Positions 1-64,000 of a stretch of 64,000 bases of DNA are shown piece after piece. Numbering within the stretch: the stretch's first letter is position 1; each line of letters begins with the position of its first letter. Under the pieces are notes generated by a model that had not been told where the DNA came from, searched no databases, and worked only from the letters and a program-made list of their open reading frames with translations. The position numbers and the translations under genes are program-made. Source of the stretch: an uncultured Bacteroidia bacterium (GTDB taxonomy: Bacteria > Bacteroidota > Bacteroidia > Bacteroidales > ML635J-15). Where the stretch lies: contig CADCCZ010000006.1 in the NCBI GenBank assembly GCA_902800045.1, positions 1 through 64,000 on the forward strand. Reading direction: 5' to 3'.

Positions 1-2
1 GC

Positions 3-167
3 ATAGAACTCGCTCATGTGTACAATCTGAATAAAGTCGGTCTGAAAAACTTCGAAAGGTTAGTAGAAGAACATGGTATACTGAGTATAGCCGGACATAC
101 GTGTGCGAAAAGCCTTGACAAATATCGAGATTACGCAAGGGCTCTGCGGCTCTTGCGTTTTTTTTGA
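3..167 (+). CDS. 3' end of an unrecognised protein (partial)
   Basis: An open frame enters from the left edge and runs to a TGA at 165-167, giving the last 54 residues of a protein (ending ALRLLRFF). It is the only open plus-strand frame here, and a terminator hairpin overlaps its last codons, which fits the end of a transcript. The tail looks helical and mixed-charge. I do not recognise the family. The true stop could differ if the frame is wrong, since only about 160 bases are visible. Confidence 0.4.
   Translation: MELAHVYNLNKVGLKNFERLVEEHGILSIAGHTCAKSLDKYRDYARALRLLRFF
132..165 (+). terminator. Rho-independent terminator
   Basis: CGCAAG...CTTGCG arms with inner GGC/GCC-type pairing are followed directly by eight T residues (158-165). 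It ends the transcript entering from the left, before the ohrR promoter. Confidence 0.75.
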
Positions 168-180
168 AATAAAACAAAAT

Positions 181-196
181 ATATCGTTTGCGATAT
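181..196. promoter_or_regulatory. OhrR operator 1 (palindrome over the -33 box)
   Basis: The palindrome ATATCGTTTGCGATAT has a core ATCGTTTGCGAT at 183-194. The core contains the TTTG that serves as the -33 element at 187-190. The reverse complement of operator 2 differs from this core at one base, so the two sites look like a pair bound by the MarR-family protein encoded just downstream. Binding here would block sigma contact at -33 (inference). Confidence 0.65.
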
Positions 197-216
197 AATT
201 TTATTTTGTAATTTTG
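187..216 (+). promoter_or_regulatory. ohrR promoter (Bacteroidota type)
   Basis: The -33 TTTG at 187-190 and -7 TAATTTTG at 209-216 are separated by 18 bases, matching the TTTG/TAnnTTTG consensus. Transcription should begin about 222, inside operator 2. Confidence 0.7.
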
Positions 217-217
217 C

Positions 218-229
218 ATCGTAAACGAT
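218..229. promoter_or_regulatory. OhrR operator 2 (at the transcription start)
   Basis: The palindrome ATCGTAAACGAT lies just downstream of the -7 box. Its reverse complement, ATCGTTTACGAT, matches the core of operator 1 at 11 of 12 positions. Its place over the expected start point suggests autorepression. Confidence 0.6.
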
Positions 230-240
230 ATAATTTTTAT

Positions 241-696
241 ATGGCATACGAACAACTAAAATTGGACAATCAGCTTTGCTTCCGTCTTTACACGGCAGCA
301 CGACTGACGATGGGTGCCTACCACCCCTATCTCGACCCGCTGGGAATCACCTATCCGCAGTACCTCGTGATGCTGGTGCTCTGGGAACACGAAAAACAGA
401 CCGTAATGGACATTTCGCATCGTCTGCAGCTCGACACCAACACGGTTACACCGCTTCTGCAGCGTATGGAAAAGGCGGGACTGATAAAACGCACCAAAGG
501 CAAGGAAGATGCTCGCCAGCGCATTGTCACGCTTACCGATAAAGGTCTTGCTATGCAGGAACAGGCAAAGCATATCCCCGAATGCCTGAGCGCCGAAATT
601 CTAAACCATATAGGTTCGATTGAGGAACTGACTAAAATTGTTCCAACTCTCGACAAACTTATCGAAGGACTAAAACAAACTAATAACGAACATTGA
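241..696 (+). CDS. ohrR: MarR-family organic peroxide sensor (OhrR-like)
   Basis: A 151-residue winged-helix repressor. The N-terminal motif QLCFRLYTAAR places a cysteine at residue 13, the position of the OhrR peroxide-sensing cysteine. Tyrosines at 27, 30 and 38 occupy the region that hydrogen-bonds it, and a second cysteine at 115 suggests a two-cysteine OhrR. The wing and recognition-helix segment runs about residues 55-100. I start it at 241 (MAYEQ) because an upstream in-frame ATG at 214 lies inside the -7 box and operator. It is followed by a peroxidase gene, so it probably derepresses itself and gpx when organic hydroperoxides oxidise Cys13. The family assignment is firm; the inducer is inferred. 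Confidence 0.85.
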   Translation: MAYEQLKLDNQLCFRLYTAARLTMGAYHPYLDPLGITYPQYLVMLVLWEHEKQTVMDISHRLQLDTNTVTPLLQRMEKAGLIKRTKGKEDARQRIVTLTDKGLAMQEQAKHIPECLSAEILNHIGSIEELTKIVPTLDKLIEGLKQTNNEH

Positions 697-738
697 ATTT
701 ATTGACAAGTACAATACGATATTAAAAACAAATTTATA

Positions 739-1362
739 ATGACAAAAAGTATAATTAGCATAGCTGTCGGACTGTTTTTCATTCTGTCGGCGAATGCACA
801 AAACAACAAGACTATGGCAACGATTTATGATTTTAAGGCCCTGAACAACAAAGGCGCAGAGGTTGAAATGTCGCAGTACCGCGGCAAAGTTCTAATGATT
901 GTAAACACCGCTTCGAAGTGTGGTTTCACACCTCAGTACGATGGTTTGGAAGCACTTTACCAGAAGTACAAGGACCAGGGATTCGTCATTCTCGGCTTCC
1001 CTTGCGACCAGTTCAAGCATCAGGAACCGGGCAGCGACGAGGAAATTGCTGAATTCTGCCGCATAAACCACGGTGTTACCTTCCCTCTTATGAAGAAAAT
1101 TGATGTATTCGGCGAAAACGCCCACCCTATCTTCACCTACCTTACCAAGCAGGTTCCAACCGAGGAAGTGAAAGGTTTGAAGAACAAGGCCACAATGGCG
1201 TTGGTTGACAGTCTGAGCAAGTCGGAAGGTCGTGGCGAAGGCGATGTCCGCTGGAATTTTACCAAGTTCTTGATTTCGAAGGACGGTACGGTTATCAAGC
1301 GTTTTCCGCCAGTAGCCGAGCCAAAGGACATGGAAGCCGAGATAGAATCGATGTTGAAATAA
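739..1362 (+). CDS. Secreted glutathione peroxidase-family (thioredoxin-type) peroxidase
   Basis: A 207-residue GPx-fold protein with an N-terminal signal peptide ending near ANA-Q (about residue 20), so it probably acts in the periplasm. The peroxidatic cysteine is Cys61 in TASKCGFTPQY. The conserved FPCDQF motif holds Cys89, and Cys107 (EFCRIN) is at the usual resolving-cysteine position of thioredoxin-dependent GPx enzymes. The RWNFTKF motif supplies the active-site Trp/Asn. It uses Cys, not selenocysteine. It lies 42 bases behind ohrR with no terminator between, so the two are probably co-transcribed as a peroxide-detoxification unit. Confidence 0.9.
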   Translation: MTKSIISIAVGLFFILSANAQNNKTMATIYDFKALNNKGAEVEMSQYRGKVLMIVNTASKCGFTPQYDGLEALYQKYKDQGFVILGFPCDQFKHQEPGSDEEIAEFCRINHGVTFPLMKKIDVFGENAHPIFTYLTKQVPTEEVKGLKNKATMALVDSLSKSEGRGEGDVRWNFTKFLISKDGTVIKRFPPVAEPKDMEAEIESMLK

Positions 1363-1374
1363 TGCGGATGGATT

Positions 1375-1560
1375 ATGGCACAAGCATGTGAAAACTGCAA
1401 ATTTCGCGCCCATTACGACGCAAAACCGAATTCGGTATTAGGCCGCATCTGGCGCTGGCACATAAATTTCTGCCCGGGCTGGAAGTCGTATTTCACCTCC
1501 CAGTCGCCAGAGCGTCAGGCAGAACTGAGAAAACAGTACAACTTTGAAAAATATCAATGA
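1375..1560 (+). CDS. Small conserved Cys/Trp-rich protein, unknown function
   Basis: A 61-residue soluble protein beginning MAQACENCKFR and containing GRIWRWHINFCPGWKSY. The paired cysteines at the N-terminus and the lone Cys in the Trp-rich centre suggest a small metal- or redox-binding domain, but no family function is known to me. I recall similar short proteins in other Bacteroidales genomes (from memory). It begins 12 bases after gpx and ends before a terminator, so it is likely the third gene of the ohrR-gpx transcript. Confidence 0.65.
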   Translation: MAQACENCKFRAHYDAKPNSVLGRIWRWHINFCPGWKSYFTSQSPERQAELRKQYNFEKYQ

Positions 1561-1605
1561 AATGATTGGCAAATAAAAGGTGTGCTGCCGATAGGAAATG
1601 TAAAG

Positions 1606-1642
1606 CACCGCAAAGAAAACTAATGACTTTGCGGTGTTTTTT
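1606..1642 (+). terminator. Rho-independent terminator
   Basis: A perfect 10-bp stem, CACCGCAAAG (1606-1615) with CTTTGCGGTG (1627-1636), an 11-base loop and a run of six T. It closes the ohrR-gpx-small-ORF transcript. Confidence 0.85.
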
Positions 1643-1655
1643 GAGCAATATTCCT

Positions 1656-2780
1656 TTATTCTACAATAAATTTTACAGTTTCACGTGAATTTTCACCTTC
1701 TACTTGCAAGAAATACACACCTTTTTCCAAATCAGCAACCGAAATTGTTCCGCAGGAAGAACCATTTGCAACCTCTTGTCCCAAAACATTGAAAATGGAA
1801 TAGTTCACTTGTTCGCCAGAAAGATTCTTCAGATAGAGGACATCGGAAACAGGATTAGGAAAAACTTCGAGAGGCTGGCTCGAGGCTTCGATAAGTGTCG
1901 AAGGCGTAGTCGTAGGAATTATATTCACGATGATGCCTTCAATCTTTGTCCATCCGTAACCGAAACCATTAGGATCGGGAAGGTTGTACCAATTATCCTT
2001 GTAACCGCCCCAACCAAAATTGATATGGAACTTTCCGTCCGATTCGCGATAGCCGTCGACCACGACGTTGTGTCCGCTATTTCCAGCATTATTTTCTACA
2101 GCCAGATGTGCAGGATAACCTGCTTGCAAATTGGAAATTAAGGTAGTATACATTTCATCGCTTGCTTCGCGATACAATTGGCATTCTGCAAAGCCAAACC
2201 GCTGATAAGCAGCATAAGCCTGATCAACATAAAAGGTACCTGACCCATAATTAGGCGATGCAGTATAGATCTGTGTGCAGGCAGTACCACATGCAAAAAT
2301 CAATGCAGCTATCAACGAGTCAGAAAGTTCCGCTCTACGTTGGAAAGCCGCATCAGCAGCATCCAACATATCATTCAACTGAGGAAACGACGGGAATTGC
2401 ATAGTTTGCCAGTCGTCATCTATTCTGTAGTTGCGCCCTGCGTAGCTGTGATTATAGTCGTCGCCATCGTTAAAACGTGTGTTATTTGTCGTCTGCAAAT
2501 AATTGAGAATCTGCCCCATGGCAGTAGCAGGACATCCAGTATAACAGTGGGCGTTATTCTCCAATGGATCTATCGGACAAAGCATATTGAAAGGTGCCTC
2601 CTGTGTCCATGTTGTAGTAAGCAAACCTCCATTGCGAAGCGTCGGCTCGTCTGAATGCGGTATAACTGTAGTTTTAAGCATTGGTGCATTCTGCGACCAT
2701 CCAGTAAGAGCAAAAAACATAATCAACGAGAAAAGAACTATCGGCTTTTCCCAAAAACGCCAAGAAAATAGTGTACTCAT
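1656..2780 (-). CDS. Secreted C10-family (streptopain-like) cysteine peptidase with T9SS sorting domain
   Basis: A 374-residue protein with a signal peptide (about residues 1-29). The C10 catalytic domain follows: nucleophile Cys83 in TGCPATAMGQ, His237 in SGHNVVVDGY and the FGWGGY motif near 255-260. A C-terminal type IX sorting domain (about 302-374) contains EVFPNPVSD and GVYFLQVE. It should be exported by Sec and then sent across the outer membrane by the type IX system. Only about 50 residues separate the signal peptide from the catalytic core, so the roughly 100-residue inhibitory propeptide normal for streptopain and interpain is missing. It is a monocistronic minus-strand gene. Confidence 0.9.
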   Translation of the reverse strand: MSTLFSWRFWEKPIVLFSLIMFFALTGWSQNAPMLKTTVIPHSDEPTLRNGGLLTTTWTQEAPFNMLCPIDPLENNAHCYTGCPATAMGQILNYLQTTNNTRFNDGDDYNHSYAGRNYRIDDDWQTMQFPSFPQLNDMLDAADAAFQRRAELSDSLIAALIFACGTACTQIYTASPNYGSGTFYVDQAYAAYQRFGFAECQLYREASDEMYTTLISNLQAGYPAHLAVENNAGNSGHNVVVDGYRESDGKFHINFGWGGYKDNWYNLPDPNGFGYGWTKIEGIIVNIIPTTTPSTLIEASSQPLEVFPNPVSDVLYLKNLSGEQVNYSIFNVLGQEVANGSSCGTISVADLEKGVYFLQVEGENSRETVKFIVE

Positions 2781-2817
2781 TTGATAATAAATTTAATTAA
2801 ACTTTATTTTACGAGTG

Positions 2818-2825
2818 CAAATTTA
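2818..2825 (-). promoter_or_regulatory. Possible -7 box of the C10 peptidase gene
   Basis: Read on the minus strand this is TAAATTTG (TAnnTTTG), 38 bases before the start codon. No clear -33 TTTG is seen. Confidence 0.35.
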
Positions 2826-2931
2826 CTAATTCTTAGCAATATTACAAGTATTTTTCATAAATTTTTATCTTATAAACAATAAGTACGCATTACCGCTAAG
2901 AATTTGAACTATGGCAGAGGATTCCCTCATT

Positions 2932-3375
2932 TCACTCCATACCCATCAGTATAACCCTATCCTCCTTCTTGAAGCCGAATTTTTCGTAGAAAGCAGGCAA
3001 CACACCCTCGCGAGCGGTAATCAAATGGAAACTTACTATACCCTGCGACTTTAGGTCGGAAATACACTGTCGGAGCAGACTGCTAGCAATGCCTCTTCGT
3101 TGGTACTCAGGAGCTACAGCAAGGTCGTTGATTTCGAATGTCCGTCCATAATGGAACAGCATGGAAGTGCCCAAGATGAAGCCAGCCACTTCTCCGTCAA
3201 CAACGCATTCCAAACCATAGTGGTGTTGGTTTTCAAGCAGTTCGCCAACATGAATGGTAGCATCTTCCACCGACCAGTTGTCGTTCCACGGCTCACCCGA
3301 AAAAGCCGCGGCATATATGGTGCCATATCGCTTCAGATGCTCGATGGTACACGGTTTTATAGATATGTTTTGCAT
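2932..3375 (-). CDS. GNAT-family N-acetyltransferase
   Basis: A 147-residue single-domain GNAT protein. The acetyl-CoA binding motif is seen as LAVAPEYQRRGIASSLL (Q/RxxGxG/A type, about residues 85-102), and the C-terminal YEKFGFKKEDR is the usual Y-x-x-x-GF signature. The substrate cannot be told from sequence; RimI-like protein acetylation and small-amine acetylation are both possible. It is a stand-alone minus-strand gene about 150 bases from the peptidase. Confidence 0.8.
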   Translation of the reverse strand: MQNISIKPCTIEHLKRYGTIYAAAFSGEPWNDNWSVEDATIHVGELLENQHHYGLECVVDGEVAGFILGTSMLFHYGRTFEINDLAVAPEYQRRGIASSLLRQCISDLKSQGIVSFHLITAREGVLPAFYEKFGFKKEDRVILMGME

Positions 3376-3589
3376 AACAGAATTTTGTCACAAAGTTACG
3401 AAAATAACATATTCGGTAAGTATATGGAACGCATTGCATAATATTCCTCAGCCAACAATTCGCATAAATTCATTTGCTTTATAAAACACAACTCAGCAAA
3501 TATCAATACATAACGTTTTTTCTGAACAGCACATAAATTTCGTAATTTTTATGTAAGTTTGCAACATTATAAATTTAAAACACATCACG
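3376..3589. other. Intergenic region upstream of the winged-helix/flavoprotein pair
   Basis: This AT-rich divergent region separates the minus-strand GNAT gene from the plus-strand pair. It contains the TAAGTTTG -7 box (3554-3561). No other structure or gene is evident. Confidence 0.5.
3554..3561 (+). promoter_or_regulatory. -7 box for the winged-helix/flavoprotein operon
   Basis: TAAGTTTG fits TAnnTTTG and lies 28 bases before the ATG at 3590. The -33 box is not clear. Confidence 0.45.
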
Positions 3590-3763
3590 ATGAAAGAACA
3601 AGTATTAAAGGCAATGCGCGAGGCTGGCAAGCCCGTCTCGGCTGGTGAAATCACGACGGCTCTCGGTGCCGACCGCAAGGAGGTTGACAAGGCTTTTGCA
3701 GAACTCAAGAAGGAAGGCGCAATAGTCTCGCCAGTACGCTGCAAGTGGGAACCTGCAAAATAA
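3590..3763 (+). CDS. Small winged-helix protein (57 residues)
   Basis: A 57-residue protein starting MKEQVLKAMREAGKPVSAGE and ending SPVRCKWEPAK. The layout is a compact winged helix: helix 1 (3-11), helix 2 with SAGEIT (18-24), a recognition helix with DRKEVDKAFAELKKEG (29-44) and a short wing (IVSPVRCKW). It is 7 bases upstream of an iron-sulfur-flavoprotein-like gene, so it may regulate that gene or act with it. A single Cys in the wing could be redox-sensitive (speculative). DNA binding is inferred from the fold only. Confidence 0.7.
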   Translation: MKEQVLKAMREAGKPVSAGEITTALGADRKEVDKAFAELKKEGAIVSPVRCKWEPAK

Positions 3764-3770
3764 AAGTGCA

Positions 3771-4307
3771 ATGAAAAAAGTAACCGTTATTTCAACAAGT
3801 CTCCGCCCCGGCTCCAACAGCCACGCAATGGCGGAGCAGTTTGCCGAAGGTGCAAAAGCATCTGGAAATCAAGTGGAACTTATCTCGTTGCGAGGCAAGG
3901 AAATCAAGTTCTGCGTTGGCTGTCTGTCGTGCCAGAAGACTGGTGCGTGTGTATTCAAGGACGACGTTCCTGCAATTATGGACAGTGTGCTCAATGCCGA
4001 TGTAGTGTGCTGGGCTACACCAATTTACTACTACGAAATGTCGGGACAGATGAAAACCCTCATCGACCGTATGAACGCAATGTATCCCAAGGACTACCGT
4101 TTCCGCGACATTTATCTGCTTACAACTGCAGCCGAAGACGAGGAGTTTGTTCCAAAGCGTGCCGAAGGCGGCCTGACGGGCTGGATTGACTGCTATGGAA
4201 AGTCTGCCCTCAAAGGACATGTTTTCTGCGGAGGCGTAGGTGCTCCGAATGAGATAGCTGGGAACGGAAAACTGCAGGAAGCGTACGAAATGGGAAGAAA
4301 AATCTAA
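3771..4307 (+). CDS. NAD(P)H-dependent FMN reductase, iron-sulfur flavoprotein type
   Basis: A 178-residue flavodoxin-fold protein. It has an N-terminal phosphate-binding loop STSLRPGSNSH (8-18) and the central ATPIYYYEMSGQMKTLIDR typical of the NADPH-dependent FMN reductase family. A compact cysteine motif, C48-x2-C51-x2-C54-x5-C60 (CVGCLSCQKTGAC), matches the Isf pattern that binds a [4Fe-4S] cluster beside FMN. A role in electron transfer or oxygen/peroxide reduction in an anaerobe is plausible. It is co-transcribed with the 57-residue winged-helix gene. Confidence 0.85.
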   Translation: MKKVTVISTSLRPGSNSHAMAEQFAEGAKASGNQVELISLRGKEIKFCVGCLSCQKTGACVFKDDVPAIMDSVLNADVVCWATPIYYYEMSGQMKTLIDRMNAMYPKDYRFRDIYLLTTAAEDEEFVPKRAEGGLTGWIDCYGKSALKGHVFCGGVGAPNEIAGNGKLQEAYEMGRKI

Positions 4308-4367
4308 GTTCGAAAATGCAAATTTCAAAAATACAAAATTCCATTTTCTGTTTCCAGCCTAATGTAC

Positions 4368-4375
4368 TATCTTTG
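4368..4375 (+). promoter_or_regulatory. -7 box for the DUF3098-uppP-truB operon
   Basis: TATCTTTG (TAnnTTTG) lies 37 bases before the DUF3098 start. A weak TTTC at 4345-4348 lies 19 bases upstream. Confidence 0.45.
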
Positions 4376-4412
4376 CAGTTTGTTTCTAATATGAATTTTT
4401 GACTTTTACGAT

Positions 4413-4685
4413 ATGGCAAAAAATGACGCTCTAAACGAAAAAACAGTTTCCGAAAGTGGAAAAACAGGATTTGCTCTTGGCAAGAAAAACTATATTGCCC
4501 TTGCTATTGGCTTCGTAATCCTTGTAATCGGTTACGCACTTATGGTTGGTGGCGGTTCTGACGACCCGAATGTATTCAACCCCGAAATATTCAGTTTCCG
4601 TCGCATAACACTAGCTCCGATAGTGCTGATAATCGGTTTCGCAGTAGAAATTTTTGCAATAATGTGGCGTCCCCGCTCAAAATAG
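4413..4685 (+). CDS. DUF3098 small membrane protein
   Basis: A 90-residue protein with two predicted membrane helices (about 27-45, IALAIGFVILVIGYALMVG; and 66-84, ITLAPIVLIIGFAVEIFAI) separated by a short polar loop with the NPEIFSFRR motif. It matches the DUF3098 family, which in Bacteroidota lies beside uppP. It is directly upstream of uppP with a 9-base gap, so a helper role in undecaprenyl-phosphate recycling or in the FtsX-linked envelope region is possible, but no function is established. Confidence 0.75.
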   Translation: MAKNDALNEKTVSESGKTGFALGKKNYIALAIGFVILVIGYALMVGGGSDDPNVFNPEIFSFRRITLAPIVLIIGFAVEIFAIMWRPRSK

Positions 4686-4694
4686 GAATTGCAT

Positions 4695-5495
4695 ATGGAT
4701 TGGTTGGAAGCATTAATACTCGGTTTGATTCAAGGTCTTACCGAATATCTACCCGTAAGTAGCAGCGGACACCTAGCAATAGGCGCAAAGCTTTTCGGAC
4801 TTAGTGGCGAAGAAAACCTTGCATTCACAGTCGCAGTTCATGTAGCAACTGTACTTAGCACATTGGTAATTTTATGGAAAGAAATAGTTTGGCTATTTAA
4901 AGGATTCTTCAAGTTCAAATGGAACGACGAGATGAAATATGTAGTCAACATCCTAATTTCAATGATTCCAGTTGCAATAGTAGGTTTCTTGTTCAAGGAT
5001 ACCGTTGAAGAAATCTTCGGCTCGGGATTGCTCATCGTTGGCATCTGCCTGCTTGTAACGGCAGCCCTGCTTGCTTTTGCTTATTTCGCAAAGCCGCGTC
5101 AGAAGGAAAAAATTTCGATGCTCGACGCATTCATTATCGGTATTGCGCAGGCTGTGGCAGTTTTGCCAGGACTTTCGCGCTCGGGAAGTACAATAGCTAC
5201 AGGACTTTTGCTCGGCAACAAGAAGGAAAAACTTGCACAGTTCTCATTCCTTATGGTAATTCCGCCAATTCTTGGCGAAGCTTTGCTAGATGTCCTGAAA
5301 ATGGCCAAGGGCAGTGCCGACGCCGCAATGAATTCGATAGGATTTTTACCACTGGCAATAGGATTCATCACCGCTTTTGTGGTTGGTTGTCTCGCTTGCA
5401 AGTGGATGATTAACATAGTGAAGAAGGGCAAGCTGATATGGTTCGCAATATATTGTGCTATCGTAGGTCTTGTCTCCATATTTTTCCTTAGCTAA
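4695..5495 (+). CDS. uppP: Undecaprenyl-diphosphate phosphatase UppP/BacA
   Basis: A 266-residue polytopic membrane phosphatase that recycles undecaprenyl pyrophosphate to the monophosphate carrier for peptidoglycan and glycan synthesis. Both signature segments are present: [18 protein letters not shown] at the N-terminus (with the catalytic Glu and Ser) and [17 protein letters not shown] near residue 160. An upstream TTG at 4689 is in frame, but ATG 4695 gives the conserved [10 protein letters not shown] start. Its stop overlaps the truB start by one base (TAATG), so translation is coupled. Confidence 0.95.
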
Positions 5496-6214
5496 TGGAA
5501 TATTTCTCGTTCGACAGACTGCCGGATTTTGAAACGGGCGAAGTCATAATCTTCGACAAGCCATACTCGTGGACATCGTTCGACGTGGTGAACAAGGTGC
5601 GCAAGAAAATCAGCGAATACACAGGCATACGCAAGTTCAAGGTTGGTCACGCCGGCACACTCGACCCGCTTGCTACCGGACTGCTTATCCTTTGTACTGG
5701 CAAGAAAACCAAACTGATAGAGGAATTGCAAGGCGGCACCAAGGTTTACGAAGCCGAATTTTGCCTAGGAGCCACTACCCCGTCGTTCGACCTCGAAACA
5801 AAAATCGACAAGACCTTCGACATTTCTGGCATTACCGAACAGCAGGTGCGCGATGCTCTTGCAAATCTTTGCGGCGAACGCGAGCAGATGCCACCGGTGT
5901 ATTCGGCTGTCCAAGTAAACGGAAAACGCGCCTACGAATTTGCCCGCAAAGGTCGCACCGTAGAGTTAAAGCATAAGAAAATCACAGTTTACGACATTAC
6001 TGTCAATAGCATCGAACTTCCACTCGTAAATGTCACAATCACGTGTAGCAAAGGCACATACATCCGTTCGTTAGCCGATGAGTTTGGCAGAAGTCTCGGC
6101 AATGGAGCCTACCTTAAATCACTCCGCAGGACACGCAGCGGTGAAGCCGACATCAGCAAGGCTGTGAAGCTGGAAGATTTTGTGGAATACATGGGGAAAA
6201 TAATGGATAATTGA
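5495..6214 (+). CDS. truB: tRNA pseudouridine-55 synthase TruB
   Basis: A 239-residue protein that isomerises U55 in the T-loop of tRNAs. The TruB signature GHAGTLDPLATGLL contains catalytic Asp57, and the later KGTYIRSLADEFG motif is also present. The C-terminal PUA-like extension of longer homologues is mostly absent, as in many Bacteroidota. It is the third gene of the DUF3098-uppP-truB operon, with its start overlapping the uppP stop. Confidence 0.95.
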   Translation: MEYFSFDRLPDFETGEVIIFDKPYSWTSFDVVNKVRKKISEYTGIRKFKVGHAGTLDPLATGLLILCTGKKTKLIEELQGGTKVYEAEFCLGATTPSFDLETKIDKTFDISGITEQQVRDALANLCGEREQMPPVYSAVQVNGKRAYEFARKGRTVELKHKKITVYDITVNSIELPLVNVTITCSKGTYIRSLADEFGRSLGNGAYLKSLRRTRSGEADISKAVKLEDFVEYMGKIMDN

Positions 6215-6240
6215 CAATTTAAAATTGATAATGGACGATT

Positions 6241-6280
6241 AAAAATGTAGCGTCACAATGTATTGCGGCGCTACATTTTT
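6241..6280. terminator. Bidirectional terminator built from a GTAG-type palindrome
   Basis: A perfect 12-bp stem, AAAAATGTAGCG (6241-6252) with CGCTACATTTTT (6269-6280). The inside carries a smaller CAAT-GT-ATTG hairpin. Because both ends are A/T runs, it can terminate either strand. Its core is GTAG...CTAC, like the REP-like elements found elsewhere in this window, so it may be a REP element adopted as a terminator. Confidence 0.7.
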
Positions 6281-6285
6281 TTACT

Positions 6286-6317
6286 ATTGTATTTCCAAAA
6301 TTAAATTTGTACTTTTG
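6286..6317 (+). promoter_or_regulatory. queA promoter
   Basis: The -7 TACTTTTG is at 6310-6317. A near-consensus -33 ATTG at 6286-6289 lies 20 bases upstream. Confidence 0.55.
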
Positions 6318-6390
6318 CAGTTCCGAATTTATAATGGGTAAATAGCGGACTTTTAAAAAGTAATATATTGATTTATAACAATTTATACAG

Positions 6391-7446
6391 ATGAAGTTAT
6401 CTCAATTCAAATTCAACTTGCCGGAGGAACTCATTGCTCAGTATCCTTCGAAGTTCCGTGACGAGTGCAGACTTTTGGTTTTGAACAGAAAAACTGGAGA
6501 AATCGAGCATAAGATTTTCAAGGATTTAAAGGACTATTTCAGCGACAAGGACTTTATGATTTTCAACGACACCAAAGTTTTCCCTGCCCGTCTGTATGGT
6601 AACAAGGAAAAGACAGGTGCAAGAATCGAAGTCTTCCTGCTCCGCGAACTCAACCACGACCAGCGTCTGTGGGACATTCTTGTCGATCCGGCACGAAAGA
6701 TTAGAATTGGTAACAAGTTGTATTTCGGCGAAGACGGCAACGAACTTGTAGCCGAAGTAATCGACAACACAACATCGCGCGGACGTACTTTGCGCTTCCT
6801 CATCGACGGCGACTACGACCAGTTCAAGAAAACCTTGTATTCACTTGGCGAAACTCCGCTGCCAATGCACATTATTAAGCGCCCTACCGAGCCCGAAGAT
6901 GCAGAACGCTACCAGACAATCTACGCAAAGAACGAAGGCGCAGTTGCTGCACCTACTGCAGGCTTGCACTTTAGCCGTGAACTTTTCAAGAGACTTGAAC
7001 TCGTTGGCGTTGAATTCGGGTTCTTGACTCTTCATGTAGGACTTGGCAACTTCCGCAGCGTCGATGTCGAAGACCTCACAAAGCACAAGATGGATTCGGA
7101 ACAGATGTTTATCTCCGAAGAACTCGCCGACACCGTCAACCGCAAGAAAGCCGAAAACCGCCGAATCTGCGCAGTAGGTACAACCGTACTTCGCGCATTG
7201 GAATCATCGATTACCACAAGCGGATTGCTGAAACCATACGACGGCTGGACAAACAAGTTCCTTTTCCCGCCATACGAATGCATGGTTCCAAACTGCATGA
7301 TTTCGAACCTGCACCTGCCAAAGTCAACATTGATGATGTCGGTGGCAACATTCGCTGGCTACGAAAACCTGATGAATGCTTACGAGGTGGCAGTAAAGGA
7401 AAAGTACCAGTTTGCAACTTACGGCGACGCAATGCTGATTATCTAA
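6391..7446 (+). CDS. queA: S-adenosylmethionine:tRNA ribosyltransferase-isomerase QueA
   Basis: A 351-residue enzyme that transfers the ribosyl part of SAM to preQ1 in tRNA to form epoxyqueuosine. Family motifs include [20 protein letters not shown] near the start, [13 protein letters not shown] (about 52-64), [13 protein letters not shown] (about 189-201) and the [10 protein letters not shown] segment. Full length for the family. A separate promoter and a terminator lie between it and truB, so it is transcribed alone. It is another tRNA-modification gene beside truB. Confidence 0.95.
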
Positions 7447-7530
7447 TGGTCTAACAGGCCAACAGGCTAACAGGCTAACAGAAGACCAGTCGACTGCAAG
7501 ACTGTTAGACTGCAAGCACAGAAAACTAGA
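7447..7530. repeat. Decamer-like tandem repeat region with reverse copies
   Basis: Three near copies of AACAGGCTAACAGGCT-type units (period about 10 bases) run from 7450 to 7485. They are followed by units of the inverse sense (ACTGCAAGACTGTTAGACTG) at 7492-7515. The same unit family, in both orientations, recurs at 24899-25036. It is noncoding, with no transposase attached. Confidence 0.65.
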
Positions 7531-7591
7531 AAAGTACGGTCGCGGCGCGCCACGACACAACAAGAAACTTGAAACTAAAAACTTTTTCGTT

Positions 7592-7996
7592 ATGACCAAA
7601 ATGACATCAAAGTACGTGGGTGGACTTCGCACCGAAAACACTCACCTTCAGTCGGGCAACAGAATCATAACCGACGCTCCGCTCGACAACCACGGCAAAG
7701 GCGAAGCTTTTTCGCCAACCGATTTGCTGGCAACAGCTCTGTGCGACTGCATTTTCACAATAACTGGCATAACTGCACAGACATACAATTTCTCAATCGA
7801 CGGAGCAACCGCACAGATTGAAAAGATTATGAACGAGTCGCCACGCCGCGTTGCCGAAGTAAAAATCGACTTCGACTACTCGATGTGCAACCTCAACGAA
7901 AAGCAGCAGACGATAGTAAAGCGCATTCCGGATACATGCCCAGTTTCGCGCTCGCTAAGTCCAGAGGTAAAGCAGACGATAACGTTCAAGTTTTAA
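7592..7996 (+). CDS. OsmC/Ohr-family peroxiredoxin
   Basis: A 134-residue OsmC-fold protein. The peroxidatic cysteine is Cys51 (TALCDCIFT) and the partner cysteine is Cys116 (IPDTCPVSRSL), the two-Cys layout of OsmC/YhfA proteins that reduce organic hydroperoxides. An alternative start is Met4 (MTSKYVGG). It lies in the neighbourhood of ohrR-gpx but not in that operon, and no OhrR-like palindrome is seen before it. Separate regulation is therefore likely. Confidence 0.88.
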   Translation: MTKMTSKYVGGLRTENTHLQSGNRIITDAPLDNHGKGEAFSPTDLLATALCDCIFTITGITAQTYNFSIDGATAQIEKIMNESPRRVAEVKIDFDYSMCNLNEKQQTIVKRIPDTCPVSRSLSPEVKQTITFKF

Positions 7997-8011
7997 GAGA
8001 TTTGAAGATTT

Positions 8012-8040
8012 GTAGCGACGTTGCGAGCAACGTCCGCTAT
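8012..8040 (+). repeat. REP-like palindrome with 5' GTAG
   Basis: GTAG followed by a hairpin, ACGTTGC-GA-GCAACGT, with flanking GCG/CGC pairing. The 5' GTAG tetranucleotide plus imperfect hairpin is the REP layout recognised by RAYT transposases. It lies between the OsmC and thioesterase genes. Confidence 0.65.
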
Positions 8041-8052
8041 AAATAAAATCGT

Positions 8053-8077
8053 AAATCGTACTTCGTAAATCGTAAAT
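8053..8077 (+). repeat. 25-base repeat, copy 1
   Basis: A 25-base stretch containing ACTTCGTAAATCGTAAAT. It differs by one base from the copy at 55817-55841. Both copies sit just upstream of a start codon. Confidence 0.6.
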
Positions 8078-8083
8078 AACATT

Positions 8084-8458
8084 ATGGATTTAAAGCTTGG
8101 TATCAAAGGTGAAGAAAGCGAAGTAGTTCGCCACGACAACACCGCAGCTGCATACGGCAGCGGACTGGTCGAAGTATATGCAACACCAGCTATGATCGCA
8201 CTCATGGAGAAGACTTGCTACCGTTCGGTAATGCCCTATCTTTCGGAAGGCGAAGGAACTGTCGGCACTCATATCAACGTAGCACACAAGAAGGCAAGTC
8301 CACTTGGCACGGTAATCACCTGCCGTTCCGAAATCATCGAAATCGACCGTCGCCGCGTAGTTTTCAAGGTAGAAGCTTACGACGATAAGGGCGATGTTAT
8401 TGGTGACGGCACACACGAACGCTTTGTCATCAACGTCGAAAAGTTCATGAGCAAGTAG
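8084..8458 (+). CDS. Hot-dog-fold thioesterase, FlK-like
   Basis: A 124-residue single hot-dog-domain protein similar to the fluoroacetyl-CoA-thioesterase (FlK)-like family. It has MIALMEKTCYRSVMPYLSEGEGTVG (active-site Thr/Glu region, about 37-61) and HINVAHKKASPLG (conserved His, about 63-75). In these organisms it probably hydrolyses a small acyl-CoA; the substrate is unknown. It is one base from the following PrsW-like gene, so the two are co-transcribed. Confidence 0.75.
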   Translation: MDLKLGIKGEESEVVRHDNTAAAYGSGLVEVYATPAMIALMEKTCYRSVMPYLSEGEGTVGTHINVAHKKASPLGTVITCRSEIIEIDRRRVVFKVEAYDDKGDVIGDGTHERFVINVEKFMSK

Positions 8459-8459
8459 C

Positions 8460-9239
8460 ATGTGGACATTTGCGGTAGCGGTAATTCCAGCAATCGTACT
8501 TATCGTGTACATAATGATTCGCGACAAGTACGAGCACGAACCTATTGGGAAAATAGTACTTGCATTCTTTGTCGGAATGGTGTCCATTCCGCTCGACCTT
8601 GCCTTAATTAGCATTTTCGACCTTGACGAATTGCCATACCTTCTCGATGGAGAAATTCTACAGCAGGTCGGAACAGCCTTTTTTTCGGCGGCAATTCCCG
8701 AAGAAATATCAAAATTTGTAATTCTTTTCCTACTTGTCTGGTGGAGCAAGGATTTCAACGAGCGTATGGACGGAATAGTGTATGCCGTATGTGTATCGAT
8801 GGGTTTTGCTACAATAGAGAATATTTTGTACGTATTCAACGATCCGTCGTGCGCATGGGGACGTGCATTGTTCGCTGTACCAGGTCACTTCCTTTTTGCC
8901 GTGCTTATGGGATTCTTCCTCTCACTGGCAAAGTTCACAGTAAAGCACAAATTCCGCAACTGGACTATGACATTGGTTGCTCCAATTTTGGCTCATGGCA
9001 TATACGATGCCATACTGATGGTTTCGGATGTAGTATCTGTTGGATGGTCGGCGTTGCTAACGATTATTTTCTATATCTTTATTTTTGTACTATGGAGAAT
9101 CTGTTTGGACAAAATATCAGAACACGTAGAAACCTCTCCTTTCAGTTATTGGCGAAAGTTCAGAGACAAGTATCAAAAAAACAAGAATATTTCCGACGAC
9201 CAGCAGATTGACAATATGAAGGATTTTTTCGACAGGTAG
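8460..9239 (+). CDS. PrsW-family intramembrane metalloprotease-like protein
   Basis: A 259-residue protein with about seven membrane helices. PrsW-family motifs are visible: MIRDKYEHEP after helix 1, AIPEEISKF (EExxK, about 78-86), TIENILYV and the paired histidines in VPGHFLFA and LAHGIYDA. The C-terminal 40 residues are charged and cytoplasmic. PrsW in Bacillus cleaves an anti-sigma factor; here no anti-sigma gene is adjacent, so the target is unknown. It follows the thioesterase directly. Confidence 0.85.
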   Translation: MWTFAVAVIPAIVLIVYIMIRDKYEHEPIGKIVLAFFVGMVSIPLDLALISIFDLDELPYLLDGEILQQVGTAFFSAAIPEEISKFVILFLLVWWSKDFNERMDGIVYAVCVSMGFATIENILYVFNDPSCAWGRALFAVPGHFLFAVLMGFFLSLAKFTVKHKFRNWTMTLVAPILAHGIYDAILMVSDVVSVGWSALLTIIFYIFIFVLWRICLDKISEHVETSPFSYWRKFRDKYQKNKNISDDQQIDNMKDFFDR

Positions 9240-9292
9240 AGCAGATTGCAAATCAACAACCCACTCCACCTTTATCATTTCGATATTGGCAA

Positions 9293-10090
9293 TTACATAT
9301 TGTCTACCGAATTCTGTTCCTCGTCCAAAAATGCCGTCAGCGGTGATGTTGCAACAGCCATATTGCTGACGCTGCCCAAGCCCGACAAGTAAGCCATACG
9401 ACCAGCCTTTATGCTCAAAGCAAAAGCCTCGGCCATCTTCACTGGGTCACCGGCAATGGCAATGGCAGTATTAATTAAGCATGCATCGGCACCAAGTTCC
9501 ATTGCGTATGCAGCGTGCGATGGTGCGCCAATTCCTGCGTCAATTACAACAGGAATGTTGCTCTGTTCAATGATTATGCGAAGCATTTCCTCGTTCTTTA
9601 TGCCCTTGTTGGTTCCTATTGGCGAAGCCAACGGCATTACGGTTGCAGCGCCCATTTCTTCCAACTGCTTGCAAGCCACAGGGTCAGCCTGAACATAAGG
9701 CAATACCTTAAAGCCAAGTTTTACCAATTCCTCGGTTGCCTTTAGGGTTTCGCGAGTATCGGGAAGCAAATATTTGGGGTCGGGATGTATTTCGAGCTTC
9801 AGCCATTCGGTACCGAGAGCGGCACGGTTCATCTTTGCAGCGAAAATAGCCTCCTCGGCATTACGCACACCCGATGTATTAGGCAACAAAACGCACTCCT
9901 TCGGAATGAAATCGAGAATATTCTCGCTACCACTATCTTCGGTGTTGAGCCTCTTTAGCGCGGTTGTAACCATTTGCGAGCCAGAAGCCACAATAGCCTG
10001 TCTCATCACTTCGTTTGAAGGGAATTTGCCCGTGCCGATAAACAGCCTCGACGAAAATTCTCTTCCTGCAATAACTAAATTGTCATTCAT
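9293..10090 (-). CDS. thiG: Thiazole synthase ThiG
   Basis: A 265-residue TIM-barrel enzyme that makes the thiazole phosphate of thiamine from DXP, dehydroglycine and ThiS thiocarboxylate. Typical motifs include [10 protein letters not shown] near the N-terminus, [14 protein letters not shown] (about 72-85), [13 protein letters not shown] and [13 protein letters not shown], with the Lys of LKLEIHPD as the likely Schiff-base residue. It is the last gene of the riboswitch-controlled thi operon, 13 bases after tenI/thiE. Confidence 0.95.
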
Positions 10091-10103
10091 TGTATTTTAC
10101 CTT

Positions 10104-11258
10104 TTAAAATGTTTTCAAAATTTGTTCAATTGTTTCGTTCGGATTTTGCGATTCAAGTATCACCGACGAAATCGCAACTCCATATATTCCAGTTTGTTTT
10201 AAGTTTTCCAAGTCAGCAACGGTAATTCCGCCGATGGCGTAAATGGGCATTTTCAAGCCACGCGACTGCAATTTCTGCATTATGTTGCTGTAGCCTTCGA
10301 TTCCAAGTATTGCCGAAAGGTTTTTCTTTGTAGTCGTAAAGCGGTACGGACCCATACCAATATAGTCGGCACCGTCGGCAATCGCTGCGAATACATCGTC
10401 GGCGGTATTGCAAGTCGCTCCAAGAAGGAACTTGTTGTCAATCAACTTTTTAGCCTCGGCGATTGGCATATCGTTCTTGCCAAGGTGTACGCCATCAAAC
10501 AGACCGCTATCGAGAAGATTTATCCTGTCGTCAACAGTAAGAAGCGCTGCATACTTGTCGCATTCGGGACGCAAAATCTTCGCTATTGCAACAACTTCAT
10601 CGTCCGAAGCATCCTTCATCCTTAGTTGCACAAACCTAATTCCTCCGCGCAAAGCCTCCTTGCAACCCGAAACATAGTCGAAACGGGCATTCTGGTGCGA
10701 AATAAACATTGTGCGTGGCAGTTCCCACAATGCCGACAGCATTACAAACGATGAAAATCCGACTTCCTTAAGTTTGCCAATATTGTCAAAGGTAACACCC
10801 GACAGCGCACAAACCTTTTCGTCAAGGACTTTCTCGTCGAACAGACGCTTCAACTCCGCCAACGAGAATTTTGAGCAATAGCCTTGCTTGCTTATCGAAT
10901 CGAAAATCGGTGAAAGGAAGCAATAGTCAACCTTATTCTTGCATTGTAGAACCTCCTCAACGCTATGGCACGAGCGCGAAATTCGTCCGCCGAAATTCTC
11001 GGGCGGATTGGGATTTCTGCCGTTTAGGTGTACACCGCCAATGCCCATTTCCACAGCAAGACGGTGATGGTCGTGCAACGACAATTGTTTCCGCACATCG
11101 GCATCGAAGTGCGAAAGGTAGTCGCGCATCTGCATTTCGGTGAAATCGGGCTTGCGTATATGGAAATACTCTACCTTTCCGCTGCGAATCATCGCCGAAA
11201 TCCGTTCCTGCTCGCGGAACACATTTTCTTGTGGTGTTATGCCAATCAGCCTCCGCAT
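10104..11258 (-). CDS. Tandem TenI-like/ThiE thiamine phosphate synthase
   Basis: A 384-residue fusion of two related TIM-barrel domains. The N-terminal half (about 1-180 from this start) is a TenI-like domain with HIRKPDFTEMQM, GVHLNGRNP and SPIFDSISKQGY. The C-terminal half (about 185-384) is a canonical ThiE with RFVQLRMKD, GVHLGKNDM, GMGPYRFTTTKKN and IYAIGGI, and should join HMP-PP to thiazole phosphate. I start at 11258 (MRRLIGITP); this overlaps the end of thiS by 13 bases, so translation is coupled. A longer frame begins at 11312, but that region is coding for ThiS. TenI may aid thiazole aromatisation (family knowledge). Confidence 0.9.
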   Translation of the reverse strand: MRRLIGITPQENVFREQERISAMIRSGKVEYFHIRKPDFTEMQMRDYLSHFDADVRKQLSLHDHHRLAVEMGIGGVHLNGRNPNPPENFGGRISRSCHSVEEVLQCKNKVDYCFLSPIFDSISKQGYCSKFSLAELKRLFDEKVLDEKVCALSGVTFDNIGKLKEVGFSSFVMLSALWELPRTMFISHQNARFDYVSGCKEALRGGIRFVQLRMKDASDDEVVAIAKILRPECDKYAALLTVDDRINLLDSGLFDGVHLGKNDMPIAEAKKLIDNKFLLGATCNTADDVFAAIADGADYIGMGPYRFTTTKKNLSAILGIEGYSNIMQKLQSRGLKMPIYAIGGITVADLENLKQTGIYGVAISSVILESQNPNETIEQILKTF

Positions 11259-11449
11259 GTCGCCCTGATTATTGTTACATTGTCGCCTTCGTTCAAAAGC
11301 GTAGCACTCCACATTTTCCTGTCAATCACATCGGTTCCGACAGCAGCTGCTACCGGTTCGTTTGCCTTTATGCCAATCGTTTCGCACAATTTCTCCAAAG
11401 TGCATCCCGATGTAACTTCCGTATTCTTTCCGTTAACTAAAACTATCAT
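11246..11449 (-). CDS. thiS: Sulfur carrier protein ThiS
   Basis: A 67-residue ubiquitin-fold carrier ending in ATCGG, the Gly-Gly tail that is adenylated and thiocarboxylated. The start MIVLVNGKNTEV is canonical. It lies between thiD and tenI/thiE, with a 6-base gap to thiD and a 13-base overlap with the next gene. The adenylase ThiF and ThiH/ThiO are not in this window. Confidence 0.93.
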   Translation of the reverse strand: MIVLVNGKNTEVTSGCTLEKLCETIGIKANEPVAAAVGTDVIDRKMWSATLLNEGDNVTIIRATCGG

Positions 11450-11455
11450 AGTAAA

Positions 11456-12277
11456 TTATTTATTTTTTCTATTCAGTCCCCAGAAATGATTCGTCGAACC
11501 GTGTCCATGTCCCACTTTTGCATCTTTTGCAGCCAGAATTGCGTTATATACATAATTCTTGGCTTGCGCTACAGCCTCCTCGAGCGGAAATCCCATAGCC
11601 AGATAGGTTGCAATTGCCGATGAAAGCGTGCAGCCTGTTCCGTGGGTGTTTTGTGAATCTATCTTTTCCGCAGTAAACGCCTTGTAGCTTCCGTCGCTAC
11701 AAACAAGAATGTCAGTCATTTTTTCTCCAGTTGAATGTCCGCCCTTGACGAGCACATTCCTGCAATGGCATTCGGCAACTATCCGCCTGCCACATTCAAC
11801 CATATCGTCGATGTTCGAGATTTTCATTACCGAAATCGCTTCTGCTTCCGAAATGTTGGGCGTAAGCACGGTGCAAAGCGGGAAAAGTTCCGCCTTAAGC
11901 GACTGAAGGAAATCGGCCTTTGCAAGCATATCGCCGCTTGTAGCCACAAGCACAGGGTCGAGAACAAGATGTCCGCGGTAGTTGTTTCTTGCCAGCGAAT
12001 CCCTAATCGCGACAACATTTTCCTTGGTATAGACCATACCTATCTTTATGGCATCCACTGGAATGTCCTCAAGCACAGAATCAATCTGCGCCGACAGCAC
12101 CCTGGCATCCACAGCCTGAATAGCCCGCACACCGCAGGTATTTTGTGCGGTGACAGCCGTTATCGCACTGGCGGCATACTGACCGAGCGAGAAAATTGTC
12201 TTGATGTCGGCTTGTATTCCCGCTCCACCAACCGAATCGCTGCCAGCAATGGTAAGTATATACTTTAGTCCATCCAT
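11456..12277 (-). CDS. thiD: Hydroxymethylpyrimidine/phosphomethylpyrimidine kinase ThiD
   Basis: A 273-residue ribokinase-fold kinase that phosphorylates HMP and HMP-P for thiamine synthesis. It shows LTIAGSDSVGGAGIQADIKT near the N-terminus, AVTAQNTCGV, VLDPVLVATSGD, TPNISEAE and the HGTGCTLSSAIA anion-hole/catalytic motif. I use the ATG at 12277 (MDGLKYIL) rather than 12334, because the extra 19 residues have no family match and lie close to the riboswitch. It is the first gene of the operon. Confidence 0.95.
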   Translation of the reverse strand: MDGLKYILTIAGSDSVGGAGIQADIKTIFSLGQYAASAITAVTAQNTCGVRAIQAVDARVLSAQIDSVLEDIPVDAIKIGMVYTKENVVAIRDSLARNNYRGHLVLDPVLVATSGDMLAKADFLQSLKAELFPLCTVLTPNISEAEAISVMKISNIDDMVECGRRIVAECHCRNVLVKGGHSTGEKMTDILVCSDGSYKAFTAEKIDSQNTHGTGCTLSSAIATYLAMGFPLEEAVAQAKNYVYNAILAAKDAKVGHGHGSTNHFWGLNRKNK

Positions 12278-12321
12278 AAATTTCAATTTACAAATCTGTG
12301 CGGTGCAAGAAATAGAGCGGA

Positions 12322-12398
12322 TTGAAATTCCCAAATCTGCATTACCAGACTGGTCAACGGGTTTAATCTCAGCCTACTATTTTCAGCACCCCAACAAT
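12322..12398 (-). promoter_or_regulatory. TPP riboswitch (THI box)
   Basis: Read on the minus strand it has the order GGGGTGC, GGCTGAGAT, AAACCCGTTGACC, CTGGTAATGC and TTTGGGAA. These match the conserved helices and the CUGAGA pyrophosphate/pyrimidine-binding core of the TPP aptamer. It lies 45 bases before thiD. No T-run hairpin follows, so control may act on translation start rather than termination (inference). Confidence 0.92.
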
Positions 12399-12432
12399 AT
12401 GTTTTTTGCCCGACAATGAAAGTCAAGCGTTG

Positions 12433-12440
12433 CAAAGGTA
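12433..12440 (-). promoter_or_regulatory. -7 box of the thi operon
   Basis: Minus-strand TACCTTTG, about 35 bases upstream of the riboswitch aptamer. The -33 element is not obvious. Confidence 0.55.
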
Positions 12441-12454
12441 ATAATAATTTGGAT

Positions 12455-12510
12455 TCGATGATTTGAAAATTTGAAGATTTGATAATTTGATAATTTGAAG
12501 ATTCAATTTA
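12455..12510. repeat. AT-rich GAAGATTTGATAATTT repeats
   Basis: Short units of the type GAAGATTT/GATAATTT repeat about five times. Similar low-complexity stretches occur at 35352-35407 and 63060-63135. No coding potential. It marks the left edge of the AT-rich island. Confidence 0.5.
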
Positions 12511-12570
12511 AGATTTTTGTTTATGGTTGTTTGATGTGGTTTGAAATGATTATTATTCATTAAATCGCAC

Positions 12571-12601
12571 ATTGACAATATGCAAAATATTTTTAATTTT
12601 G
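12571..12601 (+). promoter_or_regulatory. Putative promoter of the Nmad island
   Basis: The -7 TAATTTTG is at 12594-12601. A near -33 ATTG at 12571-12574 is 19 bases upstream. A second TAGATTTG at 12650-12657 is an alternative. Confidence 0.4.
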
Positions 12602-12673
12602 TTTCAAAAATTTACAAAACCTACGACAAGTTTTGGCGCACGTTGATTGTAGATTTGCGAAAAAAGTAAGACT

Positions 12674-13030
12674 ATGGTAGGAAAAACATTGACATCAATC
12701 ATTGGCGGGAAGGCAATTACATATATATTTACAGAACAGCCAAGTCTTTTCGTCCCTTTCGAAGGCAATTTCCCTTTAGCAAAGGAATATCAGCGCGAAG
12801 TAATAATGAACGAAGTTTGTGGCACTCATTACTTTGATGACATTAAAGAGGAATGGATTAAGGATTTAATAAAAAAGGGAGCGCAAATGTATGACATAGA
12901 CCAAGGATTTAAGGCGTTTTTAGGCAGTAGAACAAGAATTTACAATGCACTTCCAGAATCCGAAAAAGCGGAAATATTGGCTGAATTTATGGATAAAAAT
13001 TGCTTGGATATAGGGGCATTGAGGATATGA
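12674..13030 (+). CDS. Hypothetical protein of the AT-rich island
   Basis: A 118-residue protein starting MVGKTLTSIIGGKAITYIFT. I do not recognise it. The N-terminal 30 residues look like beta strands. The rest is helical and acidic (FDDIKEEWIKDLIKKGAQMYDIDQG), with a conserved-looking SRTRIYNALPESEKAEILAEFMDKN near the end. No signal peptide, membrane helix or nuclease motif is seen. It is the first gene of the low-GC island, 45 bases before the Nmad2-like gene, so it may be a partner of that pair. Confidence 0.55.
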   Translation: MVGKTLTSIIGGKAITYIFTEQPSLFVPFEGNFPLAKEYQREVIMNEVCGTHYFDDIKEEWIKDLIKKGAQMYDIDQGFKAFLGSRTRIYNALPESEKAEILAEFMDKNCLDIGALRI

Positions 13031-13075
13031 GAAGTTTAGAATTAAATTGAAAATTGTAGAACTAAAAATAAAAAA

Positions 13076-13723
13076 ATGGTAGAGAAAAAATTTCTTTATT
13101 GTTACAAAATGACACATGATACAGGATTTGCTCCAAATCCATATCATGAAGTTTTAACTTTGGCTACTTGTAAACCCGTTATTAGAAGATGCGCAAAGAA
13201 AGGTTATTGGATTTCAGGATGGGCTTCCAATGTCGTACAAGGCAAGGACAAAAAATATACTGACAAAGCACAGAAGTTAATTTATTTAGCAGAAGTTTCA
13301 GATGTTATCAGTTTTGAAGAATACTGGAATAAATATCCACGAAAAAGACAACCAGACCAATTGAGTAATGGCAAAAAAGAAGGATGTAAAAGTTGTGGAA
13401 ACACCATACTACCCCCAAGCAGTAATATTGAATACCTTGGTGACAATATTTATGAGCCAGATGCTAGCGAAACCTTTGGATTTAAGCGACATGAAAATTC
13501 GCATCACGGAGAACAAAACAAAGAACACGATTTAAGTGGAAAAAATGTTTTGATTTGCGAGAATTACTATTATTTCGGTATAGAAAATGCTCTCGAAATA
13601 AAAGACAAAGGTTTTGTTGTTCCAAGATGGAAAAAGTTTTCTATGGATGACGAAAAAGCAAAGAAAGTGATAGATTTTGTCACTAAAAATTATTCATCAG
13701 GTATTAATCAAAAGGAAATATGA
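13076..13723 (+). CDS. Nmad2-like protein (nucleotide modification associated domain 2)
   Basis: A 215-residue soluble protein. The opening YCYKMTHDTGFAPNPYHE, with LATCKPVIRR and GYWISGWAS, matches my memory of the Nmad2 family, predicted by comparative genomics to work with modified DNA bases. Later come SFEEYWNKYP and a CKSC zinc-ribbon-like pair near residue 104 within a longer insertion, and a C-terminal region with YYYFGIENALEI and FVVPRWKKFS. Its stop overlaps the Nmad3-like start by four bases (ATGA), so the two are translationally coupled. Codon use is AT-rich: 18 G/C in the 60 bases 13261-13320. Biochemistry is unproven. Confidence 0.75.
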   Translation: MVEKKFLYCYKMTHDTGFAPNPYHEVLTLATCKPVIRRCAKKGYWISGWASNVVQGKDKKYTDKAQKLIYLAEVSDVISFEEYWNKYPRKRQPDQLSNGKKEGCKSCGNTILPPSSNIEYLGDNIYEPDASETFGFKRHENSHHGEQNKEHDLSGKNVLICENYYYFGIENALEIKDKGFVVPRWKKFSMDDEKAKKVIDFVTKNYSSGINQKEI

Positions 13724-14517
13724 AAATCATATTAAGCAGAAAGGGGTTTGATTCTTCATATGGGAATCAACCAAACCCAATTTTACCCGACGGCACATTG
13801 CTGTCATTGCCAATTCCAGACGATGATGGAAACAATACATTTTCTTCTCTTAATTGGAATGGGATGAGTTATTATGATATTATTCATTCGCTTAGACCGA
13901 GGACAAAAATTAAGGAAGACAAAATGTGTCATTTGGATCCTGATTTAAGAAAGGATGTTAAAGACCGTTTGCCTGGTTGGAAACCTGCGTTCGGGCAGTC
14001 TGGGGCAGCATTGTCTCATCTGCGAAATATGGGTGTTGGAGAAGGTGATTTGTTTCTATTTTTCGGTTGGTTTAGAGAAACGGAGATGAATCAAGGAAAA
14101 CTGATTTATAAGCGAAAAGCCAAAGACTTGCATGTAATTTATGCTTATATGCAGATTGGTGAAACTATTGACCCAAAGTCTGATGTTCCAGAATGGCTGA
14201 AAGAGCATCCGCACATTGGAGACAAAAAGGATAGGAATGAAGAAATTAACGAAATTTTTTTACCCACCGACAAACTTTCATTTATGCCGAATGTCAATGG
14301 TTGTGGACTTCTAAACTATCGAAAAGATAGAGTTCTTACAAAAGATGGCATATCAAGAGGAAAATGGGATTTGCCAGAATTTTTCAAAGATGTGGCAATC
14401 AGTTATCATCCACACCCATGGAAAGACGGTTATTTCAAATCAGCAGACAAAGGTCAGGAGTTCGTTTTGGATGCTACACCAGAAATTATTGACTGGGCAA
14501 AACAAATAATCAAATAA
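13720..14517 (+). CDS. Nmad3-like protein (nucleotide modification associated domain 3)
   Basis: A 265-residue soluble protein beginning MKIILSRKGFDSSYGNQPNP, followed by ILPDGTLLSLPIPDDD, the hallmark N-terminus I associate with the Nmad3 family. Other visible motifs are HLDPDLR, GQSGAALSHLRNMGVGEGDLFLFFGWFRE (about 92-120), LHVIYAYMQIG and the C-terminal ISYHPHPWKDGYFKSADKGQEFV. The residues DxxSS, FGWFR and HxHPWK look like active-site candidates. It is coupled to the Nmad2-like gene. Known predictions link the family to handling of modified nucleotides; whether it makes, reads or removes a modification is not known. Confidence 0.78.
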   Translation: MKIILSRKGFDSSYGNQPNPILPDGTLLSLPIPDDDGNNTFSSLNWNGMSYYDIIHSLRPRTKIKEDKMCHLDPDLRKDVKDRLPGWKPAFGQSGAALSHLRNMGVGEGDLFLFFGWFRETEMNQGKLIYKRKAKDLHVIYAYMQIGETIDPKSDVPEWLKEHPHIGDKKDRNEEINEIFLPTDKLSFMPNVNGCGLLNYRKDRVLTKDGISRGKWDLPEFFKDVAISYHPHPWKDGYFKSADKGQEFVLDATPEIIDWAKQIIK

Positions 14518-14528
14518 GTAAAATTAAT

Positions 14529-14816
14529 ATGCCAATATACACTTACAAAATCACCTGCCCCTATTGCTCCCACAAATTTGAATGGCATGATGGTAAAGTT
14601 GGCGACAAGATTTATCTGCACTGCGATATTTGTGGCAAGGAGTTGCTGTATCCCGATGATGAAGAATCGCTTTTCCCCGAATATCCTTCGTGCGAATGTG
14701 GCGGTTGGTTCGATAAAGCAGAGAGATGGACTCCGTATGTCTGTCCGAAATGCAAGGAGGAAATAGAACCGCGCGAAGTTAGGGGAACAATAGAGGTGGT
14801 GGAAAATATGGATTGA
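14529..14816 (+). CDS. Multi-zinc-ribbon protein, unknown function
   Basis: A 95-residue protein with four cysteine pairs: CPYC (10-13), CDIC (32-35), CEC-G (54-56) and CPKC (72-75). This is consistent with two treble-clef/zinc-ribbon domains. The tail is acidic. It begins 11 bases after the Nmad3-like gene, but its G/C content (28 of 60 bases at 14641-14700) is like the host chromosome and unlike the island. It may therefore be a resident gene or a late member of the cassette. Nucleic-acid or protein binding is possible. Confidence 0.65.
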   Translation: MPIYTYKITCPYCSHKFEWHDGKVGDKIYLHCDICGKELLYPDDEESLFPEYPSCECGGWFDKAERWTPYVCPKCKEEIEPREVRGTIEVVENMD

Positions 14817-14827
14817 AGTAATTGCTT

Positions 14828-14947
14828 TCAGAATGTAGTGTACAGACAAGATATGTCGCCATCGGTTCGCAACATGAACATAAGCAGCACCAACGCAAAG
14901 ACGGCAATCACAACCGACACTTTACCTATTTTCCTTTTCCACGACAT
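14828..14947 (-). CDS. DltX-like single-pass microprotein (39 residues)
   Basis: A 39-residue protein starting MSWKRKIGKVSV, with a basic N-terminus, one membrane helix (about 10-25), a short outside segment RTDGDISC and the C-terminus LYTTF. This layout mirrors DltX of the D-alanine-teichoic acid pathway, which as I recall ends in a Tyr-x-x-Phe carboxy-terminal motif whose Tyr acts as acyl carrier between MBOAT DltB and SGNH DltD. Its start overlaps the SGNH gene by 26 bases and it is the last gene of that operon. The frame is too short for default gene callers. Function is inferred from context and motif. Confidence 0.65.
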   Translation of the reverse strand: MSWKRKIGKVSVVIAVFALVLLMFMLRTDGDISCLYTTF

Positions 14948-16028
14948 AATCCTTGATTTTTTGATAAATAAGATATGCTCCATAGCTGGAATGATGCTGC
15001 CAGTCGCGAAATGCGCCAGCTGTAGATGAAATGTCTGTAGCATCTATATAGTTGGCGTTTTCGGTCTCAAGAAGGTTTGTTATACTGTCACAAATCGATT
15101 GCATTTCCGGAACTTCTGTCGGATGTGCCTTGCCAAATGCAATACTGTTGTATGGTCCGACTACGAATGTAATGTCAACATTGTTTTCTCGGCAAACCTG
15201 AATCATGGCATGCAGTTCATCGTAGCGGTAAGTTGCCTCGGGATGTGCATCGAGCGAATACGAGTTTATGTCAAACGATGCATCTACATTAAGGTCATAG
15301 TTATGTGTACTGCTGTCGGGCGGCTCATAGGTGGAAGGCATTGTCAATTCGTGTTGCGGTTTAATCCAAGCAAGCGTATTTTCAAATTTTGCAGTATCAA
15401 TATTGAATATCAAATCCTGATAGTATTTGCGCCTTGCCCTGTCGATGTAATATGAAAAAAAGTCCGATATCACATCGTCCAGTCGCGTATTGCGCAAATT
15501 GGCTTTTAGAATTTCATTCACGGCTTTGTTTTCTGGTTTGTTTGCCTTGTAATAGTTCGCAAATGAAGTGTACCTGAAAAAATAGTCGGCATTGCTACGC
15601 GCCAATTTGTTGCACCAGTATGCAGGATTTACGAAATAAATAATCTTCAGTCCTCCGATGTTTTTGTTGCTTTGTATCAACGGAAAATATGTGCAAGCGG
15701 TTCTTCCTGCCCCAGCAATTAGAGAAAAACGACATTGGAGTGTTGTGTCGGCATTAAGGAAATCGTAATAATTCTCACCGTTCATATAGTCGCTCTCCGA
15801 TGTTCCAAGGACAAGGTATCCGTTGTTTGCCTTGATGCTTTGTACAAGCAAGTCGGTATAAAGCGTATTGTTGTCGCGTAGTTCCTGATGGCGGATAGTG
15901 TAAAGCTGCCTGTCGGTTGCCGAATAGCGGAATGAGGGAATGCACAGCGATGCAAGCATCCAGAACGCCACCGCCACCAAGGCGACAACTCCAACAAATG
16001 CCATATATTTCATCCGATACATCTTCAT
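14922..16028 (-). CDS. DltD/AlgJ-like SGNH-fold membrane-anchored acyltransferase
   Basis: A 368-residue protein with one N-terminal membrane helix (about 8-30) and an extracytoplasmic domain. The SGNH nucleophile motif is LVLGTSESD with Ser77. The C-terminal RDWQHHSSYGAYL supplies Asp342 and His345/346, the block D/H pair of DltD. Length and topology fit DltD-like transferases that move an acyl group onto a cell-surface polymer. It overlaps the MBOAT stop by one base. The polymer and acyl group are unknown; a Gram-negative Bacteroidota would not have teichoic acid, so the target is probably a surface glycan or lipid. Confidence 0.85.
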   Translation of the reverse strand: MKMYRMKYMAFVGVVALVAVAFWMLASLCIPSFRYSATDRQLYTIRHQELRDNNTLYTDLLVQSIKANNGYLVLGTSESDYMNGENYYDFLNADTTLQCRFSLIAGAGRTACTYFPLIQSNKNIGGLKIIYFVNPAYWCNKLARSNADYFFRYTSFANYYKANKPENKAVNEILKANLRNTRLDDVISDFFSYYIDRARRKYYQDLIFNIDTAKFENTLAWIKPQHELTMPSTYEPPDSSTHNYDLNVDASFDINSYSLDAHPEATYRYDELHAMIQVCRENNVDITFVVGPYNSIAFGKAHPTEVPEMQSICDSITNLLETENANYIDATDISSTAGAFRDWQHHSSYGAYLIYQKIKDYVVEKENR

Positions 16029-17224
16029 CAGAAAAGCAAATTAAACATTTCTACTAGTTGTTCGACAGGATAATTGAAGAAAATCCAGCCGACCGTCACA
16101 AAAACGAATGTAACAGCAACTCCCATGATTTTACTCAACGAACCATTGCTTTTGCCAACATTCTTATTTGTTGCAACCTTATATATCGACAAGCCGATTC
16201 CGTGCCATAGTCCCCAAAAGACAAAATTCAAGGTGCTGCCATGCCAAAGCCCGCACACGAAAAAAGTTACCAAATACGCAATAACCGACACCAGCATCCT
16301 GTACTTTACAATCGGAGTGCGGTTTACCAATGCTATTACGGGCTTGAAAACATACATTTTCAGGAATGAGGAGAAAGTCATGTGCCACCTTTTCCAGAAT
16401 TCGGCAATATTTGACGAAAGATACGGCAGCCTGAAATTTTCGGGAGTACGAATTCCAAGCATATACGCGGTGCCTATTGCCACATCGCAGTAGCCCGAAA
16501 AATCGATGTAGATGTAAATTGAATACAGCAAAGCTGCAAGACAGACAGCCGACCACGCACCCATATATGGTAGCAAGGCGTTATAGTCAACAGCATACTC
16601 CTTTATCAAAGGCACAATGAGCAAAAGCTTTACTGCCCCGACAAAAATCCGTCCAACGCCTGCCAGAAGCATTCTCAGATTGAACCTCAAATGTGTTTTA
16701 TTGACCCAATAGTGGAAATTATTGAATGTGTCGATAGGTCCGGCAGGGAAAGTAGGGAAGAAAAACAGATAGTTCACATACGACAACACGTTTATACTGC
16801 GGATATTCTGCCTATAACATTCCACAAGCCAGTGAATCATACGGAAGAAAATGTACGACAAGCCAAGTTTTTCGACCGAGAAGAAATGTTTCTGCATGAA
16901 AGCATCCCACCACTCGCCAAACCACGACTGCACAAGCGGATAGTTGCGTACAGAAAAAATTGCAATCAGCAAAGTCAGCATTAGCGCCAGCAACCACTTG
17001 AACCTGCGTTTCCGCAGTATTATTCCTGCACCGTACATGATGAGTGATACCATAAATAATATGAATACCGACCTTGGAGATACGATTTTTGTGAGAATGA
17101 GAGCGTTGCCAAGCAGAATAAGAATATTGTTCAGCCAATTTTTCTTGAATATGAACTTGCATGCCGAAAAAATCAGCACGAATAGAAATATATCAAAAAA
17201 TAGCGTATAGTCGCTGAACAACAT
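16028..17224 (-). CDS. MBOAT-family membrane O-acyltransferase (DltB/AlgI-like)
   Basis: A 398-residue polytopic protein with about ten membrane helices. Family hallmarks are FFPTFPAGPIDTF (about 155-168), DFSGYCDVAIG (241-251), AEFWKRWHMTFSSFLK (His281) and FFVCGLWHGS with the catalytic His328. It should pass an acyl group from a cytoplasmic donor through the membrane to the SGNH partner. It is followed by the SGNH gene with overlapping TGATG and preceded at 5 bases by the HEPN gene, so all five genes from 17942 to 14828 read as one transcription unit. Confidence 0.92.
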   Translation of the reverse strand: MLFSDYTLFFDIFLFVLIFSACKFIFKKNWLNNILILLGNALILTKIVSPRSVFILFMVSLIMYGAGIILRKRRFKWLLALMLTLLIAIFSVRNYPLVQSWFGEWWDAFMQKHFFSVEKLGLSYIFFRMIHWLVECYRQNIRSINVLSYVNYLFFFPTFPAGPIDTFNNFHYWVNKTHLRFNLRMLLAGVGRIFVGAVKLLLIVPLIKEYAVDYNALLPYMGAWSAVCLAALLYSIYIYIDFSGYCDVAIGTAYMLGIRTPENFRLPYLSSNIAEFWKRWHMTFSSFLKMYVFKPVIALVNRTPIVKYRMLVSVIAYLVTFFVCGLWHGSTLNFVFWGLWHGIGLSIYKVATNKNVGKSNGSLSKIMGVAVTFVFVTVGWIFFNYPVEQLVEMFNLLF

Positions 17225-17229
17225 CTGAT

Positions 17230-17628
17230 TTAGTTTTCTATATATTCCTCAATTTTCTCAATCATCAGTCGCGTAGGTTCAATCATCGGAGCGATTTCCT
17301 TTTCTTCTGCATTATACGCACAGTTATAGTCCGACTTCTCTCGTAATCCCTGAAGACGCGAATAGTGTTTGCCTTCTTCAATAGAAAAAATTCCTGTTGT
17401 TACATAATGCATTCCGAATGCGCCCACCGCGCCACGATGAGTCGAAACATTGTAGCCGTCACGAATAAGCATTGCAGAAACAGCATGGAACAAAGAATAG
17501 TAAAGCCTGTTTGCCACATTGTCCCAATAACCAGCCTTCGATAACAGCTCTATCTGAGCGAAGTTCTTATGCGCTTTTTCAATTTGCAAACGCACTGTCG
17601 TTCTTCGTTCTTCATCAGTTAAACTCAT
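17230..17628 (-). CDS. HEPN-domain protein (toxin-like)
   Basis: A 132-residue four-helix HEPN protein (PF05168-like). It has AGYWDNVANRLYYSLFHAVSAML (about 32-54) and GLREKSDYNCAYN (about 92-104), the region where HEPN ribonucleases usually carry R-x4-6-H. Here no His follows the Arg at that spacing, so the canonical RNase motif is not present. It is paired with the MNT gene upstream (four-base overlap), the standard HEPN/MNT toxin-antitoxin layout. Activity is uncertain. Confidence 0.85.
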   Translation of the reverse strand: MSLTDEERRTTVRLQIEKAHKNFAQIELLSKAGYWDNVANRLYYSLFHAVSAMLIRDGYNVSTHRGAVGAFGMHYVTTGIFSIEEGKHYSRLQGLREKSDYNCAYNAEEKEIAPMIEPTRLMIEKIEEYIEN

Positions 17629-17942
17629 ACCAATACGATTTTGTCTTGTTCAACATTTTTGTAGAATGGCAGAAATGAAATAGAATCCCATTCCTTTTTT
17701 GTGTACATCTGCGGACTGATAAGCTCACCTATATTCCATCCGAGCATTACAAAAGGGAAAGACACGTCATCGTAATCTTTATCTGAAAGCTCTGGTTTGT
17801 CAAGCAAAATAAGCAAGTCCCAATCGCTGTCAGCATTATAGTCGCCCCTTGCCCTTGAACCATACAAAATCAATGAACTATGTGGTGGTAAAGCTTTCAT
17901 TGCCACTTGCTTTATATTTTCGATAACTTTTGACCTTTCCAT
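17625..17942 (-). CDS. MNT-type minimal nucleotidyltransferase (antitoxin-like)
   Basis: A 105-residue protein with the pol-beta nucleotidyltransferase motif LYGSRARGDYNADSDWDLLILLD (G-S-x10-D-x-D, about 27-49). In characterised HEPN/MNT modules the MNT protein AMPylates and silences the HEPN partner (family knowledge). It is the first gene of the minus-strand operon that also holds MBOAT, SGNH and the microprotein. It overlaps the HEPN start by four bases. Confidence 0.88.
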   Translation of the reverse strand: MERSKVIENIKQVAMKALPPHSSLILYGSRARGDYNADSDWDLLILLDKPELSDKDYDDVSFPFVMLGWNIGELISPQMYTKKEWDSISFLPFYKNVEQDKIVLV

Positions 17943-17961
17943 CTAAACTGTATTTCATTTG

Positions 17962-17990
17962 CAAACATACATAAAATTATGCTATACAAA
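17962..17990 (-). promoter_or_regulatory. Promoter of the MNT-HEPN-MBOAT operon
   Basis: Minus-strand -7 TATGTTTG at 17962-17969 and -33 TTTG at 17987-17990, spaced by 17 bases. Confidence 0.5.
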
Positions 17991-18043
17991 TATTCGCAAA
18001 TGTAAAAATAAATTTTGAAATACATAGAAAACATTAAAAACGT

Positions 18044-18051
18044 TAACTTTG
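18044..18051 (+). promoter_or_regulatory. -7 box of the nitroreductase gene
   Basis: TAACTTTG lies 20 bases before the ATG at 18072. A TTTG at 18014-18017 is farther than usual (26 bases). Confidence 0.45.
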
Positions 18052-18071
18052 CACAATAAAATTTACGCACT

Positions 18072-18710
18072 ATGGCAGACAATTATTTGGAAAACAGATA
18101 CGAGGAAGTTTTCGGACAAGGAAGCGCAAAGTCGCACACGAAACACATAAATTCAATCGATTCGCTCATAGCGAAAAACCGCAGCTACCGTGGCTACAAG
18201 AAGGACTACATTGTTCGCCCCGAAATGATGGAGCGCATTGTGGCTGTTAATACAAAAATTCCGTCGGGACGCAACCAGCAGGTGCTGAGGTTCAAGATTG
18301 TAACCAAGGAAACTGGAGCAGAGAAAGTTCTGAAAAACATTCATCTCGGCGGTGCTTTACCAGAATTGCATTTGCCGTTCGCTGGTACTGAGCCAGAAGC
18401 TTTTGTTATCATCTGCTCAACCACCGCAGAAAACAAAATTGTTGACATCGACCTTGGCATTTCAATGCAGTCGATGCTGCTGAAAGCAGTGGAAATGGGA
18501 CTTAACGGCATTATCATCTGCGCCTTCAACAAGGAAGAAATCAAGCGCGAATTTTCGTTGCCATACGAACCTCTGGCAATCGTTGCAATCGGCAAGGGCG
18601 ACGAAAAGATTGAAATGGTTCCGATTTCCGAATCAGACAGCCACGCCTACTACCGCAAGGACGGAATACATTATGTCCCAAAGGTTAAGTACGAAGACCT
18701 TGTAATCTAA
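18072..18710 (+). CDS. Nitroreductase-family flavoprotein
   Basis: A 212-residue FMN-dependent nitroreductase-like protein. It has SIDSLIAKNRSYRGYKKD (the family R-S-x-R motif for FMN, about 28-45), KIPSGRNQQVLRFKIVT (about 62-78) and MLLKAVEMGLNGIIICAF (about 136-153). The C-terminus ends DGIHYVPKVKYEDLVI. The natural substrate (quinone, nitro compound or flavin) cannot be told. The uracil-glycosylase-like gene follows within 9 bases, so both may share a transcript. Confidence 0.85.
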   Translation: MADNYLENRYEEVFGQGSAKSHTKHINSIDSLIAKNRSYRGYKKDYIVRPEMMERIVAVNTKIPSGRNQQVLRFKIVTKETGAEKVLKNIHLGGALPELHLPFAGTEPEAFVIICSTTAENKIVDIDLGISMQSMLLKAVEMGLNGIIICAFNKEEIKREFSLPYEPLAIVAIGKGDEKIEMVPISESDSHAYYRKDGIHYVPKVKYEDLVI

Positions 18711-18719
18711 GGCATTCAC

Positions 18720-19310
18720 ATGTCAACCACGGAACAAGAATACATCCCGACAGAGAAGCATCCGCTGAAACCATTTCTTCCTGACGGTGCCGAAATACTT
18801 ATGCTAGGCAGTTTTCCGCCCAAGCGCGAACGCTGGTCAATGGACTTCTACTACCCTAACATACAGAACGACATGTGGCGCATTATGGGACTTATCTTCT
18901 TCAACGACAAGGACTACTTTGTAGAAGCCGACGGGAAGAAGTTCCGATTCTGCTACGACAAGGTTGTAAAGTTCTGCACCGATAAGCACATTGCAATCTT
19001 CGATGCAGCCAGTTCGGTGCGACGGCTGATGGACAACGCCTCGGATGCCCACTTGGAAATTGTAGAGCCGACCGATATTCCTGCTCTTTTGCGCAAGATT
19101 CCGCAATGTCACACAATTGTTTCCACTGGTGGCAAGTCGGCAGAAACAATAGCCGCACAACTCGGTTGCAAAGTCCCCGAAGTCGGTGGATATGCCACTT
19201 TTAACATTGATGGAAAGGAATACAAATTCTATCGTATGCCGTCAAGTTCGCGAGCATTTCCGATGAAACTAGAGAAGAAAGCAGAAGCGTATAGGAGAAT
19301 TTTTGAATAA
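18720..19310 (+). CDS. Uracil-DNA-glycosylase-family protein
   Basis: A 196-residue protein of the UDG fold, resembling the family 4/MUG-like branch. LMLGSFPPKRERWSMDFYYPNIQNDMWRIMG (about 28-58) carries the GxxPx motif region and aromatic stacking residues. HTIVSTGGKSAETIA (about 127-141) and YRMPSSSRAFPMKLEKK (about 170-186) form the C-terminal loop. There is no obvious FeS cysteine set. A role in base excision repair is likely; the substrate base is unverified. Confidence 0.75.
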   Translation: MSTTEQEYIPTEKHPLKPFLPDGAEILMLGSFPPKRERWSMDFYYPNIQNDMWRIMGLIFFNDKDYFVEADGKKFRFCYDKVVKFCTDKHIAIFDAASSVRRLMDNASDAHLEIVEPTDIPALLRKIPQCHTIVSTGGKSAETIAAQLGCKVPEVGGYATFNIDGKEYKFYRMPSSSRAFPMKLEKKAEAYRRIFE

Positions 19311-19583
19311 GGTTTGTCTCCAAAAACTTGAAACCTAGAAACAGTGTACTTCGACCCTTCGACTGACGCTCAGGGTGCGAAAAACCTAGAAACGTGCGCA
19401 GCACATGAAACCCAGAAACTTGAAACGGGCGCTAGCCCATGAACGGAGAAGCCATAGAAACCACGAATGTGTTCGCTACGCTCACGTTGAACATTGAACC
19501 CCTTGAACTTTGAACCGTCAAACGCCGAAGGCATAGAACGGCGTTAGCCATAGAAACCTAGAAACTTGAAACGGCGTAGCCCC
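19311..19583. repeat. Mosaic intergenic repeat region
   Basis: A 273-base noncoding stretch between converging genes. It is built from AAACTTGAAAC/CCTAGAAAC and TTGAACxTTGAAC units alternating with small palindromes: GGGCGCTAGCCC (19419-19430), CGGCGTTAGCC (about 19539-19549), GTGCGCAGCAC (about 19394-19404) and the CCCTTCGACTGACGCTCAGGG type hairpin at 19352-19379. It looks like repeated insertion of miniature palindromic elements. No coding frame is convincing. Confidence 0.7.
19352..19379. repeat. CCCTTCGACT/ACGCTCAGGG palindrome, copy 1
   Basis: An imperfect hairpin, CGACCCTTCGACTGACGCTC followed by AGGGTGCG. A close copy lies at 22502-22528, where the centre is ACT-ACG. Both lie next to the ends of minus-strand genes. 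Confidence 0.65.
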
Positions 19584-22388
19584 CTAGTGTGCTTCCAGCC
19601 AGTTCTTTCCAAACCTTGCATCAACAATCAGCGGAACGCTCAACTTCACGCAGTTCTGCATTTCGTCAACAACAATCTGCTTCACGATTTCCATTTCCGA
19701 AACCGGCACATTGAAGTTCAATTCGTCGTGAACCTGCAAAATCATACGCGCCTTTAGGTTGTTTTCATTGAAACGCCGGAAAATGTTAATCATGGCAATC
19801 TTTACAATGTCAGCGGCAGAACCTTGGATTGGCGCGTTCACGGCATTGCGCTCGGCAAATCCGCGAACAATGGCGTTACGGCTGTTGATGTCGGGCAGGT
19901 AACGACGACGGCCAAACATAGTCTCGACATATTCCTTTTCGCGTGCATCGGCAATACTGCGTTCTATGTATTCCTTAACACCACTAAAAGTCTTAAAATA
20001 ACTGTCAATCAAAGCTTTGCCTTCCTTCGGCGAAATATTCAAGCGCTGTCCCAAGCCAAATGCCGAGATACCATATATAATACCGAAGTTGGCAGTCTTC
20101 GCCTTCGAACGCATTTCGCGGGTAACTTCGCTTTCATCGACCTTGAAGATTTTGGCTGCTGTAGCAGTATGAATATCAAGACTATACTTGTTGAAAGCAT
20201 CGAGCATTGCGTGGTCCTGACTAAGGTGAGCCATCACGCGAAGTTCAATTTGCGAATAGTCGGCAGAGAAAAATATATGCTCGTCGTCAGAAGCGACAAA
20301 GGCACTACGGATAACCTTTCCACGCTCGTCGCGAATAGGAATGTTTTGCAAGTTGGGATTTGCGGAACTCAAGCGACCTGTGGCGGTTACTGCTTGATTG
20401 AAACTAGTGTGCAGCATTCCTGTCGTGGGATTTACAAGTGTCGGCAGAACATCAACGTAGGTGCTAATCAGCTTGTTGACCGAACGCCATTCCAAAATCT
20501 CATTCACTATCGGGTGCTTATCAATAAGCTTCATAAGTTCCTCCTCGCTCGTGCTGTACTGCTTGGTCTTGGTCATCTTTGGCTTCGGGTCAACCTTGAG
20601 CTTCTCGAACAGAATCACACCCAACTGCTTCGGCGACGAGATATTGAACTTTTCACCAGCATGCTCATAGATACTTTCCTCTATACCAACAAGTTCCTTC
20701 TGCAATTCAGCAGAATATTCCTTCATTCTCGCCGAATCGATGCGCACACCAGTCCTTTCCATCGACATCAAAACCTTAATAAGCGGAATTTCAATGTCGT
20801 AGAGAAGTTTCTCAATTCCTTGCTCCTTAATTTTAGGCAACAAAATATCCTTCAGCTGGAAAGTTATGTCTGCATCCTCGCAGGAATAGTTGCTGACAAT
20901 ACGCGGTTCGACGCTACGCATTGTGCGCTGGTTCTTGCCTTTCTCACCGATGAGTTCCTCTATTGGAATCATCCTATAACCCAGATACTTGTTCGCAAGA
21001 AAATCAAGATTATGCTTCTCTTCTGGCTCAAGAATATAATGAGCCAACATTGTATCAAAAAGTTTATTTTCTACCTCAACATCATAATTTTCAAGGATTT
21101 CCAAGTCGTATTTAAGGTTCTGTCCAACCATTGTCTTCGACTTGTCGGAGAAAATGGGAGCGAAAATTTTCAGAATCGACAAGACAGCATTTCTGTCGGA
21201 AGGACAAGCAACATAATACGCTACGCCCTTTTCCAACGCAAAAGCCATTCCGACAAGTTCGGCAGTAAGAGCATCGGTGCCAGTGGTTTCGGTATCGAAG
21301 CAATATTCGTCAAGCGCAGCAAGTTTTTCGGCAAGCTGCTTAGCCTCGAAAGGAGTCTCAACAAGCGTATATGATACATTTTTGTCAGAAAAACTCTTTT
21401 CTGGAACTGTTTGTTGCTGCGCAATTTCCTGCACAGGCTGACTGAACAAGTCGAGCTGCAACTGCGGCTGAGCATCTTTCACGGTCTTATTTTCAGGGAC
21501 AGGCTCGGCAAAGGCTTTGCTTCCGATAATCCTCTGCTTCAGAGTAAAGAATTCCAAATCGTCGAAAACACTTGCCAAGGCATCGAAATCTGGCGTTTCC
21601 AATTTCATTTCGTCAAGCGTAACATCCACAGGCACATCGGTCTTTATGGTTGCAAGCTTGTACGACATACGCAACTGCTCGATTTTGTTCTCAAACGACT
21701 CCTTTTGCTTGCCTTTTAGCTGCGAAATATTCTTGATAATATTTTCAATGTCACCATATTTTGCAATAAGGTTGGCAGCAGTTTTCTGACCAACTCCCGG
21801 CACACCCGGAATATTGTCAATGCTATCGCCCCACAACGCAAGTATGTCAATTACTTTTCTCGGATTATCGATGCCAAACTTCTCGTTTACCTCTTTTACA
21901 CCAAGCACTTCGGGTACATTTCCTGAGTGAGGCGGTTTGTACATGAAGATATTTTCATCGACAAGCTGACCGTAATCCTTATCAGGCGTCATCATATACA
22001 CTTGATTCTCAGCATTTGCGAACTTCTTTGCAAGCGTACCTATCACATCGTCGGCTTCGTAGCCCGAAATCTGGATTATCGGAATGCGATAAGCCTCGAG
22101 AATCTGCTTGATATACGGCACAGCGACCTTTATGTCCTCGGGCGTAGCCTCGCGGTTTGCCTTGTATTCGGGAAACATATCGTGTCGGAAATTCGGTCCC
22201 GACGGGTCGAAAGCCACTGCAATATGAGTCGGTTGTTCGCGTTTAAGGACATCTTCCAGAGTATTAACAAAACCGAACACTGCCGAAGTGTTTATCTTCT
22301 TGGAATTTATGCGCGGATTCTTGATAAAAGCATAGTAAGCTCTGAATATCAAGGCGTAGGCATCGAGGAAAAATATCTTGTTTGACAT
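19584..22388 (-). CDS. polA: DNA polymerase I PolA
   Basis: A 934-residue family A polymerase. The N-terminal 5'-3' exonuclease (about 1-290) begins IFFLDAYALIFRAYYAF and includes the GYEADDVIGTLAK motif. The 3'-5' proofreading domain is intact by motif (YCFDTETTGTDAL, Asp-x-Glu). The polymerase domain has motif A FFSADYSQIELRVMAH, the O-helix RSKAKTANFGIIYGIS and motif C LQVHDELNF. It is a full-length, three-activity enzyme for repair and Okazaki fragment processing. It is transcribed alone, with its own -7 box at 22415-22422. Confidence 0.97.
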   Translation of the reverse strand: MSNKIFFLDAYALIFRAYYAFIKNPRINSKKINTSAVFGFVNTLEDVLKREQPTHIAVAFDPSGPNFRHDMFPEYKANREATPEDIKVAVPYIKQILEAYRIPIIQISGYEADDVIGTLAKKFANAENQVYMMTPDKDYGQLVDENIFMYKPPHSGNVPEVLGVKEVNEKFGIDNPRKVIDILALWGDSIDNIPGVPGVGQKTAANLIAKYGDIENIIKNISQLKGKQKESFENKIEQLRMSYKLATIKTDVPVDVTLDEMKLETPDFDALASVFDDLEFFTLKQRIIGSKAFAEPVPENKTVKDAQPQLQLDLFSQPVQEIAQQQTVPEKSFSDKNVSYTLVETPFEAKQLAEKLAALDEYCFDTETTGTDALTAELVGMAFALEKGVAYYVACPSDRNAVLSILKIFAPIFSDKSKTMVGQNLKYDLEILENYDVEVENKLFDTMLAHYILEPEEKHNLDFLANKYLGYRMIPIEELIGEKGKNQRTMRSVEPRIVSNYSCEDADITFQLKDILLPKIKEQGIEKLLYDIEIPLIKVLMSMERTGVRIDSARMKEYSAELQKELVGIEESIYEHAGEKFNISSPKQLGVILFEKLKVDPKPKMTKTKQYSTSEEELMKLIDKHPIVNEILEWRSVNKLISTYVDVLPTLVNPTTGMLHTSFNQAVTATGRLSSANPNLQNIPIRDERGKVIRSAFVASDDEHIFFSADYSQIELRVMAHLSQDHAMLDAFNKYSLDIHTATAAKIFKVDESEVTREMRSKAKTANFGIIYGISAFGLGQRLNISPKEGKALIDSYFKTFSGVKEYIERSIADAREKEYVETMFGRRRYLPDINSRNAIVRGFAERNAVNAPIQGSAADIVKIAMINIFRRFNENNLKARMILQVHDELNFNVPVSEMEIVKQIVVDEMQNCVKLSVPLIVDARFGKNWLEAH

Positions 22389-22414
22389 TAGCGTAAAATT
22401 ATCGTTTCAGACTA

Positions 22415-22422
22415 CAAAGTTA
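22415..22422 (-). promoter_or_regulatory. -7 box of polA
   Basis: Minus-strand TAACTTTG, 26 bases before the polA start codon. Confidence 0.45.
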
Positions 22423-22433
22423 AACAAATTCCA

Positions 22434-22460
22434 CAAAAAAAGGCCACCGATGGTAGCCTT
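22434..22460 (-). terminator. glnA terminator
   Basis: On the minus strand an AAGGC-TACC stem pairs with GGTG-GCCTT and is followed by a run of seven T. It separates glnA from polA. Confidence 0.7.
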
Positions 22461-22501
22461 TATATGATTTTTTTATTGCATCAAACAATACATTGTTAAG
22501 C

Positions 22502-22528
22502 CGACCCTTCGACTACGCTCAGGGGGCG
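22502..22528. repeat. CCCTTCGACT/ACGCTCAGGG palindrome, copy 2
   Basis: CGACCCTTCGACTACGCTC followed by AGGGGGCG, close to the copy at 19352-19379. It lies just downstream of glnA. Confidence 0.65.
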
Positions 22529-22542
22529 GCTAATTGTCAATT

Positions 22543-24054
22543 CTACATGCAGTGTATGTATTTTTCAACCAATTCGCGGATTTCCTCGGTCTTGCCGTAG
22601 AGCTTTTCGCTCAGACCCTTGTCATTGTAAGACTTCAAGCCCTTGATAACTGCGTCGATAAGTCCCGGCTGGAAAATCTTGTCCTTTTCGAAGAATTTGC
22701 GCTTTGCATCGAGAGCCTCGGCAGAATCCCAGCAGCAATCCGGAAGAGCCTTCAGTTTAGCTAACTTATCCTTGAACTCCTCGCTGAAAATATTGACATT
22801 TACATACAAGTCCTTAGCCATCTTGAGCGAACCACGCATTGTAAGTCCGTGCTGTGCAGCAACAATCAGAGCTGCCATATACAGGTACAAGTCTGCCGAA
22901 CCGTCACCACTGCGGATTTCTACGGTCTGCTTGCTATCGTAGTCAGCAGCCTTGCTCTTTTCCTGCGGATTTGCATCGCGGAACATGTTGATGTCGCCAG
23001 TCCATCCCAGCGGAACGCGTACGAGAACGCTCCTGTTGCGGTCGCCCCAGCAAATGTTGGTAGGAGCTTCCTGATGAGGAACAAGACGCAGATAGGATGT
23101 CGGGATTGTGTTTCCAAAAGCCGTAAGAGCATCGGCAAGGTCGAGGATACCGGCAATCATCTTGCGAGCATCGTCGCTGAGAACGCCATTGTCAACCATC
23201 ATGTTCTTGCCATTCTTCGAGAGCATCATGTGGATGTGCAGACCGCTACCAGCCTTTCCTACGGTAATCTTCGGAGCAAAGCTCAGGTTTACGCCATAGT
23301 CGCTGCAAAGTTTGCGGAGAATCCACTTTGCGATAATCAACTGTTCTACAGCCGATTCAGCCTCGCATGGGAGAAATTCTATTTCCTGCTGCTCGTAGTA
23401 GAAATCGCCATCGGTGAAGTTGCCAACCTCGGAGTGTCCGTACTTAATCTTACCGCCACACTGTGCAATAAGGTGCATTGCTTCCTTACGAATAAACTCG
23501 TAGTTTGCAAATGGAGCCGACTCGTGGTAACCGCGCTGGTCAACAGCCGGGAACATAGCGTTTTCGCTCTTGTCGGCAATGATGTAGTATTCTAGTTCGC
23601 CCAAAGCCTTGAAAGTGTAGCCAGTTGTATCTTTCAACTTCTGGTGAGCCTTCTTCAAGATGTTTTCTGGCGACGAAGCCAATGGCTTACCATTGTTGTC
23701 GTAGTACGAGCAAAGAATGTCGATGCTCGGAATTTCCTCGAAAGGATTTACGAAAGCAGTGCGGTACTTTGGAATAACATACAAGTCGCTCGAACCTGCA
23801 CCGATAAAAGTAAACAAGCTGGAACCGTCAACGCGCTCGCCAGTGGTAAGAATCTGGTCTAGGTATTCGGCGCTGTTGATTACGAAGTTCAAGGTCTTGA
23901 GCCTACCGTCGCCACCAACATAGCGGAAGTTGAGCATCTCGATGTTGTTTTCTACAATATATTTAATGATGTCAGCCTTTGTGAACTCCTCACAAGGCTT
24001 CTGCAAAAACCTTTCAAGAAGGTTTGGACTTAAATCAAAATTCTTCTTTTCCAT
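22543..24054 (-). CDS. glnA: Glutamine synthetase (type I-like)
   Basis: A 503-residue GS catalysing ATP-dependent amidation of glutamate. The N-terminal beta-grasp region contains FRYVGGDGRLKTLNFV and VDGSSLFTF. The catalytic part shows the metal-binding ELEYYI and HSEVGNFTDGDFYYEQQEIEF, the KITVGKAGSGLHIHMML ATP/ammonia site, and NRSVLVRVP and VEIRSGDGSADLYLYMA. The adenylylation motif with a target Tyr near the C-terminus of E. coli GS is not evident, so control probably relies on feedback or transcription. Confidence 0.93.
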   Translation of the reverse strand: MEKKNFDLSPNLLERFLQKPCEEFTKADIIKYIVENNIEMLNFRYVGGDGRLKTLNFVINSAEYLDQILTTGERVDGSSLFTFIGAGSSDLYVIPKYRTAFVNPFEEIPSIDILCSYYDNNGKPLASSPENILKKAHQKLKDTTGYTFKALGELEYYIIADKSENAMFPAVDQRGYHESAPFANYEFIRKEAMHLIAQCGGKIKYGHSEVGNFTDGDFYYEQQEIEFLPCEAESAVEQLIIAKWILRKLCSDYGVNLSFAPKITVGKAGSGLHIHMMLSKNGKNMMVDNGVLSDDARKMIAGILDLADALTAFGNTIPTSYLRLVPHQEAPTNICWGDRNRSVLVRVPLGWTGDINMFRDANPQEKSKAADYDSKQTVEIRSGDGSADLYLYMAALIVAAQHGLTMRGSLKMAKDLYVNVNIFSEEFKDKLAKLKALPDCCWDSAEALDAKRKFFEKDKIFQPGLIDAVIKGLKSYNDKGLSEKLYGKTEEIRELVEKYIHCM

Positions 24055-24134
24055 TTCAAAATAATTACAAAATTTTTTTGGCGAAGTTAATTATATTTGT
24101 TCACTTTGCAATTTATAAAAGATAGTTTTAAAAC

Positions 24135-24899
24135 ATGTTTTTCGCGCTGTCAAAAATACTGCAATATTTACTTTCTCCTTTGGTTTGGATTCTGATAATC
24201 TTCGTGTTGTCGTTTTGCTTCAAGAAAGACAAAGTCAAAAAAGGATTACGCATCACGACGTTTGTGTTGCTTCTGCTGTTCACCAATCCGCTGCTTGTAA
24301 ACCTCAGTCTTGGCGCGTGGGAGGAAAAGCCAGTGCAGGAAAGCGAACTTGCTGAACGCTACGATTACGGCATTGTTCTTACAGGAATGATTTCCTACGA
24401 CACAGAAAACAACAAGATAGAATTTGGGCAATCCACCGACAGAATCCTCGAAGCCGTTCGGTTGTACTATGCAGGGCGTATCAAAAAGATTTTCATTTCG
24501 GGAGGTTCAGGGCTTCTGCTTGACCAGACTCACAAGGAATCGCAACTTCTAAAAGATTATCTGACAAGCATAAATGTTCCCGAAGAAGACATAATCATCG
24601 AAACCGAGTCGCGCAATACTCACGAAAATGCAGTCGAGGCGGCAAAGGTTTTGCGCCCGACAGAAAGTTCCGATACCTATTTATTAATAACAAGTGCCTC
24701 ACATTTCCGCCGTGCAGCCAAGTGCTTCGAAAACGAAGGTTTTACCTTCGACTCCTACCCCGTTGACTATTGCAGCCGAAAACTTGGTGCCAATCCCGAA
24801 ACATGGCTAATCCCTGCGCCATCGGCATTCTCCACTTGGAATATGCTGATTCACGAAATTGCAGGATATCTGATGTATGACTGGAGCGGGTATTTCTAG
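24135..24899 (+). CDS. YdcF/ElyC-like DUF218 membrane protein
   Basis: A 254-residue protein with two N-terminal membrane helices (about 10-28 and 40-58) and a DUF218 domain. Family motifs are YDYGIVLTGM, STDRILEAVRLYYAGRIKKIFISGG (about 100-124), NTHENAVEAAKV and LITSASHFRRAAKCFE. ElyC in E. coli affects peptidoglycan synthesis at low temperature and lipid-carrier use (family knowledge). It is near NlpC/P60 and NamZ genes but on the opposite strand. Confidence 0.82.
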   Translation: MFFALSKILQYLLSPLVWILIIFVLSFCFKKDKVKKGLRITTFVLLLLFTNPLLVNLSLGAWEEKPVQESELAERYDYGIVLTGMISYDTENNKIEFGQSTDRILEAVRLYYAGRIKKIFISGGSGLLLDQTHKESQLLKDYLTSINVPEEDIIIETESRNTHENAVEAAKVLRPTESSDTYLLITSASHFRRAAKCFENEGFTFDSYPVDYCSRKLGANPETWLIPAPSAFSTWNMLIHEIAGYLMYDWSGYF

Positions 24900-25036
24900 G
24901 CTAACAGGCTCACAGGCTAGAAGGCTAAAAGCCAATTTTCAAACAACTTCAAACGACTTAACCCACAAATGGTTGGAAGGCAGGAAGGCGAAAAGACTGT
25001 CAGACTGCAAGCCTGTTAGACTGCAAGCCTGTTAAC
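24899..25036. repeat. Second CTAACAGGCT/AGCCTGTTAG repeat cluster
   Basis: GGCTAACAGGCTCACAGGCT units at 24899-24920 are followed by inverse-sense GACTGCAAGCCTGTTAGACT units at 25002-25030. This is the same family and orientation order as at 7447-7530. It forms the junction between converging genes. Confidence 0.65.
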
Positions 25037-25820
25037 CTCCTATAACATTCTTCATCACCCTAAGCTGGTGAGTATATTTCTTTAATTCATCGTTGTAGAT
25101 GCCATTGTGGTCTATGCGGTCGATGCGGACTTTCTTGGAGGCGTGGATTATCTCAGATGCCGAGTAAACTATTCCGACATGGACAATATTCCCCTCCTCG
25201 TTGTCGAAGAAAGCAAGGTCTCCGGGCTTGGCTTCAGATATGAAACTCATGGTATTTCCCAGTTTGGCCTGCTCCGAGGCATCGCGTGGCATAAGTAGTC
25301 CAGACAATCTGTAAACCAACTGCACAAAGCCGCTGCAGTCGATTCCCCACTGCGAACGTCCGCCCCAAAGGTAAGGCGTTTCGATAAGATCCTCGGCTTC
25401 ACGGATAATGCTACTGCGAATGTCTGTTTCGTTGCGCTCGGTCAGGTCACTGAGCACATAGTAGTTGTTGTCGCCAATGTTGAAACTATGGCTTTCGAGC
25501 ACCGATTTTGGAAAAAGCGAACCCTTCGGCACAAACATCTGGCTTTTTTCGTTCTTTATCATCATTGTGGGCACATCACGCACAACATAGCGCTCGTCGA
25601 CATACGAAGCCTCGTGGTTTTCGCACACAAAAGCCGATATTGTAACCGACTCAATCCAACCTGTATAGTTGTCGTGCAAAAGACGGATTTTTGTCCAGTC
25701 GGAATGCCTTGCAACAATCTCGAACACCTCGCCGAAAAGCACCTGACTTACCATTTCAGACCTGTGCGACATTCCTGCACGCAACGGAAGATATGCATAT
25801 TCGCAAATACCGAATTCCAT
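25032..25820 (-). CDS. SH3-NlpC/P60 cysteine peptidase
   Basis: A 262-residue protein with two N-terminal bacterial SH3-like regions (about 10-60 and 70-125) and a C-terminal NlpC/P60 domain. The catalytic Cys is in QWGIDCSGFVQLVYRL, with the His in NIVHVGIVYS and a second His in IIHASK. No signal peptide is seen, so it may act in the cytoplasm on imported muropeptides, like Bacteroides-type gamma-D-Glu-diamino acid peptidases (family knowledge). Two bases separate it from NamZ, so the pair forms a peptidoglycan-recycling operon. Confidence 0.88.
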   Translation of the reverse strand: MEFGICEYAYLPLRAGMSHRSEMVSQVLFGEVFEIVARHSDWTKIRLLHDNYTGWIESVTISAFVCENHEASYVDERYVVRDVPTMMIKNEKSQMFVPKGSLFPKSVLESHSFNIGDNNYYVLSDLTERNETDIRSSIIREAEDLIETPYLWGGRSQWGIDCSGFVQLVYRLSGLLMPRDASEQAKLGNTMSFISEAKPGDLAFFDNEEGNIVHVGIVYSASEIIHASKKVRIDRIDHNGIYNDELKKYTHQLRVMKNVIGG

Positions 25821-25822
25821 AA

Positions 25823-27064
25823 CTAACTATATATAAGATATTTACTTCTAATTTCCTTAAATCTTTCCAAGTCCTTGCTCCACGAACTCCTGATTTCCTC
25901 CTCACTCACGCCATTCTCAATCTGCTTGCGGAAAGCCTTGTAACCGACAAGTTTCTCGAGCATATTGTTCTTGTTGAAGAAATTGGGTTTGTCTGGGAAC
26001 AATTCGTACATCTTGATTATTACCGACAGATTGAACTTGTCGCGCTGCCAATCGAATATAGCCTCATCGTTGGTAAGATTGAATCCATAGCACTCCTTTC
26101 CGTTGAGCAGAGGATTGGAAGCACCTGCATTGGGCTTGGGAGTAAACACAAAAGCGCTGTCAATCACATCCTTGTAGAGCGGATGTCCAAGCACCTGGAA
26201 CTGCATATCGGTTCCACGACCGACACTTATGCAAGTTGCCTCGAAGATGCAAAGTGTAGGATAAAGCTCTATGCTTCTGGCATTTGGCAGGTTCGGAGAC
26301 GGTTTTATCGGCAGTTTGTATTTGCGGTAATGCGTGTAGTTTTGGCAAGGAATTACCGTAAGATTACACTTAATTCCACCATTAAGCCAGCCTTCACCGT
26401 TTATCATCTGCGCATACTCGCCTATTGTCATTCCATAGACAATTGGAACAGGATGCATTCCCACGAAAGAACGATAATTTGCCGTATCCAGCACAGGACC
26501 ATCAACATACGATGCATTTGGATTCGGACGGTCGAGAACGATTACTGGAATTTCAGATTCGGCGCAAGCCTCCATAACGTAATGCAAAGTGGAAAGATAT
26601 GTGTAGAAACGCACTCCAACATCCTGAAGGTCGAAAACTACGACGTCGACATTCATCAGTTGCTCGGCAGTAGGCTTCTTGTTGTTTCCGTACAACGAAA
26701 CCACTTCAAGACCAGTCTTTTCGTCCTTTCCGCTATCCACTTTCTGTCCGGCATCGGCAGTACCGCGGAAACCATGTTCGGGACAAAATGCCTTCACCAC
26801 ATTCACGCCTTCTTTCAAAAGCATATCTGCCAAATGAAGCGTATCGATCATGCTTGCTTGATTCGCGACAATGGCGACTCTTTTACCCTCAAGCATAGGC
26901 AAATACAAATCGACATTGTATATTCCAGGGAAGATTGGCAAAGCCTCCACCCTATCGGTTTTATCATTTTGCACATCAACGGTTTGGTTTTCAAGCGCAC
27001 CAGCATTTCCGCATGCCGAAACGACAAGCGCCGCGAACATTACCGCCAGAACAGAAAATTTCAT
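25823..27064 (-). CDS. namZ: Exo-beta-N-acetylmuramidase NamZ (DUF1343/GH171) lipoprotein
   Basis: A 413-residue protein with a lipoprotein signal (LVVSAC, Cys18). The DUF1343 domain shows VAIVANQASMID, FCPEHGFRGTADAGQKVDSG, VVFDLQDVGVRFYTYLSTL, LDRPNPN and GRGTDMQFQVLGHP. NamZ enzymes release non-reducing-end MurNAc from peptidoglycan fragments (known for the family). It lies upstream of the NlpC/P60 gene. With anmK at 31.4 kb, the window holds three steps of wall turnover. Confidence 0.9.
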   Translation of the reverse strand: MKFSVLAVMFAALVVSACGNAGALENQTVDVQNDKTDRVEALPIFPGIYNVDLYLPMLEGKRVAIVANQASMIDTLHLADMLLKEGVNVVKAFCPEHGFRGTADAGQKVDSGKDEKTGLEVVSLYGNNKKPTAEQLMNVDVVVFDLQDVGVRFYTYLSTLHYVMEACAESEIPVIVLDRPNPNASYVDGPVLDTANYRSFVGMHPVPIVYGMTIGEYAQMINGEGWLNGGIKCNLTVIPCQNYTHYRKYKLPIKPSPNLPNARSIELYPTLCIFEATCISVGRGTDMQFQVLGHPLYKDVIDSAFVFTPKPNAGASNPLLNGKECYGFNLTNDEAIFDWQRDKFNLSVIIKMYELFPDKPNFFNKNNMLEKLVGYKAFRKQIENGVSEEEIRSSWSKDLERFKEIRSKYLIYS

Positions 27065-27082
27065 ATAAATTCCAATTTTTCA

Positions 27083-27090
27083 CAAAGTTA
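27083..27090 (-). promoter_or_regulatory. -7 box of the namZ operon
   Basis: Minus-strand TAACTTTG, 18 bases before the NamZ start. The -33 is not clear. Confidence 0.45.
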
Positions 27091-27333
27091 GAGCAAAACA
27101 GCAACACAGCGGACAGGCAATACCTAAAGTTAATAACAAAGCGGTGTTATTTTGGGACGGAGAGGAAAAACAGAGCAGAAGACCAAAAGGAGAAGGTCAA
27201 CATTAAGATTCTTAACAAGCTTAACGTTGGGTATACAAAGACTAATTGCGTGTAGCATTTTTCTCCAAACAGCACCTATTCCAACGACTTACGAAAGCCA
27301 TCTTCTTTTGTTCAAAAAAAGTGTTATTAAACA
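27091..27333. other. Intergenic region upstream of the Kor operon
   Basis: A divergent spacer between namZ and the ferredoxin gene. A lysine/arginine-rich open frame crosses it (27152-27403), but it overlaps the Kor promoter and looks spurious. No palindrome or RNA gene is seen. Confidence 0.5.
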
Positions 27334-27365
27334 TTTGCACCATAAAAATAAAAGCAGTACCTTTG
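27334..27365 (+). promoter_or_regulatory. Kor operon promoter
   Basis: The -33 TTTG at 27334-27337 and -7 TACCTTTG at 27358-27365 are separated by 20 bases, a full match to the Bacteroidota consensus. Confidence 0.75.
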
Positions 27366-27410
27366 GGAAAAATTTTAACAAAACAAACTTAAAACAAACT
27401 TAATAATATT

Positions 27411-27638
27411 ATGGCAAAAATCAGAGGAGCCGTTAAAGTTGACACCGAAAAGTGCAAGGGCTGCAGCGTTTGCTTGGGTGCTTGTCCTATGGGTGTCCTT
27501 GATCTGGCAAAAGAAGTGAATGGTAAGGGGTACAACTACTGCTACATGAAAGACCCCGAGAAGTGCATTGGCTGTGCAAGCTGTGCTATTGTATGTCCCG
27601 ATGGAGTAATTTCTGTCTATAAGGTAAAGGTGGACTAA
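27411..27638 (+). CDS. 2-oxoacid:ferredoxin oxidoreductase delta subunit (2x[4Fe-4S] ferredoxin)
   Basis: A 75-residue ferredoxin with two CxxCxxCxxxC motifs: CKGCSVCLGACP (15-26) and CIGCASCAIVCP (48-59). It transfers electrons from the oxidoreductase catalytic subunits. It is first in the four-gene operon, followed at 24 bases by the alpha subunit. Confidence 0.93.
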   Translation: MAKIRGAVKVDTEKCKGCSVCLGACPMGVLDLAKEVNGKGYNYCYMKDPEKCIGCASCAIVCPDGVISVYKVKVD

Positions 27639-27662
27639 TTAATCTCAAAAAAATTAGCTAGA

Positions 27663-28748
27663 ATGGAAAAGGAATTAAAGTTAATGAAAGGTAACGAAGC
27701 TATAGCAGAAGCTGCTATTCGTTACGGGGCAGACGCTTATTTCGGATATCCTATTACTCCGCAGTCGGAAGTAATCGAATATTTCATGGAGCAAAACCCA
27801 ATTGAGAGAACTGGTATGGTTGTATTGCAGGCAGAAAGTGAAGTTGCTGCAATCAATATGGTATATGGTGCCGCTGCTTGCGGTATGGCCGCTATGACAT
27901 CTTCGTCAAGCCCGGGCTTCAGCTTGAAGCAGGAAGGTCTTTCATACATCGCTGGTGCAGAATTGCCCTGCTTGGTACTTAACGTAGTTAGAGGTGGACC
28001 AGGTCTTGGTACTATCCAGCCTTCACAGTCAGACTATTTCCAGTCGACCAAGGGTGGTGGACACGGTGACTACAGACTTATCGTTCTTGCACCTGCATCG
28101 GTTCAGGAAATGTACGATTTCGTACAGATTGGTTTCGACCTTGCTTTCAAGTACCGCAACCCTGTATTGATTCTTTCCGACGGTATCATCGGTCAGATGA
28201 TGGAAAAGGTTGAAATCGGTCCGCAGAGAAAGAGAAGAACAATGGAAGAAGTTATCAAGCAGTGCCCGTGGGCTACTACCGGCAAGACCGCTAACCGCGA
28301 ACGCAACATCATAACTTCACTCGACCTTGTAGCTTCACGTCAGGAAGAATTCAACCGCAAGCTCGTAAAGAAGTACGACACTATCCGCGAAAAGGAAGTA
28401 AGATGCGAATGCATCAACTGTGACGATGCCGACTATGTATTCGTAGCATACGGAACATCATCACGTCTCTGCATGAAGGCAATCGACCTTCTTCGCAAGG
28501 AAGGATACAAGGTTGGTTTGGTTCGTCCTATCACTTTGTTCCCATACCCGTCGAAGATTATCGCTGGTCTCGCAGAGAGAGTAAAGGGATTCCTCACTAT
28601 CGAAATGAGCACCGGACAGATGGTAGAAGACGTAATGCTCGCTGTAAACGGCAAGCGCCCAGTTAAGCACTATGGTCGTGTTGGCGGCGTTGTTCCGACT
28701 CCGGAAGAAATCGTTGACGCAATGAAGAATTTTATGAAAGGAGAATAA
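27663..28748 (+). CDS. 2-oxoacid:ferredoxin oxidoreductase alpha subunit (KorA/VorB type)
   Basis: A 361-residue pyruvate-flavodoxin-oxidoreductase-like subunit. It shows KLMKGNEAIAEAAIRYGADAYFGYPITPQSEV at the N-terminus, SSSPGFSLKQEGLSYIAGAELP (about 80-101) and the C-terminal transketolase-like segment with VAYGTSSRLCMKAIDLLRKEGYKVGLVRP. The operon order delta-alpha-beta-gamma fits the 2-oxoglutarate (Kor) or branched-chain (Vor) enzymes that make acyl-CoA and reduced ferredoxin in anaerobes. Sequence alone does not fix the substrate. Confidence 0.92.
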   Translation: MEKELKLMKGNEAIAEAAIRYGADAYFGYPITPQSEVIEYFMEQNPIERTGMVVLQAESEVAAINMVYGAAACGMAAMTSSSSPGFSLKQEGLSYIAGAELPCLVLNVVRGGPGLGTIQPSQSDYFQSTKGGGHGDYRLIVLAPASVQEMYDFVQIGFDLAFKYRNPVLILSDGIIGQMMEKVEIGPQRKRRTMEEVIKQCPWATTGKTANRERNIITSLDLVASRQEEFNRKLVKKYDTIREKEVRCECINCDDADYVFVAYGTSSRLCMKAIDLLRKEGYKVGLVRPITLFPYPSKIIAGLAERVKGFLTIEMSTGQMVEDVMLAVNGKRPVKHYGRVGGVVPTPEEIVDAMKNFMKGE

Positions 28749-28751
28749 GTC

Positions 28752-29576
28752 ATGGCAGAATTAACAATTAACGATATAATCAAAGAAGAAAACCTTGTTT
28801 ACAAGAAAACAAAGGTAATGACCGATAACGTGATGCACTACTGCCCAGGTTGCGGACACGGAACTACCCACCGCCTTGTTGCTGAAGTTATCGAAGAATT
28901 AGGAATTCAGGACAAGACCATCGGTGTCACTCCAGTAGGATGCTCGGTTTTGATGTACAACTACCTCGACATCGATATGCAGGAAGCTGCTCACGGTCGT
29001 GCACCTGCCATCGCAACAGCTATCAAGAGGGTTATGCCCGACAAGTTCGTATTCACCTATCAGGGTGACGGCGACTTGGCTGCTATCGGTACTGCCGAAA
29101 CAATCCACAGCTGCAACAGAGGCGAAAACATCACCATCATTTTCGTAAACAATGGTATCTACGGTATGACTGGCGGTCAGATGGCTCCTACCACACTTGC
29201 TGGCATGAAGGCTGTTACTTGCCCACGCGGTCGTGACGTCAACACAATGGGTTACCCACTGCACATCACCGAACTCATCGCTCAGTTGCCGAATGTTCGC
29301 TTCGTAACACGTCAGTCGGTTCACACTCCGGCAAACGTTCGCAAGGCTAAGGCTGCTATCCGCAAGGCTTTCGAAAACCAGAAGGACGGCAAGGGCGGAC
29401 TTTCGTTCGTTGAAATAGTTTCGAACTGCAACTCCAACTGGAAGATGACTGCAGTTGACGCAAACAAGTGGATGGAAGAAAACACTTTCAAGGAGTATCC
29501 GCTCGGCGACATCAAGGTTGAATGGGAACTTCAGGAAGGTAAAATCAGCTTAAGAAACAGAAAGTTGGACTACTAA
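28752..29576 (+). CDS. 2-oxoacid:ferredoxin oxidoreductase beta subunit (KorB type)
   Basis: A 274-residue thiamine-pyrophosphate-binding subunit. It has HYCPGCGHGTTHRLVAEVIEELG near the N-terminus, the TPP/Mg motif GDGDLAAIGTAETIHSCNRGENITIIFVNN (about 98-127) and GMTGGQMAPTT. It begins three bases after the alpha stop and works with it as the catalytic core. It links this operon to the thi genes through its TPP cofactor (functional link only). Confidence 0.94.
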   Translation: MAELTINDIIKEENLVYKKTKVMTDNVMHYCPGCGHGTTHRLVAEVIEELGIQDKTIGVTPVGCSVLMYNYLDIDMQEAAHGRAPAIATAIKRVMPDKFVFTYQGDGDLAAIGTAETIHSCNRGENITIIFVNNGIYGMTGGQMAPTTLAGMKAVTCPRGRDVNTMGYPLHITELIAQLPNVRFVTRQSVHTPANVRKAKAAIRKAFENQKDGKGGLSFVEIVSNCNSNWKMTAVDANKWMEENTFKEYPLGDIKVEWELQEGKISLRNRKLDY

Positions 29577-29588
29577 AAATTTAAGATC

Positions 29589-30131
29589 ATGACAGAAGAA
29601 ATAATTATAGCAGGATTCGGCGGACAGGGTGTCCTCTCTATGGGTAAGATTTTAGCATACTCTGGACTTATGCAGGGACAGGAAATCGCTTGGATGCCTT
29701 CGTACGGACCAGAAATGAGAGGCGGAACATCAAACGTTACCGTTATCATCAGCGACGAAAGAGTTAGCTCTCCTATCCTCACCCAGTACGACACAGTTAT
29801 CGTTCTTAACCAGCAGTCGATGGACAAGTTCGAAAGCACAGTAAAACCTGGCGGAACTTTGATTTTCGACCCGAACGGAATCACTAAGATGCCAACCCGC
29901 AAGGACATCAACATCTACAAGATTGAAGCTGCACAGCTGGCATCCGACATGGGTAACCAGAAGGTTTTCAACATGATTGTCCTCGGTGCTTTCCTCAAGG
30001 TAAGACCAATCGTCGACAACAAGTATGTTGAAGAAGGTTTGAGACACTCGCTCCCAGAACGCGCCCACAAGCTTATTCCATTGAACATGGAAGCTATCGA
30101 AAAGGGCAAGGCAGAAGTTGTAAAGATGTAA
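29589..30131 (+). CDS. 2-oxoacid:ferredoxin oxidoreductase gamma subunit (KorC type)
   Basis: A 180-residue gamma subunit with IIAGFGGQGVLSMGKILAYSG (GxGGQG motif) and SYGPEMRGGTSNVTVIIS. The chain ends with the conserved KLIPLNMEAIEKGKAEV. It binds CoA and completes the delta-alpha-beta-gamma complex. A strong terminator follows within 30 bases. Confidence 0.93.
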   Translation: MTEEIIIAGFGGQGVLSMGKILAYSGLMQGQEIAWMPSYGPEMRGGTSNVTVIISDERVSSPILTQYDTVIVLNQQSMDKFESTVKPGGTLIFDPNGITKMPTRKDINIYKIEAAQLASDMGNQKVFNMIVLGAFLKVRPIVDNKYVEEGLRHSLPERAHKLIPLNMEAIEKGKAEVVKM

Positions 30132-30151
30132 TTCAAAACAATTTCAATAAG

Positions 30152-30177
30152 AAAGCCACTCGAATGAGTGGCTTTTT
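30152..30177 (+). terminator. Kor operon terminator
   Basis: A 10-bp stem, AAAGCCACTC and GAGTGGCTTT, with a GAAT loop and a T-run. Confidence 0.88.
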
Positions 30178-30225
30178 TGTTTGGTACTATATGTACTATT
30201 AAATATCTGCACCGGGTCTATAAAC

Positions 30226-30253
30226 AAAAAAAGGAAGATTACTCTTCCTTTTT
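30226..30253 (-). terminator. Terminator of the universal stress gene
   Basis: An 11-bp stem AAAAAGGAAGA/TCTTCCTTTTT with a four-base loop. On the minus strand it is followed by further T residues, 22 bases after the usp stop. Confidence 0.7.
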
Positions 30254-30275
30254 AATTATAGCGAATATTAAATTT

Positions 30276-31133
30276 CTAGTTTCCGCCTGTAACCTTGTAC
30301 GATGCGAGGAACAAATTCTTCGGTGTAACACTGAGTACCGGAATCGGCGAAGTGTTAAGCATCTGGTATGCATACGAACCAAGAATGAGGTTCGAGAAAG
30401 CAGTTGTCTGCTCGGTCATTATTGCAATAAGGTCGGCATCAACGGTCTTTGCATACTCGATGGTAATGTCGGTGATATTGTCGCCGATAAGGTAGGAAGT
30501 CTGGTAGTTGACGCCTTCCTGGTCGAAGTACTTGCGGACTGTTGCAGCATAAATTTCAAGCTTGTTCTTGATGCCCTCGCTATCTGACGAAGCAACCTTG
30601 ACGATATGAACTTCGGCACCGAAAGCCTTGGCGATAGTTGCTACCAGCGGAACTTTCTCGCGGGTTTCCTTGGTAATGTCGAGCGGAAGAACAATCTTCT
30701 TAACATCGCCGATGTACTTGTCGGAGTAAACCGAAATCACAGGCTTTGTTGTGCTCTGGATTATACGGTATGCGTTACTACCCAAAATGTAGTCGCTCAA
30801 GCCGGAAGTACCGTTGGTCGAGCATATAATCATCGAGTCGTCGAAAGCGTTTGCCTGATTTACAACTTCTTCGTGTACGCTACCATTCTTTATAATATAG
30901 GTAAGCCTGCTCACCGAATTAAGTTTCGGCTTATATTCGGTAATCAATTCTTCGAAATTCTCGACAATCGAATTGTACTGGTTTTCGAAATGAATCTGCA
31001 GACGGCCGTGCTTTTTCGACTGAACATGAACCATCTGTATGTCGCAGAAGAACTTGTTGGCATAAATTATAGCCAAATCCAAACCTTTCATTGATTCCTC
31101 GGAGAAATCTATAGGGACAATTATCCTTTCCAT
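30276..31133 (-). CDS. Tandem universal stress protein (two UspA domains)
   Basis: A 285-residue protein of two Usp folds. The first (1-140) starts RIIVPIDFSEESMKGLDLAIIYA and ends STNGTSGLSDYILGSNAYRIIQSTTKPVISVY. The second (about 145-285) starts KKIVLPLDITKETREKVP and has LILGSYAYQMLNTSPIPVLSV. The first half has the G-x2-G-x9-G-like ATP-binding spacing (NGTSGLSDYILGSNA), while the second lacks the full Gly set. A role in general stress survival is likely. Confidence 0.9.
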   Translation of the reverse strand: MERIIVPIDFSEESMKGLDLAIIYANKFFCDIQMVHVQSKKHGRLQIHFENQYNSIVENFEELITEYKPKLNSVSRLTYIIKNGSVHEEVVNQANAFDDSMIICSTNGTSGLSDYILGSNAYRIIQSTTKPVISVYSDKYIGDVKKIVLPLDITKETREKVPLVATIAKAFGAEVHIVKVASSDSEGIKNKLEIYAATVRKYFDQEGVNYQTSYLIGDNITDITIEYAKTVDADLIAIMTEQTTAFSNLILGSYAYQMLNTSPIPVLSVTPKNLFLASYKVTGGN

Positions 31134-31256
31134 ATAAACTTAATTTTATCGGGTGCGAAGATAATAAATTTTATCAAAGCAAAAAATTTTATTTAAGGAT
31201 ATTGAGAATTTTTATTCCAGACAATAAATCGCAAGCCACCGAACATGCTGGTAATA

Positions 31257-31337
31257 GCAGTTTTGCCCCCCATTGGCGCTAGGGCCGCTAATGTCATTAA
31301 GGCCCTTAATGACAAATGGGGGCAAAGCAAAAACTGC
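31257..31337. repeat. Large nested palindrome (about 81 bases)
   Basis: The outer arms are GCAGTTTTGCCCCCCATT (31257-31274) and AATGGGGGCAAAGCAAAAACTGC-type sequence (31315-31337). The inner perfect 9-bp stem is GTCATTAAG (31293-31301) with CTTAATGAC. Between them lies a GGCGCTAGGGCC(G)C(T)A segment. It could extrude as a cruciform or form an RNA stem. It lies between the usp start and the anmK promoter. Confidence 0.75.
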
Positions 31338-31367
31338 TCGGCTGTGCAATCATCCACCAAAAATGCT

Positions 31368-31375
31368 TACCTTTG
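31368..31375 (+). promoter_or_regulatory. -7 box of anmK
   Basis: TACCTTTG, 21 bases before the ATG. There is no clear -33. Confidence 0.5.
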
Positions 31376-31396
31376 TAGTCTAAAATTCAGGCAGGA

Positions 31397-32455
31397 ATGG
31401 AATCATACAACATAATAGGCTTAATGTCGGGCACATCGGCTGACGGACTCGATGTGGTCTTGTGCCGATTCGATGGTAGCGACTACAACTGGAAATACAC
31501 GCCGATAAAGGCAAAAACCTACGAATACGACAGCGAAACCAAGGCGAAAATGCTCTCGCTGCATACGCTTTCGGCCGAAGACCTGAAGCAAGCCGATGTG
31601 TGGTTCGGCAACTTTTCCGCCGATGCAATAAACGAGTTCCGCAAGGACATAGCGGAGCACATCGACCTCGTGGCATCGCACGGACACACCGTCTTCCACA
31701 ACCCCAGCGAGGGCTACACAATGCAAATTGGCGACGGAAATGTCATTGCCAAGAAAACCAAGATTCCCACCGTCTTCGATTTCCGCAGCGGCGATGTTGC
31801 CCTTGGCGGACAAGGCGCTCCGCTTGTGCCTATTGGCGACGAACTTCTGTTTGGCGGATACGATGCCTGCCTCAACCTCGGTGGCTTCTCAAACATCTCG
31901 ATGCGCAACAAGCAGGGCGAACGGATTGCCTTCGACATTTCGCCCGTCAACATCATAATGAACGAATACGCCCGCAAACTCGGCAAAAACTACGATGCAA
32001 ACGGCGACATTGCAGCCTCGGGCAAAACGATTCCCGCCCTTCTGAAAAAACTTTCGTCTATAAAATATTACCGCCAGAAACCGCCGAAATCGCTCGGGCG
32101 CGAATGGGTTGAGAAGGAAATGAAGCCAATCCTCGCAGAATACGCATCGGAAACTGTTGCCGATATGCTCAACACCTTGTCGGTACACATTGGCACCGAA
32201 ATAGGCAAGGCAATAGGCAGTTGCGGAAAAGTTCTGGTAACTGGTGGCGGTGCGTACAACAAGTTCCTTATTGACAACATCCGCCGAAACTGCAATTCGG
32301 AAATCATCATCCCCGACGACACCACAATAAACTACAAGGAAGCAATAATTTTCGCCTTCCTCGGACTTCTGCGTATCTGTGGCAAAAACAACTGCCTCTC
32401 ATCGATTACTGGTGCAAAAAAAGATTCGTGCTGCGGAGTGATAGCAATACCATAA
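31397..32455 (+). CDS. anmK: Anhydro-N-acetylmuramic acid kinase AnmK
   Basis: A 352-residue sugar kinase of the ASKHA fold that opens and phosphorylates 1,6-anhydro-MurNAc to MurNAc-6-phosphate in wall recycling. Motifs include NIIGLMSGTSADGLDVVLC at the N-terminus, VASHGHTVFHNPSEG, FDFRSGDVALGGQGAPLVPIGD and VLVTGGGAYNKFLID. It has its own promoter, and the next gene's promoter lies within 30 bases of its stop. Confidence 0.94.
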   Translation: MESYNIIGLMSGTSADGLDVVLCRFDGSDYNWKYTPIKAKTYEYDSETKAKMLSLHTLSAEDLKQADVWFGNFSADAINEFRKDIAEHIDLVASHGHTVFHNPSEGYTMQIGDGNVIAKKTKIPTVFDFRSGDVALGGQGAPLVPIGDELLFGGYDACLNLGGFSNISMRNKQGERIAFDISPVNIIMNEYARKLGKNYDANGDIAASGKTIPALLKKLSSIKYYRQKPPKSLGREWVEKEMKPILAEYASETVADMLNTLSVHIGTEIGKAIGSCGKVLVTGGGAYNKFLIDNIRRNCNSEIIIPDDTTINYKEAIIFAFLGLLRICGKNNCLSSITGAKKDSCCGVIAIP

Positions 32456-32480
32456 TGCTAGTTTTCCTCAAAAAAAATCC

Positions 32481-32488
32481 TAAATTTG
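32481..32488 (+). promoter_or_regulatory. -7 box of the nuclease gene
   Basis: TAAATTTG, 23 bases before ATG 32512. It supports that start over the in-frame upstream ATGs at 32428 and 32455. Confidence 0.5.
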
Positions 32489-32511
32489 CACCAACATTTG
32501 CACTAACAAAA

Positions 32512-33423
32512 ATGAAAGAACTCGTATCAAAATCAATTTATACTCTTGCAATTGCAGTGGCAATATGCCTAATTAGCTGCACAAATCACGCCGCCGAAAA
32601 AGCAGAAGAAAAAATCATTGAAAAGGCAATCGACAAGGGCGTTGAGAAATTGGAAGAAGGTCTGAACATAGTCTTCGACAAAGCCAGAGATTATTACAAT
32701 GAACATTTTTCACCAGACTCGAGCCAAGTCCCATATTACGAGAAACTTGAAATTCCACAGTCGAAAAAGAAACTCAAGGAACAGGTTGTCGAGCACAAGG
32801 GATACACCGTGAGTTACAACACTACCTGGCTCATTCCCAACTGGGTGGCCTACGAACTTACCGACGAAGAAGTCGTCGGACAGGCTTCGCGAGCCGACAA
32901 GTTTATCCCCGACCCCGACATCACTGGCCGCTGCTCAACAACCGACGACTACAAAGGTTCGGGCTACGACCGCGGTCACATGGCTCCCGCCGGCGACATG
33001 AAATGGGATGCCAAGGCTATGGAAGAAAGTTTCTACACCACCAACATCTGCCCGCAGAACCACAACCTCAACTCAGGCGACTGGAAAGAACTCGAGGAGC
33101 AGGTGCGCGACTGGGCAATCAAGAACGAAAAGGTATATGTGGTGTGCGGACCTATCGTGAAGAAGAACTACGCGACTGTCGGTGCAAACAATGTCGCGGT
33201 GCCCGATTCGTTCTACAAGGTTGTGCTGATGTACAGGGACGGCAACTGGCGTTCGCTTGGTTTTGTCTTTGCCAACAAAGCTGGCAACAAACCGCTTGAC
33301 ACATACGCAAAGTCGGTCGATGAAGTGGAAAAACTAACAGGACTGGACTTTTTCTCCGTCCTTCCCGACGATATTGAAAACGAGATTGAGAAAAATAAGT
33401 CGTTTGAAGAATTTGAGAGATAG
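32512..33423 (+). CDS. DNA/RNA non-specific endonuclease lipoprotein (NucA type)
   Basis: A 303-residue protein from ATG 32512. The lipoprotein signal ends LISC (Cys20). A helical charged stretch (about 25-60) follows, then the beta-beta-alpha metal nuclease domain with the catalytic YDRGHMAPAGDMKW and the Mg-binding Asn in TTNICPQNHNLNSGDW. The gene is probably for a surface or periplasmic nuclease for nucleic-acid scavenging. It is 5 bases upstream of the RAYT gene. Confidence 0.9.
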   Translation: MKELVSKSIYTLAIAVAICLISCTNHAAEKAEEKIIEKAIDKGVEKLEEGLNIVFDKARDYYNEHFSPDSSQVPYYEKLEIPQSKKKLKEQVVEHKGYTVSYNTTWLIPNWVAYELTDEEVVGQASRADKFIPDPDITGRCSTTDDYKGSGYDRGHMAPAGDMKWDAKAMEESFYTTNICPQNHNLNSGDWKELEEQVRDWAIKNEKVYVVCGPIVKKNYATVGANNVAVPDSFYKVVLMYRDGNWRSLGFVFANKAGNKPLDTYAKSVDEVEKLTGLDFFSVLPDDIENEIEKNKSFEEFER

Positions 33424-33428
33424 GCGAA

Positions 33429-34169
33429 ATGGATAACAAGGACACAATGCTACACGACCATTGCAGGGGCTACCTCCCTCACATCGAGAACAAGCAGTAC
33501 CAGATGATCACATTCCGTCTATACGATTCTGTTCCGAAGGAAGTTGTCGAAGAGTGGAAAGAAATGTTGTCCCTTCTGGGTGGTTCGCAGACTTCCAGTC
33601 TGCGGGAACCCAGAAGACACTCATTTTCCACCTACAAGACAGAAGCGGATAGACTTCTCGCCCTACTCGACAAATACGAAGATGCTGGTTACGGAAGCTG
33701 TGTCCTAAAGAATGACAATGTTGCAAAAATCGTACACGATGCCATTTTCTTCTATCACGGAAAAAAATACAATGTCATCAGTTGGTGCATCATGCCCAAT
33801 CACGTTCACGTGCTGATAGAAGTAATGAAAAACATCTCACTGTCGAGCATTTTGCATAGCTGGAGATCGTTCTCGAGCAACGAAATTAACAAAGTGCTAA
33901 ACCGCAGTGGTCGGCTTTGGATGCCAGAATATTTCGACAGATTCATCAGAGACAACGACCACTTCAATAATGTTGTAGATTACATACACAACAATCCCGT
34001 AAAGGCAGGACTTGTTGACGACCCCACGAAATACAAATGGAGTAGCGCAGGATATGCAAACTTTTCTCCAACTGTGTGTCACAAGCAAGATGCTTGTGAA
34101 CCCAGTGGAGAAAAAAAGTTTGCAACACCAACGAATAATCAACCGTCAAACACTAATACAAAAACATGA
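33429..34169 (+). CDS. REP-associated tyrosine transposase (RAYT, Y1/IS200-like)
   Basis: A 246-residue single-copy-style Y1 transposase. The HUH motif is IMPNHVHVLIEV (His125, His127), and the catalytic Tyr185 is in VVDYIHNNPVKAGLV. FDRFIRDNDHF is also typical. RAYTs are domesticated relatives of IS200 that cut and join REP palindromes (family knowledge). Two long hairpins lie inside the coding sequence: 33573-33616 encodes LLGGSQTSSLREPRRHS, and 34056-34122 encodes part of the tail. The tail after residue 210 is low-complexity. It overlaps the next gene by four bases. Confidence 0.9.
   Translation: MDNKDTMLHDHCRGYLPHIENKQYQMITFRLYDSVPKEVVEEWKEMLSLLGGSQTSSLREPRRHSFSTYKTEADRLLALLDKYEDAGYGSCVLKNDNVAKIVHDAIFFYHGKKYNVISWCIMPNHVHVLIEVMKNISLSSILHSWRSFSSNEINKVLNRSGRLWMPEYFDRFIRDNDHFNNVVDYIHNNPVKAGLVDDPTKYKWSSAGYANFSPTVCHKQDACEPSGEKKFATPTNNQPSNTNTKT
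33573..33616. repeat. In-frame hairpin inside the RAYT gene (5' part)
   Basis: Outer arms CTTCTGGGT (33573-33581) and ACCCAGAAG (33608-33616) enclose a GCAGACT/AGTCTGC stem with a TCC loop. It encodes a segment that looks like an insertion relative to the flanking helices (residues 49-64). Confidence 0.75.
34056..34122. repeat. Long hairpin in the RAYT 3' end
   Basis: A perfect inner stem, TCACAAGCA (34079-34087) with TGCTTGTGA (34091-34099). Outward continuation pairs TCTCCAACTG with CAGTGGAGA, and GCAAACTTTT with AAAAGTTTGC. The whole covers about 67 bases with minor bulges. Confidence 0.75.
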
Positions 34170-35275
34170 AAGCAATAAAATTCCTCTTCCGCACAATCCT
34201 AATCCTGCTAATAATTGCAGTACTCACAATAGGCGGCTACATCGCATACCTGCAAATAAACTACTACCGCATCGATGACGGCATCGAGCTGCCAATAAGC
34301 AACCAGCGCGCCGAAAGCATCGAAGTCGGGAAAGATTACACGGTTATGACCTACAACATCGGTTTCGGTGCCTACGACCACGAGTTCTCGTTCTTTATGG
34401 ACAAGGGACGCATGAACGACGGCAGCGAAGTGTGCGGCACCTTCGGCAAGGCTAAAAGCAAGGAAATTGTGGAGACAAACACACACGGCGCAAAAGCCCA
34501 CATCGAAAAGCATAGCCCCGACTTTTGTATAATGCAGGAAGTCGATACCGCCTCGACACGCAGTTTCTTCATCAACCAGCGCAACATAATCGAGTCTGCT
34601 TTCAATGATTACTGCAGCGTTTATGGAGAAAACTTCCATAGCTCGTACCTGTGCTACCCGATTAACGACCCGCACGGAAGCGTTCGCGCCGGACTTCTCA
34701 CGCTCAGCCGCTACAAAATCGCCAATGCCGTGCGCCGCAGTTATCCCGTTGACGAAAGTTTCATCACCAAGTTCTTCGACCTCGACAGATGCTTCGTCGT
34801 AACACGCATACCAACCAACACCGACAAGGAACTCGTGCTGATAAACAGCCACATGTCGGCATACGACGAAGGCGGACTCATCAGGCAGCAGCAACTTGAG
34901 CTTTTGCGCAGCGTCCTTACCGAAGAATACAACAAAGGCAACTTCGTAATCGTTGGCGGTGATTTCAACCACGCGCTTTGCGGTACCGTAGAAGCCTTCG
35001 CATGCCAGCAGCAGGTTCCCGAATGGGTTTCGGTGATGGAAGACAAGGAAATTCCCGAACATTTCAAAATAGTGGAAGCCAGCAACATCAAGGATGTGCC
35101 CACCTGCCGCAGCACCGACATACCATACACCAAAGGCGTGAACTATACCGCAGTGCTCGACGGATTCATCGTTTCGGACAACATCGAAGCAGAAGCCATA
35201 AACTATGATGCCGACTTCATGTATAGCGACCACAATCCGGTAATAATGAAATTCAAATTGATAATGGATAATTGA
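34166..35275 (+). CDS. Membrane-anchored endonuclease/exonuclease/phosphatase-family protein
   Basis: A 369-residue protein with one N-terminal membrane helix (about 7-29) and an EEP hydrolase domain. Metal and catalytic motifs are MTYNIGFGAYD, CIMQEVD (Glu ligand), INSHMSAYDEGG, VGGDFNH and YSDHNPV at the C-terminus. It could act as a nuclease, a phosphodiesterase or a sphingomyelinase-like enzyme at the cell surface. The substrate is unknown. The start overlaps the RAYT stop by four bases (ATGA). Confidence 0.85.
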   Translation: MKAIKFLFRTILILLIIAVLTIGGYIAYLQINYYRIDDGIELPISNQRAESIEVGKDYTVMTYNIGFGAYDHEFSFFMDKGRMNDGSEVCGTFGKAKSKEIVETNTHGAKAHIEKHSPDFCIMQEVDTASTRSFFINQRNIIESAFNDYCSVYGENFHSSYLCYPINDPHGSVRAGLLTLSRYKIANAVRRSYPVDESFITKFFDLDRCFVVTRIPTNTDKELVLINSHMSAYDEGGLIRQQQLELLRSVLTEEYNKGNFVIVGGDFNHALCGTVEAFACQQQVPEWVSVMEDKEIPEHFKIVEASNIKDVPTCRSTDIPYTKGVNYTAVLDGFIVSDNIEAEAINYDADFMYSDHNPVIMKFKLIMDN

Positions 35276-35328
35276 TAATTAACCATCATTATAACGCTAT
35301 GTGGGCGAAACATTGAATCTTTGAACCC

Positions 35329-35351
35329 GATGCAAAGCATTGCATCACTAC
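35329..35351 (-). repeat. REP-like palindrome with GTAG (minus orientation)
   Basis: On the minus strand, GTAG-TGATGCAATGCTTTGCATC: a GTAG tetranucleotide then a GATGCAA/TTGCATC hairpin. It lies between converging genes. Confidence 0.6.
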
Positions 35352-35407
35352 AATTTTCGAATCTTAAAATCTTCGAATCTTCAAATTCTCAAATTATCGA
35401 ATTATCA
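35352..35407. repeat. TCGAATCTTAAAATCTTC-type AT-rich repeats
   Basis: Short units related to TCTTCGAATCTTCAAATT repeat four to five times. They are the reverse sense of the stretches at 12455-12510 and 63060-63135. Noncoding. Confidence 0.5.
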
Positions 35408-35430
35408 AACCTTGACGCATCCCGTAGCCT

Positions 35431-36996
35431 CTATTTTTTTCTCCCCGCTTTCTGCACCTTTACATTGTCAATCTTGATAAGATTACCATAGCGGTAAGTG
35501 CGTGTCATATAAACAGTTCCATCGGGGTTATACTTATACCAAACCTTATGTTTCAAACCGCCGCGATATTCACCGACAGTCTCAATCTGACCATCGGGAT
35601 ATAGCCACTTGTGCAAGCCCACAGCATCGCCATCGCGATAGCTACCCGAAAAACACAATTTTCCACTATCAACATAATAGGATTTCCAATCGCCAGTCAT
35701 CTCGTCGGCAGAATACGAACCATACTGCACCACATCGCCAATATGCTGCTCCCATTCACCTGTTTTCAATCCTTCCGAATAAGAGCCCTTAACAAGCATA
35801 TTTCCTACGGAATCGTATTCCTCGTACGCACCATCGAGAAGTCCGTCGTAATAATTTTCGACACGGCGCTTGGCACCATTCGGATATAACCAAGTCCATT
35901 CACCAACAGGCTTGTCGGCTTCGTACTCGCCCTGCATTTCGGGATTGCCGCTCGAATAGAAATACAACCATTCTCCGTTCTTCTTGCCTTTGCGATACGT
36001 TCCCTCGGCATAAAAGTAATCCCAATAGCCATCGTACAAACGCCATTTGCCAGTTCGCTTTCCGCCCTCGTCAAACAGCCCCTCGCCGACCAGCACACTT
36101 TCAGACGAATACTCCCTTGATTTTATCAATTTGCCATTTTCATCGTATTCCTTATGAATTCCTATTGGCATATTGTGAAGAAATGAGCCTTCGGTCTTTA
36201 TTTTTCCATTGTCGTAGAACGTTTTTTTGTACTCAGCCATTTCTATTTCGGCCAAAGTGGTGTCGTTTTCCACCGAGAACGGTTTTCCATCGACAAACCT
36301 CTGTTCGTCAACAAGCCTTCCCGACTGGTCGAAATTACGCTGAACACCATTGACTTTACCATTATAATATTGCGTTTCGGTCTTTTTTGCACCCGATTGG
36401 TAAAATTCGACCCAACGGCCTTGCTTCAGACCGTTTTCATCGGTACGATTAATCTTTTGTGTCTGAACCAAATAGCCTTTCCGATATGTTATTATTGAAA
36501 TTATGGTACTGTCGCGGTCGAATTCGTATCCTTCGCCGTCGCGCTTGTCGCCCACATACTTGTAAACGTACTGCAAATAACCATCCTTGCTGTAAAAATA
36601 CGAATTACCTTCGCGCATACCATTAAGGAATAATTCTTTGGAATCCAAGTAATAAACCTTTACGGAATCGTCGTTGTAATAAAACTTGAAACCATACGAA
36701 AAGCCGTTTTTCTTGCCGTCGCGATAAGTTATCGACTTTTCAAGATTTCCGTCGGGTGCATAAAAATTCCAGATGCTGTCGAGTTCGAACATAGTGCGCA
36801 AGCCTTCCGACTTCAGGGTTCCGTCCTCGTAGTAGCTTTTCCAGAAACCATCGGGCTTGCCATTGCGCAAAGTACCTTCGCTCGATACTGCGCCATCGGG
36901 GTAGCGGTACTGCACAAAACCATCGTTCTGCGCAAATGCCACTTGCGAGAAAAACAATACGGCAAAAATCGACAATATGACACTACACAATCTCAT
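35431..36996 (-). CDS. Secreted MORN-type (YwqK-like) repeat protein
   Basis: A 521-residue protein with a signal peptide (MRLCSVILSIFAVLFFSQVAFAQ) followed by many tandem MORN_2 repeats of the type GKPDGFWKSYYEDGTLKSEG. The repeats run from about 30 to 510 and end in a basic tail. Such proteins are often annotated as YwqK-family antitoxin, but no toxin lies nearby and the signal peptide points to the periplasm or surface. Two bases after the deformylase gene, so the two are co-transcribed. Confidence 0.85.
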   Translation of the reverse strand: MRLCSVILSIFAVLFFSQVAFAQNDGFVQYRYPDGAVSSEGTLRNGKPDGFWKSYYEDGTLKSEGLRTMFELDSIWNFYAPDGNLEKSITYRDGKKNGFSYGFKFYYNDDSVKVYYLDSKELFLNGMREGNSYFYSKDGYLQYVYKYVGDKRDGEGYEFDRDSTIISIITYRKGYLVQTQKINRTDENGLKQGRWVEFYQSGAKKTETQYYNGKVNGVQRNFDQSGRLVDEQRFVDGKPFSVENDTTLAEIEMAEYKKTFYDNGKIKTEGSFLHNMPIGIHKEYDENGKLIKSREYSSESVLVGEGLFDEGGKRTGKWRLYDGYWDYFYAEGTYRKGKKNGEWLYFYSSGNPEMQGEYEADKPVGEWTWLYPNGAKRRVENYYDGLLDGAYEEYDSVGNMLVKGSYSEGLKTGEWEQHIGDVVQYGSYSADEMTGDWKSYYVDSGKLCFSGSYRDGDAVGLHKWLYPDGQIETVGEYRGGLKHKVWYKYNPDGTVYMTRTYRYGNLIKIDNVKVQKAGRKK

Positions 36997-36998
36997 AC

Positions 36999-37640
36999 TT
37001 AATTTCCCTGCAAATTTCGCACCGCATTCTCTACCGACTGCCTATCAAAAAACATAATTCCATTCAGATGGTCAATTTCGTGCTGGAAAATATGTGCAGT
37101 GTACTGATGAGTTATTTTTTCTTCATGGGAAACGCCATCGGCATCGGAATAAGCCACCTTCACCCAAGTAGCGCGATACGAGAAACCGTCGATTTGCGGA
37201 TACACATCGCCATCGGGCACCGAAAGGCAGCCATCGTTGCGACGGGCGACAGAATCAGAGTACTCAACAATCTGCGGATTGAAATAAAACTCCCATGGAG
37301 CGTCGTCGTCGGCAACCTTCTTGTCCCAACGCTGCACGCATATTATACGTCTGTTAACCCCTACCTGCGGAGCAGCTATGCCTACGCCGTCCACCTGTGC
37401 AATCTTGCACATTCTGTGCGCCAGATAATTCCAGATGGTGTCACTGAGATCCACATCAATCGAAGGTGTACGCAACAACAAAGAATCGGAACGATCAAAT
37501 ACATTCAATATCCTAAATTCATTATCTGGAGCAGTTACAACAGCATACTCCGCATCGGTTACCGCCAAAGGATCCTTTGTCTGGCACGACACAAGTACCG
37601 ACACAACTGCAAGTATCATTGTAATATACAACCTATTCAT
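36999..37640 (-). CDS. Lipoprotein peptide deformylase-like protein
   Basis: A 213-residue protein starting MNRLYITMIL with a lipoprotein signal ending LVSC (Cys19). The peptide deformylase domain has DGVGIAAPQVG (motif 1), NDGCLSVPDGD (motif 2, Asp in place of the usual Glu of EGCLS) and FQHEIDHLNG (HExxH metal site). The metal ligands Cys, His and His are all present. The start at 37640 is supported by a promoter at 37659-37687. Known deformylases work in the cytoplasm on nascent chains, so an exported one needs another substrate. A normal def gene lies at 58819. Confidence 0.85.
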   Translation of the reverse strand: MNRLYITMILAVVSVLVSCQTKDPLAVTDAEYAVVTAPDNEFRILNVFDRSDSLLLRTPSIDVDLSDTIWNYLAHRMCKIAQVDGVGIAAPQVGVNRRIICVQRWDKKVADDDAPWEFYFNPQIVEYSDSVARRNDGCLSVPDGDVYPQIDGFSYRATWVKVAYSDADGVSHEEKITHQYTAHIFQHEIDHLNGIMFFDRQSVENAVRNLQGN

Positions 37641-37658
37641 GATATAATTTTTGCGAAA

Positions 37659-37687
37659 CAAAGGTAAGGAAAATTTCAATTTGCAAA
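37659..37687 (-). promoter_or_regulatory. Promoter of the lipoprotein deformylase/MORN operon
   Basis: Minus-strand -7 TACCTTTG (37659-37666) with a -33 TTTG at 37684-37687, 17 bases apart. Confidence 0.55.
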
Positions 37688-37735
37688 TTGGATTCTCCGT
37701 AAAGACATTATATTTTAACAATACCAAGTCAGCTC

Positions 37736-38419
37736 CTAATTTTTCTTTTCTCTGAAACGATAGCTAAATCCTAGCCCCACCCTTAGGCTGCTGCCCCTCA
37801 CTTTGCAGTTCATATTGCCCGACAATTTTTCATCACGATATAAATACAAGTTTATCTCTTGTAGAGTAATTATTCCTTGTGCGTATGCGGCATACACATC
37901 GAACTGGAATCTTTCCTTTACCAGATACGACAATCCTATCCCAGCCGAAACGCCAAGCGAAAACGGGGAATGTCCAAATTTAGTGCAACCCATATTCATA
38001 TTAGGCATGTTCTTATATCTGGAACGGAATGAATGACGGTCTGAATCATACGAAACGAATAGCCCTTCATTTGTGTAGAGCGTGAAATTTCCAAAGCTCA
38101 CAATGTTGGTTTTTGCCGACACATTTATTTCATACATGAAAACGTTATGGTAATTATTATTAAAGAACTTTTTTTCACGTAAAACATAATCGACAAATGT
38201 AAACGACACATCAATTCCAACCCTATCGTTGTACATACGAGTCATTCCTATCCCTACAGAGTAACCCCATGAAGAATAGTCTTTCTTATTAAACTCGCCT
38301 TCGCAATGTATTGGAACCATTGGCTTCGTATATGAGCCGAAAATGTTGATGCTTTTGTACTGCGACATTGCCGACATGCTTAATGCCAATATAAATATAA
38401 TTGCTACTATTCGTTTCAT
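37736..38419 (-). CDS. Outer membrane beta-barrel protein, unknown role
   Basis: A 227-residue protein with a signal peptide (about 1-19, ALSMSAMSQ). Alternating hydrophobic/polar strands and a C-terminal [13 protein letters not shown] suggest an eight-stranded barrel of the outer-membrane beta-barrel superfamily. No enzymatic motif (PagP, PagL, OmpT) is seen. It is followed on the minus strand by the lipoprotein deformylase with its own promoter. Confidence 0.7.
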
Positions 38420-38437
38420 TATTAGAACATTTTATGA

Positions 38438-38445
38438 CAAAAGTA
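38438..38445 (-). promoter_or_regulatory. -7 box of the beta-barrel gene
   Basis: Minus-strand TACTTTTG, 18 bases before the start codon. Confidence 0.45.
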
Positions 38446-38561
38446 ATACTATTAATTTTTATACGAACTTTTTACGGAGGGAATCTTTTTGTTGCGTATG
38501 TCGTAATAAAAAAATGTTCAAAAAAAATCGACATTCAAACCAAAACAGACAAAATAAATAG

Positions 38562-38569
38562 TAACTTTG
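38562..38569 (+). promoter_or_regulatory. -7 box of purL
   Basis: TAACTTTG, 32 bases before ATG 38602. It rules out the longer in-frame start at 38401. Confidence 0.5.
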
Positions 38570-38601
38570 TGGCTTATTTGATAACAATAAAATTATATAC
38601 T

Positions 38602-40833
38602 ATGTCGAAGGAAAACATTGAATTTTCGGATGCTAAAGCATTAGGTCTCAACGAAGAAGAATTTGAAAAGATAAAACAGTTGCTCGGCAGGACACCGAAC
38701 TACACCGAACTGAGCATCTACTCCGTAATGTGGAGCGAACACGCATCGTACAAGAACTCAATCCGCTGGATTAAGACTTTGCCTCGCAAAGGCGGTTGCT
38801 TGCTTACTGGTGCTGGTGAAGAAAACGCAGGTTTGGTTGATATAGGCAACGGACTTGCTTGTGCTTTCAAGATTGAATCGCACAACCACCCGTCGGCAGT
38901 AGAACCATATCAGGGTGCTGCAACAGGCGTTGGCGGTATCAACCGCGACATCTTTACAATGGGAGCCCGTCCGGTTGCACAGCTCAACTCGCTGCGTTTC
39001 GGTAACATCGAGAACGAACATACAAAATGGTTGCTCCGCCGCGTCGTTAAGGGAATCGGTGACTATGGTAACGCATTCGGCGTTCCGGTTCTTGGCGGTG
39101 AAGTAAATTTCGACGAATCGTACAACACCAACCCGCTTGTAAACGCAATGTCGGTAGGTATCATGGACAAAAACGACATGATTTCGGCAATCGCAAAGGG
39201 CAAGGGCAATCCTATTTATATCGTTGGTTCTTCAACTGGCAAGGACGGTATCCACGGTGCTACATTCGCATCAGCCGACCTCACCGAAGATTCGGCCGAC
39301 GACATTCCATCAATTCAGGTTGGCGACCCGTTCCAGGAAAAACTTCTGCTCGAAGCTTCGTTGGAACTTGCAAAGACCGATGCAATTGTCGGTATGCAGG
39401 ACATGGGTGCTGCAGGTATCATCTGCTCGACCTCCGAAATGTCGGCAAAGGGCGAAAGCGGTATGAAAATCGACCTTTCGCTTGTTCCTCTGCGTCAGAA
39501 CAATATGGAAGCATGGGAAATCCTGCTTTCGGAATCGCAGGAGCGTATGCTTGTCTGCATAAAGAAAGGCAAGGAACATATTGTTGAAGACATTTTTGCA
39601 AAATGGGACCTCAACTGCGCACGCATCGGAGAAGTTATCGACGAGGACAAGCTCATCTTCTCGTACAAGGGCGAAGTTGTTGCCGAAGTTCCAGCCGAAA
39701 GCCTTGTTCTCGGTGGCGGTGCTCCAGTTTACGAGCGCGAATATGTTGAGCCAGAATTCATGAAGGAATACAAGCATTTCGACATAAATTCAATTCCAGA
39801 GGAAGATGTTGACCTGCACGATGTTGCAACTTTCCTCACAGGACATCCGAACATTGCTTCGAAACGCTGGGTTTACGAACAGTACGACTCGATGGTTCGC
39901 ACTGTTAATATGACCACCAACAAGCCGTCGGATGCTGGTATGGTAAACGTAAAGGGCACCAACACAGCACTTGCTCTCACAACCGACTGCAACAGCCGCT
40001 ACGTAAAGGCCGACCCCGAAAAGGGTACCGCAATAGCAGTTGCCGAAGCTGCTCGCAACATTGCTTGTACAGGTGCAAAGCCAGTGGCAATCACCGACTG
40101 CATGAACTTTGGGTCGCCTTACAATCCACAGGCATACTGGCAGTTTGTAATGTCAATAAAAGGTATGGGCGAAGCTTGCCGTGCTTTCGACACTCCAGTT
40201 ACTGGCGGTAACGTATCGTTCTACAACCAGACAACCATCGCAGGCAAGACCGAGCCAGTTGACCCGACTCCAGTAATCGGTATGCTCGGCATTTTGCCCG
40301 ACAAGGCAAACCACGTTCCACTGTGCTTCGACCGCAAGGGCGATGTAATTTATCTGATTGGCGAAAGTGCCGATGATATCAACTGCTCCGAATACCTATA
40401 TTCATATCATAGAGTTAAAAAATCGCCAGCTCCTAAGTTCGACCTCAATTTCGAAGTTAAACTCTCGAAGCTGTTGCAAGTTCTTGCTGCAAAGAAACTT
40501 GTAAAGTCGATGCACGACGTTTCTGACGGCGGTTTGTACATCACTCTGCTCGAATCGGCAATGCCAAACAACCTCGGTTTCGACATCACAACTGCAAGCG
40601 AATTCCGTACCGATGCCTTCCTCTTTGGAGAATCGCAGGGTCGTGTTGTTGTTTCGATGGACGAAGACCAGGAGGACGATTTTGTTGACTTCATGATGAA
40701 GGAAAAGATTCCGTTCTCGCTGCTCGGTCATGTTACTAAGGGCGAACTCAGAATCGACGACGAGTCGTTCGGCTTCATCAAGGATGCCAAGGAATTGTAC
40801 GACAACGCCATTGGCAAGATAATGGAAAAATAA
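38602..40833 (+). CDS. purL: Phosphoribosylformylglycinamidine synthase subunit PurL
   Basis: A 743-residue small-type PurL that converts FGAR to FGAM in purine synthesis, using ammonia from PurQ. It shows [20 protein letters not shown] (catalytic His), [55 protein letters not shown] and [13 protein letters not shown] start at 38602 (MSKENIEFS). The separate glutaminase PurQ and PurS are not adjacent. The AsmA-like gene follows 15 bases later. Confidence 0.95.
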
Positions 40834-40848
40834 CAAATTGATAATACG

Positions 40849-43077
40849 ATGAAACCAGGTTTAAAGAAAGCCATTAAAATTCCGTGCATAATATTAGGAG
40901 TAATCCTAGTTCTGCTCATTATCGTGAACTTCATAGCAGGTCCGATAGCAAAAAGCTATATCAACAACCACTGCAAGGAACTTTGCGGACGTACGGTGAC
41001 GGTCGAGAAGATTACGACCAACCTTTTTGTCGGCAAGGTGAAAATCATGGGACTGAAGATGTTGGAACTCAACGACAAGGACGAGTTCTGCTCGTTCGAC
41101 ACGCTTATCGTGAAGATAAATCCGTTCAAGCTCATCAGCAACGAGGTTAAGCTCAACGAGATAACACTCATCAACCCCAAGGCAGTGATTATCCAGGACG
41201 GCGATGCGTTCAACTTCGACAGCCTTATCGACTTCTATGCTTCCGACGAGGAAGAACCGGAGGAAGAGGACAGCACCAACTGGATTATCAACTTGAACGA
41301 CATCACCTTGAAGGGTGGCGAAGTTGATTACCGCGATGTTGCAATAGGCAGTCAGTTTGATATGGGCAACTTGCATCTCGAAATTCCGCACATCTACTTC
41401 AGCGGTGAAGATACCGACGTTGGTATCAACCTCGACTTTGCCGAAGGCGGAAGACTTGGTCTGCAGGTGGCTTACGGAATGGAAAACGGCAAGTATGACC
41501 TCGACATCGACCTCGAGGATTTCTCGCTGGCACCAGTTTTCCCGTATCTCAAGGAAAGCATGAATGTTTCATCGTTCGACGGCAAGCTCACTTCGAAGAT
41601 TTCTGTCAAAGGTTCTACCGAGCACATAATGAACATTGTTGCAAGCGGTGACGTCGAAATCAACGACATCGTATTGAAGGACATGGACGAAAACGATGTG
41701 ATTACTGCCGACAAAATTAAGGTTGGAATCGAAAAGATTGACATCGAGAAGAACTTGTTCGCTTTCAACGAAATACTCATCAACGGCATAAAGACCGAGT
41801 ACATAATCTACGACACACTTACTGACAATATCGACAAACTTTTCATTGAAGATAGTGCCGACGAAGAAGAGGACAATGCCGAGTCGAGTGGCGATATGAA
41901 CTTGACAATCAAGAAATTCACTCTTGACAATTCAAACATAGTTTATACCGATAACTCGTTGCTTGAAAAGTTTGTACTGCCAATAACAAACATCAACGTT
42001 ACCGCCAACAATCTGAACCTTGTTTCGCAGTTCGATGCAAAGCTTAAGGCACAGGTCGGCGACAAGGGCGAACTGAAAGGCTCGTTTGTAGGTTCATTGT
42101 CGAATTTCGACAACATGAAGCTCAATGTTTCGCTGAAGAACATAAAACTGAAAGACATGTCGCCATATTGCGTACACTATACCGCCTACCCTCTTACCGA
42201 CGGTATTTTGTCGTTGTCGAGCATAAGCACAATCACGAACAACTACCTCAACAGTTCCAACGAACTCAATATCTTGAACTGCACGGTTGAGAAAAAGCGC
42301 AAGGATGTGAAGGCCGAATACGGACATATTCCTCTGAAGGCCGGTCTGTACATTTTGTCCGATAGGAACAAGAAAATTTCGATCGACCTGCCTGTTACAG
42401 GTAACATCGACGATCCGTCGTTCAAGCTAGGAAAAATTATATGGAAGACCTTCTGCAACCTTATGGTAAAGATTGCTACAAGTCCTTTCGATGCATTCAA
42501 GAAGAACGGTGGCGAGGATAATTTCCGCGACATGTACATGGACATTACCGACCGCACTCTTACAGTCGAGAACTATCAGCAGCTCAACAAGTTATCGGAA
42601 GAACTAAAGGACATACTTGCAAGCAAGCCCGATGTAAAGATGTCGATAACACAGTCGCTCGACAAGACCACCAACCTGAACCAGATTGCTTTGTTCCGAC
42701 TGAAGATGGACTATTACCTTGAAGCAAACGCAAAGACAAGAGAAGAACTTACCGTGGAGGAATACAAGGCAATCCAAGCTATGCGCGACAAGGATCCGAA
42801 ACTTATCGACTATGCGAAGGAGAAAGCTAATGTAAGAAATACCACCGAAGCAGCCATGAAATTGTATTCGGGTTCGGAAATCGAAGGCATGTACAGGATG
42901 ATGAATAGCATGCGCGAAAAGAATCTGAGAGAATACTTCACTGGGCAAGGAATTCCATCGGACAAAATCACTTACGAACCTATCGACGAATCTAGTCTCG
43001 ACAAGAGCCGAATCACCATCAAGTTCGGTATGGATTTGCCCGACAATGTTGACGATATAGAGGCAGACGAAGAGTAA
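40849..43077 (+). CDS. AsmA-like DUF748 envelope protein
   Basis: A 742-residue protein with one N-terminal membrane helix (about 9-31) and a long periplasmic region of repeated beta strands typical of AsmA/DUF748 proteins. An acidic patch EEEPEEEDST (about 131-140) and another EEEDNAESS (about 343-351) mark loops. The C-terminal 150 residues are helical. Such proteins form grooves thought to carry lipids between membranes (family knowledge). It may share the purL transcript; a terminator follows. Confidence 0.85.
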   Translation: MKPGLKKAIKIPCIILGVILVLLIIVNFIAGPIAKSYINNHCKELCGRTVTVEKITTNLFVGKVKIMGLKMLELNDKDEFCSFDTLIVKINPFKLISNEVKLNEITLINPKAVIIQDGDAFNFDSLIDFYASDEEEPEEEDSTNWIINLNDITLKGGEVDYRDVAIGSQFDMGNLHLEIPHIYFSGEDTDVGINLDFAEGGRLGLQVAYGMENGKYDLDIDLEDFSLAPVFPYLKESMNVSSFDGKLTSKISVKGSTEHIMNIVASGDVEINDIVLKDMDENDVITADKIKVGIEKIDIEKNLFAFNEILINGIKTEYIIYDTLTDNIDKLFIEDSADEEEDNAESSGDMNLTIKKFTLDNSNIVYTDNSLLEKFVLPITNINVTANNLNLVSQFDAKLKAQVGDKGELKGSFVGSLSNFDNMKLNVSLKNIKLKDMSPYCVHYTAYPLTDGILSLSSISTITNNYLNSSNELNILNCTVEKKRKDVKAEYGHIPLKAGLYILSDRNKKISIDLPVTGNIDDPSFKLGKIIWKTFCNLMVKIATSPFDAFKKNGGEDNFRDMYMDITDRTLTVENYQQLNKLSEELKDILASKPDVKMSITQSLDKTTNLNQIALFRLKMDYYLEANAKTREELTVEEYKAIQAMRDKDPKLIDYAKEKANVRNTTEAAMKLYSGSEIEGMYRMMNSMREKNLREYFTGQGIPSDKITYEPIDESSLDKSRITIKFGMDLPDNVDDIEADEE

Positions 43078-43093
43078 AATAAAAATTATCAAC

Positions 43094-43133
43094 AACAAAA
43101 AAACGCATCGAAAACGACGCGTTTTTTTGTTTT
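43094..43133 (+). terminator. Terminator after the AsmA-like gene
   Basis: AACAAAAAAACGC pairs with GCGTTTTTTTGTT around a 12-base loop that itself can form ATCG/CGA pairs. Confidence 0.75.
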
Positions 43134-43145
43134 ATAACAATGCCA

Positions 43146-43172
43146 GTCATTCTGAACTTGTTTCAGAATCTG
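43146..43172. repeat. ATTCTGAA palindrome
   Basis: ATTCTGAA-CTTGT-TTCAGAAT (43149-43169) in a GTC...CTGG context. The sequence resembles a widely dispersed genomic palindrome (memory). Single copy in this window. Confidence 0.55.
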
Positions 43173-43220
43173 GAGCATCGTTTTTTTTTGCACCTTATTC
43201 ACTTTTTCTATTTTTCAACA

Positions 43221-43252
43221 TTTGCCTTCATATGGAAAATGTTATACCTTTG
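43221..43252 (+). promoter_or_regulatory. Promoter of the 43.3 kb lipoprotein gene
   Basis: The -33 TTTG at 43221-43224 and -7 TACCTTTG at 43245-43252 are separated by 20 bases. A full consensus match, it fixes the start at 43276. Confidence 0.75.
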
Positions 43253-43275
43253 CATCTCAAATCAATCATAAGGTA

Positions 43276-44298
43276 ATGAAAACAAAAATATTAATCTTCG
43301 CCTTTGCACTATTCCTTGCTTCGTGCAGCGGAAATATGGAACTCAAGGAACTGAAAATACAGGAAAACGACGAATGCTCTCTTAGCAGACCGTCGCAGAT
43401 TGCAAAAGCAAACGACAGCGCAATTTGCATTGTCGACCGCGCACGCACCTACCAAATCGATACGCGCTCGGGCATGATTGAAAGCATCGGACTCGATGAA
43501 GTATCGCATAGTTTTGCCGAGTTTCTATCGAAAATAAGCGGACAGCCACTTACCGACAGCACTCCTATTCAGCCGCTTGCACTGCTCGGCTACGGCGATA
43601 GCAACAACAATGCCTTGTATGCATGTCCGTTGCCAGTAATGGACACTATGGGATATATGATAATCCCGGCTGCAATTTTCCACAACGGCAAGGACTTCAA
43701 GATTCTGTTCGACGACAAGGGCGGTATTGCATCCAACGTGCCACAGGGAAATTTCCAGTATTTTCTTTCCGACAGCATAATAATCACCAACAGCGCATCG
43801 CAGTACGAACGAGCACAAACTCCCGACAACATACCGAGCCTCATGCTTTTTGTAAAGCAGAAGTCCGGTGAATTTATTCTGCAGAAAACGATAGAACTAC
43901 CACGTCGTGAATCGGAGAATATGGCAGCCGAAGGCAACGTGATGAATTCGATTTACACCTATGTTTCGCAACCAAAATTTTATGCATACGGAGGAAAAGT
44001 TTACGCATCGTCAGCAGGCTCGGTATTTGAAATAGCAAAGGATGGCACCGCAACAAAAATCACAGAATCGTCACGTACAATATACGCATTCATGGTTGAC
44101 GACAAGGCAATTACCACAGTCGAAGGTAGCGAAGGCCATTTCGGCAAACTCGTAGAATACAACCTCGAGGGTGGGCTTAAAGCCGAACACGAACTTACGG
44201 TTCCGACAGAATGCAAATGCAAGTGCGCCAAGTTCATCGACGGCAAATTGTACATGATATACCTCAAAGGACAAAATTTCTTCTTAGCAACTATCTGA
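43276..44298 (+). CDS. Lipoprotein, possible beta-propeller
   Basis: A 340-residue protein from MKTKILIFAF with a lipoprotein signal ending LASC (Cys17). The body shows repeated strand-turn units (for example KFYAYGGKVYASSAGSVFEIAKDG and KCAKFIDGKLYMIYLKG) like six-bladed beta-propeller lipoproteins of Bacteroidales. No catalytic motif is recognised. It ends one base before the GSCFA gene, so they form an operon. Confidence 0.65.
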   Translation: MKTKILIFAFALFLASCSGNMELKELKIQENDECSLSRPSQIAKANDSAICIVDRARTYQIDTRSGMIESIGLDEVSHSFAEFLSKISGQPLTDSTPIQPLALLGYGDSNNNALYACPLPVMDTMGYMIIPAAIFHNGKDFKILFDDKGGIASNVPQGNFQYFLSDSIIITNSASQYERAQTPDNIPSLMLFVKQKSGEFILQKTIELPRRESENMAAEGNVMNSIYTYVSQPKFYAYGGKVYASSAGSVFEIAKDGTATKITESSRTIYAFMVDDKAITTVEGSEGHFGKLVEYNLEGGLKAEHELTVPTECKCKCAKFIDGKLYMIYLKGQNFFLATI

Positions 44299-44299
44299 T

Positions 44300-45280
44300 A
44301 TGGAATTCCGTACAAAAATAGACATTCCGAAGTTCGGATTTGGCATTTCGCACAATGACAGATGTATTTTCGTCGGTTCGTGCTTTGCCGAAAATATTGG
44401 CAACAAACTGGCAGAAACCAAAATCCCGACTAGCGTTAACCCAACAGGGATACTTTACAATCCACTTTCGATTTGCAAAAGCATAAAAAATGCTCTTTCG
44501 GGCAAAGAATATAACGACAACGATGTGTTTCCCTCGGGGGGAACATGGAACTGTTTCGATTTCCACAGCCGTTTTTCGAATCCCGACATGGCTACATGCA
44601 TTGAAAGTCTGAATGAAGCTACTAAGACCTTTGCAAACGAAATTCTTAGAGCGAATGTGATGTTCGTTACTTTTGGAACTGCCTTTGTGTACGAACATGC
44701 CGACACAATGGAGGTCGTATGCAACTGCCACAAGCTGCCCGAAAATCGTTTCAACCGGAGACTCCTTACTGTAAGCGAAATCGTTGAATCGTGGTCGGAG
44801 TGCATAAAAACATTGACGGAAGCAAATCCAAATCTGCGCATTATTTTCACGGTAAGTCCTATCCGCCACTGGCGCGATGGAGCACACCAGAACCAAATTA
44901 GCAAATCGACACTGCACCTTGCAACAAATGAACTGAATGCTAAATTCGGAAGTACATTTTATTTCCCCGCCTACGAAATTGTGATGGACGAGCTTCGCGA
45001 CTATCGTTTCTACGCTACAGATATGGTTCATCCGTCGGAAACAGCCGTGCAGTATATATGGGAACGATTTAGCGAAACATTTTTCTCGGAGCAGACTAAA
45101 TCGGCAATCGCGTGGATTAGCAAAATAACCGCAGCAGCAAACCACCGTCCTGCAAATCCGCAATCGGATGCCTATAAGGCATTTTGCAATCACAATCTCA
45201 CTGAAATAGAACGCATAAAGGAGAAAATTGGTGCAATTGACTTCAGCGAAGAAGAAGAAAAGTTCAGCAGATTCGCATAA
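44300..45280 (+). CDS. GSCFA-domain protein
   Basis: A 326-residue protein with the name-giving motif IFVGSCFAENIGNKL (about 23-37), GTWNCFDFHSRFS, VTFGTAFVYEH, TVSPIRHWRDG and MVHPSETAVQYIWERF. The GSC and the C-terminal DMVHPS suggest an SGNH/GDSL-like hydrolase core with Ser27 and Asp/His partners (family inference). Substrates of GSCFA proteins are not established. No signal peptide. Confidence 0.88.
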   Translation: MEFRTKIDIPKFGFGISHNDRCIFVGSCFAENIGNKLAETKIPTSVNPTGILYNPLSICKSIKNALSGKEYNDNDVFPSGGTWNCFDFHSRFSNPDMATCIESLNEATKTFANEILRANVMFVTFGTAFVYEHADTMEVVCNCHKLPENRFNRRLLTVSEIVESWSECIKTLTEANPNLRIIFTVSPIRHWRDGAHQNQISKSTLHLATNELNAKFGSTFYFPAYEIVMDELRDYRFYATDMVHPSETAVQYIWERFSETFFSEQTKSAIAWISKITAAANHRPANPQSDAYKAFCNHNLTEIERIKEKIGAIDFSEEEEKFSRFA

Positions 45281-45316
45281 AATAATAGCCATAAATTACA
45301 CCAACATAAAAAGGGC

Positions 45317-45347
45317 TTTGGTGCAAAGAAATTTTTTAGTAATTTTG
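45317..45347 (+). promoter_or_regulatory. Promoter of the SulP gene
   Basis: The -33 TTTG at 45317-45320 and -7 TAATTTTG at 45340-45347 are separated by 19 bases. Confidence 0.72.
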
Positions 45348-45371
45348 CGCCCGTTTTTTAACATTTACTAA

Positions 45372-47036
45372 ATGGCTAATTTTCAGATAAAAGACATATT
45401 CTACCCTAAGTTTTTCAGTGTTCTGAAGAAGGGTTACACGAAGAAACAGTTTACAAAGGACTTATTCTCGGGTATAATCGTTGGTATAGTTGCTCTGCCT
45501 TTGGCAATTGCATTCGCCGTAGCATCGGGAGTTTCGCCCGACAAGGGAATCGTAACAGCAGTAATAGCTGGTTTCCTGATTTCATTTCTTGGTGGTAGCC
45601 GCGTACAGATTGGCGGACCTACAGGTGCATTTGTAATCATCATTTCGGGCATAGTTGCGCAATACGGCCTCGACGGACTGATGATTTCGACAATACTGGC
45701 AGGCATCTTTATGATTCTGTTCGGCTTGTTGAAACTGGGTTCGTTACTGCGCTTCATACCTCATCCACTGGTAGTTGGTTTCACCAGCGGTATAGCACTG
45801 ACTATTTTCTCCACACAGATAAAAGATGCTCTCGGACTCGAAGTTACTGACGTTCCTGCTGCCTTCATCGACAAGTGGGGTGTATATATCGACAACATTG
45901 GCACAACCAACTACTGGGCTTTGGGAATTACAGTAGCAACCATTCTTATAAGCATAATAATCAATAAGTTAACAAACAAAATCCCAGGTTCGTTCGTTGC
46001 AATCATACTTATGACAGTAGTTGTAGCCATATTCGATATTCCAGTAACAACAATCGAAAGCATGTTCGGTGAGATAAAGGGAAGCCTCGCAATAAGCATT
46101 CCCGAAATCCACTGGGAAAACGTCGGCAACTACCTTCAGCCAGCAATTACTATAGCACTGCTCGGCTCTATCGAATCGTTGCTTTCGGCAGTCGTAGCCG
46201 ACGGTATGATTGGTAGCAACCACCGCAGCAACACCGAACTCATTGGACAAGGTATCGCCAATGTAATTACTCCATTTTTCGGCGGAATTCCTGCAACCGG
46301 AGCTATTGCACGTACTGCAACCAACATCAAGAATGGCGGACGCACCCCTATCGCCGGCATCATCCATGCAATCACATTGTTGCTCATAATGTTGTGCTTC
46401 GGCAACTATGCAAAGCTCATACCGATGTCGTGTCTGGCTGGTATCCTCATCGTAGTCGCCTACAACATGAGTGAATGGCGCAGCTTCACATCAATTCTGC
46501 GCGGTTCGCCATACGACATTATAATATTGCTCGTGACCTTCTTCCTTACTGTGCTTGTCGACCTAACCGTTGCAATAGAAATAGGTATCGTCCTCGCATC
46601 GCTGATGTTCATGAAGCGTATGGCCGACAACGGCGAGGCAATACTGAAGAACGACCTTGACACCAACACTATGGAAAACTACGACGATGTTCCCGAAGGA
46701 ATAGAAATCTACGAAATCAGCGGTCCGTTCTTCTTCGGTGCTGCCAAGCAGTTCAGCGAGGTGCTGAAAGGACGTCCAGACTCCACCAAGATACTTATAA
46801 TCCGTATGCGACACGTTCCATTTATGGACGAAACAGGCGAACGAAACTTCCGCGAAGCCATAAAGTCGCTACAAACATCAAACAAGAAGATTTTCCTTTC
46901 GGGAGTACAGCCCAATGTGCGTAAGTCGTTGGATAAGTGCCGAATATCTTTCCTCATAGGCAAGGGCAACATACACGACAACTTCGATGCTGCATTGGCT
47001 CATGCAAAGGAAGCGCTGAATGAAGTTAATAATTAA
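45372..47036 (+). CDS. SulP-family anion transporter with STAS domain
   Basis: A 554-residue SLC26/SulP protein. The membrane part (about 25-430) contains GIIVGIVALPLAIAFAVASGVSPDKGIVTAVIAG, IGGPTGAFVIIISGIVAQYG and SNTELIGQGIANVITPFFGGIPATGAIARTATNIKNGGRTP. The C-terminal STAS domain (about 435-550) includes YEISGPFFFGAAKQF and RMRHVPFMDETGERNF. It may move bicarbonate, sulfate, or a dicarboxylate; sequence cannot decide. Monocistronic. Confidence 0.92.
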   Translation: MANFQIKDIFYPKFFSVLKKGYTKKQFTKDLFSGIIVGIVALPLAIAFAVASGVSPDKGIVTAVIAGFLISFLGGSRVQIGGPTGAFVIIISGIVAQYGLDGLMISTILAGIFMILFGLLKLGSLLRFIPHPLVVGFTSGIALTIFSTQIKDALGLEVTDVPAAFIDKWGVYIDNIGTTNYWALGITVATILISIIINKLTNKIPGSFVAIILMTVVVAIFDIPVTTIESMFGEIKGSLAISIPEIHWENVGNYLQPAITIALLGSIESLLSAVVADGMIGSNHRSNTELIGQGIANVITPFFGGIPATGAIARTATNIKNGGRTPIAGIIHAITLLLIMLCFGNYAKLIPMSCLAGILIVVAYNMSEWRSFTSILRGSPYDIIILLVTFFLTVLVDLTVAIEIGIVLASLMFMKRMADNGEAILKNDLDTNTMENYDDVPEGIEIYEISGPFFFGAAKQFSEVLKGRPDSTKILIIRMRHVPFMDETGERNFREAIKSLQTSNKKIFLSGVQPNVRKSLDKCRISFLIGKGNIHDNFDAALAHAKEALNEVNN

Positions 47037-47038
47037 TT

Positions 47039-47066
47039 GTAGAGATGCAAAGCTTTGCGTCTCTGC
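47039..47066 (+). repeat. REP-like palindrome with 5' GTAG
   Basis: GTAG then GAGATGCAAAG/CTTTGCGTCTC, an 11-bp stem with one G-T pair. It follows the SulP stop directly. Confidence 0.7.
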
Positions 47067-47086
47067 AAATTATTCATCATTAAGCA

Positions 47087-47620
47087 TTAATTGCCAATTA
47101 ATTTCTTGACGATTTCCCAGATTGCGATTCCTCCGCTTACCGATACGTTGAGTGAATGCTTTGTGCCGAACTGCGGAATCTCAAGACAGATGTCGGCAAG
47201 GTTCATAATGGCATCGTCAACGCCTTCGACCTCGTTGCCAAGCACGAGCGCATACTTTTCGCCATCTACGGCCGAAAACGAATCGACCGGAATGCTGCCC
47301 TCGGCAATTTCTAAAACAACAATCTTATAACCAGATGCTTTCAGTTCCGAAACGGCCTCCATGGTATTTTCGTAATATTTCCACTCTACCGACTCTGTTG
47401 CACCAAGTGCAGTCTTTTGAATATCGCGGTGAGGCGGAGTGCCCGTTATTCCGCACAAGAGCAACCGCTCGCATGCAAAAGCATCGCAAGTGCGGAAAAC
47501 CGCCCCGACATTGTGGTGGCTTCGCACATTGTCGAGTACGACAACCAGCGGATTCTTCTTCGACGACTTAAACTCCTCAACCGAGAGCCGCCCCATTTCG
47601 GACATTGTAAGCTTCTTCAT
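47087..47620 (-). CDS. SpoU/TrmH-family RNA 2'-O-methyltransferase
   Basis: A 177-residue SPOUT methyltransferase. The trefoil-knot motifs are NVRSHHNVGAVFRTCDAF (motif 1), LVLGNEVEGVDD (motif 2) and IPQFGTKHSLNVSVSGGIAIWEI (motif 3). It has no N-terminal RNA-binding extension beyond about 25 residues. The target nucleotide (tRNA or rRNA) is not clear. ATG 47620 is preferred to the upstream TTG. It overlaps no other gene but follows the M20 gene at 2 bases. Confidence 0.9.
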   Translation of the reverse strand: MKKLTMSEMGRLSVEEFKSSKKNPLVVVLDNVRSHHNVGAVFRTCDAFACERLLLCGITGTPPHRDIQKTALGATESVEWKYYENTMEAVSELKASGYKIVVLEIAEGSIPVDSFSAVDGEKYALVLGNEVEGVDDAIMNLADICLEIPQFGTKHSLNVSVSGGIAIWEIVKKLIGN

Positions 47621-47622
47621 AA

Positions 47623-48792
47623 TCAATAGTTTAACGCGATATAAGCCATAAGACCTGAGGTTGTACGGAAAACTTCTTCGTCCATATCGAACTTGGGGTT
47701 ATGCTGAGTAACTTCGCCCCTGCCGTTGCCCATAATGCCAGCACGGAAAAATGTTGCAGGAATTTTCTCCGAATAAAAAGCAAAATCTTCGGCAGTCATC
47801 TTCAACGGCATTTCGTCAATATTGGCATCCGAAACATATTCTGCAGCCAAGCTTCTTACCTTGGCAGTAACTTCGGGATTATTGTACACCGCAGGATAGC
47901 CCTTGCGAATTTCGAGATCGGCAGTACACTTGTACTTTGCCGCCGACTGCTGCGATATGCGTTTCAGGTTTTCTTCGATAGTCTTGTGCAAGACTGGATT
48001 GAAAGTTCTCATGGTACCCTCGGCCGAGGTTTCGGGCGGCACGACATTGAGCGCACCATCGCCGACAATCTTTCCGAAAGCCACAACAAATGGCATATCG
48101 TCGGTAAGCGATTCCTGCATTTTGCGCACCTCAACGAGGAAATCTGCAAGCGCAAGCACGGTATCGCTACGCTTCTGCGGCATGGCTGCATGTCCGCCGA
48201 CACCATGGAACTTGATGTAAAGCTCGTTGGTAGCCGCCATCAGATAGCCGCTTCCGAAAAGAAATTTGCCTGTGGGCAGTTCGGCAGAAACATGCATTCC
48301 CACAATACGTTTGATGTCGTATTTTTCAAGCAAACCTTTCTGCACCAGTATATTTGCACCACCAGGACACAACTCCTCGCCAGGCTGGAAAATCAACACG
48401 ATGCGATTGCTAATATATTTTTCCAATCGCTTCAATATCAACGCAGTTCCCAACAAAGATGCCGCGTGAGCATCGTGACCACAAGCATGCATTACACCAT
48501 GGTTCCGCGAACGGAAAGGCAAATCAACCTCCTCGCAAATCGGCAGAGCATCGATGTCGGCACGCAAAGCAACAGTTTCCCCACCATTGCCAATGACAGC
48601 AATAACGGCATTATCGCCGAAACTGTCATCGGTGACAATATCGTTATCGTGCAATATGTTGCGTATGTATTTTGCAGTTTCGAACTCCTGAAACGAAAGT
48701 TCGGGATTCTGGTGAATATGACGGCGGTATTCCACAATACGACCGAACAAATCCTGGTTTGCAGCCTTTATTTCGGACAACAGATTATCCAT
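47623..48792 (-). CDS. M20-family amidohydrolase/peptidase
   Basis: A 389-residue metallo-amidohydrolase. It shows YRRHIHQNPELSFQEFETAKYI (about 22-43), ALRADIDALPICEE, MHACGHDAHAASLLG (metal ligands) and FQPGEELCPGGA, with a lid-domain GVGGHAAMPQ. The family cleaves N-acyl amino acids or dipeptides, for example hippurate or N-acetyl-diaminopimelate. A promoter with its -7 box at 48808 supports the start at 48792. Confidence 0.92.
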   Translation of the reverse strand: MDNLLSEIKAANQDLFGRIVEYRRHIHQNPELSFQEFETAKYIRNILHDNDIVTDDSFGDNAVIAVIGNGGETVALRADIDALPICEEVDLPFRSRNHGVMHACGHDAHAASLLGTALILKRLEKYISNRIVLIFQPGEELCPGGANILVQKGLLEKYDIKRIVGMHVSAELPTGKFLFGSGYLMAATNELYIKFHGVGGHAAMPQKRSDTVLALADFLVEVRKMQESLTDDMPFVVAFGKIVGDGALNVVPPETSAEGTMRTFNPVLHKTIEENLKRISQQSAAKYKCTADLEIRKGYPAVYNNPEVTAKVRSLAAEYVSDANIDEMPLKMTAEDFAFYSEKIPATFFRAGIMGNGRGEVTQHNPKFDMDEEVFRTTSGLMAYIALNY

Positions 48793-48807
48793 ATCACAAT
48801 TTTTCTG

Positions 48808-48815
48808 CAAAGATA
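48808..48815 (-). promoter_or_regulatory. -7 box of the M20 gene
   Basis: Minus-strand TATCTTTG, 15 bases before the chosen start. Confidence 0.45.
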
Positions 48816-48952
48816 ATTTAAATTACGATTGACGAAGTAGGATTGATTCAAAAATACCTAGCCTATAAAAACAAAAAAACCGAATGAAAAAATTATTCAC
48901 CCGGAAAATAATATGAAAAACAAATTATCCTAATGTCTGTTTTAGTAATAGG

Positions 48953-49037
48953 TACCCCGGGCCGGGGTCGAACCGGCACGATCGCAATGATCACTGGATT
49001 TTAAGTCCAGCGCGTCTACCTATTCCGCCACCAGGGC
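48953..49037 (-). tRNA. tRNA-Leu (anticodon TAA)
   Basis: An 85-base type II tRNA on the minus strand. The anticodon stem CTGGA/TCCAG holds loop CTTAAAA (anticodon TAA). The T arm is GCCGG-TTCGACC-CCGGC. The acceptor GCCCTGG pairs with CCGGGGT, with two wobble pairs. A73 is followed by CCT, so CCA is not encoded. Confidence 0.93.
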
Positions 49038-49074
49038 ACTGATTTCCTTACTTCAAAAGAGCGTAAAAAAAAAG

Positions 49075-49147
<73 letters not shown>

Positions 49148-49158
49148 TAAAAGCGTTG

Positions 49159-49191
49159 CAAAGGTAATACAATTCAACAATAACTTCCAAA
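49159..49191 (-). promoter_or_regulatory. Promoter of the tRNA-Gly/tRNA-Leu unit
   Basis: Minus-strand -7 TACCTTTG (49159-49166) and -33 TTTG (49188-49191), 21 bases apart. Confidence 0.7.
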
Positions 49192-49288
49192 TATTTTTTT
49201 CATTTTTTTAAATTTATTTATTTCCAAACTGATTTTCAAAAAATTACAAGAGAGACCAACAGTATTTATACGCCATTTTTATCAAAAT

Positions 49289-49373
49289 AAACCCCGTTAA
49301 AACCATGCTCTGAATTACCGAAAACGTCATTTTGAAATTGAATCGGCAAAAAAGTGAGCATCTGACAGGGGTT
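49289..49373. other. Two-part inverted repeat in a long spacer
   Basis: AACCCC (49290-49295) and ATGCTC (49305-49310) pair in order with GAGCAT (49356-49361) and GGGGTT (49368-49373) around a 45-base loop. The rest of the spacer 49192-49394 is AT-rich with nothing else seen. Confidence 0.35.
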
Positions 49374-49394
49374 CTTACATGGCACAAACATTGC

Positions 49395-49426
49395 TTTGTA
49401 TAATTACGAAGAAAGAACTAAATTTG
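49395..49426 (+). promoter_or_regulatory. Promoter of the PorE-like gene
   Basis: The -33 TTTG at 49395-49398 and -7 TAAATTTG at 49419-49426 are separated by 20 bases. Confidence 0.72.
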
Positions 49427-49448
49427 TGCGTTGAAAATGGTTTGGAAA

Positions 49449-51413
49449 ATGAAAAATATAATAATCACGATTCTGCTTGCAATGCTTGTTGGCTTCGCAT
49501 CGGCACAGGTTGACACGAAATTCACAACTTCGAACTTCCCAGGAAAAGCCAACGAGGTCAATGCTGCGAAAAGCAATATTAGCAATGGCAACTCCTGCTT
49601 CTACGCCGGCGACTATGCCAACGCACTGAAATACTATGCACAGCCGCAAAAACTCAATCCCAACAACTCCGACCTAAACTTCAAGATTGGGTACTGCCAT
49701 TACAACTCGCTACAAAAATCGCAATGTCTCGAATATTTTGAACGCGCCTACAAGCTAAACAAGGCAATCGACAAGAAAATCCTTTTCTACCTCGGATGCG
49801 GCTACCATTGGAACTACCGTTTCGAAGAAGCAAAAAAATGCTACGCCGACTATCTGAAAACCGTGCGCGACAAGAACGAACAAACCGAAATCCGCCGACT
49901 TATCCAGCAATGCGACAATGGTATCGAAATCATGAAGGACACTGTAGATGTGGAAATAATAAACCTCGGTGAAAACATCAACAGCGAATATCGCGAATAC
50001 ATTCCGCTCGTAACCTCCGATGGTTCAAAGCTTTATTTCACTTCTCGCCGCAAAGGTGGTACTGGCAATATGATTCTCGACGATGGAATGTACTGCGAGG
50101 ACATCTACGAAAGCACCCATACGCAGTCGGGATGGAGCAAGGCTCGCAACATAGGCTCCCCACTCAACACGACACTAAACGATGCCGTAGCCGGACTTTC
50201 GCCCGACGGGCAGACAATGTACGTGTATATGGACACAAACGGTGGCGACATTTATGTTTCTACGCTCAGGGGCAGCAAATGGCAAAAGCCCAAGAACATT
50301 TCGGAAAAGATAAACAAGGAATCGCACGAGGCAACAGTTTGCCTGTCGTCGGACAACAAGACGCTGTATATTATTTCAAACAATAGCAAATCTATCGGGA
50401 TGCACGACATCTTCTACTCTACACTCGACCGCAACGGAAATTGGTCGGCTCCAATAAATATAGGACGACCAATCAATTCGGAATACGAAGAACGTGGCGT
50501 GTTCATACACCCCGACGGCAGGACATTGTATTTCAGTTCGAACGGACACAATACAATGGGTGGCTACGACATTTTCAAGTCGGTTAGGGATGAAAACGGC
50601 AACTGGTCGGAGCCAGAAAACCTCGGATACCCAATCAACACGCCACTCGACGAAACATATTTCACAATAACCGCCAGCGGCCGCAACGCCTACTATACTT
50701 CGGCTCGTCCCGATGGCTTCGGGCAGTGGGACATCTACGAACTGAAATTCCCGACAAAAGAAAACAAGCCCAATGCGCCGAAAGTCCTCGTAACACTCGT
50801 GAAAGGCACAATCACCGATGCCGACAAGAATTCGCCCCTCGAAGCAAACATCGAAATCACCGACAACAGCAAAAACGAGGTTATATCCACCTTCAAGTCA
50901 AACAGTTCGTCGGGAGCATACATTGTGAACCTGCCTTCGGGAAAGAATTACGGACTCAGCGTAAGCAAGGACGGCTACCTTTTCCACAGCGAAAACTTTA
51001 ATCTTGCCGACACCGCTGACTTCCAAGAACTTGTAATTGACGTTCAACTGAAAAAAATCCAGGTCGGCACCACCATAATCCTAAAAAACATATTCTTCGA
51101 CTACAACAAATCGTCGCTGCAGCCCGAATCGTATGCAGAACTCGACCGTGTAGCCGAAATCCTAAAGAAGCAGACTAACCTAAAAATCGAAATTTCGGGG
51201 CACACCGACAACCAAGGCAGCCTGAAATACAACACCGACCTGTCGGAATCGCGTGCAAAGACTGTTGTTGACTACCTCATCGGCAAGGGCATAGCCGAAA
51301 ATCGTCTGACCTACAAGGGTTACGCATACGAAAAGCCAATCGCCACCAACGATACCGAAGAAGGTCGTAGCGCAAATAGAAGGGTGGAATTCAAGATATT
51401 GGAGACCAAGTAG
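49449..51413 (+). CDS. TPR-PD40-CRD-OmpA envelope protein (PorE-like)
   Basis: A 654-residue protein from MKNIIITILL with a signal peptide (about 1-20, ending ASAQ). Domain order: TPR-like helices (about 35-150), PD40/beta-propeller repeats (about 165-430, such as PDGRTLYFSSNGHNTMGGYDIFKS), a carboxypeptidase-regulatory-like fold (about 440-530) and an OmpA peptidoglycan-binding domain (about 540-654, ISGHTDNQG...LSESRAKTV...NRRVEF). This order is that of PorE of the type IX secretion system. Type I rather than lipoprotein signal is a difference. Role as a T9SS anchor is inferred. Confidence 0.82.
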   Translation: MKNIIITILLAMLVGFASAQVDTKFTTSNFPGKANEVNAAKSNISNGNSCFYAGDYANALKYYAQPQKLNPNNSDLNFKIGYCHYNSLQKSQCLEYFERAYKLNKAIDKKILFYLGCGYHWNYRFEEAKKCYADYLKTVRDKNEQTEIRRLIQQCDNGIEIMKDTVDVEIINLGENINSEYREYIPLVTSDGSKLYFTSRRKGGTGNMILDDGMYCEDIYESTHTQSGWSKARNIGSPLNTTLNDAVAGLSPDGQTMYVYMDTNGGDIYVSTLRGSKWQKPKNISEKINKESHEATVCLSSDNKTLYIISNNSKSIGMHDIFYSTLDRNGNWSAPINIGRPINSEYEERGVFIHPDGRTLYFSSNGHNTMGGYDIFKSVRDENGNWSEPENLGYPINTPLDETYFTITASGRNAYYTSARPDGFGQWDIYELKFPTKENKPNAPKVLVTLVKGTITDADKNSPLEANIEITDNSKNEVISTFKSNSSSGAYIVNLPSGKNYGLSVSKDGYLFHSENFNLADTADFQELVIDVQLKKIQVGTTIILKNIFFDYNKSSLQPESYAELDRVAEILKKQTNLKIEISGHTDNQGSLKYNTDLSESRAKTVVDYLIGKGIAENRLTYKGYAYEKPIATNDTEEGRSANRRVEFKILETK

Positions 51414-51434
51414 TGGCAGGTTTCAAAACTGCCC

Positions 51435-52448
51435 CTACTTGGGATTATATTCCGATAAATTCAAAACCTTCTGGTAATCGGTTTCTTCCATCAGTTCCGT
51501 AAACGAAACCTTATTGTTCTCGGCATACGATTTCACAATCTGCAAACCCGTCCAGTTGGCAACCCGTGCAGGACATTCCTGTCCAAACGGAGCCGTAAAC
51601 GGAGCGTTTTCGGTAAATTTCTTTATCGTAAACATATCGGTTGTGAAAAGATAGTTGTTCTCTATCAGGCTAGTCCACATATCGCGTTCAAAATGACGGC
51701 AATAGTCGAGTTCCTCGTCGGTATATGTAAGACGGTCGGTTTCGGGCATATCGGGGAACATAGCTTCAACAAAATACATTGCCATCCCATTGTAAATCAT
51801 TCGGTTTACCAGATTGTCGGTTTCGGGAGCATACGGATGCATATCGTGGAACCATTCGGTCATCACGTCCACGGGAATTCTCTTTCGCTGCATCTCGCGC
51901 TTTGCAAAATCAGGAATCTGAAGCATATCGTATAGCGGACATTTTTCGCCGAGGTATTTCTCAAGTCCAATGCCCACATAACCGTCCATTAGCACGACCG
52001 ACTGGTTGAAACCAGCCACAAAGGTTACGACACGCGGGAGTTCCATATCAGGATAATAATATAAAAGGTGACGGAATCCATCATTCAATGTTTTCTGCAC
52101 ATCATTGCAATCGGCAAATTCCTTGTTTACAGCATTATAAGCCTCTACAACCGAATAGTCGGAAAAGAAAACCCTGAGACATTCGTAGTAAGCCTTGTCG
52201 CTGTACGTTCCGCACGATATAATGTGCATATTGTACATATCGAAAAATAGCGGATACTTTTCCGCCAGCTGTCCTACAGTTGAAAACGAAACATTACTGG
52301 AACAAGCATAAAATTCCTGATCGAATCGTTCAACTTGTACATTTGCGTCAATATCGGACACATCAACTTTCAACTGATTACGGTTGCACGATGTTATAAT
52401 ACAAGCACTCGCACACACAATGGTAATATAGAAAAACAGCCTTTGCAT
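51435..52448 (-). CDS. gldB: GldB-family gliding motility lipoprotein
   Basis: A 337-residue protein with a lipoprotein signal ending IITSC (Cys21). The body matches GldB: VERFDQEFYACS near residue 40, GFRHLLYYYPDMELPRVVTFVAGFNQ (about 124-149), VGIGLEKYLGEKCPLY and the C-terminal RVANWTGLQIVKSYAENN. GldB is needed for gliding in Flavobacterium but occurs widely in non-gliding Bacteroidota. It converges on the PorE-like gene, leaving a 21-base gap. Confidence 0.88.
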   Translation of the reverse strand: MQRLFFYITIVCASACIITSCNRNQLKVDVSDIDANVQVERFDQEFYACSSNVSFSTVGQLAEKYPLFFDMYNMHIISCGTYSDKAYYECLRVFFSDYSVVEAYNAVNKEFADCNDVQKTLNDGFRHLLYYYPDMELPRVVTFVAGFNQSVVLMDGYVGIGLEKYLGEKCPLYDMLQIPDFAKREMQRKRIPVDVMTEWFHDMHPYAPETDNLVNRMIYNGMAMYFVEAMFPDMPETDRLTYTDEELDYCRHFERDMWTSLIENNYLFTTDMFTIKKFTENAPFTAPFGQECPARVANWTGLQIVKSYAENNKVSFTELMEETDYQKVLNLSEYNPK

Positions 52449-52467
52449 ATTCGTGTAATTATTGACG

Positions 52468-52475
52468 CAAAGTTA
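52468..52475 (-). promoter_or_regulatory. -7 box of gldB
   Basis: Minus-strand TAACTTTG, 19 bases before the GldB start. Confidence 0.45.
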
Positions 52476-52505
52476 AAAAGAGAATTGCTAAGAGCGAAAA
52501 AAAAG

Positions 52506-52537
52506 ATTGGATAATGACAATAAAATATATAATTTTG
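52506..52537 (+). promoter_or_regulatory. Promoter of the 52.6 kb beta-barrel gene
   Basis: The -7 TAATTTTG at 52530-52537 has a near -33 ATTG at 52506-52509, 20 bases apart. Confidence 0.55.
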
Positions 52538-52588
52538 CGTTTCGATATTTAATTTTTGTTTAATGTAAATATACTAAATACTAAAAAT

Positions 52589-53356
52589 ATGAAGAAATTT
52601 ATTAGTGTTATTGTAATAATATTGCTTTCAGCAGCATTGTTATCGGCTCAAGAGCAAATCCAGAGCCAGAATTCGAATCCGTACCAGAACAATGTGCAAC
52701 AAAAGCAGAAAAAGAATAAAGTTGATGGAGGTCTTTACCTGAAGGGCGGCGTATCGTGGATGATGTCAGACAGCAAGGCTTACTTCAAGAACGAAAAAGC
52801 AAAGATGACCTACGGATTCGGTGCCGTAATGGACTTGAACCTTAGCAACAACTTTGCACTCAATATAGCTGGAGGCTTCTGCAACATAGGCGGAACAGCA
52901 AATTTCAAGAACGGAGTTGTTCCTTTCAACGATATCGACGGAATTGCAATCGGTGATTCTACAATGCACAATTACAAATACTCGACCTCATATATAGAAA
53001 TTCCTATTGGAATCAAGGGTTGTACCAACGAAATAGGCTACTTCACCTATTTCCTGAAACTCGGAGTTGACCCTATGGTAAGAGTTAAGTCGAAAGTAAC
53101 TCTCGAAACCAAGGACACCTATATTGCCACAAGGGAATTCAACTTGTTCAACATCGGATGGCATGTTGGCGGCGGTGCAGAATGGACTATAGCTGGAAAT
53201 ACCAAACTTTTGTTTGAGCTCAACTATCTAGGCACCTTCCTCGACATTGACAAGATAAGATCATACAAGGACGACAACACACCAACAAACACCAGCACCC
53301 TAAATCCTGGTATCAGACTCAACGACATAAGCCTGAAAGTCGGTGTAATATTCTAA
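52589..53356 (+). CDS. Outer membrane beta-barrel protein
   Basis: A 255-residue protein from MKKFISVIVI with a signal peptide ending LLSAQ (about residue 20), a short Gln/Asn-rich linker (QSQNSNPYQNNVQQKQKK) and a barrel of roughly eight to ten strands. It ends in LNDISLKVGVIF, a terminal aromatic typical of outer membrane proteins. It resembles the PorT-like OMP_b-brl_2 group. Role unknown. The acyltransferase gene begins 4 bases later. Confidence 0.75.
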   Translation: MKKFISVIVIILLSAALLSAQEQIQSQNSNPYQNNVQQKQKKNKVDGGLYLKGGVSWMMSDSKAYFKNEKAKMTYGFGAVMDLNLSNNFALNIAGGFCNIGGTANFKNGVVPFNDIDGIAIGDSTMHNYKYSTSYIEIPIGIKGCTNEIGYFTYFLKLGVDPMVRVKSKVTLETKDTYIATREFNLFNIGWHVGGGAEWTIAGNTKLLFELNYLGTFLDIDKIRSYKDDNTPTNTSTLNPGIRLNDISLKVGVIF

Positions 53357-53360
53357 CCCG

Positions 53361-54326
53361 ATGCCAGCAAACAGCAACATAATTCCGCCCGTAAACAAAA
53401 AGTTGCTGCTCAGCGAATTGACCAAGGACAAGATGCTGAGAAAGACGAATTATGGAGCTAACGAAATATATGTTTTCACACACGACCAATGTCCCAACCT
53501 AATGCGGGAACTTGGTCGTCTGCGCGAAATAACCTTCCGCGCTGCTGGCGGCGGAACAGGCAAGGAAACCGACATCGACGAGTTCGACATTTCCGACGAT
53601 GCCCCATACTGCCAGATGATTGTGTGGGACCCGCAGCACAAACAGATTATCGGCGGCTACCGCTTCATACTCGGCGAATACGCAACCGACAATCCAAATG
53701 CGAAACTCGCCACGGGACACATTTTCGACTATTCCGACAAGTTTGTAAACGAATACCTCCCCTACACTATCGAACTGGGACGTTCGTTCATACAGCCGAG
53801 CTATCAGTACCTGAAGAATTTCCGTCGCGGAATATTCGCCCTCGACAACCTATGGGACGGCATCATGGCCCTCACATCCGAATACAAGCACATAAAATAC
53901 TGGTTCGGAAAATTCACAATGTACAAAAGCTACAACGTTCAAGCACGAAACTTCTTGCTCTCATTCCTGAACTTATATTTTCCCGACAACGAAATGCTGG
54001 TGTCGCCCAAACGGCCTATCGATTTCGAGTTTGAAAAAAACAAAGTTGCATTTTCGGGCAACAATTTCTCCGACGACTACAAGAAGCTTAAAGTCGAACT
54101 CAAAAACTTGAACTCGAAGATTCCACCGCTCGTAAACGCCTACATGAAACTTTCCGACACCATGAAAGTCTTTGGCACTGCCGACAATCTCGAATTTGGT
54201 GACGTAGAGGAAACCGGAATACTGATAAACATAGCCGACACACACGACTCGCAACGTTCGCGACACCTAAAGAACTACAAGTCGCTCATCGACCTAAACT
54301 CAATCTACCCGAGCAAACAAAAATAA
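53361..54326 (+). CDS. GNAT-fold (Acetyltransf_5) N-acyltransferase, possibly GlsB-like
   Basis: A 321-residue cytoplasmic protein. The acyltransferase core has LGRLREITFRAAGGGTGKETDIDEFD (about 51-76), QIIGGYRFILGEY, and YTIELGRSFIQPSYQY (about 135-150), the pattern of hemolysin/ornithine-lipid-type N-acyltransferases. In Bacteroides the related GlsB attaches a 3-hydroxy fatty acid to glycine to start glycine-lipid synthesis (family knowledge). The partner GlsA (PlsC type) is not adjacent here. Substrate inferred only. Confidence 0.72.
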   Translation: MPANSNIIPPVNKKLLLSELTKDKMLRKTNYGANEIYVFTHDQCPNLMRELGRLREITFRAAGGGTGKETDIDEFDISDDAPYCQMIVWDPQHKQIIGGYRFILGEYATDNPNAKLATGHIFDYSDKFVNEYLPYTIELGRSFIQPSYQYLKNFRRGIFALDNLWDGIMALTSEYKHIKYWFGKFTMYKSYNVQARNFLLSFLNLYFPDNEMLVSPKRPIDFEFEKNKVAFSGNNFSDDYKKLKVELKNLNSKIPPLVNAYMKLSDTMKVFGTADNLEFGDVEETGILINIADTHDSQRSRHLKNYKSLIDLNSIYPSKQK

Positions 54327-54327
54327 A

Positions 54328-55704
54328 ATGCGAAAATTCCTCTTTGCCATATTGCTATGCTGCAGTGTGCCATTCGTTTACAACAAGGCATTTTCGCAGA
54401 ACCTAGTGAAAAACCACAGTTTCGAAAACGCATGGTCGTGTCCCGAGGACTACAACGGATATGCCGTAAAATACCCTTTCCCTGAATGGATAAATCCAAA
54501 CAACGGCACTCCCGACCTCATGCATGTATGTAGCGTAATGCGGGCTGGCGTTCCCGAAAACTTTGCAGGGTATATGTACCCATACGACGGTGGAGCATAC
54601 GCCGGCATCATACTGCGCGAAATGTTCGACGATTCGCTGAAGGTTTATAAAGGTGTTTCTCGCGAATACCTTCAAACAAAACTTACTGAACCTCTGAAAA
54701 AAAACACCTTGTATTGCGTGAAGTTCTACTATGTAAACGCCAAAAAATCAATGTATTCTGTCGATGCTCTTGGCATTACGCTTACAGTTGACCAGATAAA
54801 ATCAAAAAATGCCGACCGCATATTGCAGCGACCGCAAATAACAAACCGTCCCGGGCACATCATGGACAACATGGACGATTGGACGGAATTCTGCGGTTAT
54901 TACCGCGCACGTGGCGGCGAGAATTACCTCACAATCGGCAATTTCTGGGACAACAGCACCACGCAATATGTAACCAACAAGAACGAATATTCCGATTCGG
55001 CATTTTTCTACGCCTACTACCTCATCGACAATGTGTCGGTATTTGAAATAGAATCGGAATTCGAATGCGGATGCCTCAACGACCTCGCTTGGAGTTCCGA
55101 CTGGAAATCAGACTCCTTTGACCCTGCTACAGGTTACAACACCAAGAAAATCAACGACCACGACATTGCAAGCAATGGCGACGGCGGAAATGGACAAGGC
55201 AACGGCTCAGGAAATTCATCGTCATCATCAGACGGAGCAAACGGAAACGGACAAAGCGACAATGACGGCAACAACCATGCACAGTCCGACCCCAACGAAA
55301 CCGATGTTACCGGCTTGAAGACACAGATAACCAAGGCCGCCTTCGACAATGCCGAAATTGGCGACCGTTTCCGACTGAACCAGATATATTTCGAGTTCAA
55401 CTCGTCGGAACTACTAACAATATCGAACATACAGCTCGACTCGCTGTACAACATTTTATCGGAAAAGCCATCTTTGCGCATCGAAATCCGTGGCCATACC
55501 GACAACATAGGCAGCGAAGGCTACAACAAAAAGCTTTCGGTCGACCGTGCTGCATCGGTTTACAACTACTTGTTACAAAAAGGCATTCCAAAAACTCGCA
55601 TGAAATATCGTGGCTTCGGTCCTAACGTCCCTGTAGCCGACAACAGCACCGAGGAAGGCCGCGAACTGAACCGAAGAGTGGAGATATTCATTGTGGAAAT
55701 ATAG
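54328..55704 (+). CDS. OmpA-family protein with N-terminal jelly-roll-like domain
   Basis: A 458-residue protein with a signal peptide (about 1-24, FSQ). An N-terminal domain (about 25-245) starting LVKNHSFENAWSCP resembles carbohydrate-binding jelly-roll modules. A low-complexity Gly/Asn/Ser linker follows (about 285-320, GNGQGNGSGNSSSSS). The OmpA domain (about 345-458) has IYFEFNSSEL, IRGHTDNIGSEGYN and LNRRVEIFIVEI. It probably tethers a surface module to peptidoglycan. It is one base after the acyltransferase gene. Confidence 0.85.
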   Translation: MRKFLFAILLCCSVPFVYNKAFSQNLVKNHSFENAWSCPEDYNGYAVKYPFPEWINPNNGTPDLMHVCSVMRAGVPENFAGYMYPYDGGAYAGIILREMFDDSLKVYKGVSREYLQTKLTEPLKKNTLYCVKFYYVNAKKSMYSVDALGITLTVDQIKSKNADRILQRPQITNRPGHIMDNMDDWTEFCGYYRARGGENYLTIGNFWDNSTTQYVTNKNEYSDSAFFYAYYLIDNVSVFEIESEFECGCLNDLAWSSDWKSDSFDPATGYNTKKINDHDIASNGDGGNGQGNGSGNSSSSSDGANGNGQSDNDGNNHAQSDPNETDVTGLKTQITKAAFDNAEIGDRFRLNQIYFEFNSSELLTISNIQLDSLYNILSEKPSLRIEIRGHTDNIGSEGYNKKLSVDRAASVYNYLLQKGIPKTRMKYRGFGPNVPVADNSTEEGRELNRRVEIFIVEI

Positions 55705-55847
55705 TCTTCGACTGTTTCTAAGTTTATATGTTTCACGTTTCTGGGTTTGAAGTTGTTTGAGGATTTAAGGATTTTAAAGATTGAATCAGCAATCATCAAC
55801 CTTTAAAATCAATCATAAATCATACTTCGTAAATCGTAAATTTTATT
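55705..55847. repeat. Intergenic spacer with inverted and dispersed repeats
   Basis: GGATTTTAAAGATTGA (about 55762-55777) pairs imperfectly with TCAACCTTTAAAATC (about 55796-55810). The 25-base repeat copy 2 is at 55817-55841. It leads into the promoter of the first FGE-fold gene. Confidence 0.5.
55817..55841 (+). repeat. 25-base repeat, copy 2
   Basis: One base different from 8053-8077. Both contain ACTTCGTAAATCGTAAAT and lie upstream of a plus-strand gene. Confidence 0.6.
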
Positions 55848-55855
55848 TATCTTTG
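55848..55855 (+). promoter_or_regulatory. -7 box of the first FGE-fold gene
   Basis: TATCTTTG, 19 bases before the ATG at 55875. Confidence 0.45.
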
Positions 55856-55874
55856 AAGCCTAAAATTTTACACA

Positions 55875-56567
55875 ATGAAGAAAACGTTTTTAATATTGGC
55901 AGCATTGTCCATATCGGTTTTTGCGTTAGCACAAAACATTGACATAGAGACAGTTTTGGTAAAAGGAGGAAAGTTTAACACTGGCAGCAACGAAATGAAA
56001 TCGTCAAACCAGATTACCCTCGACGACTTCTACATTGGCAAATTTGAGATTACTCAGGAACAATGGCGCGAAGTTATGGGTTCAAATCCAAGTTATTTCA
56101 AGGACTGCGACTCGTGTCCTGTTGAGCGAGTAAGCGCCGAGGACGTGAACAAGTTCATCGAAACATTGAACAAGAAGACTGGCAAAAAGTATCGTCTACC
56201 ATCGGAAGCCGAATGGGAATACGCAGCTCGCGGCGGTGTGCTTAAGCCACAGAAAAACACAAAGTATGCCGGCAGCAACGACATCAACGAAGTTGCATGG
56301 TACGACAAGAACAGCAACGGCAAAACCCACCAGGTTGGCACAAAAAAACCTAACGAGCTCGGCATTTACGACATGAGCGGAAACGTTTACGAATGGTGCC
56401 GCAACGAACTCAAGAACCAGCAAGGCGAAGTAATCGGTTACAGCTATGTACTTCGCGGTGGAAGTTGCGCCGTTAATTCAAATTTCTGCATGATTTCGTT
56501 CCGCAGCGACTTCTCGCTGGGAATCAAGTATTTCAACTATGGTTTCAGAGTTGTTTTGGAAAAATAA
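55875..56567 (+). CDS. Secreted FGE-sulfatase (SUMF1)-fold protein
   Basis: A 230-residue protein with a signal peptide (ending ALAQ, about 20) and one formylglycine-generating-enzyme-fold domain: VLVKGGKFNTGS, FYIGKFEITQEQWREVMGSNPSY, YRLPSEAEWEYAARGG, NELGIYDMSGNVYEWC and YVLRGGSC. The cysteine pair of true FGE at its usual five-residue spacing is not seen, so a structural or binding role is more likely. The related second gene follows six bases later. Confidence 0.85.
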   Translation: MKKTFLILAALSISVFALAQNIDIETVLVKGGKFNTGSNEMKSSNQITLDDFYIGKFEITQEQWREVMGSNPSYFKDCDSCPVERVSAEDVNKFIETLNKKTGKKYRLPSEAEWEYAARGGVLKPQKNTKYAGSNDINEVAWYDKNSNGKTHQVGTKKPNELGIYDMSGNVYEWCRNELKNQQGEVIGYSYVLRGGSCAVNSNFCMISFRSDFSLGIKYFNYGFRVVLEK

Positions 56568-56573
56568 AGCAAA

Positions 56574-57455
56574 ATGAAGAAATACAATCTGCTTACTGCA
56601 ACAATTATTTGCATAACTCTCGCTTGGGCGTGCAACAACGAGGAAAAGTCTGATGGAGCAAACCACGAGATGAACCTCTGCAATACCGAATTCGTCTTCG
56701 TCGAAGGCGGTACATTCACCATGGGATGCACCGAAGAACAGGGCAACGACTGCTACAACGACGAGAAACCAGCCCACGAAGAAACCGTAAAGGACTTCTA
56801 CATCGGCAAATACGAAGTGACAGTTGAGCAGTTTGCAAAGTTTGTCGAAGAGACCAACTACAAGACCGATGCCGAAAAGTCGGATTCGAGCCTTATTTGT
56901 GCCGACGGAATGAAATCGTACAAGAAAGGCGTAAACTGGCGTTTCGATTCGCAAGGTTCGCTTTACGACAAGCAGGAATACGACCACCCGGTTGCCCACG
57001 TAAGCTGGAACGATGCCAAGGAATACTGCAAATGGTTTAGCGAAAAGTGCGGCAAGGAAGTCCGACTGCCAAGCGAAACAGAATGGGAATACGCAGCAAG
57101 AGGCGGAAATTTGTCGCGCGGCAGCAAGTATTCGGGCAGCAATGTCATAACAGAGGTTGCATGGTACGATGCCAACAGCGAATTCTCAACACAGCCAGTA
57201 GGCAAGAAAAAAGCCAACGAACTGGGCATTTTCGACATGAGCGGAAATGTTTACGAATGGTGCAGCACCTGGTACAACAACTTTGGCAGCGAAGCATCGG
57301 ATGTAAACGACGAAATTGAAAACAAATACATTGTTGTCCGTGGCGGAAGCTCCTTCCTCAACGAAAAGTTCAGCCGCGTGTCGTACCGCTACTCGCGTAC
57401 GCCAAGCACCTGCGGAGGTCCCTACGGATTCAGAATTGCAATGACAGCCGAATAG
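56574..57455 (+). CDS. FGE-fold (SUMF1-like) lipoprotein
   Basis: A 293-residue protein with a lipoprotein signal ending LAWAC (Cys20). The FGE-fold domain has FVEGGTFTMGCTEEQGNDC, FYIGKYEVTVEQFAKFVEETNYKTDAEK, VRLPSETEWEYAARGGN, ANELGIFDMSGNVYEWC and VVRGGSSFLNEKFSR. The catalytic Cys pair of FGE is absent. It resembles outer membrane FGE-fold lipoproteins such as GldJ/GldK but is shorter. Possible tandem duplicate of the preceding gene. fmt starts three bases later. Confidence 0.83.
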   Translation: MKKYNLLTATIICITLAWACNNEEKSDGANHEMNLCNTEFVFVEGGTFTMGCTEEQGNDCYNDEKPAHEETVKDFYIGKYEVTVEQFAKFVEETNYKTDAEKSDSSLICADGMKSYKKGVNWRFDSQGSLYDKQEYDHPVAHVSWNDAKEYCKWFSEKCGKEVRLPSETEWEYAARGGNLSRGSKYSGSNVITEVAWYDANSEFSTQPVGKKKANELGIFDMSGNVYEWCSTWYNNFGSEASDVNDEIENKYIVVRGGSSFLNEKFSRVSYRYSRTPSTCGGPYGFRIAMTAE

Positions 57456-57458
57456 AAA

Positions 57459-58397
57459 ATGACAGACATTCCTATCATATTCATGGGTACGCCCGAATTC
57501 GCGGTCACATCGCTGAAAACCTTGCTTGACAAAGGCTACAACGTGAAAGCCGTGGTAACCACTCCCGACAAGCCCGCAGGACGAGGCAAGAACATACAGT
57601 TTTCGGATGTAAAGAAATTCGCACTCGAACACAACCTGCCCATACTTCAGCCAGAAAAGCTGAAATCGCCCGAATTTCTTGCACAGCTCAAGGAAATTGA
57701 TGCCGATTTATTTGTCGTTGTGGCTTTCCGTATGCTTCCAAAAGAAGTGTGGGCAATGCCAAAGCGTGGAACCATAAACCTTCACGCGGCACTCCTCCCC
57801 GACTACCGCGGCGCAGCACCGATTAACCACGCCATAATCAACGGTGAAACCGAAACGGGAATCACAACTTTCTACATCGACGAGCAAATCGACACCGGCA
57901 AAATCATAATGCAGGAAAGATGCACCATCGAACCCGAAGACAACATCGGAACATTGTACGACAAGCTGATGTTCATCGGTGCCGAGGCAGTCTGCAAAAC
58001 CGTTGATATAATTGCTTCGGGAAATGTAAATGCCATCGAACAGGATTCAATCCGCACCGAAGGCCTACACCCAGCGCCAAAAATCACAAAGGAATTCTGC
58101 CAGATAAACTGGAACAACAAATCAGTTGATATTCATAACCTTATACGCGGACTTTCGCCCTACCCGGCAGCTTGGTGCTATCTGAAGGACGACATTACCG
58201 CAAAGATATTTACATCGGCATATAGCATTGAAAAACACAACCTTGAAGCAGGCACATTCGTTTCCGACAACAAATCGTATCTGAAGGTTGCCACACAGGA
58301 TGGCTTCGTTTCAATACTCGAACTGCAGATGCAAGGCAAAAAGCGAATGGCAATCAAGGATTTCCTAAACGGATTCAAATTTAACACCGACAAATAA
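57459..58397 (+). CDS. fmt: Methionyl-tRNA formyltransferase Fmt
   Basis: A 312-residue enzyme formylating initiator Met-tRNA. N-terminal IIFMGTPEFAVTSLKTLL, TPDKPAGRGKN, the catalytic NLHAALLPDYRGAAPINHAIINGETETGITTFYID (Asn/His/Asp), and the C-terminal domain (about 205-312). It overlaps ruvX by one base. With def two genes downstream it forms a start-Met formyl cycle operon. Confidence 0.96.
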   Translation: MTDIPIIFMGTPEFAVTSLKTLLDKGYNVKAVVTTPDKPAGRGKNIQFSDVKKFALEHNLPILQPEKLKSPEFLAQLKEIDADLFVVVAFRMLPKEVWAMPKRGTINLHAALLPDYRGAAPINHAIINGETETGITTFYIDEQIDTGKIIMQERCTIEPEDNIGTLYDKLMFIGAEAVCKTVDIIASGNVNAIEQDSIRTEGLHPAPKITKEFCQINWNNKSVDIHNLIRGLSPYPAAWCYLKDDITAKIFTSAYSIEKHNLEAGTFVSDNKSYLKVATQDGFVSILELQMQGKKRMAIKDFLNGFKFNTDK

Positions 58398-58822
58398 TGG
58401 GACGATACTTGGCATTGGACATAGGACGCAAAAAGACTGGCGTGGCGGTTACCGACACAAGCCGCATTATTGCCACAGCCTTGGAAACCGTTCCGTCTGG
58501 CGAACTCGAAAAGTTCCTCACCGACTACATTGCCAAGAACGAAGTCGAGAAAATCATCTACGGGCTTCCAACCCAGATGGACAATTCGCCTTCAGAATCA
58601 ATGCAATACATCACGCCAATATTGAATCGACTGAAAAAAGTTTTTCCAAACTTGACCTTCATACCTGTTGACGAGCGTTTTACATCGAAACTGGCATTTC
58701 AGGCAATGATAGACGGCGGAACAACACGCAAACAGCGTCGTGACAAGACAATGGTCGATAAAATAAGCGCGACAATAATACTTCAATCATACATGGAACA
58801 AGAAAAATTTTCAAAACTATGA
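58397..58822 (+). CDS. ruvX: Putative pre-16S rRNA nuclease / Holliday resolvase-like YqgF
   Basis: A 141-residue RNase H-fold protein with the catalytic acids in YLALDIGRKKTGVAVTD (Asp8), IYGLPTQMDNSPSE and PVDERFTSK (Glu), and the C-terminal RRDKTMVDKISATIILQSYME (Asp). YqgF processes 16S rRNA ends in E. coli. It overlaps fmt by one base and def by four, so all three are translationally coupled. Confidence 0.95.
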   Translation: MGRYLALDIGRKKTGVAVTDTSRIIATALETVPSGELEKFLTDYIAKNEVEKIIYGLPTQMDNSPSESMQYITPILNRLKKVFPNLTFIPVDERFTSKLAFQAMIDGGTTRKQRRDKTMVDKISATIILQSYMEQEKFSKL

Positions 58823-59370
58823 TATTACCAATATACTTATACGGCAACCCCATACTGAGGAAAAAGTCGGAAGACATTGACAAAAATTACCCTGATCTCA
58901 AGCAATTGATTGACAACATGTTCGAGACAATGTACCACTCCAATGGCGTAGGTCTTGCAGCTCCGCAAATTGGTCTGAACATCAACTTGCTGGTTCTCGA
59001 CGCCTCTCCTTTCGCCGAGGACGACCCTATATGCAAGGGTTTCAAGCGCGTAATGATAAATCCGCAAGTAACATTCGAAGGCACAAAGAAGATTGTTTTC
59101 GAGGAAGGTTGCCTGAGCGTTCCCAACATCCACGAGGAAGTCACCCGCTACAACGACATCACAGTCACATACTTTAACGAAAACTTCGAGGAAGTAACCG
59201 AAAAGTTATCGGGCAACAGGGCTGTTGTAGTGCAGCACGAGTTCGACCACCTGCAGGGCATTGTCTTCTGCGACAAGATAAACCCCATCCGCAAGCATTT
59301 CCTCAAGAACCGCCTCAGCGACATCTCGAAGGGAAAGGTTAAGACAAGCTATAGAGTCAAGGTAAATTGA
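58819..59370 (+). CDS. def: Peptide deformylase Def
   Basis: A 183-residue metalloenzyme removing N-formyl from nascent chains. All three motifs are standard: NGVGLAAPQIG, EEGCLSVP and VQHEFDHLQG. It has no signal peptide, so it is the cytoplasmic enzyme, in contrast to the lipoprotein paralogue at 36999-37640. Last gene of fmt-ruvX-def. Confidence 0.96.
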   Translation: MILPIYLYGNPILRKKSEDIDKNYPDLKQLIDNMFETMYHSNGVGLAAPQIGLNINLLVLDASPFAEDDPICKGFKRVMINPQVTFEGTKKIVFEEGCLSVPNIHEEVTRYNDITVTYFNENFEEVTEKLSGNRAVVVQHEFDHLQGIVFCDKINPIRKHFLKNRLSDISKGKVKTSYRVKVN

Positions 59371-59431
59371 TTTACGATTGCGCTTTGCACACTGCGATGT
59401 ACTGCGCCGCACTGTGCGACAAGTTCTCCTT

Positions 59432-59896
59432 TTATCTCACCAGTTCCTCAAACGCCTTTACTGTTTCGAAGAACTCAACACCTTTGCCCGCATCGTAACG
59501 CCCCATAATGAAGTCAATGCCATTGGTAACAATAAAGAACGGTGCCTTTATTTCATAATTATAGTGCCAAATCTGGTCGAAAACCTTCTGTGTAAGCTTT
59601 ACCGTAGGTGCCTTGCACTCTATAAGCATCAGCGGTGAAAATTCCCTGTCGTAAATCAAGGCATCGAAGCGCAGACTACGCTCAGCCACAAGCACTTGCT
59701 TTTCCAAGGCAACCAAAGCCTGCGGATAGGCGCAATCCTGCACAAGAAAACGCACAAGGTTCTGCCTTACCCATTCCTCGGGCGTGCATACTATCCATTT
59801 CTTGCGTATCTCATCGAAAATAATGACCTTGCCTGCTTCCGATTTCATGCGGAAGTCGTATGGAGGGAAACACAATATTGGAAAATTTGGATTCAT
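59432..59896 (-). CDS. Orphan HSDR_N-type restriction endonuclease domain protein
   Basis: A 154-residue protein from MNPNFPILCF. It is a match to the type I restriction R-subunit N-terminal (HSDR_N_2) fold. The PD-(D/E)xK core is RFDALIYDREFSPLMLIECKAP (Asp, Glu-x-Lys). TPEEWVRQNLVRFLV precedes it. No helicase or methylase is near. Such single-domain proteins are common in Bacteroidota, with unknown DNA role. Its start overlaps the stop of the upstream secreted protein gene (ATGA). Confidence 0.85.
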   Translation of the reverse strand: MNPNFPILCFPPYDFRMKSEAGKVIIFDEIRKKWIVCTPEEWVRQNLVRFLVQDCAYPQALVALEKQVLVAERSLRFDALIYDREFSPLMLIECKAPTVKLTQKVFDQIWHYNYEIKAPFFIVTNGIDFIMGRYDAGKGVEFFETVKAFEELVR

Positions 59897-60354
59897 TTCC
59901 GCTTGTACATTATGAAATCGGTACAAACATCGAAACCTGTCTTAACTTCGGTCCATACATAAACCTGACCATCGCCGAGATTACGATAATATATGGCCGA
60001 CGGTGAATCGGCTTCGGCACACACGAAAGCCCAAAGGTCGTTGCAAAGCTTCGTGCCGACAAAACTTCCGACAAATCGCTTTCCTCCTTTTTCTGCCGAC
60101 ATCTTCAAGACTACCATGCCCCCTTCCTGCAGAATCTCCATATTGTCGAAATACATCGTTTCGTTTCCGAAAATACGATAAGTTCTACCAATAAGATAAT
60201 TGTCGGAAACGCTTGTCCAATCTTCGTACGAACTGCCCGACATTGCCGACTGGGAAGGGATCTCCCACTTGCCAGCAAGCCACGAGGGGAAATCTTGCGC
60301 CCACGAAACCGCAAAGGCAAAGACCAAAACCGTAAGTACCAAAAATCTTTTCAT
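59893..60354 (-). CDS. Secreted lipocalin-like DUF6265-type protein
   Basis: A 153-residue protein with a signal peptide (MKRFLVLTVLVFAFAVSWAQ). The mature part (FPSWLAGKWEIPS, SYEDWTSVSDNYLIGRTYRIFGNETMYFDNMEILQEGG) looks like a beta-sandwich/lipocalin-like fold. It ends MYKRK. Function unknown. It is coupled by ATGA to the nuclease-domain gene although one is exported and the other is not. Confidence 0.65.
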   Translation of the reverse strand: MKRFLVLTVLVFAFAVSWAQDFPSWLAGKWEIPSQSAMSGSSYEDWTSVSDNYLIGRTYRIFGNETMYFDNMEILQEGGMVVLKMSAEKGGKRFVGSFVGTKLCNDLWAFVCAEADSPSAIYYRNLGDGQVYVWTEVKTGFDVCTDFIMYKRK

Positions 60355-60367
60355 AGCACAAAAATAA

Positions 60368-60397
60368 AAAAAGCATCCCGAATTCGAGATGCTTTTT
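60368..60397 (-). terminator. Terminator of the caspase gene
   Basis: AAAAAGCATC/GATGCTTTTT 10-bp stem with an AATTCG-containing loop, 20 bases after the caspase stop. On the minus strand it is followed by further T residues. Confidence 0.78.
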
Positions 60398-60416
60398 AAA
60401 ACTTTATTTATAACTA

Positions 60417-62456
60417 TTATTCCTCGTCGCCTTCCATAATCTTGAAAGTGTACTCGTAGGTACCCATCTTATCGTCCTGCTTCTTTGCGCTTACTGTAGC
60501 AGCACCACGGGTGTTAACTCCCGAATTGCCAATGCCAAGTGCGCTTTCGAAGATGTTCGACGAATCACCTCTCGATGAGCTACCGTGCTGCATGATTGTA
60601 GCAGACAGGTTGAAAGGCTTGTCGGTTGCAATAACCTTGAATACTTCGTTTCCGTATGGAGGACCAAACATTACGATAGTGTTCTTAAGGATTGCCGATT
60701 CGCCAGGTTCGAGGTAGTATTCGCGTCCATCGCTGTCGTTTACGGTCGGGATAATCGGGTTGATGAAACCGTCGGGCTGAATATCAATGATGTTGAAGAA
60801 AGCCTTCTTTGTTCCATTGTTTGTAACCTTGATTACAGCCATATTCTCAGCGGTGAATCCAGGAACTTCGTTTATGATGAACTTATCCTTGTCAAGATAT
60901 TCGGTAATTTCGAAAGTTCCGTCGTCATAGATGTCAGCTTCAACAGGAAGGAGTTCCATAACGATGTTGAAACGTTCGTCGGAGAAATCCAAAGCCTTGA
61001 TAATCTTACCCTGTGCGAAGTTGTTCAAAGTTGACATAACATCCGATTCGAGAGCAGACTCATCAATGTTTGAAATCTTATGCAATTCCTTGTTGTACAA
61101 TGCATTGTTTACCGAGATAACCTTTGCACCACGGGTACGTCCGTAATTCAATGTAATTTCTGGAGCATCGGTGGTAAGTTCGGCAAAGCTCGAGTGCGAA
61201 ATTTCGTTGTCCAAAGCCTTCTTCAATGCCGGATCCATTTCTGGGTCAACACTTACCTTAATCTTCTGGTCGGTGAAAGTTCTTGCCTTTACGAATACCC
61301 ATGCATCCTGAGCAGTTTTGAACTTAGTCTTGGTATCGAGAGCGACACGCGACTTGAAGTTTTCTGCGCTAATAACGCGACCTGTAGTAATAACAGGAGT
61401 ACCTTCGTCGAGGCGAGAAGTACCAGGAGCAACGAATGCAACGGTAGTTCCAGGATTTACACCAACGAGACGACCTGCATTGATTGTTATAACCGAATCG
61501 TTCTTTACAGATGTCATGTTGAAGTATTCTGCCTGAGTTGTGAAGTCGCCACCAAAAACTGTGTAATCAACATCACCTTCGATTGCTGGATTCTGGAAAG
61601 GAGCCTTAGCTGCCATTTCAGCCATAATCCTTGCAAATACCTGGCGGTAGGTGTCACCTTCCTTCATCTGCGAGAACGACTTGTACAAGCAGTACGACAA
61701 CGAACCAACCGAATTGTTTTCATCGTCGAAAGTTTCGTAGTTAAGTTCGTTTGCGCTAGCGCCCGAGAAAACAACGTACTTAGCGAGGTTGTTTACGTCA
61801 ACTGCACCACGCGAACTGGTTGCGCCCATACCCATACCTATCTTTCCGTCGGTCTTAGGAGCACCGCTTGGAGCATGCCAACCAGCTGGAACCAAAGCGG
61901 GAGCACCACCTCTAACCTTTGCAGCGCCACGAGTACCAGTACCCGAGTGGCATGAGTCGAGGAAAAGAAGGATATGTCCGTCCTTGCCTAACTTTATACG
62001 GAATTTCTCAACTACAGCGCCAAGCTCATCGTCCCTGAAATGGAGGCTACCATCGTAACCTTCAGTCATTTTCATAGGAGCGTCGTAGCATACGAGGCAT
62101 TCGTCGAGGCCATCGATTTCGTCGCCATTGTCGTCGAAAATCTGATGTCCGTGACCGCTATAATGTATAACGACCTCATCACCTTCCGAAACCTTAGCAA
62201 GGAGTTCGTTGAAAGCGTTGACCATACCAGCCTTGGTTGCCTGTTCGTCCTTCAGGTACATGATATCCTCTTCCTTGAAACCAAGTCCAACCAATGTCTT
62301 CTGGATCAGAGGAACATCGTGGTCGGCACTGATAGGATACCAGCCGGTCTTGTTCTGGTCATAGTTGCCGACTGCGATTATCAACGCATACTTGTGCGCG
62401 TTGGCGCAGGTTGCAGCAAGAACGAAAGCCACTATTAATATAATTATCTTTCTCAT
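60417..62456 (-). CDS. Secreted caspase-family (C14) protein with C-terminal DUF4384-like region
   Basis: A 679-residue protein with a signal peptide (about 1-20, ANA-H). The caspase domain (about 21-305) has ALIIAVGNYD, VVIHYSGHGHQ (catalytic His102) and LFLDSCHSGTGTRG (catalytic Cys169). A Gly/Ala-rich segment follows (172-220). The later region (about 310-620) is beta-rich with WVFVKART and LEPGESAIL. Arg-Gly-Ala/Gly motifs recur at R176, R182, R216, R442 and R650. Metacaspases cleave after Arg/Lys, so some may be self-processing sites (inference). A small secreted gene lies upstream. Confidence 0.88.
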   Translation of the reverse strand: MRKIIILIVAFVLAATCANAHKYALIIAVGNYDQNKTGWYPISADHDVPLIQKTLVGLGFKEEDIMYLKDEQATKAGMVNAFNELLAKVSEGDEVVIHYSGHGHQIFDDNGDEIDGLDECLVCYDAPMKMTEGYDGSLHFRDDELGAVVEKFRIKLGKDGHILLFLDSCHSGTGTRGAAKVRGGAPALVPAGWHAPSGAPKTDGKIGMGMGATSSRGAVDVNNLAKYVVFSGASANELNYETFDDENNSVGSLSYCLYKSFSQMKEGDTYRQVFARIMAEMAAKAPFQNPAIEGDVDYTVFGGDFTTQAEYFNMTSVKNDSVITINAGRLVGVNPGTTVAFVAPGTSRLDEGTPVITTGRVISAENFKSRVALDTKTKFKTAQDAWVFVKARTFTDQKIKVSVDPEMDPALKKALDNEISHSSFAELTTDAPEITLNYGRTRGAKVISVNNALYNKELHKISNIDESALESDVMSTLNNFAQGKIIKALDFSDERFNIVMELLPVEADIYDDGTFEITEYLDKDKFIINEVPGFTAENMAVIKVTNNGTKKAFFNIIDIQPDGFINPIIPTVNDSDGREYYLEPGESAILKNTIVMFGPPYGNEVFKVIATDKPFNLSATIMQHGSSSRGDSSNIFESALGIGNSGVNTRGAATVSAKKQDDKMGTYEYTFKIMEGDEE

Positions 62457-62477
62457 ATTCTCTAAATTAAATTTAAA

Positions 62478-62506
62478 AAAATGATGAGCACTAGGCTCAT
62501 CATTTT
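62478..62506 (-). terminator. Terminator or attenuator before the caspase gene
   Basis: A 12-bp perfect stem AAAATGATGAGC/GCTCATCATTTT; on the minus strand it is followed by more T residues. It lies between the small secreted gene and the caspase, so it could limit read-through. Confidence 0.75.
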
Positions 62507-62522
62507 ACCTTATTAACAATTT

Positions 62523-62918
62523 TTATTCGTCTTCTTCTGGAACCTGCAGAACAAACTGTTCGTTGCATTCTCCACTCGACTGCCACTGGTAGCTTTCACC
62601 CATTGTACGGCAGTAAACTTCGTTGAAACCTTCCGGAAGTATGAGCTGTGAATTTTCCCAAGGATTCAATCTTCCCTTGTAGCTCTTGTCTACCCAAATA
62701 TCAACATAGTAACCTGTCCAGTTGTCGAGCTTTACTACGCAACCGCCTCTTGAGAGAACCGGTCTTTCAATTGCATTGTCGCCCTGTGGAACAACGTATT
62801 CTGACTGTGCACCTCTTGACTTTACAACTCTAGTTGCTGTTAAGATTTCCTGTGCTGAAACCTGGCTTGCGAAGAAGAACGCTACCATAACCATCAAAAA
62901 TGTAACTTTTGCTTTCAT
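62523..62918 (-). CDS. Small secreted protein upstream of the caspase
   Basis: A 131-residue protein from MKAKVTFLMV with a signal peptide (about 1-22, VSAQ). The mature part is beta-rich with WTGYYVDIWVDKSYKGRLNPWENSQL and three cysteines (GGCVV, VYCRTM, GECNEQF). Two motifs, KSRGAQ (Arg35) and LSRGGC (Arg57), resemble the Arg-Gly-Ala/Gly motifs of the caspase. It ends LQVPEEDE. The family is not known to me. It may be a substrate, inhibitor or unrelated neighbour. The in-frame upstream ATG at 62942 adds residues with no signal logic. Confidence 0.7.
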   Translation of the reverse strand: MKAKVTFLMVMVAFFFASQVSAQEILTATRVVKSRGAQSEYVVPQGDNAIERPVLSRGGCVVKLDNWTGYYVDIWVDKSYKGRLNPWENSQLILPEGFNEVYCRTMGESYQWQSSGECNEQFVLQVPEEDE

Positions 62919-63187
62919 GACTTTAATTTTTTTATTTAACAATAATTTTATTTTTAATTTACAATTTATTCACATTCAAATTTCGTGCCAAAGAGCATCT
63001 GGCGAAGAATTATTTTTTCATCACCGCCTTAAAATATAACAAAGTTCGTGCCAAAGATGGTTTGGGGATTTGGAAAATTTGAAAAATTTGAAGATTTGCT
63101 TGCGCGAGCTAAAGGTTGAGGATTTGAAGATTTATTTAATGTTGCTTGATATTGCTACAATTTACAACCATCATCAATATCCGCTAT

Positions 63188-63214
63188 TGTACAGACGCAA
63201 AATTTTGCGTCTCA
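63188..63214 (+). repeat. REP-like palindrome (GTAC variant)
   Basis: A perfect 20-base palindrome (63193-63212) with left arm AGACGCAAAA, preceded by GTAC instead of GTAG. Same arm sequence family as 47039-47066. Confidence 0.65.
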
Positions 63215-63262
63215 TCGAGATTCAGAACAACCATTCATACTTTTGAACAATTGAATTATATT

Positions 63263-63285
63263 GTCGTTGCACGCAACGCCCCTAC
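63263..63285 (-). repeat. REP-like palindrome with GTAG (minus orientation)
   Basis: On the minus strand GTAGGGG followed by CGTTGC-GT-GCAACG. Arms are related to those at 8012-8040 (ACGTTGC/GCAACGT). Confidence 0.65.
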
Positions 63286-63346
63286 ATCGAACCCTATGAA
63301 TCGTTGAATCATTGAACATTAAACGTCCAACGTTGAACCCCACCTC

Positions 63347-63373
63347 AAAAAAAAATGTCCACCGAAGTGGACA
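63347..63373 (-). terminator. Sigma factor gene terminator
   Basis: The minus-strand stem TGTCCAC/GTGGACA has a TTCG tetraloop and is followed by nine T residues, 44 bases after the sigma stop. Confidence 0.88.
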
Positions 63374-63416
63374 CCTATTAATATATACCAAACATCAATT
63401 TTTCTAAAAATACCCT

Positions 63417-63968
63417 TCACTCGGCATTCAACATTTGCTTCAGCTTTACCACTGCATGGTGATACGAAGCCTTGAGCGCACCAACCGAAGTGTCGAGAAG
63501 TTCGGACATCTCCTCGTATTTCATATTGTCGAAATATTTCATATTGAAGACTATGCGCTGCTTTGCCGGCAATGATGTGATCGCCTTTTCCAACTTATGC
63601 TGCAACTCCTCGCCATCGAAATATTCCTCCGACTGCATATTCTCCACACCCGATTCCTCGCTCGGAGAAACAACCAACGAGGCCTCATGGTTATGCTTAG
63701 TCATAAAGGTGAGCGTCTGGTTAACTGCAATACGGAAAAGCCATGTAAAAAGCGACGATTCACCGCGGAAGCTCGGAATGCCTTGGTACGCCTTCATGAA
63801 AGTTTCCTGCAAAATATCGTTTGCATCCTCATGATTAGCGACCAATCGCCTTATGTTCACATACAATCGTGTAGAATAAACCTTAAAGAACTGGCGAAAG
63901 GCCTCGTCCCTTGTTTCTTGGTTCGCAAGCCTCTCTACAAATTCCGCTTCGCTAAGTTTTTCCGGCAT
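63417..63968 (-). CDS. ECF-type RNA polymerase sigma factor
   Basis: A 183-residue sigma-70-family ECF factor. Region 2 (about 20-90) shows ANHEDANDILQETFMKAYQGIPSFRGESSLFTWLFRIAVNQ. Region 4 (about 125-180) has LEKAITSLPAKQRIVFNMKYFDNMKYEEMSELLDTSVGALKASYHHAVVKLK. No anti-sigma gene is downstream; one could lie elsewhere. The acidic linker (about 97-122) is long. The start at 63968 is near the window edge. Confidence 0.92.
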   Translation of the reverse strand: MPEKLSEAEFVERLANQETRDEAFRQFFKVYSTRLYVNIRRLVANHEDANDILQETFMKAYQGIPSFRGESSLFTWLFRIAVNQTLTFMTKHNHEASLVVSPSEESGVENMQSEEYFDGEELQHKLEKAITSLPAKQRIVFNMKYFDNMKYEEMSELLDTSVGALKASYHHAVVKLKQMLNAE

Positions 63969-64000
63969 CGGCTACTTACGCGAAATGACTTTCTTAACAG

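Follow-up and report, generated by a model that had tools for sequence, protein, structure and literature searches.

In the Dlt pathway of extracytoplasmic acylation, DltA activates D-alanine, DltC carries it and the trio of DltB, DltX and DltD loads an envelope polymer. An acyl-Tyr relay has been established experimentally for both DltX and PatA (PMC12148441), the latter acetylating a Tyr within the FxYxxF motif at its C-terminus (Anderson et al. 2025, PMC12148441). According to the same work, the MBOAT-SGNH pathways other than Dlt have no microprotein of the DltX type, the motif being part of the MBOAT. For DltB, funnel residues have been described that line the proposed docking pocket of DltX, and a regulatory role has been proposed for DltX itself (PMC11035591). 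Here we describe, from a 64,000-nucleotide stretch of Bacteroidota DNA (the window), a cassette that very probably encodes a three-component cell-envelope O-acyltransferase in which the acyl-Tyr shuttle, a part that MBOATs normally carry as their C-terminal tail, is a protein of its own, 39 aa long.

The cassette belongs to a rumen-type Bacteroidales bacterium and comprises genes for an MBOAT, an SGNH protein and the microprotein, in three overlapping frames on the minus strand (Table 1). All of the features named in the original prediction were found, namely His328 of the MBOAT within CGLWHGS, the GTSESD and RDWQHHS motifs of the SGNH protein, and the 39-residue frame ending LYTTF. The MBOAT and SGNH genes have a single base in common, and the 26-nt overlap between the start of the microprotein gene and the end of the SGNH gene probably reflects translational coupling. 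Among the homologous loci described below, no conserved gene neighbour hinting at the donor or the polymer recurred beyond close relatives of the cassette. Upstream of the MBOAT gene in the window, on the same strand (17230-17942), lie two small genes that by eye resemble a HEPN/nucleotidyltransferase (MNT) pair.

Table 1. Coordinates of the cassette and of its predicted functional elements in the window.
Feature	Position	Strand	Basis
MBOAT / DltB-like acyltransferase, 398 aa	16028-17224	minus	PF03062, TIGR04091, DltB PDB matches
SGNH / DltD-like protein, 368 aa, N-terminal TM anchor	14922-16028	minus	PF04914 E=3.3e-8, fold
39-aa single-pass microprotein, DltX-like	14828-14947	minus	sequence; 25/25 loci; selection
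C-terminal CLYTTF hexapeptide, in register with the acyl-shuttle motif FxYxxF	14831-14848	minus	Tyr 24/24, Phe 23/24
Tyr36 codon of the microprotein	14840-14842	minus	
Predicted TM segment of the microprotein, residues 10-26	14870-14920	minus	sequence, hydropathy
Overlap of microprotein start and SGNH end, 26 nt	14922-14947	minus	
Catalytic His328 codon of the MBOAT	16241-16243	minus	

The microprotein, MSWKRKIGKVSVVIAVFALVLLMFMLRTDGDISCLYTTF, has a basic N-terminus, one TM helix and a tail, DISCLYTTF, that runs to the stop codon. As the N-terminus is basic and the single helix hydrophobic, the positive-inside rule predicts an N-in/C-out orientation, which would place the tail outside the inner membrane. 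A pattern scan of GTDB genomes for relatives of the SGNH protein yielded 25 loci in named Bacteroidota genomes, mostly MAGs of rumen Bacteroidales, with more distant loci in Flavobacteriales, in other Bacteroidales and in a MAG labelled Chitinophaga. Conservation of the small frame, which the original prediction had made a test of its reality, was seen at every one of these loci, with the frame in the same position and its ATG at -25 relative to the SGNH end in the rumen clade and at -19 or -16 in the distant relatives. The encoded proteins are 37-40 aa long. Met1, Ile32 and Tyr36 are invariant in the 24 that could be aligned and Asp31 and Phe39 nearly so, and the anticipated Tyr-x-x-Phe therefore stands at the stop in all but one of them, the exception (L058, 4989-5108) keeping the Tyr and ending in CRYTSC. 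Distant members end in DIEYIYANF, DISYLYANF, DIPYLYAGF or DIPYIYLEF, from which it follows that the CLYTTF of the window is this hexapeptide with Cys as its first residue; this position is Cys in the rumen clade and Tyr in the distant members (YIYANF, YLYANF), and not Phe.

The frame is also under the purifying selection that was expected of a real gene, and this selection is strong. Outside the overlap, pN/pS is 0.21 within the genus, and a second clade gives 0.41; over the last ten codons the values fall to 0.025 and 0.115, respectively, and the changes lie mostly at third codon positions. Within the genus, nucleotide identity averages 0.90 over the final 30 nt of the gene and 0.42 over the 30 nt that follow, and congeneric microproteins share 77-95% identity where the SGNH proteins share 66-98%. 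A reading of the small frame as a frameshifted extension of the SGNH protein, with no translation of its own, we regard as scarcely credible. One relative (L056) does have the two frames joined, but its MBOAT frame is broken as well, while the ATG and frame of the microprotein are intact; with damage in the two upstream genes and the microprotein start preserved, assembly error is the probable cause, and the joined frame was rejected as a natural fusion. Moreover, the ATG and the basic N-terminus are kept across the relatives, and a fusion protein would run the helix from the periplasmic side and leave the motif inside the cell. A distant relative in the same genus (L025, genome G012) has broken MBOAT and SGNH frames beside an intact microprotein, through either decay or assembly error.

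Both partner proteins are closest in fold to the corresponding enzymes of the Dlt pathway. The MBOAT passes the PF03062 threshold (89.3 bits, cut-off 27) with its catalytic His in place, its only relative in the PDB by sequence is DltB, and DltB is also its best fold match (TM 0.70). His328 aligns with the active-site His336 of DltB and is present in 22/22 family members, and at every comparable position of the aromatic funnel the residue is identical or exchanged for another aromatic, with DltB His289 corresponding to His281. The SGNH protein matches the DltD family PF04914 over its C-terminal part only (33.7 bits, cut-off 22.7). Its profile found no match in the PDB by sequence, and it was the fold search, with an AlphaFold2 model of pLDDT 89.8, that gave matches: all 12 PDB entries below E=0.001 are DltD, aligned over the full length. 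The catalytic residues, Ser77 in GTSESD and Asp342 and His345 in RDWQHHS, are invariant in 23 sequences. The subfamily is rare: in a phylum-wide sample of 346 genomes it occurred in one, that of the window.

This kinship in fold raises the question of whether the cassette is a true Dlt pathway, in which D-alanine would be activated and carried by DltA and DltC. We consider this very unlikely. The best DltA candidate in the genome reaches 74.5 bits against a cut-off of 559.85 and the best DltC candidate 14.9 bits against 52.35, and with neither protein above its cut-off the cassette is not a Dlt pathway; nor does the cassette itself contain a carrier or a ligase. The equivalog scores are likewise far under their cut-offs, at 198.1 bits for the MBOAT against DltB (TIGR04091, cut-off 375) and 28 bits for the SGNH protein against DltD (cut-off 150). 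On the TIGR04091 model, relatives in the window family score 205-215 bits and MBOATs with a fused motif 146-172 bits. Lys312, through which DltB contacts DltC, is replaced by Pro304, although DltB Arg317 is kept. On the other side, one relative (L061, 1998-4732) has an adenylation plus carrier-domain protein of 600 aa located 370 bp downstream, with an LpxL-like acyltransferase, after the microprotein gene. The lack of DltA and DltC above cut-off in the genome, together with that of any ligase or carrier in the cassette, makes an acyl-CoA, most simply acetyl-CoA, the likely donor, which we propose with moderate confidence; the adenylation and carrier-domain protein of the one relative suggests that other donors may be used in places.

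The microprotein itself could not be tied to DltX by profile methods. It has no match to the Pfam DltX family (PF12459, gathering score 25 bits), and the same model run over ten genomes gave nothing above noise. Against 24 relatives it returned three weak matches (best 15.0 bits, E=0.017), two of which, aligned individually, were in register to the end of the profile. In the absence of a match above noise we do not claim homology, and at the level of sequence the microprotein resembles DltX in motif, topology and partners rather than by established descent. A search of the PDB with the microprotein profile gave no match. In the MBOAT tree the sister relation to DltB is not resolved (support 79/37, long branches), and the split state may reflect either common descent or repeated splitting.

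The central result is a complementary distribution of the motif between MBOAT tails and microproteins. The window MBOAT ends in VEMFNLLF and has no FxYxxF tail, and the C-terminal motif is missing from all 22 members of its family, counting the window MBOAT. We searched about 300 Bacteroidota genomes with an MBOAT profile and read the C-termini of the matches; of 64 complete MBOATs, 63 end in Y-x-x-F, mostly as FIYFQF. Past the last WHG the fused MBOATs extend for 145-176 aa and those of the window family for about 60 aa, save one (L064) with a different, unrelated tail. Two other MBOATs in the window's own genome are of the fused kind, ending FIYFRF and FIYFQF. The single exception in the survey (L067, genome G283) is a 372-aa MBOAT of another family; after its gene come an SGNH gene and an overlapping 58-aa frame that ends NPFFYSDF. 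The same arrangement recurs in two more genomes, with microproteins ending NPFFYADF and NPFFYAKF, so that this second split system (L067/L096 in G283, L097 in G483, L098 in G467) combines MBOATs of 372-384 aa with an SGNH protein and overlapping microproteins of 51-58 aa.

Among plasmid-borne MBOATs from Pseudomonadota, Deinococcota, Bacillota and Bacteroidota, ten that were read end in the motif. On the Leptolinea plasmid AP024711.1 (Chloroflexota; L110, 2271-3870), an annotated 47-aa protein ending LWIYQGF lies directly upstream of a tail-less MBOAT of 483 aa, near which no SGNH frame was recognised. The dlt operon of Niallia taxi, read as a positive control, has a tail-less DltB of 385 aa and a DltX ending YIYNDF. 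In every complete case read, either the MBOAT itself or a microprotein encoded beside it thus carries the motif. A profile-profile comparison of the microprotein with the MBOAT tails aligned the motif end to end, weakly (probability 17%) but above all 20 column shuffles. Plasmid pTM1 of Tistrella mobilis (L116, 804-956) encodes a DUF5989-family protein of 50 aa with one TM segment and the ending SPFLYAVF, near GDSL and fused MBOAT genes, and DUF5989 may be another acyl shuttle.

The gene order, conservation, selection, catalytic residues, folds and motif distribution are observed here; taken with the experiments on DltX and PatA, from which we infer the acyl-Tyr chemistry, they suggest the following mechanism with a proposed donor and acceptor. 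The DltB-like MBOAT would bind, via its core channel, an activated acyl donor of the cytoplasm, for which acetyl-CoA is the most likely candidate, and His328 would then acylate Tyr36 of the microprotein, the tail of which would sit in the outer funnel of the MBOAT. The acyl-Tyr tail would then swing to the SGNH protein, where the acyl group would be taken up on Ser77 and finally used to esterify a hydroxyl of an extracytoplasmic polymer, e.g. peptidoglycan, LPS/capsule or another glycan. Alternatively, the microprotein could be a subunit that helps the MBOAT-SGNH complex to assemble or keeps it stable, and its Tyr could make contacts instead of carrying acyl groups. That the TM helix makes up most of the microprotein would suit such a role, as would the regulatory function put forward for DltX (PMC11035591). 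However, constraint is strongest on the extracytoplasmic tail and not on the helix (pN/pS 0.025 versus 0.32), PatA is acylated on this same motif, and the microprotein is found where the MBOAT is without the motif, and we therefore judge a purely structural role to be unlikely. The comparison, from the conserved frame and Tyr to the selection on the gene and the motif-less MBOAT, instead favours the microprotein as a putative acyl shuttle, in keeping with the original prediction of a DltX-like relay in Bacteroidota.

The prediction of a free-standing acyl-Tyr shuttle in an MBOAT-SGNH system that is Gram-negative and not Dlt is therefore well supported by comparison, if sequence-based. In contrast to the published model of non-Dlt pathways without a microprotein (PMC12148441), the cassettes would be naturally split Gram-negative systems, with the shuttle as a free protein (39 aa in the window), and they provide a ready system for tests of the acyl-Tyr relay in trans. 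They also suggest a rule for finding overlooked small genes: where an MBOAT has no C-terminal motif, a small frame ending Y-x-x-F should be sought nearby. More broadly, we lean towards the view that detached acyl-Tyr shuttle microproteins form a recurrent and largely unannotated class, with the shuttle having separated from the MBOAT, or having stayed separate, on several occasions (the window family, the G283 family, the Chloroflexota plasmid, the Firmicutes Dlt system and perhaps DUF5989), in pathways free of DltA and DltC that probably move acyl-CoA-derived groups to other envelope polymers.

Among known systems the closest parallel is DltX of the dltXABCD operon (PF12459, Bacillota), which like the window microprotein is short and single-pass, with a basic N-terminus and Tyr-x-x-Phe at the stop, and which likewise partners a tail-less DltB-type MBOAT and a DltD-type SGNH protein. 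DltX differs in being encoded first in its operon, whereas the window gene is last and overlaps the SGNH gene, with no DltA or DltC; it is also longer, at about 50 aa against 37-40 aa, and motif position 1, Phe in FxYxxF, is Cys or Tyr in the window microprotein and its relatives. The peptidoglycan O-acetyltransferase PatA/PatB and the AlgI/WssH-type pairs share the combination of MBOAT and SGNH protein, the hexapeptide motif and a presumed acyl-CoA donor (PMC12148441), but in these systems two extra helices join the motif to the C-terminus of the MBOAT, while that of the window is a separate gene product. The fused MBOATs of Bacteroidota have the MBOAT family and a motif at the stop (FIYFQF/FIYFRF) in common with the cassette and differ in their longer tail past WHG. 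The second split system matches the cassette in its short MBOAT, its SGNH protein and its overlapping microprotein ending FFYSDF, FFYADF or FFYAKF; unlike the cassette, it has an SGNH protein without a PF04914 match, a microprotein without a clear sequence match to that of the window, and an MBOAT that by BLAST is closer to the fused set.
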